From a virus, in the IMG/VR virus record IMGVR_UViG_3300020020_000124, positions 1 to 30,778 of that record: a stretch of 30,778 nucleotides of DNA. The stretch is one strand, 5' to 3'. The first letter of the stretch is position 1; every line of letters starts with the position of its first letter. The notes below the pieces were generated by a model. It worked only from the letters and a program-made list of their open reading frames with translations, ran no database searches and was not told the origin of the DNA. Positions 1 through 30,778 of the stretch are shown piece after piece. The translations under genes and the position numbers were made by a program.

Positions 1-624
1 CGACGCCCGAAAGATTCGGGTGACGAATCCAGTTCACGCCGGCCCAGCGGAACATTTTGCGGGTGGGCCCATTGAAGGGCTTCACCTCCACGTAATCGCC
101 GGAGGCGAATTCCGTGGTCTGCATCATGTACGCCCAGAAGCCGTTGGTGATGACACCGAACATGTTGTCCTCCTCCTGGACCGGGACTTCGCCCGTGTCG
201 CCGAGGTAGGCCAACGACTTCATCACCATCGCGACGGAAGCGGTCGCGCTGGTGCCGGTGTCGATGCTCGCCGTGTCGAGCGCCGCGATGATGTCGGCGT
301 CGATCTTGCGGTTGAGCACCTTCACCGAACCGTCCTGCATGATGCGGCGCTGGTCGCCCTGCGACGCAAAGATGTCGAAGTCGGTGAGCTGCTGGAGGTC
401 GTGCCACTCGGCCAGCGTCGCATTGGTCTGCGTGTTGGACGGGGTGCGCGCCGGGATGAGGCCGTTCTGGCCGCGGGTCACAGCCGTCGCGCCGCCGGTG
501 CCGGAGACGAGGAAGGTTGCGACGTTGCCCTTGATGACGGCTTCGGTGGTGACGGCGGAGCGGAGGTAGGACTGGCCTTCCTCGAAGGCCGCGATGAACT
601 CATCGCGGTCGAAGCGTGTCGACG
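1..624 (-). CDS. Major capsid protein, exon 2 (3' end beyond window)
   Basis: Open minus-strand frame running off the left edge. It reads FDRDEFIAAFEEGQSYLRSAV, then a long stretch containing NTQTNATLAEWHDLQQLTDF, ASQGDQRRIMQ and a Gly/Phe-rich FGVITNGFWAYMM segment, which I recognise as the podoviral (BPP-1-like) phage capsid family that forms the icosahedral shell. The frame has no start of its own: just upstream it meets a TGA. The missing N-terminus lies across an intron at 1512-1539. Joined after a predicted splice, the protein begins MTVQAAQTQ-SSTRFDRDEF, a natural capsid start. The splice position at 625/624 is inferred from reading phase and an intron-final G. About 207 codons are visible; the remainder is outside the window. 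The capsid identity is firm, the exact exon edge less so. Confidence 0.85.
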
Positions 625-1511
625 CTTCAGACTGTCGCTTGCCCCGTAGGGCTCGGAACACTCAGTCGTTGCCGGTGGTGATGAATCATCTGGTCGATCT
701 TGTGTCGCTTGAGGCGCGAGTGCTTCGCAACCTTCGGCAAGAACCGAAGAGCGAAACTACTGTCCTTAATGCCAAGGTTTCTCGTCCACACTTTGACGAA
801 TGGGGACTGGCCGTGATCTCGGATAGACCCACCAAAGGTCTCGCACAGGAACATCAACGCATGCGCATCATTTGCATGCGCTACTGCGCCAACGTGCATT
901 GACCAATAGTTTTGCGATGCGCTGTATCGTTGCCGATACCAGCCGTCGCCATCCAAGTACCCGGCCACCCATGCCCAAGTAGGAAAGTTCTTGGCACGAA
1001 GCGGGCCTACAAGCTTTCGAGATTCCTTGCTGGCGGCGGTTAATGTCTCTCGTTGTCCGAGAGTCAATGATCCGCCCCTGCTATCTCTCCACCGATCCAT
1101 AAGCCAGGACCAATGTTTGGCCTTGATGACCATGTGCTTGATGAGGCGCGGAACCAGCATCTCGACATGAGCCCGTTTCGCAACGGTCCATGTTTTGAAT
1201 TGCTGATCTTTGCCGTATCTCGACACGCTGCCGAACCCCGTCAACTCAGGCAAGCTTTCGAGAAAGCCTGTCTTGTCGACCGCGTCCGAGCTGGCCAATG
1301 ACAGCCGGAGATGCAGGTAATGGCAATCCTCTTTGTTCGGATCGCACTTGAACCCGAACGACATACTGCCGTCCGCGTCCATCAGGCCCGCAAGGTATTT
1401 TACCAGAGATTCATTCATCCCGTACCCGTTGTGTTGTGGGTCGAGAAACCTTCCGTCGGGTTAGCTTACACTTTCCCGTTGTTCAGTTCCGATTTTTCTC
1501 AGCAAAACCTT
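625..1511 (-). ncRNA. Group I intron in the capsid gene
   Basis: An 887-nt insertion separates the two capsid exons. Group I hallmarks visible: a six-pair P1 between exon end 1517-1512 and guide sequence 1503-1498; a P/Q-like stretch with AACGGGAAAG near 1480-1471; an R-like segment CAACGACTGAG near 671-661; a four-pair P8-like hairpin, GCCC/GGGC, at 652-641; and an S-like segment AAGCGACAGTCTG near 640-628 whose CAGTC pairs with GACTG of R, forming P7. The endonuclease frame overlaps the 3' core, leaving only about 93 nt before it and 2 nt after its stop. The 3' splice site after G625 is tentative; P9 and P10 are not obvious. An intein is excluded because exon 1 is followed by a stop codon. 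Confidence 0.75.
627..1418 (-). CDS. LAGLIDADG homing endonuclease (intron-encoded)
   Basis: A 263-residue protein with two LAGLIDADG-type motifs: LAGLMDADGS at about residues 9-18 and VAGYLDGDGW at about 152-161, each with the acidic metal-binding position. Two motifs in one chain point to a monomeric, pseudo-symmetric endonuclease that cuts an intronless capsid allele so the intron is copied in. It starts at an ATG shortly after the intron's 5' core, so the N-terminal motif is near the start, as usual. The last ~15 codons overlap the intron's R, P8 and S elements, an economical arrangement that constrains both. Base composition is visibly less GC-rich than the flanking capsid exon, in keeping with a mobile origin. 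Confidence 0.92.
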   Translation of the reverse strand: MNESLVKYLAGLMDADGSMSFGFKCDPNKEDCHYLHLRLSLASSDAVDKTGFLESLPELTGFGSVSRYGKDQQFKTWTVAKRAHVEMLVPRLIKHMVIKAKHWSWLMDRWRDSRGGSLTLGQRETLTAASKESRKLVGPLRAKNFPTWAWVAGYLDGDGWYRQRYSASQNYWSMHVGAVAHANDAHALMFLCETFGGSIRDHGQSPFVKVWTRNLGIKDSSFALRFLPKVAKHSRLKRHKIDQMIHHHRQRLSVPSPTGQATV

Positions 1512-1539
1512 ACTGAGTCTGCGCTGCTTGCACAGTCAT
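1512..1539 (-). CDS. Major capsid protein, exon 1 (first nine codons)
   Basis: ATG at 1539 follows a good ribosome binding site (AATAAGGAG, about 1555-1547). It encodes MTVQAAQTQ and then hits an in-frame TAA at 1512-1510. A nine-codon peptide ahead of a capsid frame that lacks a start is best explained as a 5' exon. The last six exon bases, CTCAGT (1517-1512), can pair with GCTGAG (1503-1498) just inside the intron, leaving the U-G pair expected at a group I 5' splice site. Confidence 0.75.
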
Positions 1540-1709
1540 GTGACTGGCTCCTTATTGGGAGTTGCAAGCCTTCGTTCGGGTTGTCCTCCTGCCGCTGGCG
1601 GGTTGCCGCGCATGACTGCGCGGGCCGCGGATGCGACCTTCGGGGCTTCACGTTGGCGGGTGAGGTGCCGTTCCTTGCCGGGGCGCTTGCGCGGTTGTCC
1701 GGCGGTCAG
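1536..1709 (-). CDS. Possible small basic protein, CTG start
   Basis: An open frame of 57 codons fills the gap between the small gene ending at 1714 and the capsid start. It would begin at CTG 1709 (an AAGG lies upstream) and stop at a TGA overlapping the capsid ATG (ATGA). The product is rich in Arg, Lys, Pro and Ala and resembles nothing I know. The only ATG in frame, at 1613, would give 25 residues. The ATGA junction favours translation; the rare start argues against it. The stretch may simply be capsid leader. Confidence 0.25.
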   Translation of the reverse strand: MTAGQPRKRPGKERHLTRQREAPKVASAARAVMRGNPPAAGGQPERRLATPNKEPVT

Positions 1710-1713
1710 GCGG

Positions 1714-1845
1714 TCAGTGCAGCGCCTTGCGGCGCTTTAGTTCGAGGAAGCCTTGCCAGGCCGCCTCAAAGTCTTCTTCCGTCCAGTCGGGACGGAGCCG
1801 GCGCGCGACGTCGCGCCATTCCTCTTTGCTGAATTCGCGCAGCAT
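1714..1845 (-). CDS. Small phage protein between scaffold and capsid
   Basis: Encodes 43 residues (MLREFSKEEW...LKRRKALH). The ATG at 1845 overlaps the scaffold stop (TGATG), indicating translational coupling. The helix-forming, charged sequence with Trp-Thr-Glu-Glu-Asp-Phe (about residues 21-26) looks like a short all-helical protein. Its place in the head operon suggests a role in head assembly, but that is inference from position only. Confidence 0.6.
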   Translation of the reverse strand: MLREFSKEEWRDVARRLRPDWTEEDFEAAWQGFLELKRRKALH

Positions 1846-2774
1846 CAGGCGGCGCGCGTCTTCATCCGCTCCTGCACATCGAGCAGGTTGCGGTATTCGG
1901 CTTGCAGATTCTCGGCGTTCGGGCCCTTGTAGTATTCAGAGGTCCGGTTCGCGACGAGCGTCTTGAGCTGGTCGAGGCGCGTACCCACGCCCTGCATGTT
2001 CTGGCTGCCGGTCGGCAGCAACGCTGCGGCGGGGTTTGCATCCAGCGCGACCTGCGCGAGCCACTTGAGCATCACGGGATCGTTCGCGATCAGCCTGCCC
2101 TCGGCGGTGCGCCCGCCCATGAGGCGTTCCTTGACTTCCTTTGGTCCGGTGTCGAGGAAGTTATTGATCGCTTGCAGATTGCGCTTGTAGTCGGCGCCGG
2201 CCCAATCCTGCCGCAGCAGTGCGTCGGACTGGTCGTGATGCGTCGCGTCGGCCTCCTCGCGCTGCGCCTTTACTGCGTCGGCCTCGTTGTAGTAGGCCGC
2301 CAGAACGCCGTTCAATTGCTGCGGCGTCCAGTTGTTCTTGTGTGCGAACGCAGTCAAACGCTCGACGCCGGGCTTGTCGGCCTCGCCAAGCACCATGCCG
2401 CTCGGGAGTTCGACCTTGTATTCCTTCGGATCGGGCGGGATGCCCTGATCCTTGCGCCACGCAGCCTGCTCCTCGGGCGTGCCCTTGTCGGGGAACGCGG
2501 CCGGCGCGGCCTTCAGTTCGCCAGAGGATAGCTTGCGCTCCATCTCGCGGTAGGAGCGCGCGAGCGCGGACGGGTCGGCGAAGCGATCGAGGCGCTTGCG
2601 GAAATCCTTGTCCTCGCCGGCGAACCCGTCGCGCCAGTTGCCCTCAACCGGCGGCGCGGCAGCCTGTGCCGGAGCGGTATCGGCGGCTCCTGAAATGATT
2701 GAGGGCGCCGCTGGGGCGCCCTCTGTCGGAGTCGTGGTCGTTTCAGCGGCAACAGCCGCAATCTCGTCAGCCAT
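1845..2774 (-). CDS. Capsid scaffolding / assembly protein
   Basis: A 309-residue protein. The first ~50 residues are low-complexity Ala/Thr/Pro, followed by WRDGFAGEDKDFRKRLDRFA and a strongly charged helical body with PPDPKEYKVELP near residue 115 and a long Gln/Asn/Leu-rich helical tail. This architecture (acidic, helical, Ala/Pro-rich N-terminus, directly upstream of the capsid) is that of podoviral scaffold proteins, which guide procapsid assembly and leave the head. The start ATG abuts the stop of the preceding gene at 2774. The call rests on composition, the recognisable KEYK segment and gene order (portal, Bbp19-like, scaffold, capsid); no catalytic motif is expected. Confidence 0.75.
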   Translation of the reverse strand: MADEIAAVAAETTTTPTEGAPAAPSIISGAADTAPAQAAAPPVEGNWRDGFAGEDKDFRKRLDRFADPSALARSYREMERKLSSGELKAAPAAFPDKGTPEEQAAWRKDQGIPPDPKEYKVELPSGMVLGEADKPGVERLTAFAHKNNWTPQQLNGVLAAYYNEADAVKAQREEADATHHDQSDALLRQDWAGADYKRNLQAINNFLDTGPKEVKERLMGGRTAEGRLIANDPVMLKWLAQVALDANPAAALLPTGSQNMQGVGTRLDQLKTLVANRTSEYYKGPNAENLQAEYRNLLDVQERMKTRAA

Positions 2775-3091
2775 CAGATATCCTTGGTTGGGCGCCGCGA
2801 TGTGCGGCCGGTAGTAGGGGTTGGCCTCTTGAGCGCCCCCGGCGGTAGCTTTGACAGCTTCACGATCTGCAACCCGACGAACCGCATGCCTTCCGCGAAG
2901 TCCGTGTCGCGCGTGCTATCCGGTCGGTAGGTCAGGTCGCCGATGCGGCAGAGCTTGAACAGTATCCAGTCGATCGCGCGCTTTTGCTGGCGCTCGTCTG
3001 CGGTTGCGTTGAACAGGGCGCGGACCGAGCCGACATCGAATTCATCGTAAGGCGCCGGATGCCACGGCTTCGGGATTACCTTTTCGGTCAT
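2774..3091 (-). CDS. Bbp19-like phage structural protein
   Basis: A 105-residue protein with ALFNATADERQQKRAIDWIL, then DLTYRPD and FAEGMRFVGLQIV. This matches the Bbp19-like family as I know it: a ~100-residue protein next to the portal in BPP-1-type phages, with the pattern 'aromatic-RPD ... F-EG-R-VGL'. The function is not established; a head or connector accessory role is inferred from position. It overlaps the portal stop by four bases (ATGA) and its own stop touches the scaffold start. The C-terminal ~20 residues (Thr/Arg/Pro-rich) look disordered. Confidence 0.65.
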   Translation of the reverse strand: MTEKVIPKPWHPAPYDEFDVGSVRALFNATADERQQKRAIDWILFKLCRIGDLTYRPDSTRDTDFAEGMRFVGLQIVKLSKLPPGALKRPTPTTGRTSRRPTKDI

Positions 3092-4749
3092 GCAGGCTGC
3101 GGCATGCCCTTGCTCATCGCACCGAGGCCCTTACCGAGTTGTTCGGTGATGCCCGCCCCAGCACCCGCGACCGCGAGCGCCTTCTGTGCCTTGGCCTGCT
3201 GCGCCTGATGCGCGTCGAGTTGCTCGACAAACTCTGGATCGTTGAGCCAGTCGGCAGGCACCTGCGCGCCTGCGAGCGCCTCGCGGAACGCCTTCTTGGT
3301 GTTGAGTTCGTTGACCGAGGACGGATCGATCTGCACCGCCATCGCGACGAGTTGGGCCGCTTCCTTGAAGGCTTCGAGCTTGGCGCGTTCTGCGGTTGCC
3401 TGTAGCGGCGACTCGAAGTTGAAGCGCACTTCCTGTCCACTCAAAATATCAGGGATGTCGTCGGGCGAGCCGAACAGGCCGTTCTCAAGGCCGAGCTCGA
3501 AGCTCTCCTCGCAGATTTGCCCGTTGTATTCGGTCTCCATCGGCTCGAACAGCGGCAGCACGGCGCGAACGTGTTCCTTCACACGCTCCTGCACCTCGAA
3601 CGCCGTCATGTCGGGGCCGATCTCAGGGAGATTGATGCGATTGAGAAAGAACGCTTGCGAGATTTGATCGCGCACGTCCTGCACCATCTCTAAGCCGTAG
3701 CGCATGCCTTCGAGCGCCTGACTGATCGGGCGCAGCACCTCGCCGAGCTTCTCATCGTAGGCAGCATCCACCCACGTCACGCCGCCGGCGGACAGATCAA
3801 TGTCGGAACGCACAGCCTCTTGCGTGGCGATCATCGAGGGCGTGACAGCCTTCTCGCCAGCCTCGAGCAGCGCAGTCGTCATCTGCTGCATCAGCCGAGC
3901 GTCGGGCAGCGCCGTCATGGTCGCGGGCGAAAGCCCGTACTGCGAGCCGGGCAGTGTCTTCCAGCGCGGGATGATGAAACCGAGCCGCTTGCGCGGGGTT
4001 TCCTCGAGGATCGTCTCGTCTTCCTTCAGGAGACAGACGTGGACGAACTTGAAGCGCTTGCGGTTGTAGGGCTTGCCATCCGTCAGTTCGTAGTCTTCTG
4101 ACGGCAGGGTGATATAGCGGACGTCGAATTCACGGTACGGCTCCTTCTTCAGGCAGTCCCGCACGTTCTTCGGCACCTTGTCGCCGAACGTCTTGCACAG
4201 CATCTTGGCGGTCTGCTTGTCGCGCCGGTCGACGTGATCGATCGAGCCTTCCGAGTTCTCGCACCAGGCAACATCGCGAATGTGAAAGCAGCGGTAGAGA
4301 AACCCGGAGAGATCGTAGCGCATGCGCGCCTCGATCACCGCGTTGCCGAACGTCGCGAAGTCGTGGTCGCCCTCGTTCGTGGCGCGGACGAAGTTCGCCT
4401 CGCGCTCGTACATCGCCTTGCGCAGCCGTTCCGAACTGTTCTCCAGCCACGCTTGCGCGGCTGTATCCTCTTCGATGCGCTCGTCCTGCACGCCGAGTTG
4501 CGCCCAAGTCTTCTGGCGCGGGCGCAGCATGGCGCCGAACTGGTCGCCGAGCGTGCGGCGCGCGAGCACCGGCTGCGACGACATCAGGTGCGTGCCGAAC
4601 TCCTCGCCCAGCGCGCGCTGCGATGTGAAGTCCGCGCGTTCGGGGTAGAAGTTGTCGGCAATGTCCTGCCACAACGCCATCAGCCCGCTTCGATCAGAGA
4701 ACAGCTTGTCGCCGATCTCCATCAATTCGCGGCAGCGTGCCTTGCTCAT
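3088..4749 (-). CDS. Portal / head-to-tail connector protein
   Basis: A 553-residue protein of the T7-type head-tail connecting family. Family features: an N-terminal LWQDIADNFYPERADFT segment, GDQFGAMLRPRQKTWAQL, FVRATNEGDHDFATFGNAVIEA (about 120-141), and the C-terminal half with QISQAFFLNRINLPE and MTAFEVQERVKEHVRAVLP. Twelve copies form the ring at one head vertex through which DNA enters and leaves. The length fits the family (about 500-560). It lies between terminase and scaffold in the usual order and shares ATGA overlaps with both neighbours. Ala/Gln-rich C-terminal tail. Confidence 0.93.
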   Translation of the reverse strand: MSKARCRELMEIGDKLFSDRSGLMALWQDIADNFYPERADFTSQRALGEEFGTHLMSSQPVLARRTLGDQFGAMLRPRQKTWAQLGVQDERIEEDTAAQAWLENSSERLRKAMYEREANFVRATNEGDHDFATFGNAVIEARMRYDLSGFLYRCFHIRDVAWCENSEGSIDHVDRRDKQTAKMLCKTFGDKVPKNVRDCLKKEPYREFDVRYITLPSEDYELTDGKPYNRKRFKFVHVCLLKEDETILEETPRKRLGFIIPRWKTLPGSQYGLSPATMTALPDARLMQQMTTALLEAGEKAVTPSMIATQEAVRSDIDLSAGGVTWVDAAYDEKLGEVLRPISQALEGMRYGLEMVQDVRDQISQAFFLNRINLPEIGPDMTAFEVQERVKEHVRAVLPLFEPMETEYNGQICEESFELGLENGLFGSPDDIPDILSGQEVRFNFESPLQATAERAKLEAFKEAAQLVAMAVQIDPSSVNELNTKKAFREALAGAQVPADWLNDPEFVEQLDAHQAQQAKAQKALAVAGAGAGITEQLGKGLGAMSKGMPQPA

Positions 4750-4946
4750 CCGAGCTTGCCACGCGAGTATGGCATGTTGCTGCCCTCATCCTGCGAGAGA
4801 ATGGTCGACTGGCGCCCGCCGCGCGCCATCCACTCCGAGCGCTTGGCGCGCTCGGCTTCCTTCACCATAGGCGACTGGTCGTCCGGCATGGGGGCCGGAA
4901 CCGGCGGCTTCGGCGGCTTTGGCGGGTCGCTGAACAAACTGCCCAA
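4746..4946 (-). CDS. Small conserved phage protein, TTG start
   Basis: A 66-residue protein, M(TTG)GSLFSDPPKPPKPPVP..., ending RQSTILSQDEGSNMPYSRGKLG. The frame is open further upstream to an ATG at 5000, but the TTG at 4946 is preceded by AAGGAGGA with about eight bases spacing and follows directly after the stop of the upstream gene, so I take TTG as the start. Proline-rich N-terminus, then a basic helix, then a Gly/Ser tail with RQSTI. Proteins beginning MGSLFS-PKPP are common beside podoviral portals; function unknown. Confidence 0.7.
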   Translation of the reverse strand: MGSLFSDPPKPPKPPVPAPMPDDQSPMVKEAERAKRSEWMARGGRQSTILSQDEGSNMPYSRGKLG

Positions 4947-4947
4947 T

Positions 4948-5166
4948 TTAGTATCCTCCTCCGAAGGTGCCGAGCGTGCCCTTGCGCCGATCTTCGTCAT
5001 CCAGCAGGGTTGAGCCTGCGGCCGGACCGGCGCCAGCCATCACGCCGCGCGCAAGGATCGACTCATTGGTCGAGGGCGTTCTGGCGTAGGGAGAGATTTT
5101 CACGCCCTTGGGCGAGCGTACGGGCGCGGGCTCATCGTCGCCCCCGCCACCGAACAAACCGGACAT
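4948..5166 (-). CDS. Small Gly-rich phage protein upstream of portal
   Basis: A 72-residue protein starting MSGLFGGGGDDEPAP and ending GTLGTFGGGY. The start overlaps the terminase stop; it ends one base before the TTG start of the next gene. Glycine- and acid-rich and probably unstructured. Found by me only as a recurring small gene between terminase and portal in this phage type; no function can be assigned. Confidence 0.65.
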   Translation of the reverse strand: MSGLFGGGGDDEPAPVRSPKGVKISPYARTPSTNESILARGVMAGAGPAAGSTLLDDEDRRKGTLGTFGGGY

Positions 5167-6731
5167 CAGCGTCTCCTGCTCTTTACGTTGGCGTAGCCGA
5201 CCTTGACCTTCGGCGTGCCGCTCATGGCGCCGTAGTTGCGCCGCACTGCAGCGTTGCCCTCACTGAGACACATCACCACTGCGTCACCCTTGCCGGGCGA
5301 GCGGCCGATGCGTTCCTTGATGTCGGCCTTGGGCTCGATCTTGATGCCGTTGCGCTCGAGCGACCAATGCACCGCGGCCAGATCAGCCTTCAATTCATCG
5401 TCCGGCGGCAGTGCGACGGCCGAGCCGCCCTCCTGATCCGGGTTGAGCGCCTCGCGGAAGCGCCAGTAGGCTTCTGCACGCTTGTTGAAGAAGGCGAGTT
5501 GCGCCTTGTCCATCGTGCGTGCGGTCGAGGTGTTGGCGCCGTTGAACGCGGTCGCGTCGATCGAATTGTCCTTGAGGCGTTGCGTGATCGCGCCGCCGTA
5601 GCCGCCGCCACTGTCAATGATGACCGGGCAGCTATCGCGCCGATGCGCGATGATGCGCCCGGCCATTGCCGAGCCGTCAGCCGTTTCAGGGCCGCGCACC
5701 GTAACCAGCGGCGCGTACCAGACACCGTGCCGCCACGCGATTTCGGCAGCATCCGCCCCGCCGCCGGCCGGGTCGCACGCCATCGCAGTCATCGCCAGCG
5801 CGCGAAAGCCTTCCGGGGTCCAGCGCTCCATCGCCGCGCGTATCCAGCGCGTTGGGATCAGTTGAAAGTCATCGTCCTTGAGTTCTGCCTGAAAGTTACC
5901 ATCGCGATACGCGGAGCGCAGTTCGGCCGGCAGTGTGTCGAGCATCGACTGATATCCGGATGCCACAAGATCCGGATTGTCCGTCACCTTGGCCGGGATG
6001 AACGTGCGCGACCGCGCGAAGATCTCCTTGCCGTCGATAGTGTGCGGGCCGCGGCCGTCGACCTCGATTTCGTCGCCGAGATCTGTTGTCGTGTACCAGC
6101 GCAACTCACCGGGCTTGGCCGGGCGCGGATGCTTCGGGTCGAGCCACGGGCCCCAACGCTTGAGAACCCATAGGCCTTCGGGCCGTGTCGGCGGGTTGCC
6201 GGTCGCAATGACGCGGCAGCGCTGCCCGACGGTCGCCGAGCGGTTCCAGCCGATGATGAAGGTGTATTGCGACTCGGTGAAATCGCTCACCTCGTCGAAG
6301 CCCTTGAGGCTGTGTGGCCGCCCCTTGTAGCGCTCCTTGTCGCTCTCGTGCGGGCAGCCACCGAATTCGATCAGCTTGCCCGGCAGGCGCCACACATGCT
6401 CCTGCCCGTTGTAGCCTTGTCGAGAGCCGAGGATCTCCGCGGTGCGCTCGATCAGCGAGCCTACGTCCTTGTGGACCCGGCGCAGGACCAGCGAGCGATC
6501 ATGCTCGTTGATCGCGGCGCCGAGCAGGAGGTCGGATTTCCCGCCTCCTGCCTGGCCGCCGTAGAACAGTTCGTCCGCCTCGCAGAGATACGCATCGGCC
6601 TGCGGGCCTGGATTAGGCACCCACTTGAGCGCAGGCGTGGAGGCGCGCGCTTCGTTGTGTGCCGCAAGCTTTTCGGTGTCTTGCAGCGCCGTGAAGCGCT
6701 GCAAGAACGTGTCGAAGTTAGGTGTTTGCAA
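5166..6731 (-). CDS. terL: Terminase large subunit
   Basis: A 521-residue DNA-packaging motor. N-terminal ATPase: Walker A GGQAGGGKSD (about residues 58-67), Walker B-like LKGFDEVSDF (about 143-152, with the acidic pair DE), and a C-motif-like VIATGNPP (about 174-181). C-terminal RNase H-like nuclease: MACDPAGGGADA (about 314-325), IIDSGGGYGG, and a late acidic position in SPGKGDAVV (about 490). It cuts concatemers and drives DNA into the procapsid. The start is a TTG at 6731, the first possible start after an in-frame TGA, and overlaps the previous gene by 14 bases. The ribosome binding site is poor, so coupling to the upstream gene is likely. Confidence 0.93.
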   Translation of the reverse strand: MQTPNFDTFLQRFTALQDTEKLAAHNEARASTPALKWVPNPGPQADAYLCEADELFYGGQAGGGKSDLLLGAAINEHDRSLVLRRVHKDVGSLIERTAEILGSRQGYNGQEHVWRLPGKLIEFGGCPHESDKERYKGRPHSLKGFDEVSDFTESQYTFIIGWNRSATVGQRCRVIATGNPPTRPEGLWVLKRWGPWLDPKHPRPAKPGELRWYTTTDLGDEIEVDGRGPHTIDGKEIFARSRTFIPAKVTDNPDLVASGYQSMLDTLPAELRSAYRDGNFQAELKDDDFQLIPTRWIRAAMERWTPEGFRALAMTAMACDPAGGGADAAEIAWRHGVWYAPLVTVRGPETADGSAMAGRIIAHRRDSCPVIIDSGGGYGGAITQRLKDNSIDATAFNGANTSTARTMDKAQLAFFNKRAEAYWRFREALNPDQEGGSAVALPPDDELKADLAAVHWSLERNGIKIEPKADIKERIGRSPGKGDAVVMCLSEGNAAVRRNYGAMSGTPKVKVGYANVKSRRR

Positions 6732-7200
6732 AGGCGGCCGTGGTCACGACATTGCCGTTCGGTAGATACACCGCCAGCGCAACCGTCTCGGTCGCGTTGT
6801 CGGTCCACGAGAAGTCGATGTCGCCATCGGACTCCGAGGTGACGAGGAACACCTTCTTGGCGACAAGCGCGAGCAGTGCACCATCGGTGCCGATCGCAAG
6901 GCCGGTCGAGCCGCCCGTCACGGCGAACGCGGTGCGCGCCGCCGAGGTGTAGAGCACCACCATCACGGTCTCGACGTAGTTGATGTCGTTGCCGTTGGCG
7001 TCGAGAAGCTGGATCACGACCGTGCCCGCGTCGTTGCCGACCGTCACGTCGATCGAGCAGTTGACGCACGGGTTGGTCAGGTTGACGCCGGTCGCGCCGC
7101 CCTGCGTGGCGCCGGTCTGACCGATGCCGAACAGGCGGCCGGCGAGGGATTTCGGGGTGCCGGATGCGGCCGGTTCAACGGTATTGGAAACAACGCCCAT
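6718..7200 (-). CDS. Probable virion protein, beta-rich
   Basis: A 160-residue protein that I do not recognise as a named family. After a Gly/Thr-rich first 40 residues it is beta-strand-like with alternating Val/Thr (DVTVGNDAGTVVIQLLDANG, VETVMVVLYTSAAR, FLVTSESDGDIDFSWTDN). Two Cys near residues 45-48 (CVNC). A good site (AGGAGAATACA) precedes the ATG. Its position between adhesin-like genes and terminase, and its composition, suggest a head decoration or tail protein. Confidence 0.55.
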   Translation of the reverse strand: MGVVSNTVEPAASGTPKSLAGRLFGIGQTGATQGGATGVNLTNPCVNCSIDVTVGNDAGTVVIQLLDANGNDINYVETVMVVLYTSAARTAFAVTGGSTGLAIGTDGALLALVAKKVFLVTSESDGDIDFSWTDNATETVALAVYLPNGNVVTTAAFANT

Positions 7201-7266
7201 TGTATTCTCCTATGCGTGCTTGTGCTGTTGCTAGGTGGAGGTGCGCGAGGCCGTCGCGCGGCGGAA

Positions 7267-8553
7267 TTAGGCGCCGACCCATGCTTTGAAGTCGGCGACG
7301 AGCGCGTCCTGCGTGCCAGACGACGGAACGACGCTAAAGATGGCTGCCTCGAACAGCTTGAAGTCAAAGTGTGCGCCACCAACGCTATAACCAGCCCCGA
7401 AGTGCAAAACGTTGGCGAGGCTCCCGGTATTGCCGGACGCAGCATTGATCCACGATCCGCCATTGACGCGCAGCGAGATGTTGCCGCCTTCATGCTTCCA
7501 TTCGAGGACGTAGGGCGTCGCCACCGTTACCGTGGTCGAACTCGCGTAGTCCTGATTGCCGTCGTAATTGTAAGCGGAAACCTTATCCGGCGAGCCTACG
7601 TCGCTCACGTAGAGGCCCATGTAGCCCCCGTCATCGCCGATGATCGGATGATCGGTATAGGGCGACCCGGTATTCAGCGTTATCGCGTCGAACATCGCGC
7701 TGACGACAATGTAGCCAGCGCCCGCGAAGAAATAGTTCGCCAATGTCGTGCCGACCAAATAATCATTAGTATCGAAGTCAGCACAGGCGCGGCTGTTAGG
7801 CCCGGCCGTCGCCTCGACGGGCCGATTGGCGTCGGCGATAGTCTGGTTCATATCGAGGTTGTTGCTGGTCTGGTCTTCCAGCTTGGAGATGTACCCCCCG
7901 CTCGCGGTGTAGAGGCTGCCGGCCCCGTAGGCGGTAGAGAGCGGGCGCGACATCGACCACGCAGCCTGTACGGTCAGCCCGTCGAGCGGGAACGTCGCCG
8001 CCGAGTCAGTCGTGAACGAACTCGACGTCGCCACACCAGACTGCGAGCCGTTCGCCCGCTCGTGCATGAAGTGCGCGTAATAGACGGTCGAACCGACGAG
8101 GCCGGTGGCGCCGCCCGAAATGTTCTGTGTGCCGTTGCCGCTGACCGCCTGACTGCCGGAGTCGTCAGCCGCCGCGCCTGCGTGGTTCAGTCCGGCCTTG
8201 ACCTGTGCCCTGGTCGGGGCGGTCGAGCTTTGCGTCACCACCCAATAGAGCGTGCCGTTCGTGCCGTTGGTGCTGACCGAGAGATCGGCTGTCGTTGCGC
8301 CCGTCGTAGTGCCAGTCGCAGCAGACAGCGTAGGCCCGCCGCCGCCGGGCACGGAGCCGGTGCCGCCATTGCCGTTCCCATTGCCGGAGCCGCCAGCGCC
8401 ACCCCCGCCGCCACTGCCTCCACTGTTGCCGCCACCATTACCGGGTGGAGGATTGGTGCCTGGGCCGCCGGGCTCGCCATTGGTGCCGCGGCCGCCGGGT
8501 ATCCAGTTCCAGCGCCGAGAAAACCGGCTGGGCCGCCGACGGACGGTGGACAT
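7267..8553 (-). CDS. Gly-rich adhesin-like virion protein
   Basis: A 428-residue modular protein. Residues ~1-20 are Arg-rich; ~20-75 are a Gly/Asn/Pro low-complexity, collagen-like stretch; ~75-175 resemble a fibronectin-III-type domain (SAATGTTTGATTADLSVSTN ... VYYAHFMHERANG); ~190-428 look like a concanavalin/LamG beta-sandwich (AWSMSR, ACADFDTNDYLVG, ISLRVNGGSWINA, LHFGAGY). Such proteins line the tail or fibre and bind cell surfaces. Domain boundaries are estimates from pattern only. The start overlaps no gene; three bases separate it from the stop at 8555. Confidence 0.6.
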   Translation of the reverse strand: MSTVRRRPSRFSRRWNWIPGGRGTNGEPGGPGTNPPPGNGGGNSGGSGGGGGAGGSGNGNGNGGTGSVPGGGGPTLSAATGTTTGATTADLSVSTNGTNGTLYWVVTQSSTAPTRAQVKAGLNHAGAAADDSGSQAVSGNGTQNISGGATGLVGSTVYYAHFMHERANGSQSGVATSSSFTTDSAATFPLDGLTVQAAWSMSRPLSTAYGAGSLYTASGGYISKLEDQTSNNLDMNQTIADANRPVEATAGPNSRACADFDTNDYLVGTTLANYFFAGAGYIVVSAMFDAITLNTGSPYTDHPIIGDDGGYMGLYVSDVGSPDKVSAYNYDGNQDYASSTTVTVATPYVLEWKHEGGNISLRVNGGSWINAASGNTGSLANVLHFGAGYSVGGAHFDFKLFEAAIFSVVPSSGTQDALVADFKAWVGA

Positions 8554-8554
8554 G

Positions 8555-9031
8555 TTACTGTCCCAACTCCTCGTAAGTCAGCGTGCCGTACATCGTGAGA
8601 GAGTCCGCCGGCGCGGTAATCGCCACCGTGAACCGCTGCGCGATCTCAAGCTTGATGATCTCGTCCTGATACTGCCCGGCCTTCCACACGAACGGGACCT
8701 GCACGTTCCAGACGGTCGAGAAGATGTCGACGCCGGTGGTGTTGGCCTGCGTGGTGTTGTTCACCTCGACACTGGTAATGGCCGATGCCAGGGCATTGGT
8801 GAGGCCGCTGGTGTTCTTCGGTGTTACCGTGCTGCCGCCAGAGCCGGAGACGGTCATGCCGCGCGTGAACCTGACGCCGAGTATTTCGGCAGCGGCGTCG
8901 CCCGCGTCCGAAATCTGGCCGAACTCAACCGCGAGAATAGCGATCCGGCTGCCGGTGGGCGCAACGATTTCCCACAAATCTTGTGCCGCCGTCACTGCGA
9001 CCGCAGCAAAAGGGACGGTGTAGATTGCCAT
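8555..9031 (-). CDS. Virion-associated protein, unknown family
   Basis: A 158-residue protein starting MAIYTVPFAAVAVTAAQDLW. Start chosen at ATG 9031 because GGAG lies at 9042-9039 with proper spacing, although the frame is open further upstream into the opposite-strand gene. Beta-rich, with SRIAILAVEFGQISDAGD, a Ser/Gly loop and VPFVWKAGQYQDEIIKLE. I know similar short proteins in tail regions of alphaproteobacterial podoviruses, without a function. Probably structural by position. Confidence 0.6.
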   Translation of the reverse strand: MAIYTVPFAAVAVTAAQDLWEIVAPTGSRIAILAVEFGQISDAGDAAAEILGVRFTRGMTVSGSGGSTVTPKNTSGLTNALASAITSVEVNNTTQANTTGVDIFSTVWNVQVPFVWKAGQYQDEIIKLEIAQRFTVAITAPADSLTMYGTLTYEELGQ

Positions 9032-9058
9032 TGCGGTTCTCCAGAAAGGGCGTATGAT
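9031..9058 (+). promoter_or_regulatory. Predicted sigma-70-type promoter of the moron
   Basis: TTGCGG at 9031-9036 and TATGAT at 9053-9058 with a 16-bp spacer; predicted start near 9065. It points right, against the surrounding late operon, and would give a short leader containing AAGGAG before the ATG at 9078. The -10 matches five of six consensus bases, the -35 only three. Confidence 0.45.
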
Positions 9059-9077
9059 TTTGTGGAAGGAGAGCGAG

Positions 9078-9422
9078 ATGTTACGGATTGCGATGGTGGC
9101 GCTGGTTTTAAGCACCGCGCCCGCGTGGGCTTTTAAGCCGCTGGTTTGCGAGTTTGCGCTGTCACGGGAGATGTGGCGGATTGACAGCAAGTCGATGACC
9201 AACATTCGCGACGGGCGCATTGCCCTCGCGCCAAACGGCGAAATCAACCGCCTCCTGCTAACGAACTATGAACGGATCGGGTCGAGCGTGGGCTGGAGGA
9301 TCAAGGACGCACAGAGTTGGATAGGTATTAGAAACCGCCGAGAAATCGAGTTGATAGAAGGCAGCACTCTCGTTCGTGGCACATGCCGCGAAGCTACGCT
9401 CCGGGACCCGACACCGGAGTAA
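9078..9422 (+). CDS. Secreted protein (moron) on the opposite strand
   Basis: A 114-residue protein with a signal peptide: MLRIAMVALVLSTAPAWAF, cleavage probably after AWA. The mature part is about 95 residues with two Cys (LVCEF and RGTCREA) that could form a disulfide, and a beta-rich core (NGEINRLLLTN, WIGIRNRREIELIEGSTLVR). It has its own AAGGAG site seven bases before the ATG and a promoter-like sequence upstream, and sits alone on the plus strand inside the leftward late operon. That is the hallmark of a moron: a gene expressed independently, often in the lysogen, that alters the host. It overlaps the end of the next minus-strand gene by 29 bases tail to tail. Function unknown. Confidence 0.7.
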   Translation: MLRIAMVALVLSTAPAWAFKPLVCEFALSREMWRIDSKSMTNIRDGRIALAPNGEINRLLLTNYERIGSSVGWRIKDAQSWIGIRNRREIELIEGSTLVRGTCREATLRDPTPE

Positions 9423-10974
9423 TCGTGCCGATCTGTGTCACGGTCCCGCCCGTGCCCTGATTGACGGCAAACTCGCCCGGCGGGCCTTGGAATAGGAATG
9501 TCGGCGGCCCAAACGCATCGTTGGCCGCAGAGGGCGGCACGGGCTTCCCATCGGCATCGATGAAGAACCCCAAATTCGCCAACGTAACGTCATCAAGATA
9601 AGTCTGCGCGCTGGCCTCGGCGGCGGCCCACACAGTTTGCATCAAGCCAATCGCTTCAGCGACGGTGGTGTCGCCATCAACCGGCGCCCCTTCTGGAGCC
9701 TCCGGGCTATCGCCATAGATCTTTGACTGCCCGAGCATAAGGCCAAGCCCGCCGACCTCACTGAGCGGCAAGCTGTCGTCATCAAACCACGCCGCAAGCA
9801 GCCTGTAGCCGTTGATCGAGCCAGCCGCCCCCACTGTGCTAACCGACCCACCCAGATTATGGATGATGAACTTCTGGTAAGGCAGCGCCGCTTGCCCAGT
9901 GATGGAAGTAACAATCGTCCCGTAGTTGTTCGGAGCGGCTACCGCAGCACCAGTAAAGCCGGGCAAGCCGGAACCGTTCTCCGGTTGAAGGCTAGTCCAC
10001 GCATTGGCGAATGCGCGGTATTGGTCCTCAGAGTCGGTTCTGTCTCCGGTATAACCAAGGATCAAATAGTATGGGTCTTGGTTTGCGGGGTATGGACCCG
10101 GATTGGTCCTCTGCAAGAACTGAAAGAGATTTTGCCTTCCGTTTATGCCGGTCGCGCTTCCAAACGTCCCGTATGTCGTCTCGATCTTCATTGCCGCGAG
10201 AGCCTCGACCGGATTGACCTCGCGGGTATTCATGTAATTGACGCAATCGCGGATAATGGCCGTTGCATTGGAGCTGGCTGTGTATCCAGATATCGATGCG
10301 CCGTCGGGATCGATAAACTGACCGATCCAGATCTGCACGTCCGACAGGCTAATCGGGCCATACGTCTCGTTGACGTAAGACGAGCCGCCCTCTGCGTATC
10401 TGGTCCCGACCGGAAGCCCGAAGTCCATGCCGTTTATCAGAATGTCGAACGCCGCCGCGACGTCGGTGTGGTCCGGACCAAGCTCTACGCCGTCAAGAAC
10501 GATCCGCCCGCTCTTCGCACCGGGACCGGCGTTAGTGTCGATCGCGTAGAACACATGATGCCATTCGTCGGTTGGCATCTCTGTCAGGTCCGCGCCCGCC
10601 CGAAAGGAGAATTGATTGGCGTCCGGATCTTGGCGATCTTCAAAGGCGAGCGCCGACGGCCCAAGAACATGGGCTACGCCCCGCAAGCCGGAATCCTCGC
10701 TGAAGGTTGGGGTGCGGCCCTGCTTGGAGATTTCGAACAGGAGCGCAATGTCCTGCTCCGCCTTCGCCCACATCGAGATCGTGGCCTGACGTGTATTGCT
10801 GATGTCGAGGTTGGTCTGATAAAGCGTAGCGCCGTAAGCAAAGCGATTGCCGTACCCGGTGTATGTCTGCGACTCGATCCCGCCCGACGTCCCTCCGGCG
10901 AGCGACACGTCATGCACTGCGCTTCCGCCAAGAAACAGGGCTGATACCGGGCTCGCGCCCACCATGATCGGCAT
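9394..10974 (-). CDS. Large tail/fibre protein with LamG-like and lysozyme-like parts
   Basis: A 526-residue protein. Residues ~35-235 look like a LamG/concanavalin-type sandwich (ATISMWAKAEQDIALLFE, FSFRAGADLTEMPTDEWHHVF, DVQIWIGQFID), a fold often used to bind glycans. Around residues 245-290, VEALAAMKIETTYGTFG followed by GRQNLFQF recalls a lysozyme/transglycosylase catalytic Glu and its downstream 'GLxQF' loop, but this is weak. The C-terminal third is Gly/Pro-rich with a collagen-like GPP segment near the end. Probably a receptor-binding or cell-wall-penetrating tail part. It ends inside the opposite-strand moron and starts at the stop of the upstream gene (TAATG). Confidence 0.55.
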   Translation of the reverse strand: MPIMVGASPVSALFLGGSAVHDVSLAGGTSGGIESQTYTGYGNRFAYGATLYQTNLDISNTRQATISMWAKAEQDIALLFEISKQGRTPTFSEDSGLRGVAHVLGPSALAFEDRQDPDANQFSFRAGADLTEMPTDEWHHVFYAIDTNAGPGAKSGRIVLDGVELGPDHTDVAAAFDILINGMDFGLPVGTRYAEGGSSYVNETYGPISLSDVQIWIGQFIDPDGASISGYTASSNATAIIRDCVNYMNTREVNPVEALAAMKIETTYGTFGSATGINGRQNLFQFLQRTNPGPYPANQDPYYLILGYTGDRTDSEDQYRAFANAWTSLQPENGSGLPGFTGAAVAAPNNYGTIVTSITGQAALPYQKFIIHNLGGSVSTVGAAGSINGYRLLAAWFDDDSLPLSEVGGLGLMLGQSKIYGDSPEAPEGAPVDGDTTVAEAIGLMQTVWAAAEASAQTYLDDVTLANLGFFIDADGKPVPPSAANDAFGPPTFLFQGPPGEFAVNQGTGGTVTQIGTITPVSGPGA

Positions 10975-11177
10975 TAGCCCACAATCACATAAAGCGTGGT
11001 GGAAACCACCGGATCGAGCGCGTCGTATTCAACTTGCGTCAGTTTGACGATCTTGCTGATGTCGGCGCTTGTCGGTGCGTAGTGGTTGGCGCCGGTCGCA
11101 AGATCGCGCACGAGCAAGTCATTGTCGGGCGAGAGGCCGAGGTGAGAACCGCTGACGGTCTTCAGCATCTCAGGCAT
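10974..11177 (-). CDS. Short tail-fibre-like protein
   Basis: A 67-residue protein ending KLTQVEYDALDPVVSTTLYVIVG. The pattern 'LTQxEYDAL...TLYVIV' is a recurrent C-terminal motif of phage fibre or baseplate proteins, so this may be a fibre tip subunit or a detached module. Starts after the stop of the upstream gene and its stop overlaps the next ATG. Confidence 0.6.
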   Translation of the reverse strand: MPEMLKTVSGSHLGLSPDNDLLVRDLATGANHYAPTSADISKIVKLTQVEYDALDPVVSTTLYVIVG

Positions 11178-11722
11178 CAGAGCAGATCCAGTTCAAACTG
11201 CTTGAGGATCGCCGTGTTGTTGGCGTTCGAGGCGCTGAAGATCCCCGTGATGAGGAACACGAGAGACGGCGCCGTGGTCACGCTCGCGGACAACCCCGCG
11301 GTCAGCGTCGCCCAGGTCGTGAATGTGGTGTCTATGTTGTAGGCGAACGCGCCGTTCATGCGCGCCGTCGTCACATCCCACCACAGCCGGGCCTGAATGT
11401 TGATGAGGCGCGTCACGCTGTTCACCGCCATTGCGGTCGGCGTCATGATCGCGATGTCGTTGGTGAACGTGGTCAGGTTCGAGTTGCCGCCCACGTTGGC
11501 ACGGATCGCCGCCGTATAGTTCGTGGTGGTGCCGCCCGTGGCAAGGATGCTCGCACGCAGCAGCATCTCGCGCCCGTCGAGCGCCCCGTTCGAGAAGCCC
11601 GCCGGAACGCCCACGGTTGCGCGCACGGTGTTGGCGGGCGCAAGGCCGAACGCAGTCTCGGCGACGACGTTGCCGCTCGCCGAGACGGCCGCAACGCCCG
11701 CGATGGTGTTGGCGTTTGCCAT
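11177..11722 (-). CDS. Virion/tail protein, Ala/Thr-rich
   Basis: A 181-residue protein starting MANANTIAGVAAVSASGNVV. The frame is open further upstream, but ATG 11722 overlaps the previous stop (TAATG), which sets the start. The composition (Ala, Thr, Asn, Val; RLINIQARLWWDVTTARMNG; FTTWATLTAGLSASVTT) is beta-rich and typical of structural proteins. No named family recognised; a tail or fibre component by location. Confidence 0.55.
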   Translation of the reverse strand: MANANTIAGVAAVSASGNVVAETAFGLAPANTVRATVGVPAGFSNGALDGREMLLRASILATGGTTTNYTAAIRANVGGNSNLTTFTNDIAIMTPTAMAVNSVTRLINIQARLWWDVTTARMNGAFAYNIDTTFTTWATLTAGLSASVTTAPSLVFLITGIFSASNANNTAILKQFELDLL

Positions 11723-12342
11723 TAGACCGGAATCTCTTCCCAGATCATGTGCGCAGCCACAGAGAAGGCGCTGAGCGCCGAGAGCGAAACAACGGTCCCC
11801 TGCCCCAGAATGATCTGCCCGTCGATCGGGATGTAGACGAGTGGCGGGATGCCGGTGGTTGCCGTCGCCGAGACGGAGGGCTGCCACAGATTCATGATCG
11901 CCGCCGGCGCGGCAGGCAGCGTGGCGGCCGAGTCAGCAAGCCCGACGCTGGTGCCGGAGCCTCCGAGCAGCGCGTTGCGCACCGTCAGTGGCGTGGTGTG
12001 CACGACTGCAGCGGCCACGGGATTGACGTTGGCGGCGAGTTGGATACCCGCGTTCGCTGTGGTCGTCGCCGTCGATGTCTGAATGAGGCCAATGCCGAGC
12101 AGAACGAGCAGTTTGCCGCTCGCCGCCGGGTTGGTGAGGCAGAACCCGGTGCACGTGGCACTCAGGTTCGAGAGGGCGGCGCCCGCCTGGTTGGCTGCGA
12201 GCCACACGTTGCCGCGGTAGACGGCTTCCTGATAGCGCGCGTGAGCGTGCACGATGCGCTGCGCGCCGTCATTGCTCGCCGTAAACGGAACGGGGGCGCC
12301 GAGCGAGCCGAGAAGCGGCCCGCGGATTTGTAGGTCAGACAT
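11722..12342 (-). CDS. Conserved tail-region structural protein
   Basis: A 206-residue protein. The segment ARYQEAVYRGNVWLAANQAG, followed by LSATCTGFCLTNPAASGKLL, is a pattern I associate with structural proteins found beside fibre genes in podoviruses of alphaproteobacteria. It is beta-rich and ends with a hydrophobic AFSVAAHMIWEEIPV tail. Function not assigned. Confidence 0.55.
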   Translation of the reverse strand: MSDLQIRGPLLGSLGAPVPFTASNDGAQRIVHAHARYQEAVYRGNVWLAANQAGAALSNLSATCTGFCLTNPAASGKLLVLLGIGLIQTSTATTTANAGIQLAANVNPVAAAVVHTTPLTVRNALLGGSGTSVGLADSAATLPAAPAAIMNLWQPSVSATATTGIPPLVYIPIDGQIILGQGTVVSLSALSAFSVAAHMIWEEIPV

Positions 12343-12345
12343 GGA

Positions 12346-12633
12346 TCACCAAGGGGATTTGGAGGACCAGGACGAGCCTTCCCAACCGGAAGGACCGGCG
12401 AATAAGTTCACAGTCTCGGACGTCGGGCTCGTGTCGACGCGCAACCGGCCGTCAGATGTCGAAGTCAGGGCACCCGTGGTGCCATCGAAGCTCTGCGGGC
12501 CGATCAGCGCCGCGGTGAGAAATCCATAGTCATTCGCCGCCTCGAGCAGCCCGAGTTGATTGCTCTGGATGAGCACCCCGTGGCGACCATCGGAGGTGTA
12601 GAGCCGCCCGCCGGTAACGTGGATCTCAGGCAT
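12346..12633 (-). CDS. Small structural protein
   Basis: A 95-residue protein with Gly/Ser/Thr-rich turns (GGRLYTSDGRHGVLIQSNQ, DGTTGALTSTSDGRLRV) ending in a Ser/Trp-rich tail. Four bases separate it from the upstream and downstream neighbours in the tail cluster. No family recognised; probably part of the fibre or adhesin assembly. Confidence 0.5.
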   Translation of the reverse strand: MPEIHVTGGRLYTSDGRHGVLIQSNQLGLLEAANDYGFLTAALIGPQSFDGTTGALTSTSDGRLRVDTSPTSETVNLFAGPSGWEGSSWSSKSPW

Positions 12634-12637
12634 CGGA

Positions 12638-13063
12638 TTACCCGCCGAGCAGCATCTGGCCGGTCAGGTCTTCCGGCTGCCAGCCAAGAACGACAACGCT
12701 GACGTCGTTCACGTAGACCTTGGTGTCGATCTGCCCGTCGCCGTTGAAGTCCCCGGCCTCGACCGACCCGACCCCGCCGCTATACGTCGCCCAAGCCATG
12801 CCGTCCGACAGCGGACCGATGAACGCCGCATACAGCGGGGTGTCATAACTGAACACCATCACATCGGTGGCGGGATCAAAGTCGATGATCGTGTCGTTGC
12901 CGCCGCCGGTGCTAAACACGAACACGTCAGAGCCTGCACCGCCGGTCAGAATGTCGTCACCGCCGTGGCCCCAAAGGAAATCGTTCCCCTTGCCGCCACT
13001 GATGACATCGTCCTCGCCCTGCCCGTGCAGCGAATCGTTCTTGCCAGTACCCTTGATATTCAT
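12638..13063 (-). CDS. RTX-repeat calcium-binding protein
   Basis: A 141-residue protein whose first ~55 residues are RTX (haemolysin-type) nonapeptide repeats: NDSLHGQGEDD, GGKGNDFLW, GGDDILTGGAGSDVFVF, with the Gly-Gly-x-Gly-x-Asp pattern that folds into a calcium-loaded beta roll. A canonical EF-hand-like loop DFNGDGQID occurs near residue 105. No signal peptide. In bacteria these repeats are in secreted proteins; here the gene is between TerS and tail genes (ATGA overlap with terS), so a virion adhesin or folding module for a fibre is the likeliest reading. Calcium would be needed to fold it. Confidence 0.75.
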   Translation of the reverse strand: MNIKGTGKNDSLHGQGEDDVISGGKGNDFLWGHGGDDILTGGAGSDVFVFSTGGGNDTIIDFDPATDVMVFSYDTPLYAAFIGPLSDGMAWATYSGGVGSVEAGDFNGDGQIDTKVYVNDVSVVVLGWQPEDLTGQMLLGG

Positions 13064-13500
13064 TCGGATTGCGCCTTTGCTTGCTTGGCGAACAGGAACG
13101 CTATCCGACGCACGGTGTCGGCCTCGTTGATGGTGGTGACGTCGACCGCGCCGGAGTGTTCGACCTTCTCGGTAAACATGCCGTCGAGTTTGAGCAGATC
13201 GACCGTGGCGGCACGCACGACGCTGAGCAGGTTCGTCGGCACGCCGCGCATGGTCCCGTCGCCCAGATCCATGAGCGCGATGTCCTCGAGGCGCTTGGCG
13301 GCGCGCACGGCGCGGTCGCCGGCCTCTTCGGAGCGCACGGCCTGCTTGGCCGCAATCGCAGCCTTGATATGTGGCTTAGCAAGCAAGGCCGACGCCTGAA
13401 TTCTCGCCGTCCTCTTGCTGTAGCCCGCGCGGATCGCCGCGTTGGTGGCGTGCGCGTCGATCAGGTACTCGTCGACGAAGCGCTGCTGCTGCAGGTTCAC
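13060..13500 (-). CDS. terS: Terminase small subunit
   Basis: A 146-residue protein with the terminase_2-type N-terminus: QQQRFVDEYLIDAHATNAAIRAGYSKRTARIQASALLAKPHIKAAI (residues ~4-50), a helix-turn-helix that recognises packaging sites and recruits TerL. The middle has EDIALMDLGDGT, usual in this family. Starts at GTG 13500, which overlaps the stop of the small membrane gene (GTGA). It is unusually far from terL: eight tail-region genes and a moron lie between. Confidence 0.88.
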   Translation of the reverse strand: MNLQQQRFVDEYLIDAHATNAAIRAGYSKRTARIQASALLAKPHIKAAIAAKQAVRSEEAGDRAVRAAKRLEDIALMDLGDGTMRGVPTNLLSVVRAATVDLLKLDGMFTEKVEHSGAVDVTTINEADTVRRIAFLFAKQAKAQSE

Positions 13501-13595
13501 AGCAACCCTATCCAGACGAGCCAGCCGGTGATGCAGGCCGCGAGGTTGATGATCCAGAACAATCCGGTCACGGTGCCGACCGTGGTGGTGTCCAT
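13497..13595 (-). CDS. Tiny membrane protein (32 residues)
   Basis: MDTTTVGTVTGLFWIINLAACITGWLVWIGLL: essentially one transmembrane helix. GGAAAG precedes the ATG, and the TGA overlaps the GTG of terS (GTGA). It overlaps the end of the upstream gene by 28 bases in another frame. A holin-like or spanin-related role is conceivable but 32 residues is short for either; I only claim a single-pass membrane peptide. Confidence 0.6.
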   Translation of the reverse strand: MDTTTVGTVTGLFWIINLAACITGWLVWIGLL

Positions 13596-13819
13596 TGGTG
13601 CTCTTTCCAGAGGCGGCGCATCAGTTGAGCGTGCGAGCCGGCCGCAGGCTCACTGGGGTGCCTCGATCCCTCAAGCGCGTAGCCCGCACGCAGCATGAAG
13701 CGCTTGGCTCGGATCGCCATTTCCGTGCGCTTGAGTTCCTCCGCAACGCGCGGAATGTCGCCGTACTTGCATCTTTGAGCCGCGTCGATCTCACTGGCGG
13801 TCCAGAATCGCCCGCTCAC
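13568..13819 (-). CDS. Small putative DNA-binding protein
   Basis: An 83-residue protein. WTASEIDAAQRCKYGDIPRVAEELKRTEMAIRAKRFML (residues ~6-43) looks like a Myb/SANT- or GcrA-type trihelix: Trp-Thr start, acidic helix, and a final recognition helix with Arg-Thr-x-x-Ala-Ile. This is a pattern judgement. The C-terminus is Pro/Ser-rich. ATGA-type overlap with the neighbour at 13816-13819. Confidence 0.5.
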   Translation of the reverse strand: MSGRFWTASEIDAAQRCKYGDIPRVAEELKRTEMAIRAKRFMLRAGYALEGSRHPSEPAAGSHAQLMRRLWKEHQWTPPRSAP

Positions 13820-13998
13820 CGGCCCGCCGCCTTAAGCTGCGACATCAGCCGGAACAACTTGAACAGGATGAAGCATATGCTGCCGCGGTAGGTTTCCAGC
13901 GTCACGCCCATGTTGGTATTCGGATCGAGGCCCATCACGCCGAGCTTTAGGTCGCCCCCCATGTGCGAGCGCGTGATGACGAACTGCAGGATCGTCAT
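13816..13998 (-). CDS. Hypothetical small protein
   Basis: A 60-residue protein, MTILQFVITRSHMGGDLKLG..., with a hydrophobic C-terminal half (GSICFILFKLFRLMSQLKAAGR). The ATG at 13998 overlaps the upstream stop (ATGA), which sets the start despite an open frame further upstream. No family recognised. Confidence 0.5.
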   Translation of the reverse strand: MTILQFVITRSHMGGDLKLGVMGLDPNTNMGVTLETYRGSICFILFKLFRLMSQLKAAGR

Positions 13999-14378
13999 GT
14001 TGCAATCGTCACGGACATATTGTCGGGATTGAGGTAGTAGACCGGCTGCTCGAGCACGTAGGCCTGCGCCCATTCGGCCCTGATGCCTTCGCTTTCATGC
14101 CAGCCGGGCAGTTCGCAGATAATCAGCGCGGCGCACTTGGCCTGCTGCTTGCGGCACTGATCCAGCCAGAACGCATGGTCGAGCGGGTCCATCCCATTCG
14201 CCTTGCAGATGGTGAACGAGTGCGCGATCGGCGAGAACGGATAGAGCCCCGCCTTCAGCATCCTGCCGGCGATGATGCAAGCCTGATCGCAGGCGTAGTC
14301 GAGGCCGGGCGCCCACTTGGAGAAGGGTGTTGCGAGATAGAGCAGATCGTCGTAGCGCCTCAGGTAGGCAAGGCTCAT
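13995..14378 (-). CDS. DUF1937 nucleoside-deoxyribosyltransferase-like protein
   Basis: A 127-residue protein matching the DUF1937 pattern: LLYLATPFSKW at the first strand, DYACDQACIIAGRMLKAGLYPFSPIAHSF, DPLDHAFWLDQCRKQQAKCAALIICELPGWHESEGIRAEW. The fold is that of nucleoside 2-deoxyribosyltransferases (Rossmann-like, Glu in the ES-G-xxEW motif as a candidate catalytic residue). Phages may use such proteins in nucleotide salvage or base modification; the substrate is unknown. Overlapping ATGA junctions with both neighbours. Confidence 0.8.
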   Translation of the reverse strand: MSLAYLRRYDDLLYLATPFSKWAPGLDYACDQACIIAGRMLKAGLYPFSPIAHSFTICKANGMDPLDHAFWLDQCRKQQAKCAALIICELPGWHESEGIRAEWAQAYVLEQPVYYLNPDNMSVTIAT

Positions 14379-14581
14379 TCATCGCGCTCGAACTTGAACC
14401 CGCGCCTCACCGCTGCCGTGGCGCGATCATCGCGCCGGGCACGAAACTGCAACTCGTTGTTCTTGGTGCGGAAGTCGACAACATGGACGAGGCCACAATC
14501 GCAGCACTGCTCGCGGAAGCCGCGCTTTACCGGGGAAATCCACTCGCCATCGTGGAGTTGTGGATAACTGTCGCGGCTCAT
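14375..14581 (-). CDS. Small CxxC protein, conserved in phages
   Basis: A 68-residue protein. EQCCDCGLVHVVDFR (about residues 24-38) gives a CxxC pair beside a His, a possible half zinc site; QFRARRDDRATAAVRR follows. I know similar short proteins in Rhizobiales phages without function. It overlaps both neighbours by four bases. Confidence 0.55.
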   Translation of the reverse strand: MSRDSYPQLHDGEWISPVKRGFREQCCDCGLVHVVDFRTKNNELQFRARRDDRATAAVRRGFKFERDE

Positions 14582-14769
14582 TCGTTCACATCGACGATAG
14601 GCGTTGCCGGGTCAATCTCGCGCCCGACCGTCGCGATCATGTAGGGGTGCGCGAGTGTGTCGTGCTTCAGCACCCAGAATGCTTTCGCGTCAGCGTGGTT
14701 CTCGAACATGGTCACGAGGCCCGACTTGCGACCCTTGGCGTAGACGATGTGCGGTTTGTCCTCGCTCAT
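14578..14769 (-). CDS. Hypothetical small protein
   Basis: A 63-residue protein, MSEDKPHIVYAKGRKSGLVT..., ending EIDPATPIVDVNE. Starts within the stop of the exonuclease gene (ATGA) and ends overlapping the next start. Compact alpha/beta composition; no family recognised. Confidence 0.5.
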   Translation of the reverse strand: MSEDKPHIVYAKGRKSGLVTMFENHADAKAFWVLKHDTLAHPYMIATVGREIDPATPIVDVNE

Positions 14770-15503
14770 GCTTTCATGGCCTTACCTAGGCTGAACCAGT
14801 TTCCGCAATCGCGACACTGAAATCGCTGTTTGCGCCCGGCCCTGCTGACGTTGTAGCCGCGATGCTGAATATGGCCAGACTGGCAGACCGGACAACAATT
14901 TGCGCCGCTCCACATATTTGCATCAGGAAAGTTTGTGGCATAGCCGCGCAGCTTCTCGAACACGCGCTCCAGCAACACCACGTCCTGCTTGTTGTATTTC
15001 TTCATTGTGGCCCAGGACGCAGGATCGCCGTCCATGCATCCGAGCCAGAGATTGATGCCGGTGTGTTTGACCTTGCGGCCAACTCCGAGATAGCCGCCGA
15101 GCGAGTCCAGTTTGTTGCTGTCGAACTTGAACGCCCTGCGGGCTAGTTTGAGCGTGCAGAACGTTTTGTACGGCGACGGAGGCGGCAGCGCATTGGCGAG
15201 AAAGCGAGCGTTGGCCTTCTTGACGTCGAAGTCGGCGTTATGGGCGATGACCACATCGGCCTCATCGAGCAGGTCGTGCAGTTCCTTCGCGAGGGCGCCA
15301 TCGTCCGTCGGCGCTTTCTTGTATGTCGAATAGTCGGGGAGCGTGCGGGCGATGACGCGCTTGCTGCCCTGCCACCTTGCCGCCCACGCCATCATGTAGG
15401 TGGGCCGCTTGACGGCGACGACATTGGCCTCGAACATCGTCCAGGTAAAGCCCTCAATGGGCGCTGTTTCGATGTCGAAAAACAGCGTCCTAGGCGCTGG
15501 CAC
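14766..15503 (-). CDS. DEDDy 3'-5' exonuclease with zinc ribbon
   Basis: A 245-residue protein. Exo I: LFFDIETAP (residues ~7-15, Asp and Glu). Exo II: VVIAHNADFDVKKANARFL (Asp). Exo III: YNKQDVVLLERV (Tyr-x3-Asp), defining the DEDDy branch of RNase H-like exonucleases. The C-terminal ~50 residues are a zinc ribbon: CCPVCQ ... FQCRDCGNW, two CxxC knuckles. Starts at GTG 15503, overlapping the previous gene by 14 bases. Likely acts on single-stranded DNA or RNA ends. Its position with packaging genes, not replication genes, is notable. Confidence 0.82.
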   Translation of the reverse strand: MPAPRTLFFDIETAPIEGFTWTMFEANVVAVKRPTYMMAWAARWQGSKRVIARTLPDYSTYKKAPTDDGALAKELHDLLDEADVVIAHNADFDVKKANARFLANALPPPSPYKTFCTLKLARRAFKFDSNKLDSLGGYLGVGRKVKHTGINLWLGCMDGDPASWATMKKYNKQDVVLLERVFEKLRGYATNFPDANMWSGANCCPVCQSGHIQHRGYNVSRAGRKQRFQCRDCGNWFSLGKAMKA

Positions 15504-15654
15504 TTTTACTGCTCTTGCGCCGAGGTGTCGGAGCGAGCGGTGTCTTCCGGTGGCGGTAGAGGTCTAGTTCGATGATGGTGGCCGGTCCTCGCGACGCGCT
15601 CCCGACGGTCAGGAGCCGCTTGCGGAGAGGGAAGCGGATCAGGTTGTCGGACAT
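15490..15654 (-). CDS. Small basic protein
   Basis: A 54-residue protein, MSDNLIRFPLRKRLLTVGSA..., rich in Arg and Lys, with PTPRRKSSKSASA at the end. ATG overlaps the upstream TGA (TGATG), so it is translationally coupled. It could bind nucleic acid because of its charge; no family recognised. Confidence 0.5.
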   Translation of the reverse strand: MSDNLIRFPLRKRLLTVGSASRGPATIIELDLYRHRKTPLAPTPRRKSSKSASA

Positions 15655-15827
15655 CAAGCGGTGCCCGCCGCTTCTCTGGCGACCAAGATGCTTATCCAGA
15701 ACCTTGCCGCGTAGTCATCCACGTCCTCGATCGGCTCGCCGACCAACCGGGCAACCTCGACCAGCAAGCCGATCCCCTGATGCAGTGCGTCGGCGGCGTA
15801 TTGGTTTTCCGCGACGATCGCATGCAT
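15654..15827 (-). CDS. Hypothetical small protein
   Basis: A 57-residue protein, MHAIVAENQYAADALHQGIG..., a short helical protein ending VAREAAGTA. Both ends overlap neighbours by one base (TGATG). This coupling on both sides is the main reason to believe it. Confidence 0.5.
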   Translation of the reverse strand: MHAIVAENQYAADALHQGIGLLVEVARLVGEPIEDVDDYAARFWISILVAREAAGTA

Positions 15828-16219
15828 CAGATGACACTTCGGATGGAGATTCCATGCACGGCCTTGAGCAGACCGCGCACCGAAGACGCCGGGCCGGTGA
15901 CGACGGCGCAGAGCTTGTCGCCGACCAGGATGCCGATCTTGGCATTCTCGCCGAGGAAGACAATCACAAGGCTCGTCGGCATCGGGAATGGCTTGTCCGC
16001 GTTGGCGTTGAGCACTGTGGCGATCTTAATGACGGCAATCCCATCGGTGATGACCTGGTGCTCGAGCCCGGAGGCCTTGAGCTTGTCCATCAGTGGCGCA
16101 ATCGGCGCGCATACGGGCGCTTCCTGCTTGGGCTCGGGCTTCTTGAGCTTGTCGCCCTTAGCGCCGAGTGCAGGCATGCTGGCGAGCAACAGCACCACGG
16201 CGGCTACGAGGTAGCGCAT
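15827..16219 (-). CDS. Secreted protein with signal peptide
   Basis: A 130-residue protein. MRYLVAAVVLLLASMPALGAK is a signal peptide, with likely cleavage after ALG or AKG. Then a Lys/Pro linker and an alpha/beta domain with two Cys (APVCAPIAP and DKLCAVVTG) that could pair in the periplasm. Start at ATG 16219 chosen because GGAGTG precedes it and it puts the signal sequence at the N-terminus. First gene after the terminator at 16331-16361, so probably first in the late transcript. A role in lysis or superinfection control is possible but unproven. Confidence 0.65.
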   Translation of the reverse strand: MRYLVAAVVLLLASMPALGAKGDKLKKPEPKQEAPVCAPIAPLMDKLKASGLEHQVITDGIAVIKIATVLNANADKPFPMPTSLVIVFLGENAKIGILVGDKLCAVVTGPASSVRGLLKAVHGISIRSVI

Positions 16220-16330
16220 GGGCGACACTCCGATGCTGAATTGACTTTCGCGGGCCGGTCGCAACCCGGCTGCCCGGTGGCCTGATCGGGAGAACGCACT
16301 ATGCGGCGCCCTGCAATGTCTCCGCGAAAC
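16220..16330 (-). promoter_or_regulatory. Probable late-promoter region
   Basis: The 111 bp between the terminator and the first late gene have no coding sense. A fresh promoter is expected here because the terminator should stop readthrough from the regulator operon. I see no good -35/-10 pair on the minus strand, which suits a promoter needing an activator. The location is inferred. Confidence 0.35.
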
Positions 16331-16361
16331 AAAAAACCCGCCGAGCGCAGTGCTGGGCGGG
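16331..16361 (-). terminator. Rho-independent terminator
   Basis: On the minus strand CCCGCC pairs with GGCGGG across a 13-base segment and is followed by six T. It lies about 60 bp after the stop at 16419, dividing the regulator operon from the late operon. Confidence 0.85.
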
Positions 16362-16418
16362 CTGGGGTCGCGCGATTTGCGACAATAACGAATGTGCTAC
16401 CACCTGCCATGATGGCCG

Positions 16419-17012
16419 TCAACGCCCCCCCATCGCCAGACCCATCGCCACCGCCAGGGTGTCGAGACATTCGCGGAATCGTCGCCCGAAGTAAGCAACA
16501 GCGTGCTGTCCGTTCTCGCCGCGCACCCTCGCCACATCTGCCATGAACATGCGATTGCCGAGCACCTGCCGCACCAACGCGCAGCCATCCAACCCCAGCG
16601 CGCGGTCATAGCGAGCCAACGCAGCCATCGCCTTGCATTGGCGATCCGTCAGGATCTCCGGACCCCTGCCGCCGTCCACAACATCACGGGTGAAATCGAT
16701 CGCCTTGAGATTGGCAAGTTCGGCATCATGGTAATCTCGCTGCCAGCGACGGCCGGCAGCGTACTGGCATTCATCAATCTGCCCGCGAGCATGAAGCCGC
16801 CCGAGTGGATCGTCGCGCAGATTGACGATCTTGGCCCGAATGGACGGCAGGCCCGTCTTGCCGGAAAGGTAGTCCCGCTCTTCGTAAGGATCTCGCACCG
16901 CGATGGTGCCGAGCGTTTCGTCGCCCGAGACGTCCGGCGTCCCACCCTCCATCACAGCAGCCAACGCAGCTTGCAGCACCGGCAGGCTAGGTTTCCCGCG
17001 CCTTCTCCGCAT
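16419..17012 (-). CDS. Putative late transcription regulator
   Basis: A 197-residue basic protein, MRRRRGKPSLPVLQAALAAVM.... The middle has GQIDECQYAAGRRWQRDYHDAEL, the C-terminal part LTDRQCKAMAALARYDRALG, ALVRQVLGNRMFMADVA, YFGRRFRECLDTLAVAMGLA. The ending resembles RinA/ArpU-type phage late regulators with a terminal HTH (ladder of Ala/Leu helices, then 'GRRFRECLDTLA'). The second ATG (17012) is preferred because GGAGG lies five bases upstream. Being last before the terminator and promoter region, it could activate the late genes. The family link is moderate, the role inferred. Confidence 0.5.
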   Translation of the reverse strand: MRRRRGKPSLPVLQAALAAVMEGGTPDVSGDETLGTIAVRDPYEERDYLSGKTGLPSIRAKIVNLRDDPLGRLHARGQIDECQYAAGRRWQRDYHDAELANLKAIDFTRDVVDGGRGPEILTDRQCKAMAALARYDRALGLDGCALVRQVLGNRMFMADVARVRGENGQHAVAYFGRRFRECLDTLAVAMGLAMGGR

Positions 17013-17026
17013 GGCGGCCTCCATGG

Positions 17027-17329
17027 TTAGGCCGCTCGATTCCGGCGAGGATCACATTTGGTTAGCAATTTGGTGCGCTCGCGCCGGGCGCTTAATGCAG
17101 CGAGCCCCAGCCGTTTGTTGACCGCCTCGCGAAAGTCAGCAGAGACCTTGGCCGCGTCACCCTGGTTCGACTGTTTCGGGAATTTGACCTTGAGCCGATC
17201 GGAGACGAACCACCCGCGGCTATCCTTAAACCGCAACGCGACGCACCACACCATGTCGTCGTCGCGGAATAACTCATACGGAATGTCGTGACGCTCGCTC
17301 CAGTCGGCTACGATGTCGAGAAATTCCAT
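17027..17329 (-). CDS. Hypothetical protein
   Basis: A 100-residue protein, MEFLDIVADWSERHDIPYEL..., with two Trp-containing strands (MVWCVALRFKDSRGWFVSDRL) and a basic C-terminus (RRERTKLLTKCDPRRNRAA). No family recognised. A stable hairpin with a G-rich loop sits three bases upstream of its ATG. Confidence 0.5.
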   Translation of the reverse strand: MEFLDIVADWSERHDIPYELFRDDDMVWCVALRFKDSRGWFVSDRLKVKFPKQSNQGDAAKVSADFREAVNKRLGLAALSARRERTKLLTKCDPRRNRAA

Positions 17330-17332
17330 CAG

Positions 17333-17352
17333 AAAAGGCCCCCCGGCCCTTT
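17333..17352 (-). promoter_or_regulatory. Hairpin next to a start codon
   Basis: Minus strand AAAGGGCC-GGGG-GGCCTTTT: eight pairs (one G-U), four-G loop, ending three bases before the ATG at 17329. It could act as a weak terminator after the LuxR-type gene, or control access to the only G-rich ribosome site for the next gene. Confidence 0.45.
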
Positions 17353-17370
17353 GTTGGACGTAGGGGCAAT

Positions 17371-17658
17371 CTAAACCTTTGCGGACTCCTCCTCCACAGC
17401 GCGCGCTAGCGTAGTAACCGTAGTCCGCTCAATGGCTTCCGCCTCGAGCAATATCCGCACGAGCTTGGATTGACCGTCTTCGGCTTGGGGGTCGATGCCG
17501 TACTTGGCAAATACATCGGCGCGGATCGCTTCGACCCACCGGCAACTCAGACCCAGCGCTGAGGCGATCTTTTTGGTTTTCCAGCAATTGCTCATGTGGT
17601 CGCGCACGGCGCATTCGCGCGCCGTGAGCGGTACCAACGGCCTCCCCTTATTTGGCAC
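17371..17658 (-). CDS. LuxR/GerE-type HTH regulator
   Basis: A 95-residue protein whose first ~55 residues read LTARECAVRDHM ... TKKIASALGLSCRWVEAIRADVFAKYGI. This is the four-helix GerE fold of LuxR-type regulators ('LTxRE...', 'KxIAxxLGLSxxxVExxR') without a receiver domain. GTG start, preceded by AAAGGG. As a stand-alone DNA-binding domain it probably regulates phage promoters. It follows a promoter-like AT-rich gap with repeats. Confidence 0.72.
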   Translation of the reverse strand: MPNKGRPLVPLTARECAVRDHMSNCWKTKKIASALGLSCRWVEAIRADVFAKYGIDPQAEDGQSKLVRILLEAEAIERTTVTTLARAVEEESAKV

Positions 17659-17688
17659 CCCGCGCCCTTTGTGTTGTGAACCTACTAG

Positions 17689-17720
17689 GTCTAGCTATGA
17701 TCTGTTAATAAATGTCTAGC
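17689..17720. repeat. Direct heptamer repeat in a promoter gap
   Basis: GTCTAGC occurs at 17689-17695 and again at 17714-17720, starts 25 bp apart, within an AT-rich gap between the Dam-type methylase and the LuxR-type gene. Paired short repeats upstream of a gene suggest a site for a dimeric regulator. No clear -35/-10 seen. Confidence 0.4.
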
Positions 17721-17728
17721 GGTAGTGG

Positions 17729-18226
17729 TTAAGCGGACGAGTTAGCATTTATGCTTAGCCAAAGCCCGAGACGGGATTTGCGCAGCGCTTCATTCGAACG
17801 CGCGCCCATGCCGATCAGCACCACTCCGTGCCCTGGCGCGCGACCTACGGACAGATCCGGGCGGATGAACTTGGTCTTGCCGCGCGGGAACAGAAGCGTC
17901 TCAGCCCGCGGCGCAACGTAGTCGTGGAACCATGCGGACGACGTATAGGCCCGCACGATAGCGATGCCGTTGGCGTGATCAAGGAAGCGGGACAGCCACG
18001 GCAGATGCCCGTGCCGCCCCCCGAATGGCGGGTTCATGAACACGAGACCATACCAGTCGCGAGACAGGCCGTCGTCTTCCTTGGTCATGATGTTGATCGC
18101 GGGCACCCAATGCCCGGCGCCCGGTGAGCACGGGTCGAGGTCAAACGTCAGGCCGAGCGCTTTGAAGATCTCGGGCGGCGTATACCAATCGTCAGACGCG
18201 CCGATGCAGGCTTCATGCTCAGCCAT
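17729..18226 (-). CDS. Dam-type DNA N6-adenine methyltransferase
   Basis: A 165-residue protein of the phage Dam family: DDWYTPPEIFKALGLTFDLDPCSP near the N-terminus (cofactor region), FMNPPFGG at about residue 63 as the catalytic NPPF, and FPRGKTKFIRPD later. It would methylate adenine, possibly in GATC, to protect phage DNA or affect host methylation signals. Start set at ATG 18226 because it overlaps the upstream stop by eight bases; a GTG eight codons earlier lacks spacing to its GGAG. No restriction enzyme nearby, so it is an orphan methylase. Confidence 0.85.
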   Translation of the reverse strand: MAEHEACIGASDDWYTPPEIFKALGLTFDLDPCSPGAGHWVPAINIMTKEDDGLSRDWYGLVFMNPPFGGRHGHLPWLSRFLDHANGIAIVRAYTSSAWFHDYVAPRAETLLFPRGKTKFIRPDLSVGRAPGHGVVLIGMGARSNEALRKSRLGLWLSINANSSA

Positions 18227-18572
18227 AACGCTGCTGCTGTTCGTCGCCACTCCGCGCCTGCCCAGAAGCCAACCGGTCTAGCCATTCCCGAATTTGCTGG
18301 GTTTCGTACTCCCTGTACTCACGTTCGGCGGCAGTCTCATGATCCCGTTCATAAATCCATCCGCCCGGCCTGTATTCACAGTATTGCCTACCAAGACGAA
18401 AAAAGCCGAACGGAACATGGATTTCGATATTGGGGACGGCTAGGCTGATGTGGATACCTAACGATAGGCAATGCCACGCCACAAAGTGGAATACGACCAC
18501 TACCTGTCGGCTCTGATAGCCGGTGGTACGGCCGAGTTTCCATCCGAGTGTGTCCGCGCTTCCGTAGCTCAT
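18219..18572 (-). CDS. Hypothetical protein
   Basis: A 117-residue protein. The N-terminal ~60 residues are hydrophobic-aromatic with many His (RQVVVVFHFVAWHCLSLGIH), then YCEYRPGGWIYERDHETAAEREYREYETQQ forms a charged helix. Overlaps the methylase start and the stop of the preceding gene. No family recognised. Confidence 0.45.
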   Translation of the reverse strand: MSYGSADTLGWKLGRTTGYQSRQVVVVFHFVAWHCLSLGIHISLAVPNIEIHVPFGFFRLGRQYCEYRPGGWIYERDHETAAEREYREYETQQIREWLDRLASGQARSGDEQQQRYG

Positions 18573-18895
18573 GCCACTCTCGACTGATCGTCGCCAGCGC
18601 CCCAGGTCTGCGCCTCAATCTCCTTCTCGAACGCCTCCAGATACGGCTTGAGGATAGCCGGATCGTAGAAATAGCGCACCTCGTTGCTGCGCGGAGGCGG
18701 ATTCTCGATCTCGTACATGCCGCGGTTGGTGTGCCCGTTCCAGATGAAGCAGAAGAACGGGCGCGCTGGGTCGAGCGTGTAGCCGGTTGGTGCTTCGGGG
18801 AAGTCAGCAGTCACACGAAACTTGATCCACTGCGTTTCGCCGTCGCGGGTGATTTGCATGTAGCGGTCTTTCGGTAGGATTGCGATGTGCATCAT
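18569..18895 (-). CDS. Hypothetical protein
   Basis: A 108-residue protein, MMHIAILPKDRYMQITRDGE..., with WIKFRVTADFPEAPTGYTLDPARPFFCFIWNG. Start at 18895 chosen because GAAGGG lies upstream and this begins just after the stop of the preceding gene. Alpha/beta composition with a charged C-terminal helix. No family recognised. Confidence 0.5.
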   Translation of the reverse strand: MMHIAILPKDRYMQITRDGETQWIKFRVTADFPEAPTGYTLDPARPFFCFIWNGHTNRGMYEIENPPPRSNEVRYFYDPAILKPYLEAFEKEIEAQTWGAGDDQSRVA

Positions 18896-18911
18896 GGTGT
18901 CGCCCTTCTCT

Positions 18912-19412
18912 TCATCGGATAGCCCGCTTTCGTGCCAAACGCTCACGCATAGCCGTAACGCTCGGATGCTCGGTTAGCCCATCGTTCGCGGCACCAGACT
19001 CAGTAGAAGTTATATATCTATGTGGTATATGGTCCCTTTGCTTAGCATTTGCTTCGCTGGCCATTCGTTGGAGGTTGGTTTTACCGTTATTCCCCACCCC
19101 ACCCTTCCGTCCCGCCATCGCGCGTTTCTCGCTGATTGTCCTATTCTTTTCCAACTCGGCTTCGATGCGCTTGTGCCGCCACCCCTCATCGAACAATGGA
19201 GCAATTGCTAAGCAAATGCTTCGCCACCGATTTGATCCATTGACGCCATGGAGGCCTAAAATCTGCTTGAGGATGCCATGGTCCGTGGGGAGCCCGCCGT
19301 GCGACCAATAGTGGGAAATCAGCAGCAGGTAGGCGCCATGCTCCTCCAGACTGAGGTGCTGCGTGTCCCGCAGGTAGTCGCCCCAATACATCGGCATCCA
19401 CGGTCGGCTCAT
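18912..19412 (-). CDS. DUF1376 phage protein
   Basis: A 166-residue protein with the DUF1376 signature: PWMPMYWGDYLRDTQHLSLEEHGAYLLLISHYWSHGGLPTD (residues ~4-44), then a helical part ending LFDEGWRHKRIEAELEK. DUF1376 proteins are often near replication initiation genes and resemble the N-terminal module of phage replication initiators; the function is unproven. The C-terminal third is basic and low-complexity. Start set by an ATGA overlap. Confidence 0.8.
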   Translation of the reverse strand: MSRPWMPMYWGDYLRDTQHLSLEEHGAYLLLISHYWSHGGLPTDHGILKQILGLHGVNGSNRWRSICLAIAPLFDEGWRHKRIEAELEKNRTISEKRAMAGRKGGVGNNGKTNLQRMASEANAKQRDHIPHRYITSTESGAANDGLTEHPSVTAMRERLARKRAIR

Positions 19413-19606
19413 GTGCGATCCGCCATCTCGCGCATGGTCCTGGCCGCAGCCTGTAGATCCGGCAGCCACGCAACCGCCATGTCGAATTCGGACTGCGGGC
19501 GCTTGTTGCGCTGGGCGAGATCGCGCAGGTTGACGCAGTGGCCGCGCCAGTTTACGGCGGCGCGCTCCACGGCTGCGGCCTGGGCTGCGAGGGTTGCGTC
19601 GCTCAT
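19409..19606 (-). CDS. Hypothetical small helical protein
   Basis: A 65-residue protein, MSDATLAAQAAAVERAAVNW..., all-helical by composition, ending DLQAAARTMREMADRT. The ATG overlaps the stop of the SciP-like gene (ATGA) and its stop overlaps the DUF1376 start. No family recognised. Confidence 0.55.
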   Translation of the reverse strand: MSDATLAAQAAAVERAAVNWRGHCVNLRDLAQRNKRPQSEFDMAVAWLPDLQAAARTMREMADRT

Positions 19607-19767
19607 CCGTACCAGCGCTCCCACTCGACCAGTTCGTCCTCGGACATGCCGAGCGCTTCCTTGACCTGCTCGCGGCTGACGTGGCGCAGGCGCACGGCGC
19701 GCACGACGCCGCGCTTGGCCTCCTGGGTCCAGCGCTTGCGAGGCGTGAGGACGTCGAGGCGGCTCAT
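19603..19767 (-). CDS. SciP-like (CtrA inhibitor-type) small HTH protein
   Basis: A 54-residue protein. RKRWTQEAKRGVVRAVRLRH, then EQVKEALGMSEDELVEWERWYG, reproduces the spacing of the SciP/DUF1153 family: 'RW...K..VV.AV', a turn, a helix, then 'S..E...W...'. In Caulobacter SciP is an HTH protein that binds CtrA and blocks its activation of target genes. This one is shorter than the usual ~90 residues, lacking the N-terminal extension. ATGA overlaps at both ends. The likeness is by eye, moderately strong. Confidence 0.6.
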   Translation of the reverse strand: MSRLDVLTPRKRWTQEAKRGVVRAVRLRHVSREQVKEALGMSEDELVEWERWYG

Positions 19768-20138
19768 CCCTGCCGGACCCGACGCAATTCGGTGACGGTC
19801 GGCGGCACGTCCTCACCCATGCGCTTGGCGATGGCGTCGAGATGTTCGCTCATGATGCCCTCGCCCTCCTTGGTGGAGCGGCCATCGAGGCGGAACCGGT
19901 CAATCTCATCGACCAGAGCAGAGGCGCGCTTGTCGGTGTTGCGGATCACCGAGTCGACGCGATCGCGCATGCGGCTTAACGGGCCGGTGACGTGCTCGGC
20001 CATGCCGCGGACCAGGCGCTCCATCTGGTTTGCCGCGATGTCGATCGGATCGAGCGCGGGATCCGCGGCGCCGTGGGTGTCTTCGCCGCGGATGTCTTGC
20101 TCGGTGATCGGAACTTGTCGGACGGTCTGTGCAGGCAT
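19764..20138 (-). CDS. Hypothetical helical protein
   Basis: A 124-residue protein, MPAQTVRQVPITEQDIRGED..., with a heptad-like middle (NQMERLVRGMAEHVTGPLSRMRDRVDSVI ...) suggesting a coiled coil. GGGGAG precedes the ATG. Overlaps the SciP-like start (ATGA). No family recognised. Confidence 0.55.
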   Translation of the reverse strand: MPAQTVRQVPITEQDIRGEDTHGAADPALDPIDIAANQMERLVRGMAEHVTGPLSRMRDRVDSVIRNTDKRASALVDEIDRFRLDGRSTKEGEGIMSEHLDAIAKRMGEDVPPTVTELRRVRQG

Positions 20139-20148
20139 GGTGGCTCCC

Positions 20149-20523
20149 CTAGGTTGGCTCGAAGTTGCTGGTGTAGAAGCGGCTTGGCGGCGGCACAGCT
20201 TTGACGCTGCGCACTTCGACTTCGCGTTTGACGGTCGTGTTACGCGCTGCCTCGCGTCCTATGATGCGATACGGGCCATTGGTCTCGTGCGGGCATGGCT
20301 TGGTGCGCGCTCCAGCGTGCGGCCCGTCAAGGATTTCGACGACGCGCCAATTGTGGGCGTAGATCTCGACCTTGATCCTGCCTTCCCGGGCAAGCACGGA
20401 GGTGGCGTGCCCCGGCAGGCCAGGCACACCCTCGCGGGCGGTGACCGGGCAACGCTGCCCGGCGATAGCCGCGTCGACCAGTTGCGAGAAAACGTCGTCC
20501 AGTACGTCTGAGGTCAGAGGCAT
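20149..20523 (-). CDS. Hypothetical protein
   Basis: A 124-residue protein, MPLTSDVLDDVFSQLVDAAI.... The middle (GRIKVEIYAHNWRVVEILDGPHAGARTKPCPHE) is beta-rich. Start at ATG 20523 fits GGAGG upstream; a longer open frame upstream is antisense noise. Overlaps the end of the GcrA-like gene by ten bases. No family recognised. Confidence 0.5.
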   Translation of the reverse strand: MPLTSDVLDDVFSQLVDAAIAGQRCPVTAREGVPGLPGHATSVLAREGRIKVEIYAHNWRVVEILDGPHAGARTKPCPHETNGPYRIIGREAARNTTVKREVEVRSVKAVPPPSRFYTSNFEPT

Positions 20524-20978
20524 TGCGGCCTCCGATATGCGATCATCGAGCATTCGCCGCAGTAGGGAATGGCCTCGTCGTTCGGCTTGACCCTCCCGCA
20601 GAACAGGAACGGCGCGTCGGCGGTGACCGGCCAGCGACAAGTCGTGTCGGTGAGGTCTATGATCTCGAAATGATCGAACGGCGGTGCCGGGCGAATCGTG
20701 GAGCGTAGAGCGTTGCCGTAGTCGACACGGGCGCGGCGCGCCTTCTGGCTTGCGGCCTTGTGCAGCGCGCGCCGGTCGCTCGGCCCGTTGTCGTAGGATG
20801 GCAGCGGCGCCGGTATGGCGACGGGGCGCTCGGTCACCGGCACGGAGCCGCCGGCGAAGCTGCGGCCGCAAAGCAGAGCTGCGAGCGCCGGTGTGGCCTT
20901 CTTCAGCTTCGGCAGTTCGTCGGTGTCGCTGAAGATAGGCGGCCCAGGATCTGCTCTTCGCAGTCGCGCATGGCTCAT
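20514..20978 (-). CDS. GcrA-like protein (C-terminal domain)
   Basis: A 154-residue protein whose last ~45 residues read TTCRWPVTADAPFLFCGRVK ... IPYCGECSMIAYRR. This matches the GcrA C-terminal pattern 'CRWP...FCG......YC..H...AY', which in Caulobacter GcrA binds sigma-70 region 2. The N-terminal GcrA DNA-binding domain ('WT...V..L..LW') is absent; instead residues 1-100 are Pro/Arg-rich. It may therefore touch RNA polymerase without GcrA's DNA specificity. The usual GcrA His in the YC--H position is replaced (YCGEC). GGGGAGGGGG precedes the ATG. Confidence 0.68.
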   Translation of the reverse strand: MSHARLRRADPGPPIFSDTDELPKLKKATPALAALLCGRSFAGGSVPVTERPVAIPAPLPSYDNGPSDRRALHKAASQKARRARVDYGNALRSTIRPAPPFDHFEIIDLTDTTCRWPVTADAPFLFCGRVKPNDEAIPYCGECSMIAYRRPQCL

Positions 20979-21001
20979 AAATCCCCCTCCCCTGTTGAAT
21001 T

Positions 21002-21079
21002 TCAGCCGAGCACGGCGCCCGCGATGAGCGCCAATGTCAGCAACACAGCCCCGTAGGTGATAATCTCTGGAATGGTCAT
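21002..21079 (-). CDS. Tiny membrane protein (25 residues)
   Basis: MTIPEIITYGAVLLTLALIAGAVLG: one transmembrane helix. Its ATG overlaps the upstream stop (ATGA), the main support. Function unknown. Confidence 0.5.
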   Translation of the reverse strand: MTIPEIITYGAVLLTLALIAGAVLG

Positions 21080-21480
21080 GCGCGCACCGCGGCGCGGCGG
21101 CGGTCTAGCTCCGGCGGAATGTCGAGATCGACGTCGGCGGCCACGGGCGGCCGGATTGCCTTCACGGCGGCCGGCGTCTCGATGTGCGTCAAGCCGGAAG
21201 ATGAACGAGTATTTTTTTCTTCGTTCATATTCGCGCCATGCCTGAGCATTTCGGCATAGGCCAGCGCGAAATCAGCGCGCTCGACCAGTTTGCCGACACG
21301 ATCGCCGTCGTCGCGCGCATCCTGCGCTTGGGCCTTCACCAATGCCTTAAGCTGCGACCAGTCGATGCCTTTTGCGGTAGCGGCTTCCCGCAAGCCCTTC
21401 CTGATCTCGGCGTCGTCAAGTTCTCGATCAGTGATAATGCGAAGCTCGGCCGCAAGATCGCGCAGGTCTTTCGCGTTCAT
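21076..21480 (-). CDS. Helical protein, possibly GapR/DUF2312-like
   Basis: A 134-residue protein. The segment DLRDLAAELRIITDRELDDAEIRKGLREAATAKGIDWSQLKALVKAQAQD (about 5-54) recalls GapR/DUF2312: two helices, '...EA...G.D...L...V...', where GapR clamps overtwisted DNA ahead of forks. It lacks the conserved basic stretch I would expect, so this is tentative. The C-terminal half is Pro/Arg/Ala-rich and probably disordered. AGGATTAAGCC precedes the ATG. Confidence 0.5.
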   Translation of the reverse strand: MNAKDLRDLAAELRIITDRELDDAEIRKGLREAATAKGIDWSQLKALVKAQAQDARDDGDRVGKLVERADFALAYAEMLRHGANMNEEKNTRSSSGLTHIETPAAVKAIRPPVAADVDLDIPPELDRRRAAVRA

Positions 21481-21490
21481 GGCTTAATCC

Positions 21491-21874
21491 TCATTCCCGC
21501 ACAGGCTCTTGCGGCGTCCCGGGCTTTTCATCGTCGCTCCTGGTGCGATCCAGACTGCGAAGCGCGCGAGCAATATCGACAAGCGCAAGAACATCCGGCT
21601 GGTAAAAATCAGGATCGACCGCACGAAGTCCCCCCGCGATTGCCTCGTATCGCCCCGCTAGTTCGGCCGCGTCGCGCATGAGCCGCGCGCTGCGGTGGTT
21701 CGGGTCTTTGATCTCGCCGTAGAACAAAGCCTTGGTCTGTCGGGCACTTATCCCCGCCCGTCGCGCCGCTCTGTTGAGCCAACTCTTTCGGTTGTCCGAC
21801 CACTCCACTGGCCCAGCAACCGCGGCCACTAACTCGCGCATGTCACCCGTCCCGGAAGACTTTTCCGAATTCAT
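21491..21874 (-). CDS. HTH protein of phage regulatory type
   Basis: A 127-residue protein. SWLNRAARRAGISARQTKALFYGEIKDPNHRSARLMRDAAELAG reads as a helix-turn-helix ('RAARRAGIS-RQ-KALFYGE'), a form common in Rhizobiales prophages. ATG at 21874 preferred: GAGGTG lies six bases upstream, better than the more distal ATG at 21922. First gene in the leftward regulator run after the 22055-22096 hairpin, so it may be an early regulator. The C-terminus is acidic and Pro-rich. Confidence 0.58.
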   Translation of the reverse strand: MNSEKSSGTGDMRELVAAVAGPVEWSDNRKSWLNRAARRAGISARQTKALFYGEIKDPNHRSARLMRDAAELAGRYEAIAGGLRAVDPDFYQPDVLALVDIARALRSLDRTRSDDEKPGTPQEPVRE

Positions 21875-22054
21875 GGAACTCACCTCTGTCATCGTCCCGA
21901 AACGATGGCTGAGGACACGCAAGACACTTGGATTTCTCTCGCTGAGACGAGAGCCGCGAAGTCACTCAAGGCTTTGGTCGAGACGCGCGACGCCAATCGC
22001 GCAGAACCGACCAAACAAATTCAGCTTCCGCCTTCTCCCCTGAGGCGAGAAGAA

Positions 22055-22096
22055 GCGGCCGACCGTACGATTGTCCCTGCGTGCACGGTCGGCCGC
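22055..22096 (-). terminator. 12-bp inverted repeat, likely terminator
   Basis: Perfect 12-bp arms (GCGGCCGACCGT and its complement) around an 18-base loop; on the minus strand it is followed by TTCTTCTC. It lies 40 bp after the stop of the gene at 22137-22376, where a leftward terminator fits. A regulatory palindrome is an alternative because the T-run is broken. The surrounding 21,875-22,136 holds no convincing gene. Confidence 0.55.
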
Positions 22097-22136
22097 CGTT
22101 TGCCCCGGAGGCGTGGATGGGTAGGCGGGGCAGTTC

Positions 22137-22376
22137 TCATTTCGTTTCCAGCATCACGAATGGACGCACGGAAATGATGCGCTGGTTGCTGTTTGCCGGC
22201 GGCTTTATCGCTGCCTTCGCCGTGGTGACGGTGGTGCTCACCTTGGCGGGCTGACTGTCACGGACCCGGCGGCGCACGCGCAACCAGCAATCGATCTTGT
22301 GCGGGAGCACCATCAAGAGCCACACGGCGAAGCCAGCAGCGAAGAAACTGGCGAGAAAGACGGACGTGTTGCTCAT
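22137..22376 (-). CDS. Small membrane protein
   Basis: A 79-residue protein: MSNTSVFLASFFAAGFAVWLLMV is a membrane helix, followed by LPHKIDCWLRVRRRVRDSQ and a Thr/Lys/Ala-rich tail. AAAGGAC precedes the ATG. The tail half is antisense to a 26-codon plus-strand frame encoding a perfect hydrophobic helix (22174-22254), so one of the two is probably spurious beyond ~residue 40. Diverges from the plus-strand gene at 22448. Confidence 0.55.
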   Translation of the reverse strand: MSNTSVFLASFFAAGFAVWLLMVLPHKIDCWLRVRRRVRDSQPAKVSTTVTTAKAAIKPPANSNQRIISVRPFVMLETK

Positions 22377-22447
22377 GCCGTTGTCCTTTCGAGATCTAAG
22401 AGAACTTTTCCCGGACATCGAAATTCCGGCGTGACAAATGAAAGAGC

Positions 22448-22714
22448 ATGGCGGTGGGGCGATGGGATCGCATCGAGGTGCTGCGCGTGGCTGCGCGCGA
22501 GGAGGCGGCAAGGCTTGTACGCCTTGCGGCCGAGCCGCGCGGCATGAGCGACACCGTGACGGTCTGCATGGCCCGCGCGGCCAAGGCTCTTGGCTGGTCC
22601 TACACCCGCACCGAGGACGTCTGGCGGGGCATGGCGCGGCGCATCGAGAGCTACGAGATGGATCAGTTGCGCGCCTTGACGCTGCGACAGCGGGGCAAAC
22701 GGTCTCATTTTTAA
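22448..22714 (+). CDS. Small putative DNA-binding protein
   Basis: An 88-residue basic protein. TVTVCMARAAKALGWSYTRTEDVWRGMARRIESYEMDQLRAL (about 36-77) reads as an HTH ('A-AAKALGWSYTRTEDVW'), a type common near prophage switches in Rhizobiales. GAAAGAG lies before the ATG. It is the first rightward gene after the divergent 71-bp gap. Confidence 0.55.
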   Translation: MAVGRWDRIEVLRVAAREEAARLVRLAAEPRGMSDTVTVCMARAAKALGWSYTRTEDVWRGMARRIESYEMDQLRALTLRQRGKRSHF

Positions 22715-22723
22715 TTTTGAAAA

Positions 22724-22740
22724 TGTTCCGTAATGGAACA
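22724..22740. promoter_or_regulatory. Palindromic operator-like site
   Basis: TGTTCC-GTAAT-GGAACA, a perfect 6-bp inverted repeat with a 5-bp spacer, ten bases after the stop of the 22448 gene. It is in a conspicuously AT-rich gap (22715-22876), with a TATAAT at 22780-22785 whose -35 is poor. Probably a regulator site controlling the gene at 22877. It is unlike the CI operator set. Confidence 0.45.
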
Positions 22741-22876
22741 GCCCGTCGCGCAGGCCTAACGAACAAATATAACGCTGGTTATAATCCTTACGTCGGATAC
22801 TGGCCCTATTTACATTGTGTCGACATTTCTGAAAATTACTCTTGGGCAATGAGGAATTGTGAAGGGGGAGTCGGAA

Positions 22877-23161
22877 ATGGGGTGCTACGCGCCAACCAAT
22901 GCGCACGGGGAAGTCCCGGTCGCATTGACTCGATTTGTGACGGGGGTGCACACAATCCGCTGTGTAGGCGACCACCTCCAGATCACGTTCTACTGCAACG
23001 AGATCTCGGAATCCGGGGGTGTCACCCGGCGCGTGTACAATCAGCCGCACGAGATGTTGACAATGCCCTGCAGCACCATGCCGGACGCTATCGGCAAGGC
23101 ACTGGCGGCGATAGGGCCGGCGCTGGTGTTTGGCCCACCCGGAACGCCCATCGTTCAGTAG
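22877..23161 (+). CDS. Hypothetical protein
   Basis: A 94-residue protein, MGCYAPTNAHGEVPVALTRF..., with VHTIRCVGDHLQITFYCNE in the middle. Start at ATG 22877, which has GGGGGAG six bases upstream; the GTG at 22859 has none. It converges with the Cro-like gene, six bases apart. The AT-rich leader suggests separate control. No family recognised. Confidence 0.55.
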   Translation: MGCYAPTNAHGEVPVALTRFVTGVHTIRCVGDHLQITFYCNEISESGGVTRRVYNQPHEMLTMPCSTMPDAIGKALAAIGPALVFGPPGTPIVQ

Positions 23162-23166
23162 CGCGG

Positions 23167-23382
23167 TCATGCGGCGGCCACGGCGGGCGCCGGGTAGATG
23201 TCCGGCCGCAATTCGTGGCGGGAAACGCCGGTTGCGCGCTCCACGTCCAGCACGCGCTCGGCTGGAACGCGCCGCCATTGAGACACCGCCGACCGGGTAA
23301 CGCCGACCTTTTCAGCAAGCCTTGTCGGGCCGCCGGCTTCCTTGACGGCGCGATCTCGCGCGGAATGGGCTGTTTTGCTCAT
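23167..23382 (-). CDS. Cro/YdaS-like HTH repressor
   Basis: A 71-residue protein: DRAVKEAGGPTRLAEKVGVTRSAVSQWRRVPAERVLDVERATGVSRHELRPDIYP. This is the YdaS/Cro-type HTH with the recognition helix TRSAVSQWRR shared with the neighbouring repressor's helix TRSAVSQWVS, so the two likely bind the same operators. It is divergent from the repressor gene. Its ATG (23382) is one base away from the operator at 23383-23399 with no ribosome site, and the predicted transcription start falls at or next to the ATG, which would make a leaderless mRNA. Confidence 0.82.
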   Translation of the reverse strand: MSKTAHSARDRAVKEAGGPTRLAEKVGVTRSAVSQWRRVPAERVLDVERATGVSRHELRPDIYPAPAVAAA

Positions 23383-23431
23383 GGTTAGTATCGCTAACCT
23401 ATGATCCGGCCATTGTCAAGCGATACTGACG
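23383..23431 (-). promoter_or_regulatory. Operator pair O1/O2 and leftward cro-like promoter
   Basis: O1 GGTTAGTATCGCTAACC at 23383-23399 is a perfect palindrome. O2 at 23415-23431, read on the minus strand, is CGTCAGTATCGCTTGAC. A 15-bp gap separates them. On the minus strand a perfect TTGACA (overlapping O2) and TAGCGA (in O1) are 17 bp apart, so repressor would cover both boxes. The start of the cro-like gene is immediately after. Confidence 0.75.
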
Positions 23432-23466
23432 TGGCGGCCGAAGCGGCCGTCCACCAGAATTGAGCG

Positions 23467-24120
23467 ATGGCGAGGAAAGCCAAGCCCCACAATCGGATGG
23501 CGACCCGTATCAAGCGGGCCATTACGCATGCCGAAAAAACATACACCGAGATCGGCCGAGCCGTGGGCGTGACCCGTAGCGCGGTTTCGCAATGGGTCAG
23601 CCCCGAAGGCACCGAACCCACGCCCGAAAACCTGCGGGCGCTCGCTAAAGAGACAGGGGTCAACCACGAGTGGCTGGCGTTAAACCGGGGCAGGTTCATG
23701 CCCGACGAGGATGACGAGGGGGCGCCGCCGAAGCCGCGCGGCACCCCCCTCCTCGGCTACGTACGCGGCGGGGCCGAGGCAGAGTATTTGCCCTTGATTG
23801 ACGATGAGTTAGATTACGTCGACCCGATCGACACGGCGAACGAGCAGACCCGCGCCCTCGAAATCCGCGGCAAGAGCATGGGCGCCATCTACGACCGCTG
23901 GATCGTGTTCTTTGACGATACCAGGATGCCAGTCACACCCGATCTGATAGGCCGGGTCTGCGTGATCCGGCTGGCCGACGGCCGAACCGTCATCAAGAAG
24001 CTGGAAAGCCAGCCGAACGGTCTCTACAGGCTGGTGTCCGAACACGGAGAGCCCATCGTGGATGCCGTTGTCGAATGGGCATCGGCCGTCAAATTGATAA
24101 TGGACCCCCGGTCCCGCTGA
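23467..24120 (+). CDS. CI-type repressor with S24 peptidase domain
   Basis: A 217-residue protein. N-terminal HTH: YTEIGRAVGVTRSAVSQWVS (about 26-45). Linker with PPKPRGTPLLGYV, the usual hinge and cleavage region. C-terminal S24/LexA-like peptidase: LEIRGKSMGAIY (about 136-147, Ser nucleophile in GKSM), VCVIRLADGRTVIKKLE (Lys in VIKKL). It keeps the phage dormant and should self-cleave upon RecA activation; the linker carries a GYV rather than the typical AG pair, so the scissile bond is uncertain. The weak leader (TTGAGCG) suggests low expression. It is transcribed in the same direction as the early genes, not away from them as in lambda. Confidence 0.9.
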   Translation: MARKAKPHNRMATRIKRAITHAEKTYTEIGRAVGVTRSAVSQWVSPEGTEPTPENLRALAKETGVNHEWLALNRGRFMPDEDDEGAPPKPRGTPLLGYVRGGAEAEYLPLIDDELDYVDPIDTANEQTRALEIRGKSMGAIYDRWIVFFDDTRMPVTPDLIGRVCVIRLADGRTVIKKLESQPNGLYRLVSEHGEPIVDAVVEWASAVKLIMDPRSR

Positions 24121-24151
24121 GTCTGCCGCCCCAAAAAAATTTATCCCCTGT

Positions 24152-24200
24152 GGTTAGTATTGCTTGACGTTTGCGTTCCGTTTGTTTAGAGATACTAACC
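24152..24200 (+). promoter_or_regulatory. Operator pair O3/O4 and early promoter
   Basis: O3 GGTTAGTATTGCTTGAC at 24152-24168; O4 at 24184-24200, whose complement is GGTTAGTATCTCTAAAC. The gap is again 15 bp. TTGACG (24164-24169) and TAGAGA (24187-24192) are 17 bp apart and overlap O3 and O4. The predicted start is near 24200, ahead of AGGAG and the ATG at 24220. Same architecture as O1/O2. Confidence 0.75.
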
Positions 24201-24219
24201 ATCCGAATAGGAGCGCGCC

Positions 24220-24489
24220 ATGTCCGACCTGTCCGAAGCCCTCGCCGACGTCCGTGAGTACCAACAGCGCATCCGCGAGCGCGATGCCGCCTATCAGGCC
24301 GAGGCCGAGCAAGTCGCCCGCCTGCACAAGTACGACACCCACATCCTGCGCTTCCACTACACCCGCTACCAGTTCGGAAGCCTCGCCAACAATTGGGAGG
24401 CCGCCGACATGCGCCGCCGCTACTGGAACGCGCTGCAGCTTGCAGAGGAACGCAAGCGCGCGGGCGGCTCACTCATGGCAGCGGAGTGA
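24220..24489 (+). CDS. First early gene, coiled-coil-like protein
   Basis: An 89-residue protein, MSDLSEALADVREYQQRIRE..., a highly charged helix for the first ~35 residues, with RYQFGSLANNWEAADMRRRYWNAL later. AATAGGAG precedes the ATG. First gene under the O3/O4 promoter, so repressed in the lysogen. No family recognised. Confidence 0.65.
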   Translation: MSDLSEALADVREYQQRIRERDAAYQAEAEQVARLHKYDTHILRFHYTRYQFGSLANNWEAADMRRRYWNALQLAEERKRAGGSLMAAE

Positions 24490-24492
24490 GCC

Positions 24493-24585
24493 ATGCGCGT
24501 CATCCTCCCCGCCGTCATCGCCGAGGTGATCGTTGTTCTGATCGTGGTTGCTGGCGCTGCCCTGTTTCTGGCGGTGTCGCTATGA
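24493..24585 (+). CDS. Tiny membrane protein (30 residues)
   Basis: MRVILPAVIAEVIVVLIVVAGAALFLAVSL: one strongly hydrophobic helix. It starts three bases after the stop of the preceding gene and ends in an ATGA overlap with the next. Confidence 0.6.
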   Translation: MRVILPAVIAEVIVVLIVVAGAALFLAVSL

Positions 24586-24725
24586 CCCGCCGGGAACGCC
24601 TCATCATCCGCGTAGCACTGCGCCGGAAGCGCCACCAGGGATACCGAGACATCGAAGCAAAGCTCGTCCGCGCCACCACGGCGCAGCTACGCCGCGAAAT
24701 CCGCCAGCAGGGGAGTAAGTCATGA
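24582..24725 (+). CDS. Small basic protein
   Basis: A 47-residue protein, MTRRERLIIRVALRRKRHQG..., strongly basic, helical, with ATGA overlaps at both ends. May bind nucleic acid; no family recognised. Confidence 0.55.
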   Translation: MTRRERLIIRVALRRKRHQGYRDIEAKLVRATTAQLRREIRQQGSKS

Positions 24726-24925
24726 GTGCAGTCCAGAAGATCGACCCGGAACGCGCGTGGGGAATGGCGCTCTATTCCTTCCGTGAGGCAACGAAGAACA
24801 TTTGCGATATGGCGCGGTCGCCCGACTTTCGCGACATGGCAGTGCAGGACTCTGGCGAGATCGCTGATGCGGTGCTCGCTGCCAACTTAATGTGGTCGCA
24901 CCTCAAAGCGCGGGAGGCGGCGTGA
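24722..24925 (+). CDS. Hypothetical small protein
   Basis: A 67-residue protein, MSAVQKIDPERAWGMALYSF..., with ADAVLAANLMWSHLKAREAA at the end. The stop overlaps the next ATG (TGATG), so it is coupled to the annealing-protein gene. No family recognised. Confidence 0.55.
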   Translation: MSAVQKIDPERAWGMALYSFREATKNICDMARSPDFRDMAVQDSGEIADAVLAANLMWSHLKAREAA

Positions 24926-25611
24926 TGTCAGCGCTCCCAAAAGAAATCTCCGACTTCATGGCCAAGTTTTCCGTCGGATTCGATGAGGTGTGGAAAATCC
25001 CGCAGGGCAACGCCTATGCGGTGAAGCACAAGGCGCTGGAGCGCGTCGCCTCGACGTTGGGCGTCAAGTTCGATCATCCGACCGTGGTGCAAAGCGACCT
25101 TGGCAACAAGACCGTCGGCCTCGTGGTGTTCGCCAGCTTGGGCGACCGGCTGGAATGGGCGACTGGCGAGGCTGCGCCCTACAACAACAAAAACCAATAC
25201 CCGCTGGCGATGGCTGAGAAGCGCGCAAAGGATCGCGTTATCCTCAAACTGCTACAGGCGCACGGCGCACTCTATTCCGAGGACGAGGCGGACGACTTCA
25301 AGCGCCCGAACCCTCATGTCACGCGCCCCGCGGATATTGTCCCCGATATCGAATACGACGAACAGGGTCAGCCGGTAGACAACATTCCGAACGGCGATCC
25401 CGGCATTGACCAGCTTCCGAAGGCGAAGGCGAGGGCCGATTTCGAGGCCGCGCAAAAGGAAATGCGGGCCACCGAGACCATCAAGCAGTTGCAGAGTTGG
25501 GGCGAGCGGAACGCAAATCGCGTCGCGTCATTCCCGAACGACTGGCAGGCGATCTTTCGCGGCCTCTACATCGAGCACAGAGATGCGCTGCGCGAGAGGG
25601 TCGCCGCATGA
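24925..25611 (+). CDS. Probable single-strand annealing (recombination) protein
   Basis: A 228-residue protein. GNAYAVKHKALERVASTLGV (about 24-43), then GDRLEWATGEAAPYNNKNQY, then MAEKRAKDRVILKLLQAHG and YSEDEADDF. This set is very common in phage early operons beside ninB-type genes; the combination of a Lys/Arg-rich 'AEKRAKDRV' helix with a 'W-TGEA' strand recalls Rad52/Erf-like annealing proteins. That assignment is tentative. Start at ATG 24925 set by the TGATG overlap. The C-terminal ~80 residues are an acidic linker and a helical end. Confidence 0.5.
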   Translation: MSALPKEISDFMAKFSVGFDEVWKIPQGNAYAVKHKALERVASTLGVKFDHPTVVQSDLGNKTVGLVVFASLGDRLEWATGEAAPYNNKNQYPLAMAEKRAKDRVILKLLQAHGALYSEDEADDFKRPNPHVTRPADIVPDIEYDEQGQPVDNIPNGDPGIDQLPKAKARADFEAAQKEMRATETIKQLQSWGERNANRVASFPNDWQAIFRGLYIEHRDALRERVAA

Positions 25612-26018
25612 GCCGCGAAATATGGAAACCCATACCCTCTGCGCCGGGATGGGAAGCTTCCAGTATTGGCCGCGTGAGAAAGCTTGCTGGGCCGCAAAGA
25701 ATGCCCAATGGCGGAACGCGGTCCGGACAATCCGTGCCACCAACCTTTGGTTACCAAGACCCAAAGAGTCAACGGCACAGACAATCAGTCAATAACGGGA
25801 AACGCCTAGTAGCAAATCTCATTTGCGAGACATTTCACGGTCCACGCCCGAGCCCGTCGCATCAATGCATGCATCTTGATGAGACAAGAACCAACAATGC
25901 GGCAGCAAACTTAGCGTGGGGGACAAAGATCGAAAACCACAACGCTCCCAAGTTTCTTGCAAACTGTCGGGAGCGAATGCTGCGAATTTGGAAGGAAAGA
26001 AAATGTCTCGGCATTTGA
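25608..26018 (+). CDS. HNH homing endonuclease with NUMOD4 domain
   Basis: A 136-residue protein. N-terminal NUMOD4: EIWKPIPSAPGWEASSIGRVRKL (about 3-25). C-terminal HNH: HQCMHLDETRTNNAAANLAWGTKIEN (about 86-111), with His, Asn and 'NLxWGT' as in free-standing phage homing enzymes. It starts in an ATGA overlap with the annealing-protein gene and overlaps ninB by 16 bases. Its base composition is visibly richer in A+T than its neighbours, so it is probably a recent insertion in the operon that kept coupling intact. Confidence 0.88.
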   Translation: MSREIWKPIPSAPGWEASSIGRVRKLAGPQRMPNGGTRSGQSVPPTFGYQDPKSQRHRQSVNNGKRLVANLICETFHGPRPSPSHQCMHLDETRTNNAAANLAWGTKIENHNAPKFLANCRERMLRIWKERKCLGI

Positions 26019-26437
26019 TCACGCTCAACTCGAGCGCCGATAAGGCACGAGCCCTGCGCTACATCGAGCAGGCACCGTCTGGCACGCGCCTCGAACTCAA
26101 GGCCGCCAAGCGCACGCTCCCGCAGAATGACATCCTTTGGAGCCACCTGACGGACATCGCGCGCGAACTACCGTGGCACGGTGTCAAACTTACGCCGGAT
26201 GACTGGAAACTCATCTTTCTCGACGCCCTGAAGCGCGAGCTTCGTGTAGTGCCCAATCTCGACGGTAATGGATTTGTCAACCTCGGCCGCTCGTCCTCCA
26301 AATTATCGAAGCAGGAAATGAGCGATCTAATCGAACTCATCAAGGCCTTTGGAGCGAACCACAGCATCAAATTTATAGACGATCGAGAGGAAGCCGCACC
26401 GGCGCCGATCCCCGAAGACATCATGCGGGCCGGATAG
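26003..26437 (+). CDS. ninB: NinB recombination protein
   Basis: A 144-residue protein with the NinB pattern: RTLPQNDILWSHLTDIARELPWHGVKLTPDDWKLIFLDAL (about 33-72), then KLSKQEMSDLIELIKAFGAN. NinB (Orf) of lambda binds ssDNA and can replace host RecFOR functions in phage recombination. Starts at ATG 26003 with GGAAGGAAAG before it, inside the end of the HNH gene. It pairs naturally with the annealing-type gene upstream. Confidence 0.85.
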   Translation: MSRHLITLNSSADKARALRYIEQAPSGTRLELKAAKRTLPQNDILWSHLTDIARELPWHGVKLTPDDWKLIFLDALKRELRVVPNLDGNGFVNLGRSSSKLSKQEMSDLIELIKAFGANHSIKFIDDREEAAPAPIPEDIMRAG

Positions 26438-26438
26438 C

Positions 26439-26819
26439 ATGACGGCGCGCGCCCACATCAGCGACCGGACGAAGCTCGCGGCGCTGGTCTGCGAGCTGAT
26501 CGACATTCCGCACGAGCACCAGTTGCTCATGCACGAGGATCAAGTCCTTTCGCTGGTCGACTGCCATCACGAGCCGGTGCCGAAGGCGCTCGGCGGATCG
26601 GATCGGTTCTCAAATCTACGCATCATCCTGCGCACGACGCACAAGGCCATTACAGCGAAGCGTGACGTTCCGACCATAGCGAAGGTCAAGCGCCTCGCTC
26701 GCGTCACCGCCGAAGCCTCGCGCCGCCTTCTCGCCAAGCACCAGGGCGAGCCCGCGCCGGAGCAAAAGCGATCACGCTGGCCGACTGGCCGGAAACTTCA
26801 AAGCCGGGGATTTCGATAA
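26439..26819 (+). CDS. HNH-like nuclease
   Basis: A 126-residue protein. LLMHEDQVLSLVDCHHEPVPKALGGSDRFSNLRIILRTTHKAITAKRDVPTIAKVKRL (about 28-86): the His pair in 'VDCHHEPVPKALGG', 'NLRIL', and 'HKAITAKRD...IAK' make a phage HNH fold ('H...P...GG...N...L...H..KT...D...IAK'). Its companion role, often next to NinB-type genes, is likely recombination- or processing-related. The C-terminus is basic. Confidence 0.72.
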   Translation: MTARAHISDRTKLAALVCELIDIPHEHQLLMHEDQVLSLVDCHHEPVPKALGGSDRFSNLRIILRTTHKAITAKRDVPTIAKVKRLARVTAEASRRLLAKHQGEPAPEQKRSRWPTGRKLQSRGFR

Positions 26820-26839
26820 CTAGCGAGCGAGAGGGATCA

Positions 26840-27082
26840 ATGAGCACCACAGCACCCGCCGGCGACACCTTCCGCGATATTTTGGGGAAGTCTATTCGCT
26901 GGCGCGACAGACACAGCCTCGTTCACGCCTGCGAAGGCGCGCACGTTCATCGCGGAATGCCTCCACTGATCTGGACGCTCTGCAAGCGTGATGTCCCTGC
27001 GAATAAATCGTTCCACCCAGTCGAGGCTGACGACGCCGTGACGTGCACGGCATGTCTCGCGACTGGAGGCAGCGATGGGTGA
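26840..27082 (+). CDS. Hypothetical small Cys-containing protein
   Basis: An 80-residue protein, MSTTAPAGDTFRDILGKSIR..., with IWTLCKRDVPANKSFH and a C-terminal VTCTACLATGG (CxxC). Together the Cys and His could bind zinc. GAGAGGG precedes the ATG. No family recognised. Confidence 0.55.
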   Translation: MSTTAPAGDTFRDILGKSIRWRDRHSLVHACEGAHVHRGMPPLIWTLCKRDVPANKSFHPVEADDAVTCTACLATGGSDG

Positions 27083-27323
27083 GTGTCCGCGCGCCAACTC
27101 GTGGTTCCGGTCATGTCGGTTTGAGGCACGGTACGAAACGCTTGCCGATGCCAAGTTCGTGACCCCGGAGATCGTCGCCGCCCTATCTGAGGGGATGGTT
27201 TTTGCCGACGAGATCAACACGGCAATCAGAACGCTCACAAAAAGCGAGGTCTACGTTCGGGACGTTTGTGTCCTCTGCGGGCGCTCAATCGAACGCGCCG
27301 CCCTCGCGGACCCGCCCGCATGA
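27075..27323 (+). CDS. Hypothetical small Cys-rich protein
   Basis: An 82-residue protein. CPRANSWFRSCRFEARYET near the N-terminus and VRDVCVLCGRSIERA near the end (CxxC) suggest a small zinc site. Overlaps both neighbours by a few bases. No family recognised. Confidence 0.55.
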   Translation: MGECPRANSWFRSCRFEARYETLADAKFVTPEIVAALSEGMVFADEINTAIRTLTKSEVYVRDVCVLCGRSIERAALADPPA

Positions 27324-27508
27324 GTGCGCACCCCGCAGACGCATATCGCGAAGGCTTCCGTGCTCACCAATGCGAGGAGCCAATCGAGGCCAACCCGTAC
27401 CGCAAGCCATCCGAGGATTGGTCCCGCTGGGCCGAAGGGTGGCTAGAGGCTGATCGACACGAAGGCGATAAGGCCGACGCCTTGGCCTCGGTTGGGTGGT
27501 TCGGATGA
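27320..27508 (+). CDS. Rmf/CrpP-like small protein
   Basis: A 62-residue protein. AYREGFRAHQCEEPIEANPYRKPSEDWSRWAEGWLEADRHEG has the order 'A-x-x-GF-A ... NPY ... W--GW' of the ribosome modulation factor / CrpP superfamily. In bacteria Rmf dimerises ribosomes; CrpP-type phage proteins have been linked to other activities. A phage copy could touch translation, but the target is unknown. ATGA overlaps on both sides. Confidence 0.6.
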   Translation: MSAHPADAYREGFRAHQCEEPIEANPYRKPSEDWSRWAEGWLEADRHEGDKADALASVGWFG

Positions 27509-27540
27509 GCGCGTTAAACATCCATAAAGGCGGCGAGTGA
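27505..27540 (+). CDS. Micro-ORF, junction family (MSALNIHKGGE)
   Basis: Eleven codons, starting in an ATGA overlap and ending in TGATG with the next gene. The same kind of peptide, (M)-(T/S/A)-A-L-...-K-G-G-(E/D), recurs at later junctions (28569, 29576, 29909). AAAGGCGG in its body serves as the ribosome site of the next gene, so its likely role is to re-initiate translation. The peptide itself may be irrelevant. Confidence 0.55.
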   Translation: MSALNIHKGGE

Positions 27541-27893
27541 TGCCGGTGAACGTACCCGACAACGAGATCATGTTGCGCTGCGCTTGCGGGCATTCAGACC
27601 ACACTGCCTTTTTGATCCACGAGCCCGACGACACGCGCGGCAACAATCTCAAGGGCGAGCATGACGATTGGTATCTGTCCGTGAGGCTGGATCACTTCCA
27701 CATCTGGAAACGTCTCCGCATGGCGCTCCGCTATGCGTTTGCGCCGCACACCATCACCTATGGAACGACTGCCGAACTCGTCCTGCGCAGCGAGGATGTG
27801 GACAAGCTATGCGAGTTTATCGTGACGCGGAGATTACCGGGGGCACTGATCGAGGCGGCCGAGCGCCGCGATATACGGGAGCAAACGCGGTGA
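27540..27893 (+). CDS. Hypothetical protein ending REQTR
   Basis: A 117-residue protein, MPVNVPDNEIMLRCACGHSD..., with CACGH as a possible zinc knuckle, and YLSVRLDHFHIWKRLRMALRYAF. ATG 27540 overlaps the micro-ORF stop; a GTG one codon before is possible. The last codons come from the 19-bp junction repeat, so its REQTR end is shared with two other genes. Confidence 0.6.
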   Translation: MPVNVPDNEIMLRCACGHSDHTAFLIHEPDDTRGNNLKGEHDDWYLSVRLDHFHIWKRLRMALRYAFAPHTITYGTTAELVLRSEDVDKLCEFIVTRRLPGALIEAAERRDIREQTR

Positions 27894-27993
27894 CTAATTC
27901 GGATGGGGTGACGCACCACAGTAATGTTGGCTTGCAAATGGGATTGGGACAGGCACGTAAGACCCAACCCGACTCCGAGGTAGCGTGTCCTAC
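27875..27993 (+). repeat. 119-bp direct repeat, copy 1
   Basis: Identical over 119 bp to 30660-30778 at the right edge of the window. It starts with ACGGGAGCAAACGCGGTGA (19 bp) and covers most of the 48-codon frame at 27890. The 19-bp part occurs a third time at 28018-28036, so 27875-28017 is a 143-bp unit flanked by 19-bp direct repeats. Confidence 0.9.
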
Positions 27994-28036
27994 GCTCGGC
28001 ACCCCTACTTCTTTTGAACGGGAGCAAACGCGGTGA
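27890..28036 (+). CDS. Small ORF inside the repeated unit
   Basis: Forty-eight codons from GTG 27890, VTNSDGVTHHSNVGLQMGLG..., ending FEREQTR*. GGGAG lies before the GTG and the start overlaps the previous stop (GTGA). Both ends are defined by the 19-bp repeats, so the frame is exactly one repeat unit (147 nt). No family recognised. It could be a genuine gene or just the spacer in a tandem duplication. Confidence 0.4.
   Translation: MTNSDGVTHHSNVGLQMGLGQARKTQPDSEVACPTLGTPTSFEREQTR
28018..28036 (+). repeat. Third copy of the 19-bp junction repeat
   Basis: ACGGGAGCAAACGCGGTGA, identical to 27875-27893 and 30660-30678. It supplies a gene's last codons (REQTR*), the GGGAG ribosome site and the GTG start of the next gene in one unit. 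A degenerate copy, ACGGGAGACAACGAGGTGA, is at 28234-28252. Confidence 0.85.
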
Positions 28037-28251
28037 GCGAGAACCCTCCAGTCCCCTTTCGGCCGACCGCAGCCCATTGGTTGGGTGACCGCGACGCCGC
28101 CGACGAAACAAGGCACGCCGCCGATAGACGCGGCGTCGTCCTGTATTTCTACGACGAGGCTGCTTGCAGGGATTTCCTTGCGTGGCTCACTCAGGTCAAC
28201 GCTCCGGTGACGGCCGCGCTGTCCACATCTACACGGGAGACAACGAGGTGA
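28033..28251 (+). CDS. Hypothetical protein ending in a junction tail
   Basis: A 72-residue protein, (GTG)SENPPVPFRPTAAHWLGDRD..., with GVVLYFYDEAACRDFLAWL in the middle. Its last residues, VTAALSTSTRETTR, resemble the micro-ORF family (MTALST...) followed by a degenerate REQTR end, so the C-terminus seems replaced by junction sequence. GTG start preceded by GGGAG. No family recognised. Confidence 0.6.
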   Translation: MSENPPVPFRPTAAHWLGDRDAADETRHAADRRGVVLYFYDEAACRDFLAWLTQVNAPVTAALSTSTRETTR

Positions 28252-28257
28252 GAGATC

Positions 28258-28434
28258 ATGGTTATGGATGATGCCGCAGATGAAATCGCGCGACTGAAGC
28301 GCGAGATCGAGCGACAAAATACGATGATCCTGGAATTGACGGAAGATCGCGAGATAAAGAACAGCCAGATCGCTGAGTTTCGAGAGCGTGTCGCCGCGCT
28401 TATCACATCTGAAGGCGGTGACGGGGATAACTGA
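28258..28434 (+). CDS. Coiled-coil small protein
   Basis: A 58-residue protein, MVMDDAADEIARLKREIERQNTMILELTEDREIKN...: a clear heptad pattern of Ile/Leu for residues ~9-45. The C-terminus, VAALITSEGGDGDN, again resembles the junction family. GAGGTGAGAG precedes the ATG. The stop overlaps the next ATG (TGATG). Confidence 0.6.
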   Translation: MVMDDAADEIARLKREIERQNTMILELTEDREIKNSQIAEFRERVAALITSEGGDGDN

Positions 28435-28565
28435 TGAGAACATTCTTTCGACGGTGGTACGGCGACCGATGTCCGTATTGGACATGGCCGCTAACGGTTG
28501 GGGCGCCGCTTATTGCCCTATCTTTTTGGCAAATGGCTAGGGCACTCGACATGGCGTGTAGGTGA
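28434..28565 (+). CDS. Tiny membrane protein (43 residues)
   Basis: MRTFFRRWYGDRCPYWTWPLTVGAPLIALSFWQMARALDMACR: a basic N-terminus, then one membrane helix (about 19-38). Start in TGATG overlap. Its AGGTGAG end provides the ribosome site of the micro-ORF at 28569. Confidence 0.55.
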   Translation: MRTFFRRWYGDRCPYWTWPLTVGAPLIALSFWQMARALDMACR

Positions 28566-28568
28566 GCG

Positions 28569-28622
28569 ATGACCGCACTAAGCACGAACAACGTTCCCAC
28601 ATCTAAACGCGGTGAGACGTGA
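28569..28622 (+). CDS. Micro-ORF, junction family (MTALSTNNVPTSKRGET)
   Basis: Seventeen codons. The stop at 28620-28622 overlaps the GTG of the cytosine methylase (GTGA) and precedes the ATG of the overlapping frame by a base. AAACGCGGTGAG inside resembles the 19-bp repeat end. Likely a re-initiation leader for the methylase gene. Confidence 0.5.
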   Translation: MTALSTNNVPTSKRGET

Positions 28623-29614
28623 ATGTCCTCGACCTCTTCAGCGGGATCGGCGGGTTCAGCCTCGGGCTCGAGCGGGCCGGAATGCGAACCGTCGCGTTCT
28701 GTGAGGTCAAACCGTTCGCCAGACGCGTCCTTGCTGAGCGATGGCCGCACGTTCCCTGCTACCCCGACGTTAGAGGGCTCACCGCCAATCGGCTCCGGGC
28801 AGATGGAATTACTGCCGATGTCATCTGCGGCGGGTTTCCATGCCAGGACATCAGCTCGGCCGGCCGGGGTGCTGGAATTGATGGCACGCGCAGCGGCCTC
28901 TGGGCAGAGTACGCCAGACTTATTGGCGAACTTCGACCCCGCTACGTCATCGTGGAGAACGTCGCAGCGCTGCTTGGTCGGGGGCTTGGCCGAGTTCTCG
29001 GAGATTTGGCCGCGCTCCGGTACGATGCGGAGTGGGACTGCGTACCAGCGTCCGCCATTGGCGCTCGCCACCGACGCGACCGTATCTGGATTGTGGGCTA
29101 CCCCGGTTGCGCAACCAGCGGGCGGCACCCCGGAACGCTTCCTCGATCGCAAGAGGGAGAGCGTGGCGCGCGGCCACAGCATGGGGATTTCGCTGACCGA
29201 CTTGAGTTTGCAAGTCCAGGCAGCGGAGCGGGGCCTTTGGCCGACGCCAACCAGTCAGGACAACGATCAGGTTGCGGGCCGAGGAGCAGCGGCGGGACAC
29301 AAGAAGCGCGGAACGACCTTGGGTGGCGCGGTTCGGATGTGGCCGACGCCGAACGCGGGCGACTTCAAGGCGGGCATATCGAACGCGCCTGGGCGCCAGC
29401 AATCATCCCTGCCGCGATCGGTTGGCATTGCCGAGGGGGCGAGCTCGGGGAAGCGTGGCGGGTTGAACCCGACGTGGGTCGAATGGCTTATGGGGTTCCC
29501 GATGGGCTGGACCGAATTGAAGGTCTCGGCAACGCCGTCGTCCCGCAAATCCCGGAAATCATCGGGCGGGCAATCATGACCGCGCTTAGCACGAATAAAG
29601 GAGGCGAAACATGA
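28619..29614 (+). CDS. C5-cytosine DNA methyltransferase
   Basis: A 331-residue enzyme with ordered C5-MTase motifs: I DLFSGIGGFSLGLERAG (5-21, SAM binding), IV GGFPCQDIS (71-79, catalytic Cys75), VI ENV (113-115), VIII-like GARHRRDRIW (148-157), X GLGNAVVPQ (302-310). The target-recognition stretch between VIII and X contains repeats LADANQSG and VADAERGR. It likely protects phage DNA against restriction, as no restriction enzyme is near. GTG start overlaps a micro-ORF stop. The last 12 residues (MTALSTNKGGET) are themselves a junction-family micro-ORF fused in frame. Almost the entire gene overlaps another long frame. Confidence 0.92.
   Translation: MNVLDLFSGIGGFSLGLERAGMRTVAFCEVKPFARRVLAERWPHVPCYPDVRGLTANRLRADGITADVICGGFPCQDISSAGRGAGIDGTRSGLWAEYARLIGELRPRYVIVENVAALLGRGLGRVLGDLAALRYDAEWDCVPASAIGARHRRDRIWIVGYPGCATSGRHPGTLPRSQEGERGARPQHGDFADRLEFASPGSGAGPLADANQSGQRSGCGPRSSGGTQEARNDLGWRGSDVADAERGRLQGGHIERAWAPAIIPAAIGWHCRGGELGEAWRVEPDVGRMAYGVPDGLDRIEGLGNAVVPQIPEIIGRAIMTALSTNKGGET
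28623..29579 (+). CDS. Overlapping frame inside the methylase gene
   Basis: A 318-codon frame from ATG 28623, +1 relative to the methylase. It resembles a widespread phage protein I recognise from its motifs: WRTSQRCL (111-118), WPRSGTMRSGTAYQRPPL (129-146), SGLWATP (155-161), GLWPTPTSQD (204-213), RMWPTPNAGDFKAG (238-251) and LNPTWVEWLMGFPMGWTEL (281-299). LWATP and WPTPT correspond to the other frame's IWIVGYP and LADAN, and the WVEWLMGFP tail is opposite GRMAYGVPD/GLGNAVVP. Its stop overlaps the micro-ORF ATG (ATGA). Function unknown. It could be a real second product or a by-product of a strongly conserved methylase; long and start-stop-coupled, it is more than chance. Confidence 0.5.
   Translation: MSSTSSAGSAGSASGSSGPECEPSRSVRSNRSPDASLLSDGRTFPATPTLEGSPPIGSGQMELLPMSSAAGFHARTSARPAGVLELMARAAASGQSTPDLLANFDPATSSWRTSQRCLVGGLAEFSEIWPRSGTMRSGTAYQRPPLALATDATVSGLWATPVAQPAGGTPERFLDRKRESVARGHSMGISLTDLSLQVQAAERGLWPTPTSQDNDQVAGRGAAAGHKKRGTTLGGAVRMWPTPNAGDFKAGISNAPGRQQSSLPRSVGIAEGASSGKRGGLNPTWVEWLMGFPMGWTELKVSATPSSRKSRKSSGGQS
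29576..29614 (+). CDS. Micro-ORF, junction family (MTALSTNKGGET), fused to methylase
   Basis: ATG 29576 overlaps the stop of the overlapping frame (ATGA); the 12 codons are in frame with, and end, the methylase. AAAGGAGGC inside is a full ribosome site for the gene at 29611, which overlaps by four bases. Confidence 0.45.
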   Translation: MTALSTNKGGET

Positions 29615-29811
29615 AGCCAGATGAGATCGATACTATTGTGGACCTGATCCGCACGGTGGATCGCGATAAAGCCATCCACCTGTTCGCCACCTATATCAAG
29701 ACAGCGAAAATTCAAGGCTGGCTGGATGGGTCACAGTCGGCGAGCAAAACCTTTGATGACGTAATGGACCGCGAACGACTGACACACACACCGACCAAAG
29801 GAGCCGCCTAA
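29611..29811 (+). CDS. Hypothetical small protein
   Basis: A 66-residue protein, MKPDEIDTIVDLIRTVDRDK..., helical and charged, ending HTPTKGAA. AAAGGAGG precedes the ATG. The stop overlaps the next ATG (TAATG). No family recognised. Confidence 0.6.
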   Translation: MKPDEIDTIVDLIRTVDRDKAIHLFATYIKTAKIQGWLDGSQSASKTFDDVMDRERLTHTPTKGAA

Positions 29812-29921
29812 TGACACTCGGGGAAATAGGAGGGCTCGCATTCCTTGGCGTGTGCGCGCTGGCAATGCTGATCGCCATCGTTCGTTTCCTCCCCGGCGAT
29901 GTAACCCGATGGCCGCGCTAA
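29811..29921 (+). CDS. Tiny membrane protein (36 residues)
   Basis: MTLGEIGGLAFLGVCALAMLIAIVRFLPGDVTRWPR: one transmembrane helix with a basic end. AAAGGAG lies before the ATG. A micro-ORF begins inside its last codons. Confidence 0.6.
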   Translation: MTLGEIGGLAFLGVCALAMLIAIVRFLPGDVTRWPR

Positions 29922-29947
29922 CATCCCATAAGTCCGGTGACGCATGA
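29909..29947 (+). CDS. Micro-ORF, junction family (MAALTSHKSGDA)
   Basis: Twelve codons overlapping the end of the membrane peptide and ending in an ATGA overlap with the next gene. Fourth member of the family with stand-alone or in-frame start. Confidence 0.45.
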   Translation: MAALTSHKSGDA

Positions 29948-30150
29948 CTGAAACAATCCGCATGGGCTTCGCCGGGTTTCAAGACGGCACATTTGAATTG
30001 ATCCTTGTGAACCCAAGGACGGGCAAGGAAACCATGCTCTGCGGTCAGCTTAAGCCCGGTCAACTGGCAGTTGTGGATGCCATTCTGCCTACGTGTGTGT
30101 TCATCACAGTTGAGCCCGCCGCACTATCCGCAGATAAGGGGGCTGACTGA
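29944..30150 (+). CDS. Hypothetical small protein
   Basis: A 68-residue protein, MTETIRMGFAGFQDGTFELI..., beta-rich (FELILVNPRTGKETMLCGQL, CVFITVEPA). Overlaps at both ends (ATGA, TGATG). No family recognised. Confidence 0.6.
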   Translation: MTETIRMGFAGFQDGTFELILVNPRTGKETMLCGQLKPGQLAVVDAILPTCVFITVEPAALSADKGAD

Positions 30151-30272
30151 TGACCGAATCTGCCGTGGAGCGCCTCTGCGCTCTTAAATCGCTGGCGTCT
30201 TTTCCACGCTTGGCTAAGGAGAGTCGCGTTCTCCCGGCAGCGCTTCCCACGGGAGACCGCGCCGATGGCTGA
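30150..30272 (+). CDS. Hypothetical small protein
   Basis: Forty residues, MTESAVERLCALKSLASFPR..., coupled to its upstream neighbour (TGATG) and overlapping the next ATG by eight bases. No family recognised. Confidence 0.45.
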   Translation: MTESAVERLCALKSLASFPRLAKESRVLPAALPTGDRADG

Positions 30273-30678
30273 CATAGTAGAGCGGCTGCGCGAAAACGCC
30301 GCTAGGTTTCATCCCAAGGACTTTCTGCATGAGGCCGCCGACGAGATCGAGCGGCTGCGCCGTGATTGTGCCGAACTTTATCAGGTTATAGGCAATATGG
30401 CCGAGCACTGCCCTGACCCGGAAGACCCGGCCATCATCAAGGCTCTCGACAACGCCAGCGACGCGGCAAATGCCGACCCACGGCGTCACGATGATCTGTT
30501 GCCGTTTATTCTTCCCGCCCCATTGCACATCCATAAGGGCGGCGACGTTCGCGACGCCTTCCTTCGGCACAAAGAGCAGCATCCAGAGCCAACGAAGGAA
30601 GAGGACATGTCGCCGCTGCAACGCAGAATGCAGTCCGAAGGAATGCCGAAGCGCATTAAACGGGAGCAAACGCGGTGA
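30265..30678 (+). CDS. Hypothetical helical protein ending REQTR
   Basis: A 137-residue protein. ADIVERLRENAARFHPKDFLHEAADEIERLRRDCAEL is a typical phage 'ead/Ea22-like' helical N-terminus (IVERLR...AADEIERLR). Residues ~86-95 include LHIHKGGDV, matching the micro-ORF family in frame, so it appears to have absorbed a junction sequence. It ends with KREQTR from the 19-bp repeat. Confidence 0.6.
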   Translation: MADIVERLRENAARFHPKDFLHEAADEIERLRRDCAELYQVIGNMAEHCPDPEDPAIIKALDNASDAANADPRRHDDLLPFILPAPLHIHKGGDVRDAFLRHKEQHPEPTKEEDMSPLQRRMQSEGMPKRIKREQTR

Positions 30679-30778
30679 CTAATTCGGATGGGGTGACGCA
30701 CCACAGTAATGTTGGCTTGCAAATGGGATTGGGACAGGCACGTAAGACCCAACCCGACTCCGAGGTAGCGTGTCCTAC
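30660..30778 (+). repeat. 119-bp direct repeat, copy 2 (window end)
   Basis: Identical to 27875-27993; the window ends inside it. It begins another copy of the VTNSDG frame from GTG 30675. Because the sequence ends with the repeat, either a real duplication or an assembly break at a repeat is possible. Confidence 0.85.
30675..30778 (+). CDS. Second copy of the VTNSDG frame (partial)
   Basis: GTG start overlapping the stop of the preceding gene, same sequence as 27890 onward, cut by the window end after 34 complete codons. Same caveat as the repeat it lies in. Confidence 0.35.
   Translation, partial: MTNSDGVTHHSNVGLQMGLGQARKTQPDSEVACP

Follow-up and report, generated by a model that had tools for sequence, protein, structure and literature searches.

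Homologous gene tails at accessory-gene junctions of a temperate podovirus and a second phage

Genes that are not homologous share C-terminal tail sequence, at the DNA level, between a viral contig (IMG/VR virus record IMGVR_UViG_3300020020_000124, positions 1 to 30,778; 30,778 bases in all, hereafter the window) and a second phage, L146. In the window about a dozen of these sequences occupy gene junctions, within the rightward accessory region (27.5–30.7 kb) with which the contig ends. The linkers are probably C-terminal gene tails, each with a Shine–Dalgarno sequence, that have been kept while gene bodies were deleted, inserted or exchanged, the tails themselves offering homology for crossing-over.

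The window phage is a soil-type temperate podovirus. It carries a head-tail adaptor/portal distantly similar to those of Pelagibacter podoviruses, together with genes for a CI-like repressor, a terminase small subunit, a DNA polymerase exonuclease-like protein and NinB. As the nearest cellular relatives of an early protein are found in a Bradyrhizobiaceae MAG and in Ancylobacter, the host is likely to be of Hyphomicrobiales type.

Junction elements of the window

Each junction element comprises the final 8–16 codons of one ORF together with its stop codon, and it also holds the ribosome site used by the gene that follows. Two main types can be distinguished, A[AST]L…K[RG]GE tails and …KRE[QT]TR tails, and three of the junctions are micro-ORFs that lack a gene body (Table 1). 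All seven elements named in a preliminary description of this DNA are present, with exact starts at 27505, 28213, 28393, 28569, 29576, 29909 and 30520, although that inventory missed the REQTR/RETTR type (27875, 28018 and 30660, with a RETTR variant at 28233) and the AAL tails at 30118 and 30237.

Table 1. Junction elements and associated features in the accessory region (window coordinates)
Feature	Position	Strand	Remarks
Micro-ORF MSALNIHKGGE, putative body-less ALNIHK-type tail	27505..27540	+	ATG overlaps stop of ORF 27320-27508 (ATGA); own stop overlaps GTG 27537
REQTR-type tail ACGGGAGCAAACGCGGTGA of ORF 27537-27893	27875..27893	+	Left edge of exact 119-base repeat with contig end
143-base module (ORF 27890-28036, 48 aa, ends FEREQTR)	27894..28036	+	Between two REQTR linkers; bases 1-100 found again at contig end
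REQTR-type tail of 48-aa ORF (ACGGGAGCAAACGCGGTGA)	28018..28036	+	
Chimeric tail AALSTST+RETTR, AALSTSTRETTR, of ORF 28033-28251	28213..28251	+	Halves match separate L146 linkers
Tail AALITSEGGDGDN of AADEIARL gene 28258-28434	28393..28434	+	TGATG overlap with next ORF; junction score 22-23 vs L146 10998 junction
Micro-ORF MTALSTNNVPTSKRGET, chimeric	28569..28622	+	Front of 29576 type, back of L146 STSKRGE type; GTGA overlap with methylase start
Methylase cassette (C-5 cytosine methylase, ORF 28619-29614)	28620..29579	+	Homologous to L146-phage methylase; ends exactly at both linkers
Tail MTALSTNKGGET fused in frame to methylase	29576..29614	+	AAAGGAGG Shine–Dalgarno; ATGA overlap with ORF 29611
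Micro-ORF MAALTSHKSGDA	29909..29947	+	ATGA overlap with ORF 29944; peptide resembles L146 RRAALSSHKRGKNEQ, junction score 13
AAL tail AALSADKGAD of ORF 29944-30150	30118..30150	+	
Probable divergent AAL tail AALPTGDRADG of ORF 30150-30272	30237..30272	+	
In-frame internal remnant PLHIHKGGDV in AADEIERLR gene 30265-30678	30520..30549	+	
RIKREQTR tail of ORF 30265-30678	30652..30678	+	25/27 bases same as L146 micro-ORF MSRIKRETTR
Second copy of 27875-27993 (119 bases, exact), starting with ACGGGAGCAAACGCGGTGA	30660..30778	+	Runs off contig end

The Shine–Dalgarno sequence of each linker lies within the upstream ORF, ahead of the following gene start, and the two ORFs overlap stop to start or abut. 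The preliminary description had placed such an overlap at every element; this holds for most, the exception being the 28251/28258 junction, where 6 nt separate the stop from the usable ATG. Its proposal that the KGG codons double as the next gene's Shine–Dalgarno is similarly true of some elements only, since GGTGA is used at 28619 and 29944 and GGGAG by the REQTR type. The mean ribosome-site energy is -8.1 kcal/mol at the linkers, against -4.5 kcal/mol at 1,137 other junctions.

Reading frame and stop codon are preserved in the element copies compared, and the peptide encoded by the conserved core, ahead of the ribosome site, stays the same, the single internal alignment gap consisting of whole codons. 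RNA folding of the six elements tested was no better than that of shuffled sequences, with no stem-loop (terminator) signal. These features argue against the repeats being operators or RNA signals at gene starts whose coding is incidental. Such a role would fit their placement before starts and their restriction to the non-structural region, which resembles that of the start-associated sequences of cluster K mycobacteriophages (PMC3203893), but we regard it as quite improbable.

A second phage with the same linkers

A scan of 2.9 million IMG/VR viral contigs with the pattern ALSTNKGGE returned a single match, L146, and an independent scan of viral contigs with REQTR/RETTR patterns returned the same single contig; the patterns are specific, and diverged relatives would escape them. 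The exact patterns ATGACYGCNCTNAGCACGAA and ALNIHKGGE gave zero matches. Among 50,697 annotated phage records there was no convincing linker match and no match to the 143-base module region, and the 118-aa protein encoded at 27537-27893 had no relative in the viral contigs. Linker patterns were not in excess in host-group bacterial genomes (sets of 392 and 397); the only tail-like layout among nine bacterial matches, L163, precedes a non-phage gene and was rejected. The set of linkers is known from two phages only; it is not a widespread portable element, and the earlier view of a portable linker is not supported in that form.

Relatives of the window phage itself were found by other genes. 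Those recognised by the portal comprise 60 loci, but their early regions could not be aligned because only one of the 28 portal-relative records searched (G027) has a NinB match. L064 and L065, related through a 239-aa early protein and sharing upstream genes, have no accessory-region DNA similarity to the window and differ from it at the junctions, one ALNIH tail excepted, which counts against the tail reading.

The window portal is absent from the whole L146 record (G029), where the only related window ORFs at E ≤ 1e-3 are the methylase and a fragment of 31% identity resembling the window's primosomal-type ORF. Just before a recombinase-like ORF, L146 has the junction run …VDAALNIHKRGEE, MSRIKRETTR (a micro-ORF), …RAALSTSKRGEAGE, …SAALCTNKGGETE and …RRAALSSHKRGKNEQ. 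Outside the methylase, the best blastn matches between window and L146 are the linker tails and a 28-base AADEIERLR stretch, followed by weaker matches at chance level; the best matches have identities of 25/27, 22/23, 20/20 and 86% over 36 columns.

The five L146 linkers have window counterparts whose order is almost the same, an agreement equalled by 2 of 120 permutations (p about 0.017, a weak test); the L146 RETTR linker has its best window match, by one point, in the out-of-order copy at 30652. Conservation of linker order is therefore suggestive. Between the matched linkers, the bodies of the non-methylase genes have local similarity scores near the shuffled background, with the exception of the AADEIERLR genes: an upstream 108-aa L146 coiled-coil gene ending AALNIHKRGEE resembles window ORFs 30265-30678 and 28258-28434 (z 8-9). 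The cytosine methylase is the only cargo gene common to the two phages. In this one comparison, gene content differs between matching linkers while the linkers remain, as the preliminary description had anticipated.

Enrichment over chance was assessed by comparing 48-nt junctions of the window with those of L146, random junction pairs from other phage loci serving as the null. Scores of at least 15 were reached by 12/136 window–L146 pairs and 14/6000 random pairs, an excess of about forty-fold. Of 1,968 small genes in other phage loci, 83 (4.2%) carry an xAL motif in the stretch 7-19 residues ahead of the stop; for the correctly framed window entries the figure is 8 of 16, with three micro-ORFs among them. 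In seven window–L146 tail pairs, which are not fully independent as one L146 tail was used three times, the same codon occurs at 38 of 50 aligned residues, compared with 18.8 expected; the homology therefore extends beyond the peptide to the DNA. Chance is excluded as the origin of the junction likeness, and the claim that the junction sequences are related is borne out by blastn, codon and junction-score tests alike, both among junctions and between the two phages. Several of the 14 high-scoring random pairs are evident homologs, with scores of 44-48.

The codon agreement, at twice the expected rate, the base matches of 20/20 and 25/27 and the excess of high-scoring junction pairs already contradict a convergent origin, in which an Ala/Leu-rich helix end, a Shine–Dalgarno sequence read as KGG or RGG and a stop/start overlap would yield look-alikes lacking common descent. 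Convergence can point to within-locus junctions of other phages, which also outscore between-locus pairs, and to a chance look-alike in a bacterial genome, AALTSSKGGDGS, with an ATGA overlap before a periplasmic-binding-protein-like gene (L163). The nine pattern matches in 392 bacterial genomes, however, do not exceed a reversed-pattern control, and we find this explanation scarcely credible.

Gene tails, chimeras and the methylase cassette

Tails of the ALNIHK type terminate full-length genes in L146 and in L064, the closest relative by early protein, in which a similar-looking gene (judged by eye) ends ALNIHLGDGK. The micro-ORF at 27505 is identical to the L146 VDAALNIHKRGEE tail at 17 of 18 bases (27510-27527) and also matches the L064 tail. 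Because this type of tail ends an AADEIERLR-type gene in L146 and the similar-looking gene in L064, the most fitting interpretation of MSALNIHKGGE is that of such a gene's tail from which the body is missing. In PLHIHKGGDV, within ORF 30265-30678, this tail would have been read through after an in-frame fusion. The micro-ORF ATG, previously taken as part of the unit, does not belong to it, since in L146 these tails close genes of full length; and rather than linkers built for joining, gene tails left behind fit better, the ALNIHK type being the natural end of an AADEIERLR coiled-coil gene.

We accordingly picture the elements as conserved 3' ends of small accessory genes, held in a fixed frame, that form a small family repeated along one operon. 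Judging from position and site strength, a tail would be retained when the body is lost or replaced, since the next gene has its ribosome site there and, as a rule, its start overlaps the tail. Loss of a body would leave a micro-ORF (27505, 28569, 29909), and insertion or exchange would set a new body before an old tail, the methylase at 28620-29579 being a candidate example. The repeated tails would provide 20-27 bases of homology, within which crossing-over could join unrelated genes with translation intact.

The best evidence, if indirect, for past exchange inside the joints is the chimeric linkers. In the linker at 28213-28251 the front matches the L146 AALSTSKRGE tail at 22/23 bases and the back matches the L146 micro-ORF MSRIKRETTR; in that at 28569-28622 the front is like the 29576 linker and the back, at 28597-28616, is the L146 STSKRGE tail at 20/20 bases. 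The source linker types of both chimeras stand apart in L146. This is what exchange within linkers predicts, and it favours the earlier suggestion of a short homology for swapping genes.

Over the blocks alignable as DNA, the window and L146-phage methylases are 79-88% identical. The identity begins at 28620, in the stop codon of the upstream micro-ORF, and ceases at 29579, in the ATGA that opens the downstream linker; ten-base blocks contain 9-10 identities inside the methylase and fall to background beyond both edges. The two flanking linkers match each other at 20/23 bases. The L146 methylase ends …GRAIMSSMRQ, with SSMRQ in place of the window's 29576 tail and no linker. Gene content here changes exactly at shared tails, for one gene in one comparison.

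The contig ends in an exact 119-base copy of 27875-27993, whose left edge falls exactly at the REQTR linker. Either the small module recurs after another REQTR tail or the population contains a 2.8-kb tandem repeat; a branch in the assembly, with no second copy in the genome, may also account for the terminal repeat.

Crossing-over inside the tails is supported because the chimeric tails, the exact cassette edges and the 119-base repeat beginning at a tail all fit it. A purely vertical history would have both phages share an ancestral operon in which bodies were replaced by illegitimate events anywhere, the tails surviving for their ribosome sites and never serving as crossover homology. The nearly collinear linker order and the location of the tails on ribosome sites are in keeping with this, as is illegitimate recombination being the usual account of phage mosaicism where boundary sequence is absent (PMC3029335). 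It does not account for two tails that are chimeras of types separate elsewhere, nor for methylase homology that stops exactly at the tails on both sides, with flanking tails matching at 20/23 bases, and we consider it unlikely.

We infer from these patterns both that recombination used the tails and the direction in which events ran; selection presumably preserves the coupling. Unrecycled ribosomes that reinitiate are not a main source of coupling in E. coli (PMC7538156), so the coupling predicted at the junctions may need no more than local unfolding or direct initiation. More tentatively, the stable inherited units of the operon could be the joints (tail, stop and ribosome site), ordered across phages, the bodies being cargo exchanged by joint homology.

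Relation to other boundary sequences

Short conserved sequences at gene boundaries of lambdoid phages have been proposed as homology for module exchange. In the window the boundary sequence is itself read in frame as the end of a gene, and takes in both the stop codon and the ribosome site. Exchange by boundary sequences is a mechanism cited in PMC3029335, and the closest precedent comes from the same source: in mycobacteriophage Island3 the neighbouring genes gp67 and gp68 have matching ends of 18 residues, at both protein and DNA level, and recombination between tails of about 50 bp, by which a gene is gained or lost, was given as the explanation (PMC3029335). The shared C-terminal tails are as in the window, but Island3 offers one pair in one phage, whereas the window has about a dozen tails, micro-ORFs, chimeras and, in a second phage, a set in nearly collinear order.

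Illegitimate recombination is assumed for phage mosaic boundaries because they usually lack an explanatory sequence. In the present case such a sequence can be seen: it is coding, occurs repeatedly, has chimeric forms and is common to two phages, which makes tail-guided exchange testable. Micro-ORFs in phage accessory regions would be explained as body-less tails, and, as a caution, alike C-terminal tails of phage proteins need not imply related proteins.

Of the SAS/ESAS elements of cluster K mycobacteriophages, SAS are well-conserved 13-bp repeats with a Shine–Dalgarno core, situated upstream of starts in the non-structural half of the genome, about half of them having inverted repeats (PMC3203893). 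Both they and the window elements are short repeats with a Shine–Dalgarno just before the starts of different genes, but the latter are longer, variable, coding and of two main types, and the SAS repeat GGGATAGGAGCCC is absent from those read or aligned, whose consensus is different and variable. In T4, on the summary of Arbiol 2010 given in PMC4503421, PeSLs are units of promoter and stem-loop (terminator) that lie between hypervariable early genes and mediate gene shuffling. As so summarised, they resemble the window elements as repeated expression signals between genes; the window elements, by contrast, are translational junctions with no special fold, coding, and overlapping or nearly abutting neighbouring ORFs. 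PeSLs and SAS are functional analogues that differ in defining features.

Two reading frames across the methylase region

Two reading frames remain open for more than 310 codons across the methylase region of the window. The product of the +1 frame ends in LNPTWVEWLMGFP...GGQS. Both frames are likewise open in L146, the one other phage found with the same set of linkers, and in Catdawg-type mycobacteriophages the stretch matching this region is annotated with two methylase genes. This looks like conserved dual coding.

Coordinates of features in the window and in L146
Feature	Source	Position	Strand	Remarks
HNH/NUMOD4 homing-type endonuclease ORF	window	25608-26018		between 239-aa early gene and NinB
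119-base exact repeat, two copies	window	27875-27993; 30660-30778		second copy extends to contig end
143-base module with 48-aa ORF	window	27894-28036		identical 19-base linkers on both edges
C-5 methylase frame	window	28619-29614
Second open frame, +1	window	28623-29579		match to PHROG 1008 'DNA methyltransferase'
Large recombinase-like ORF, 582 aa	L146	11554-13302	reverse	assigned by eye

Repeats and possible mobile elements

The start of the 119-base repeat coincides exactly with a REQTR linker, and the repeat may represent a module copy, a population variant or an assembly branch. Searches of annotated phages with the 143-base module region gave no match.

Inspection by eye revealed no HNH/NUMOD4 ORF at the equivalent place in the relatives L064 and L065; in L065 a NinB-like gene comes straight after the early gene.

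In L146 the linker run is followed directly by the recombinase-like ORF and then the methylase, such that the linkers adjoin a possible integration module.
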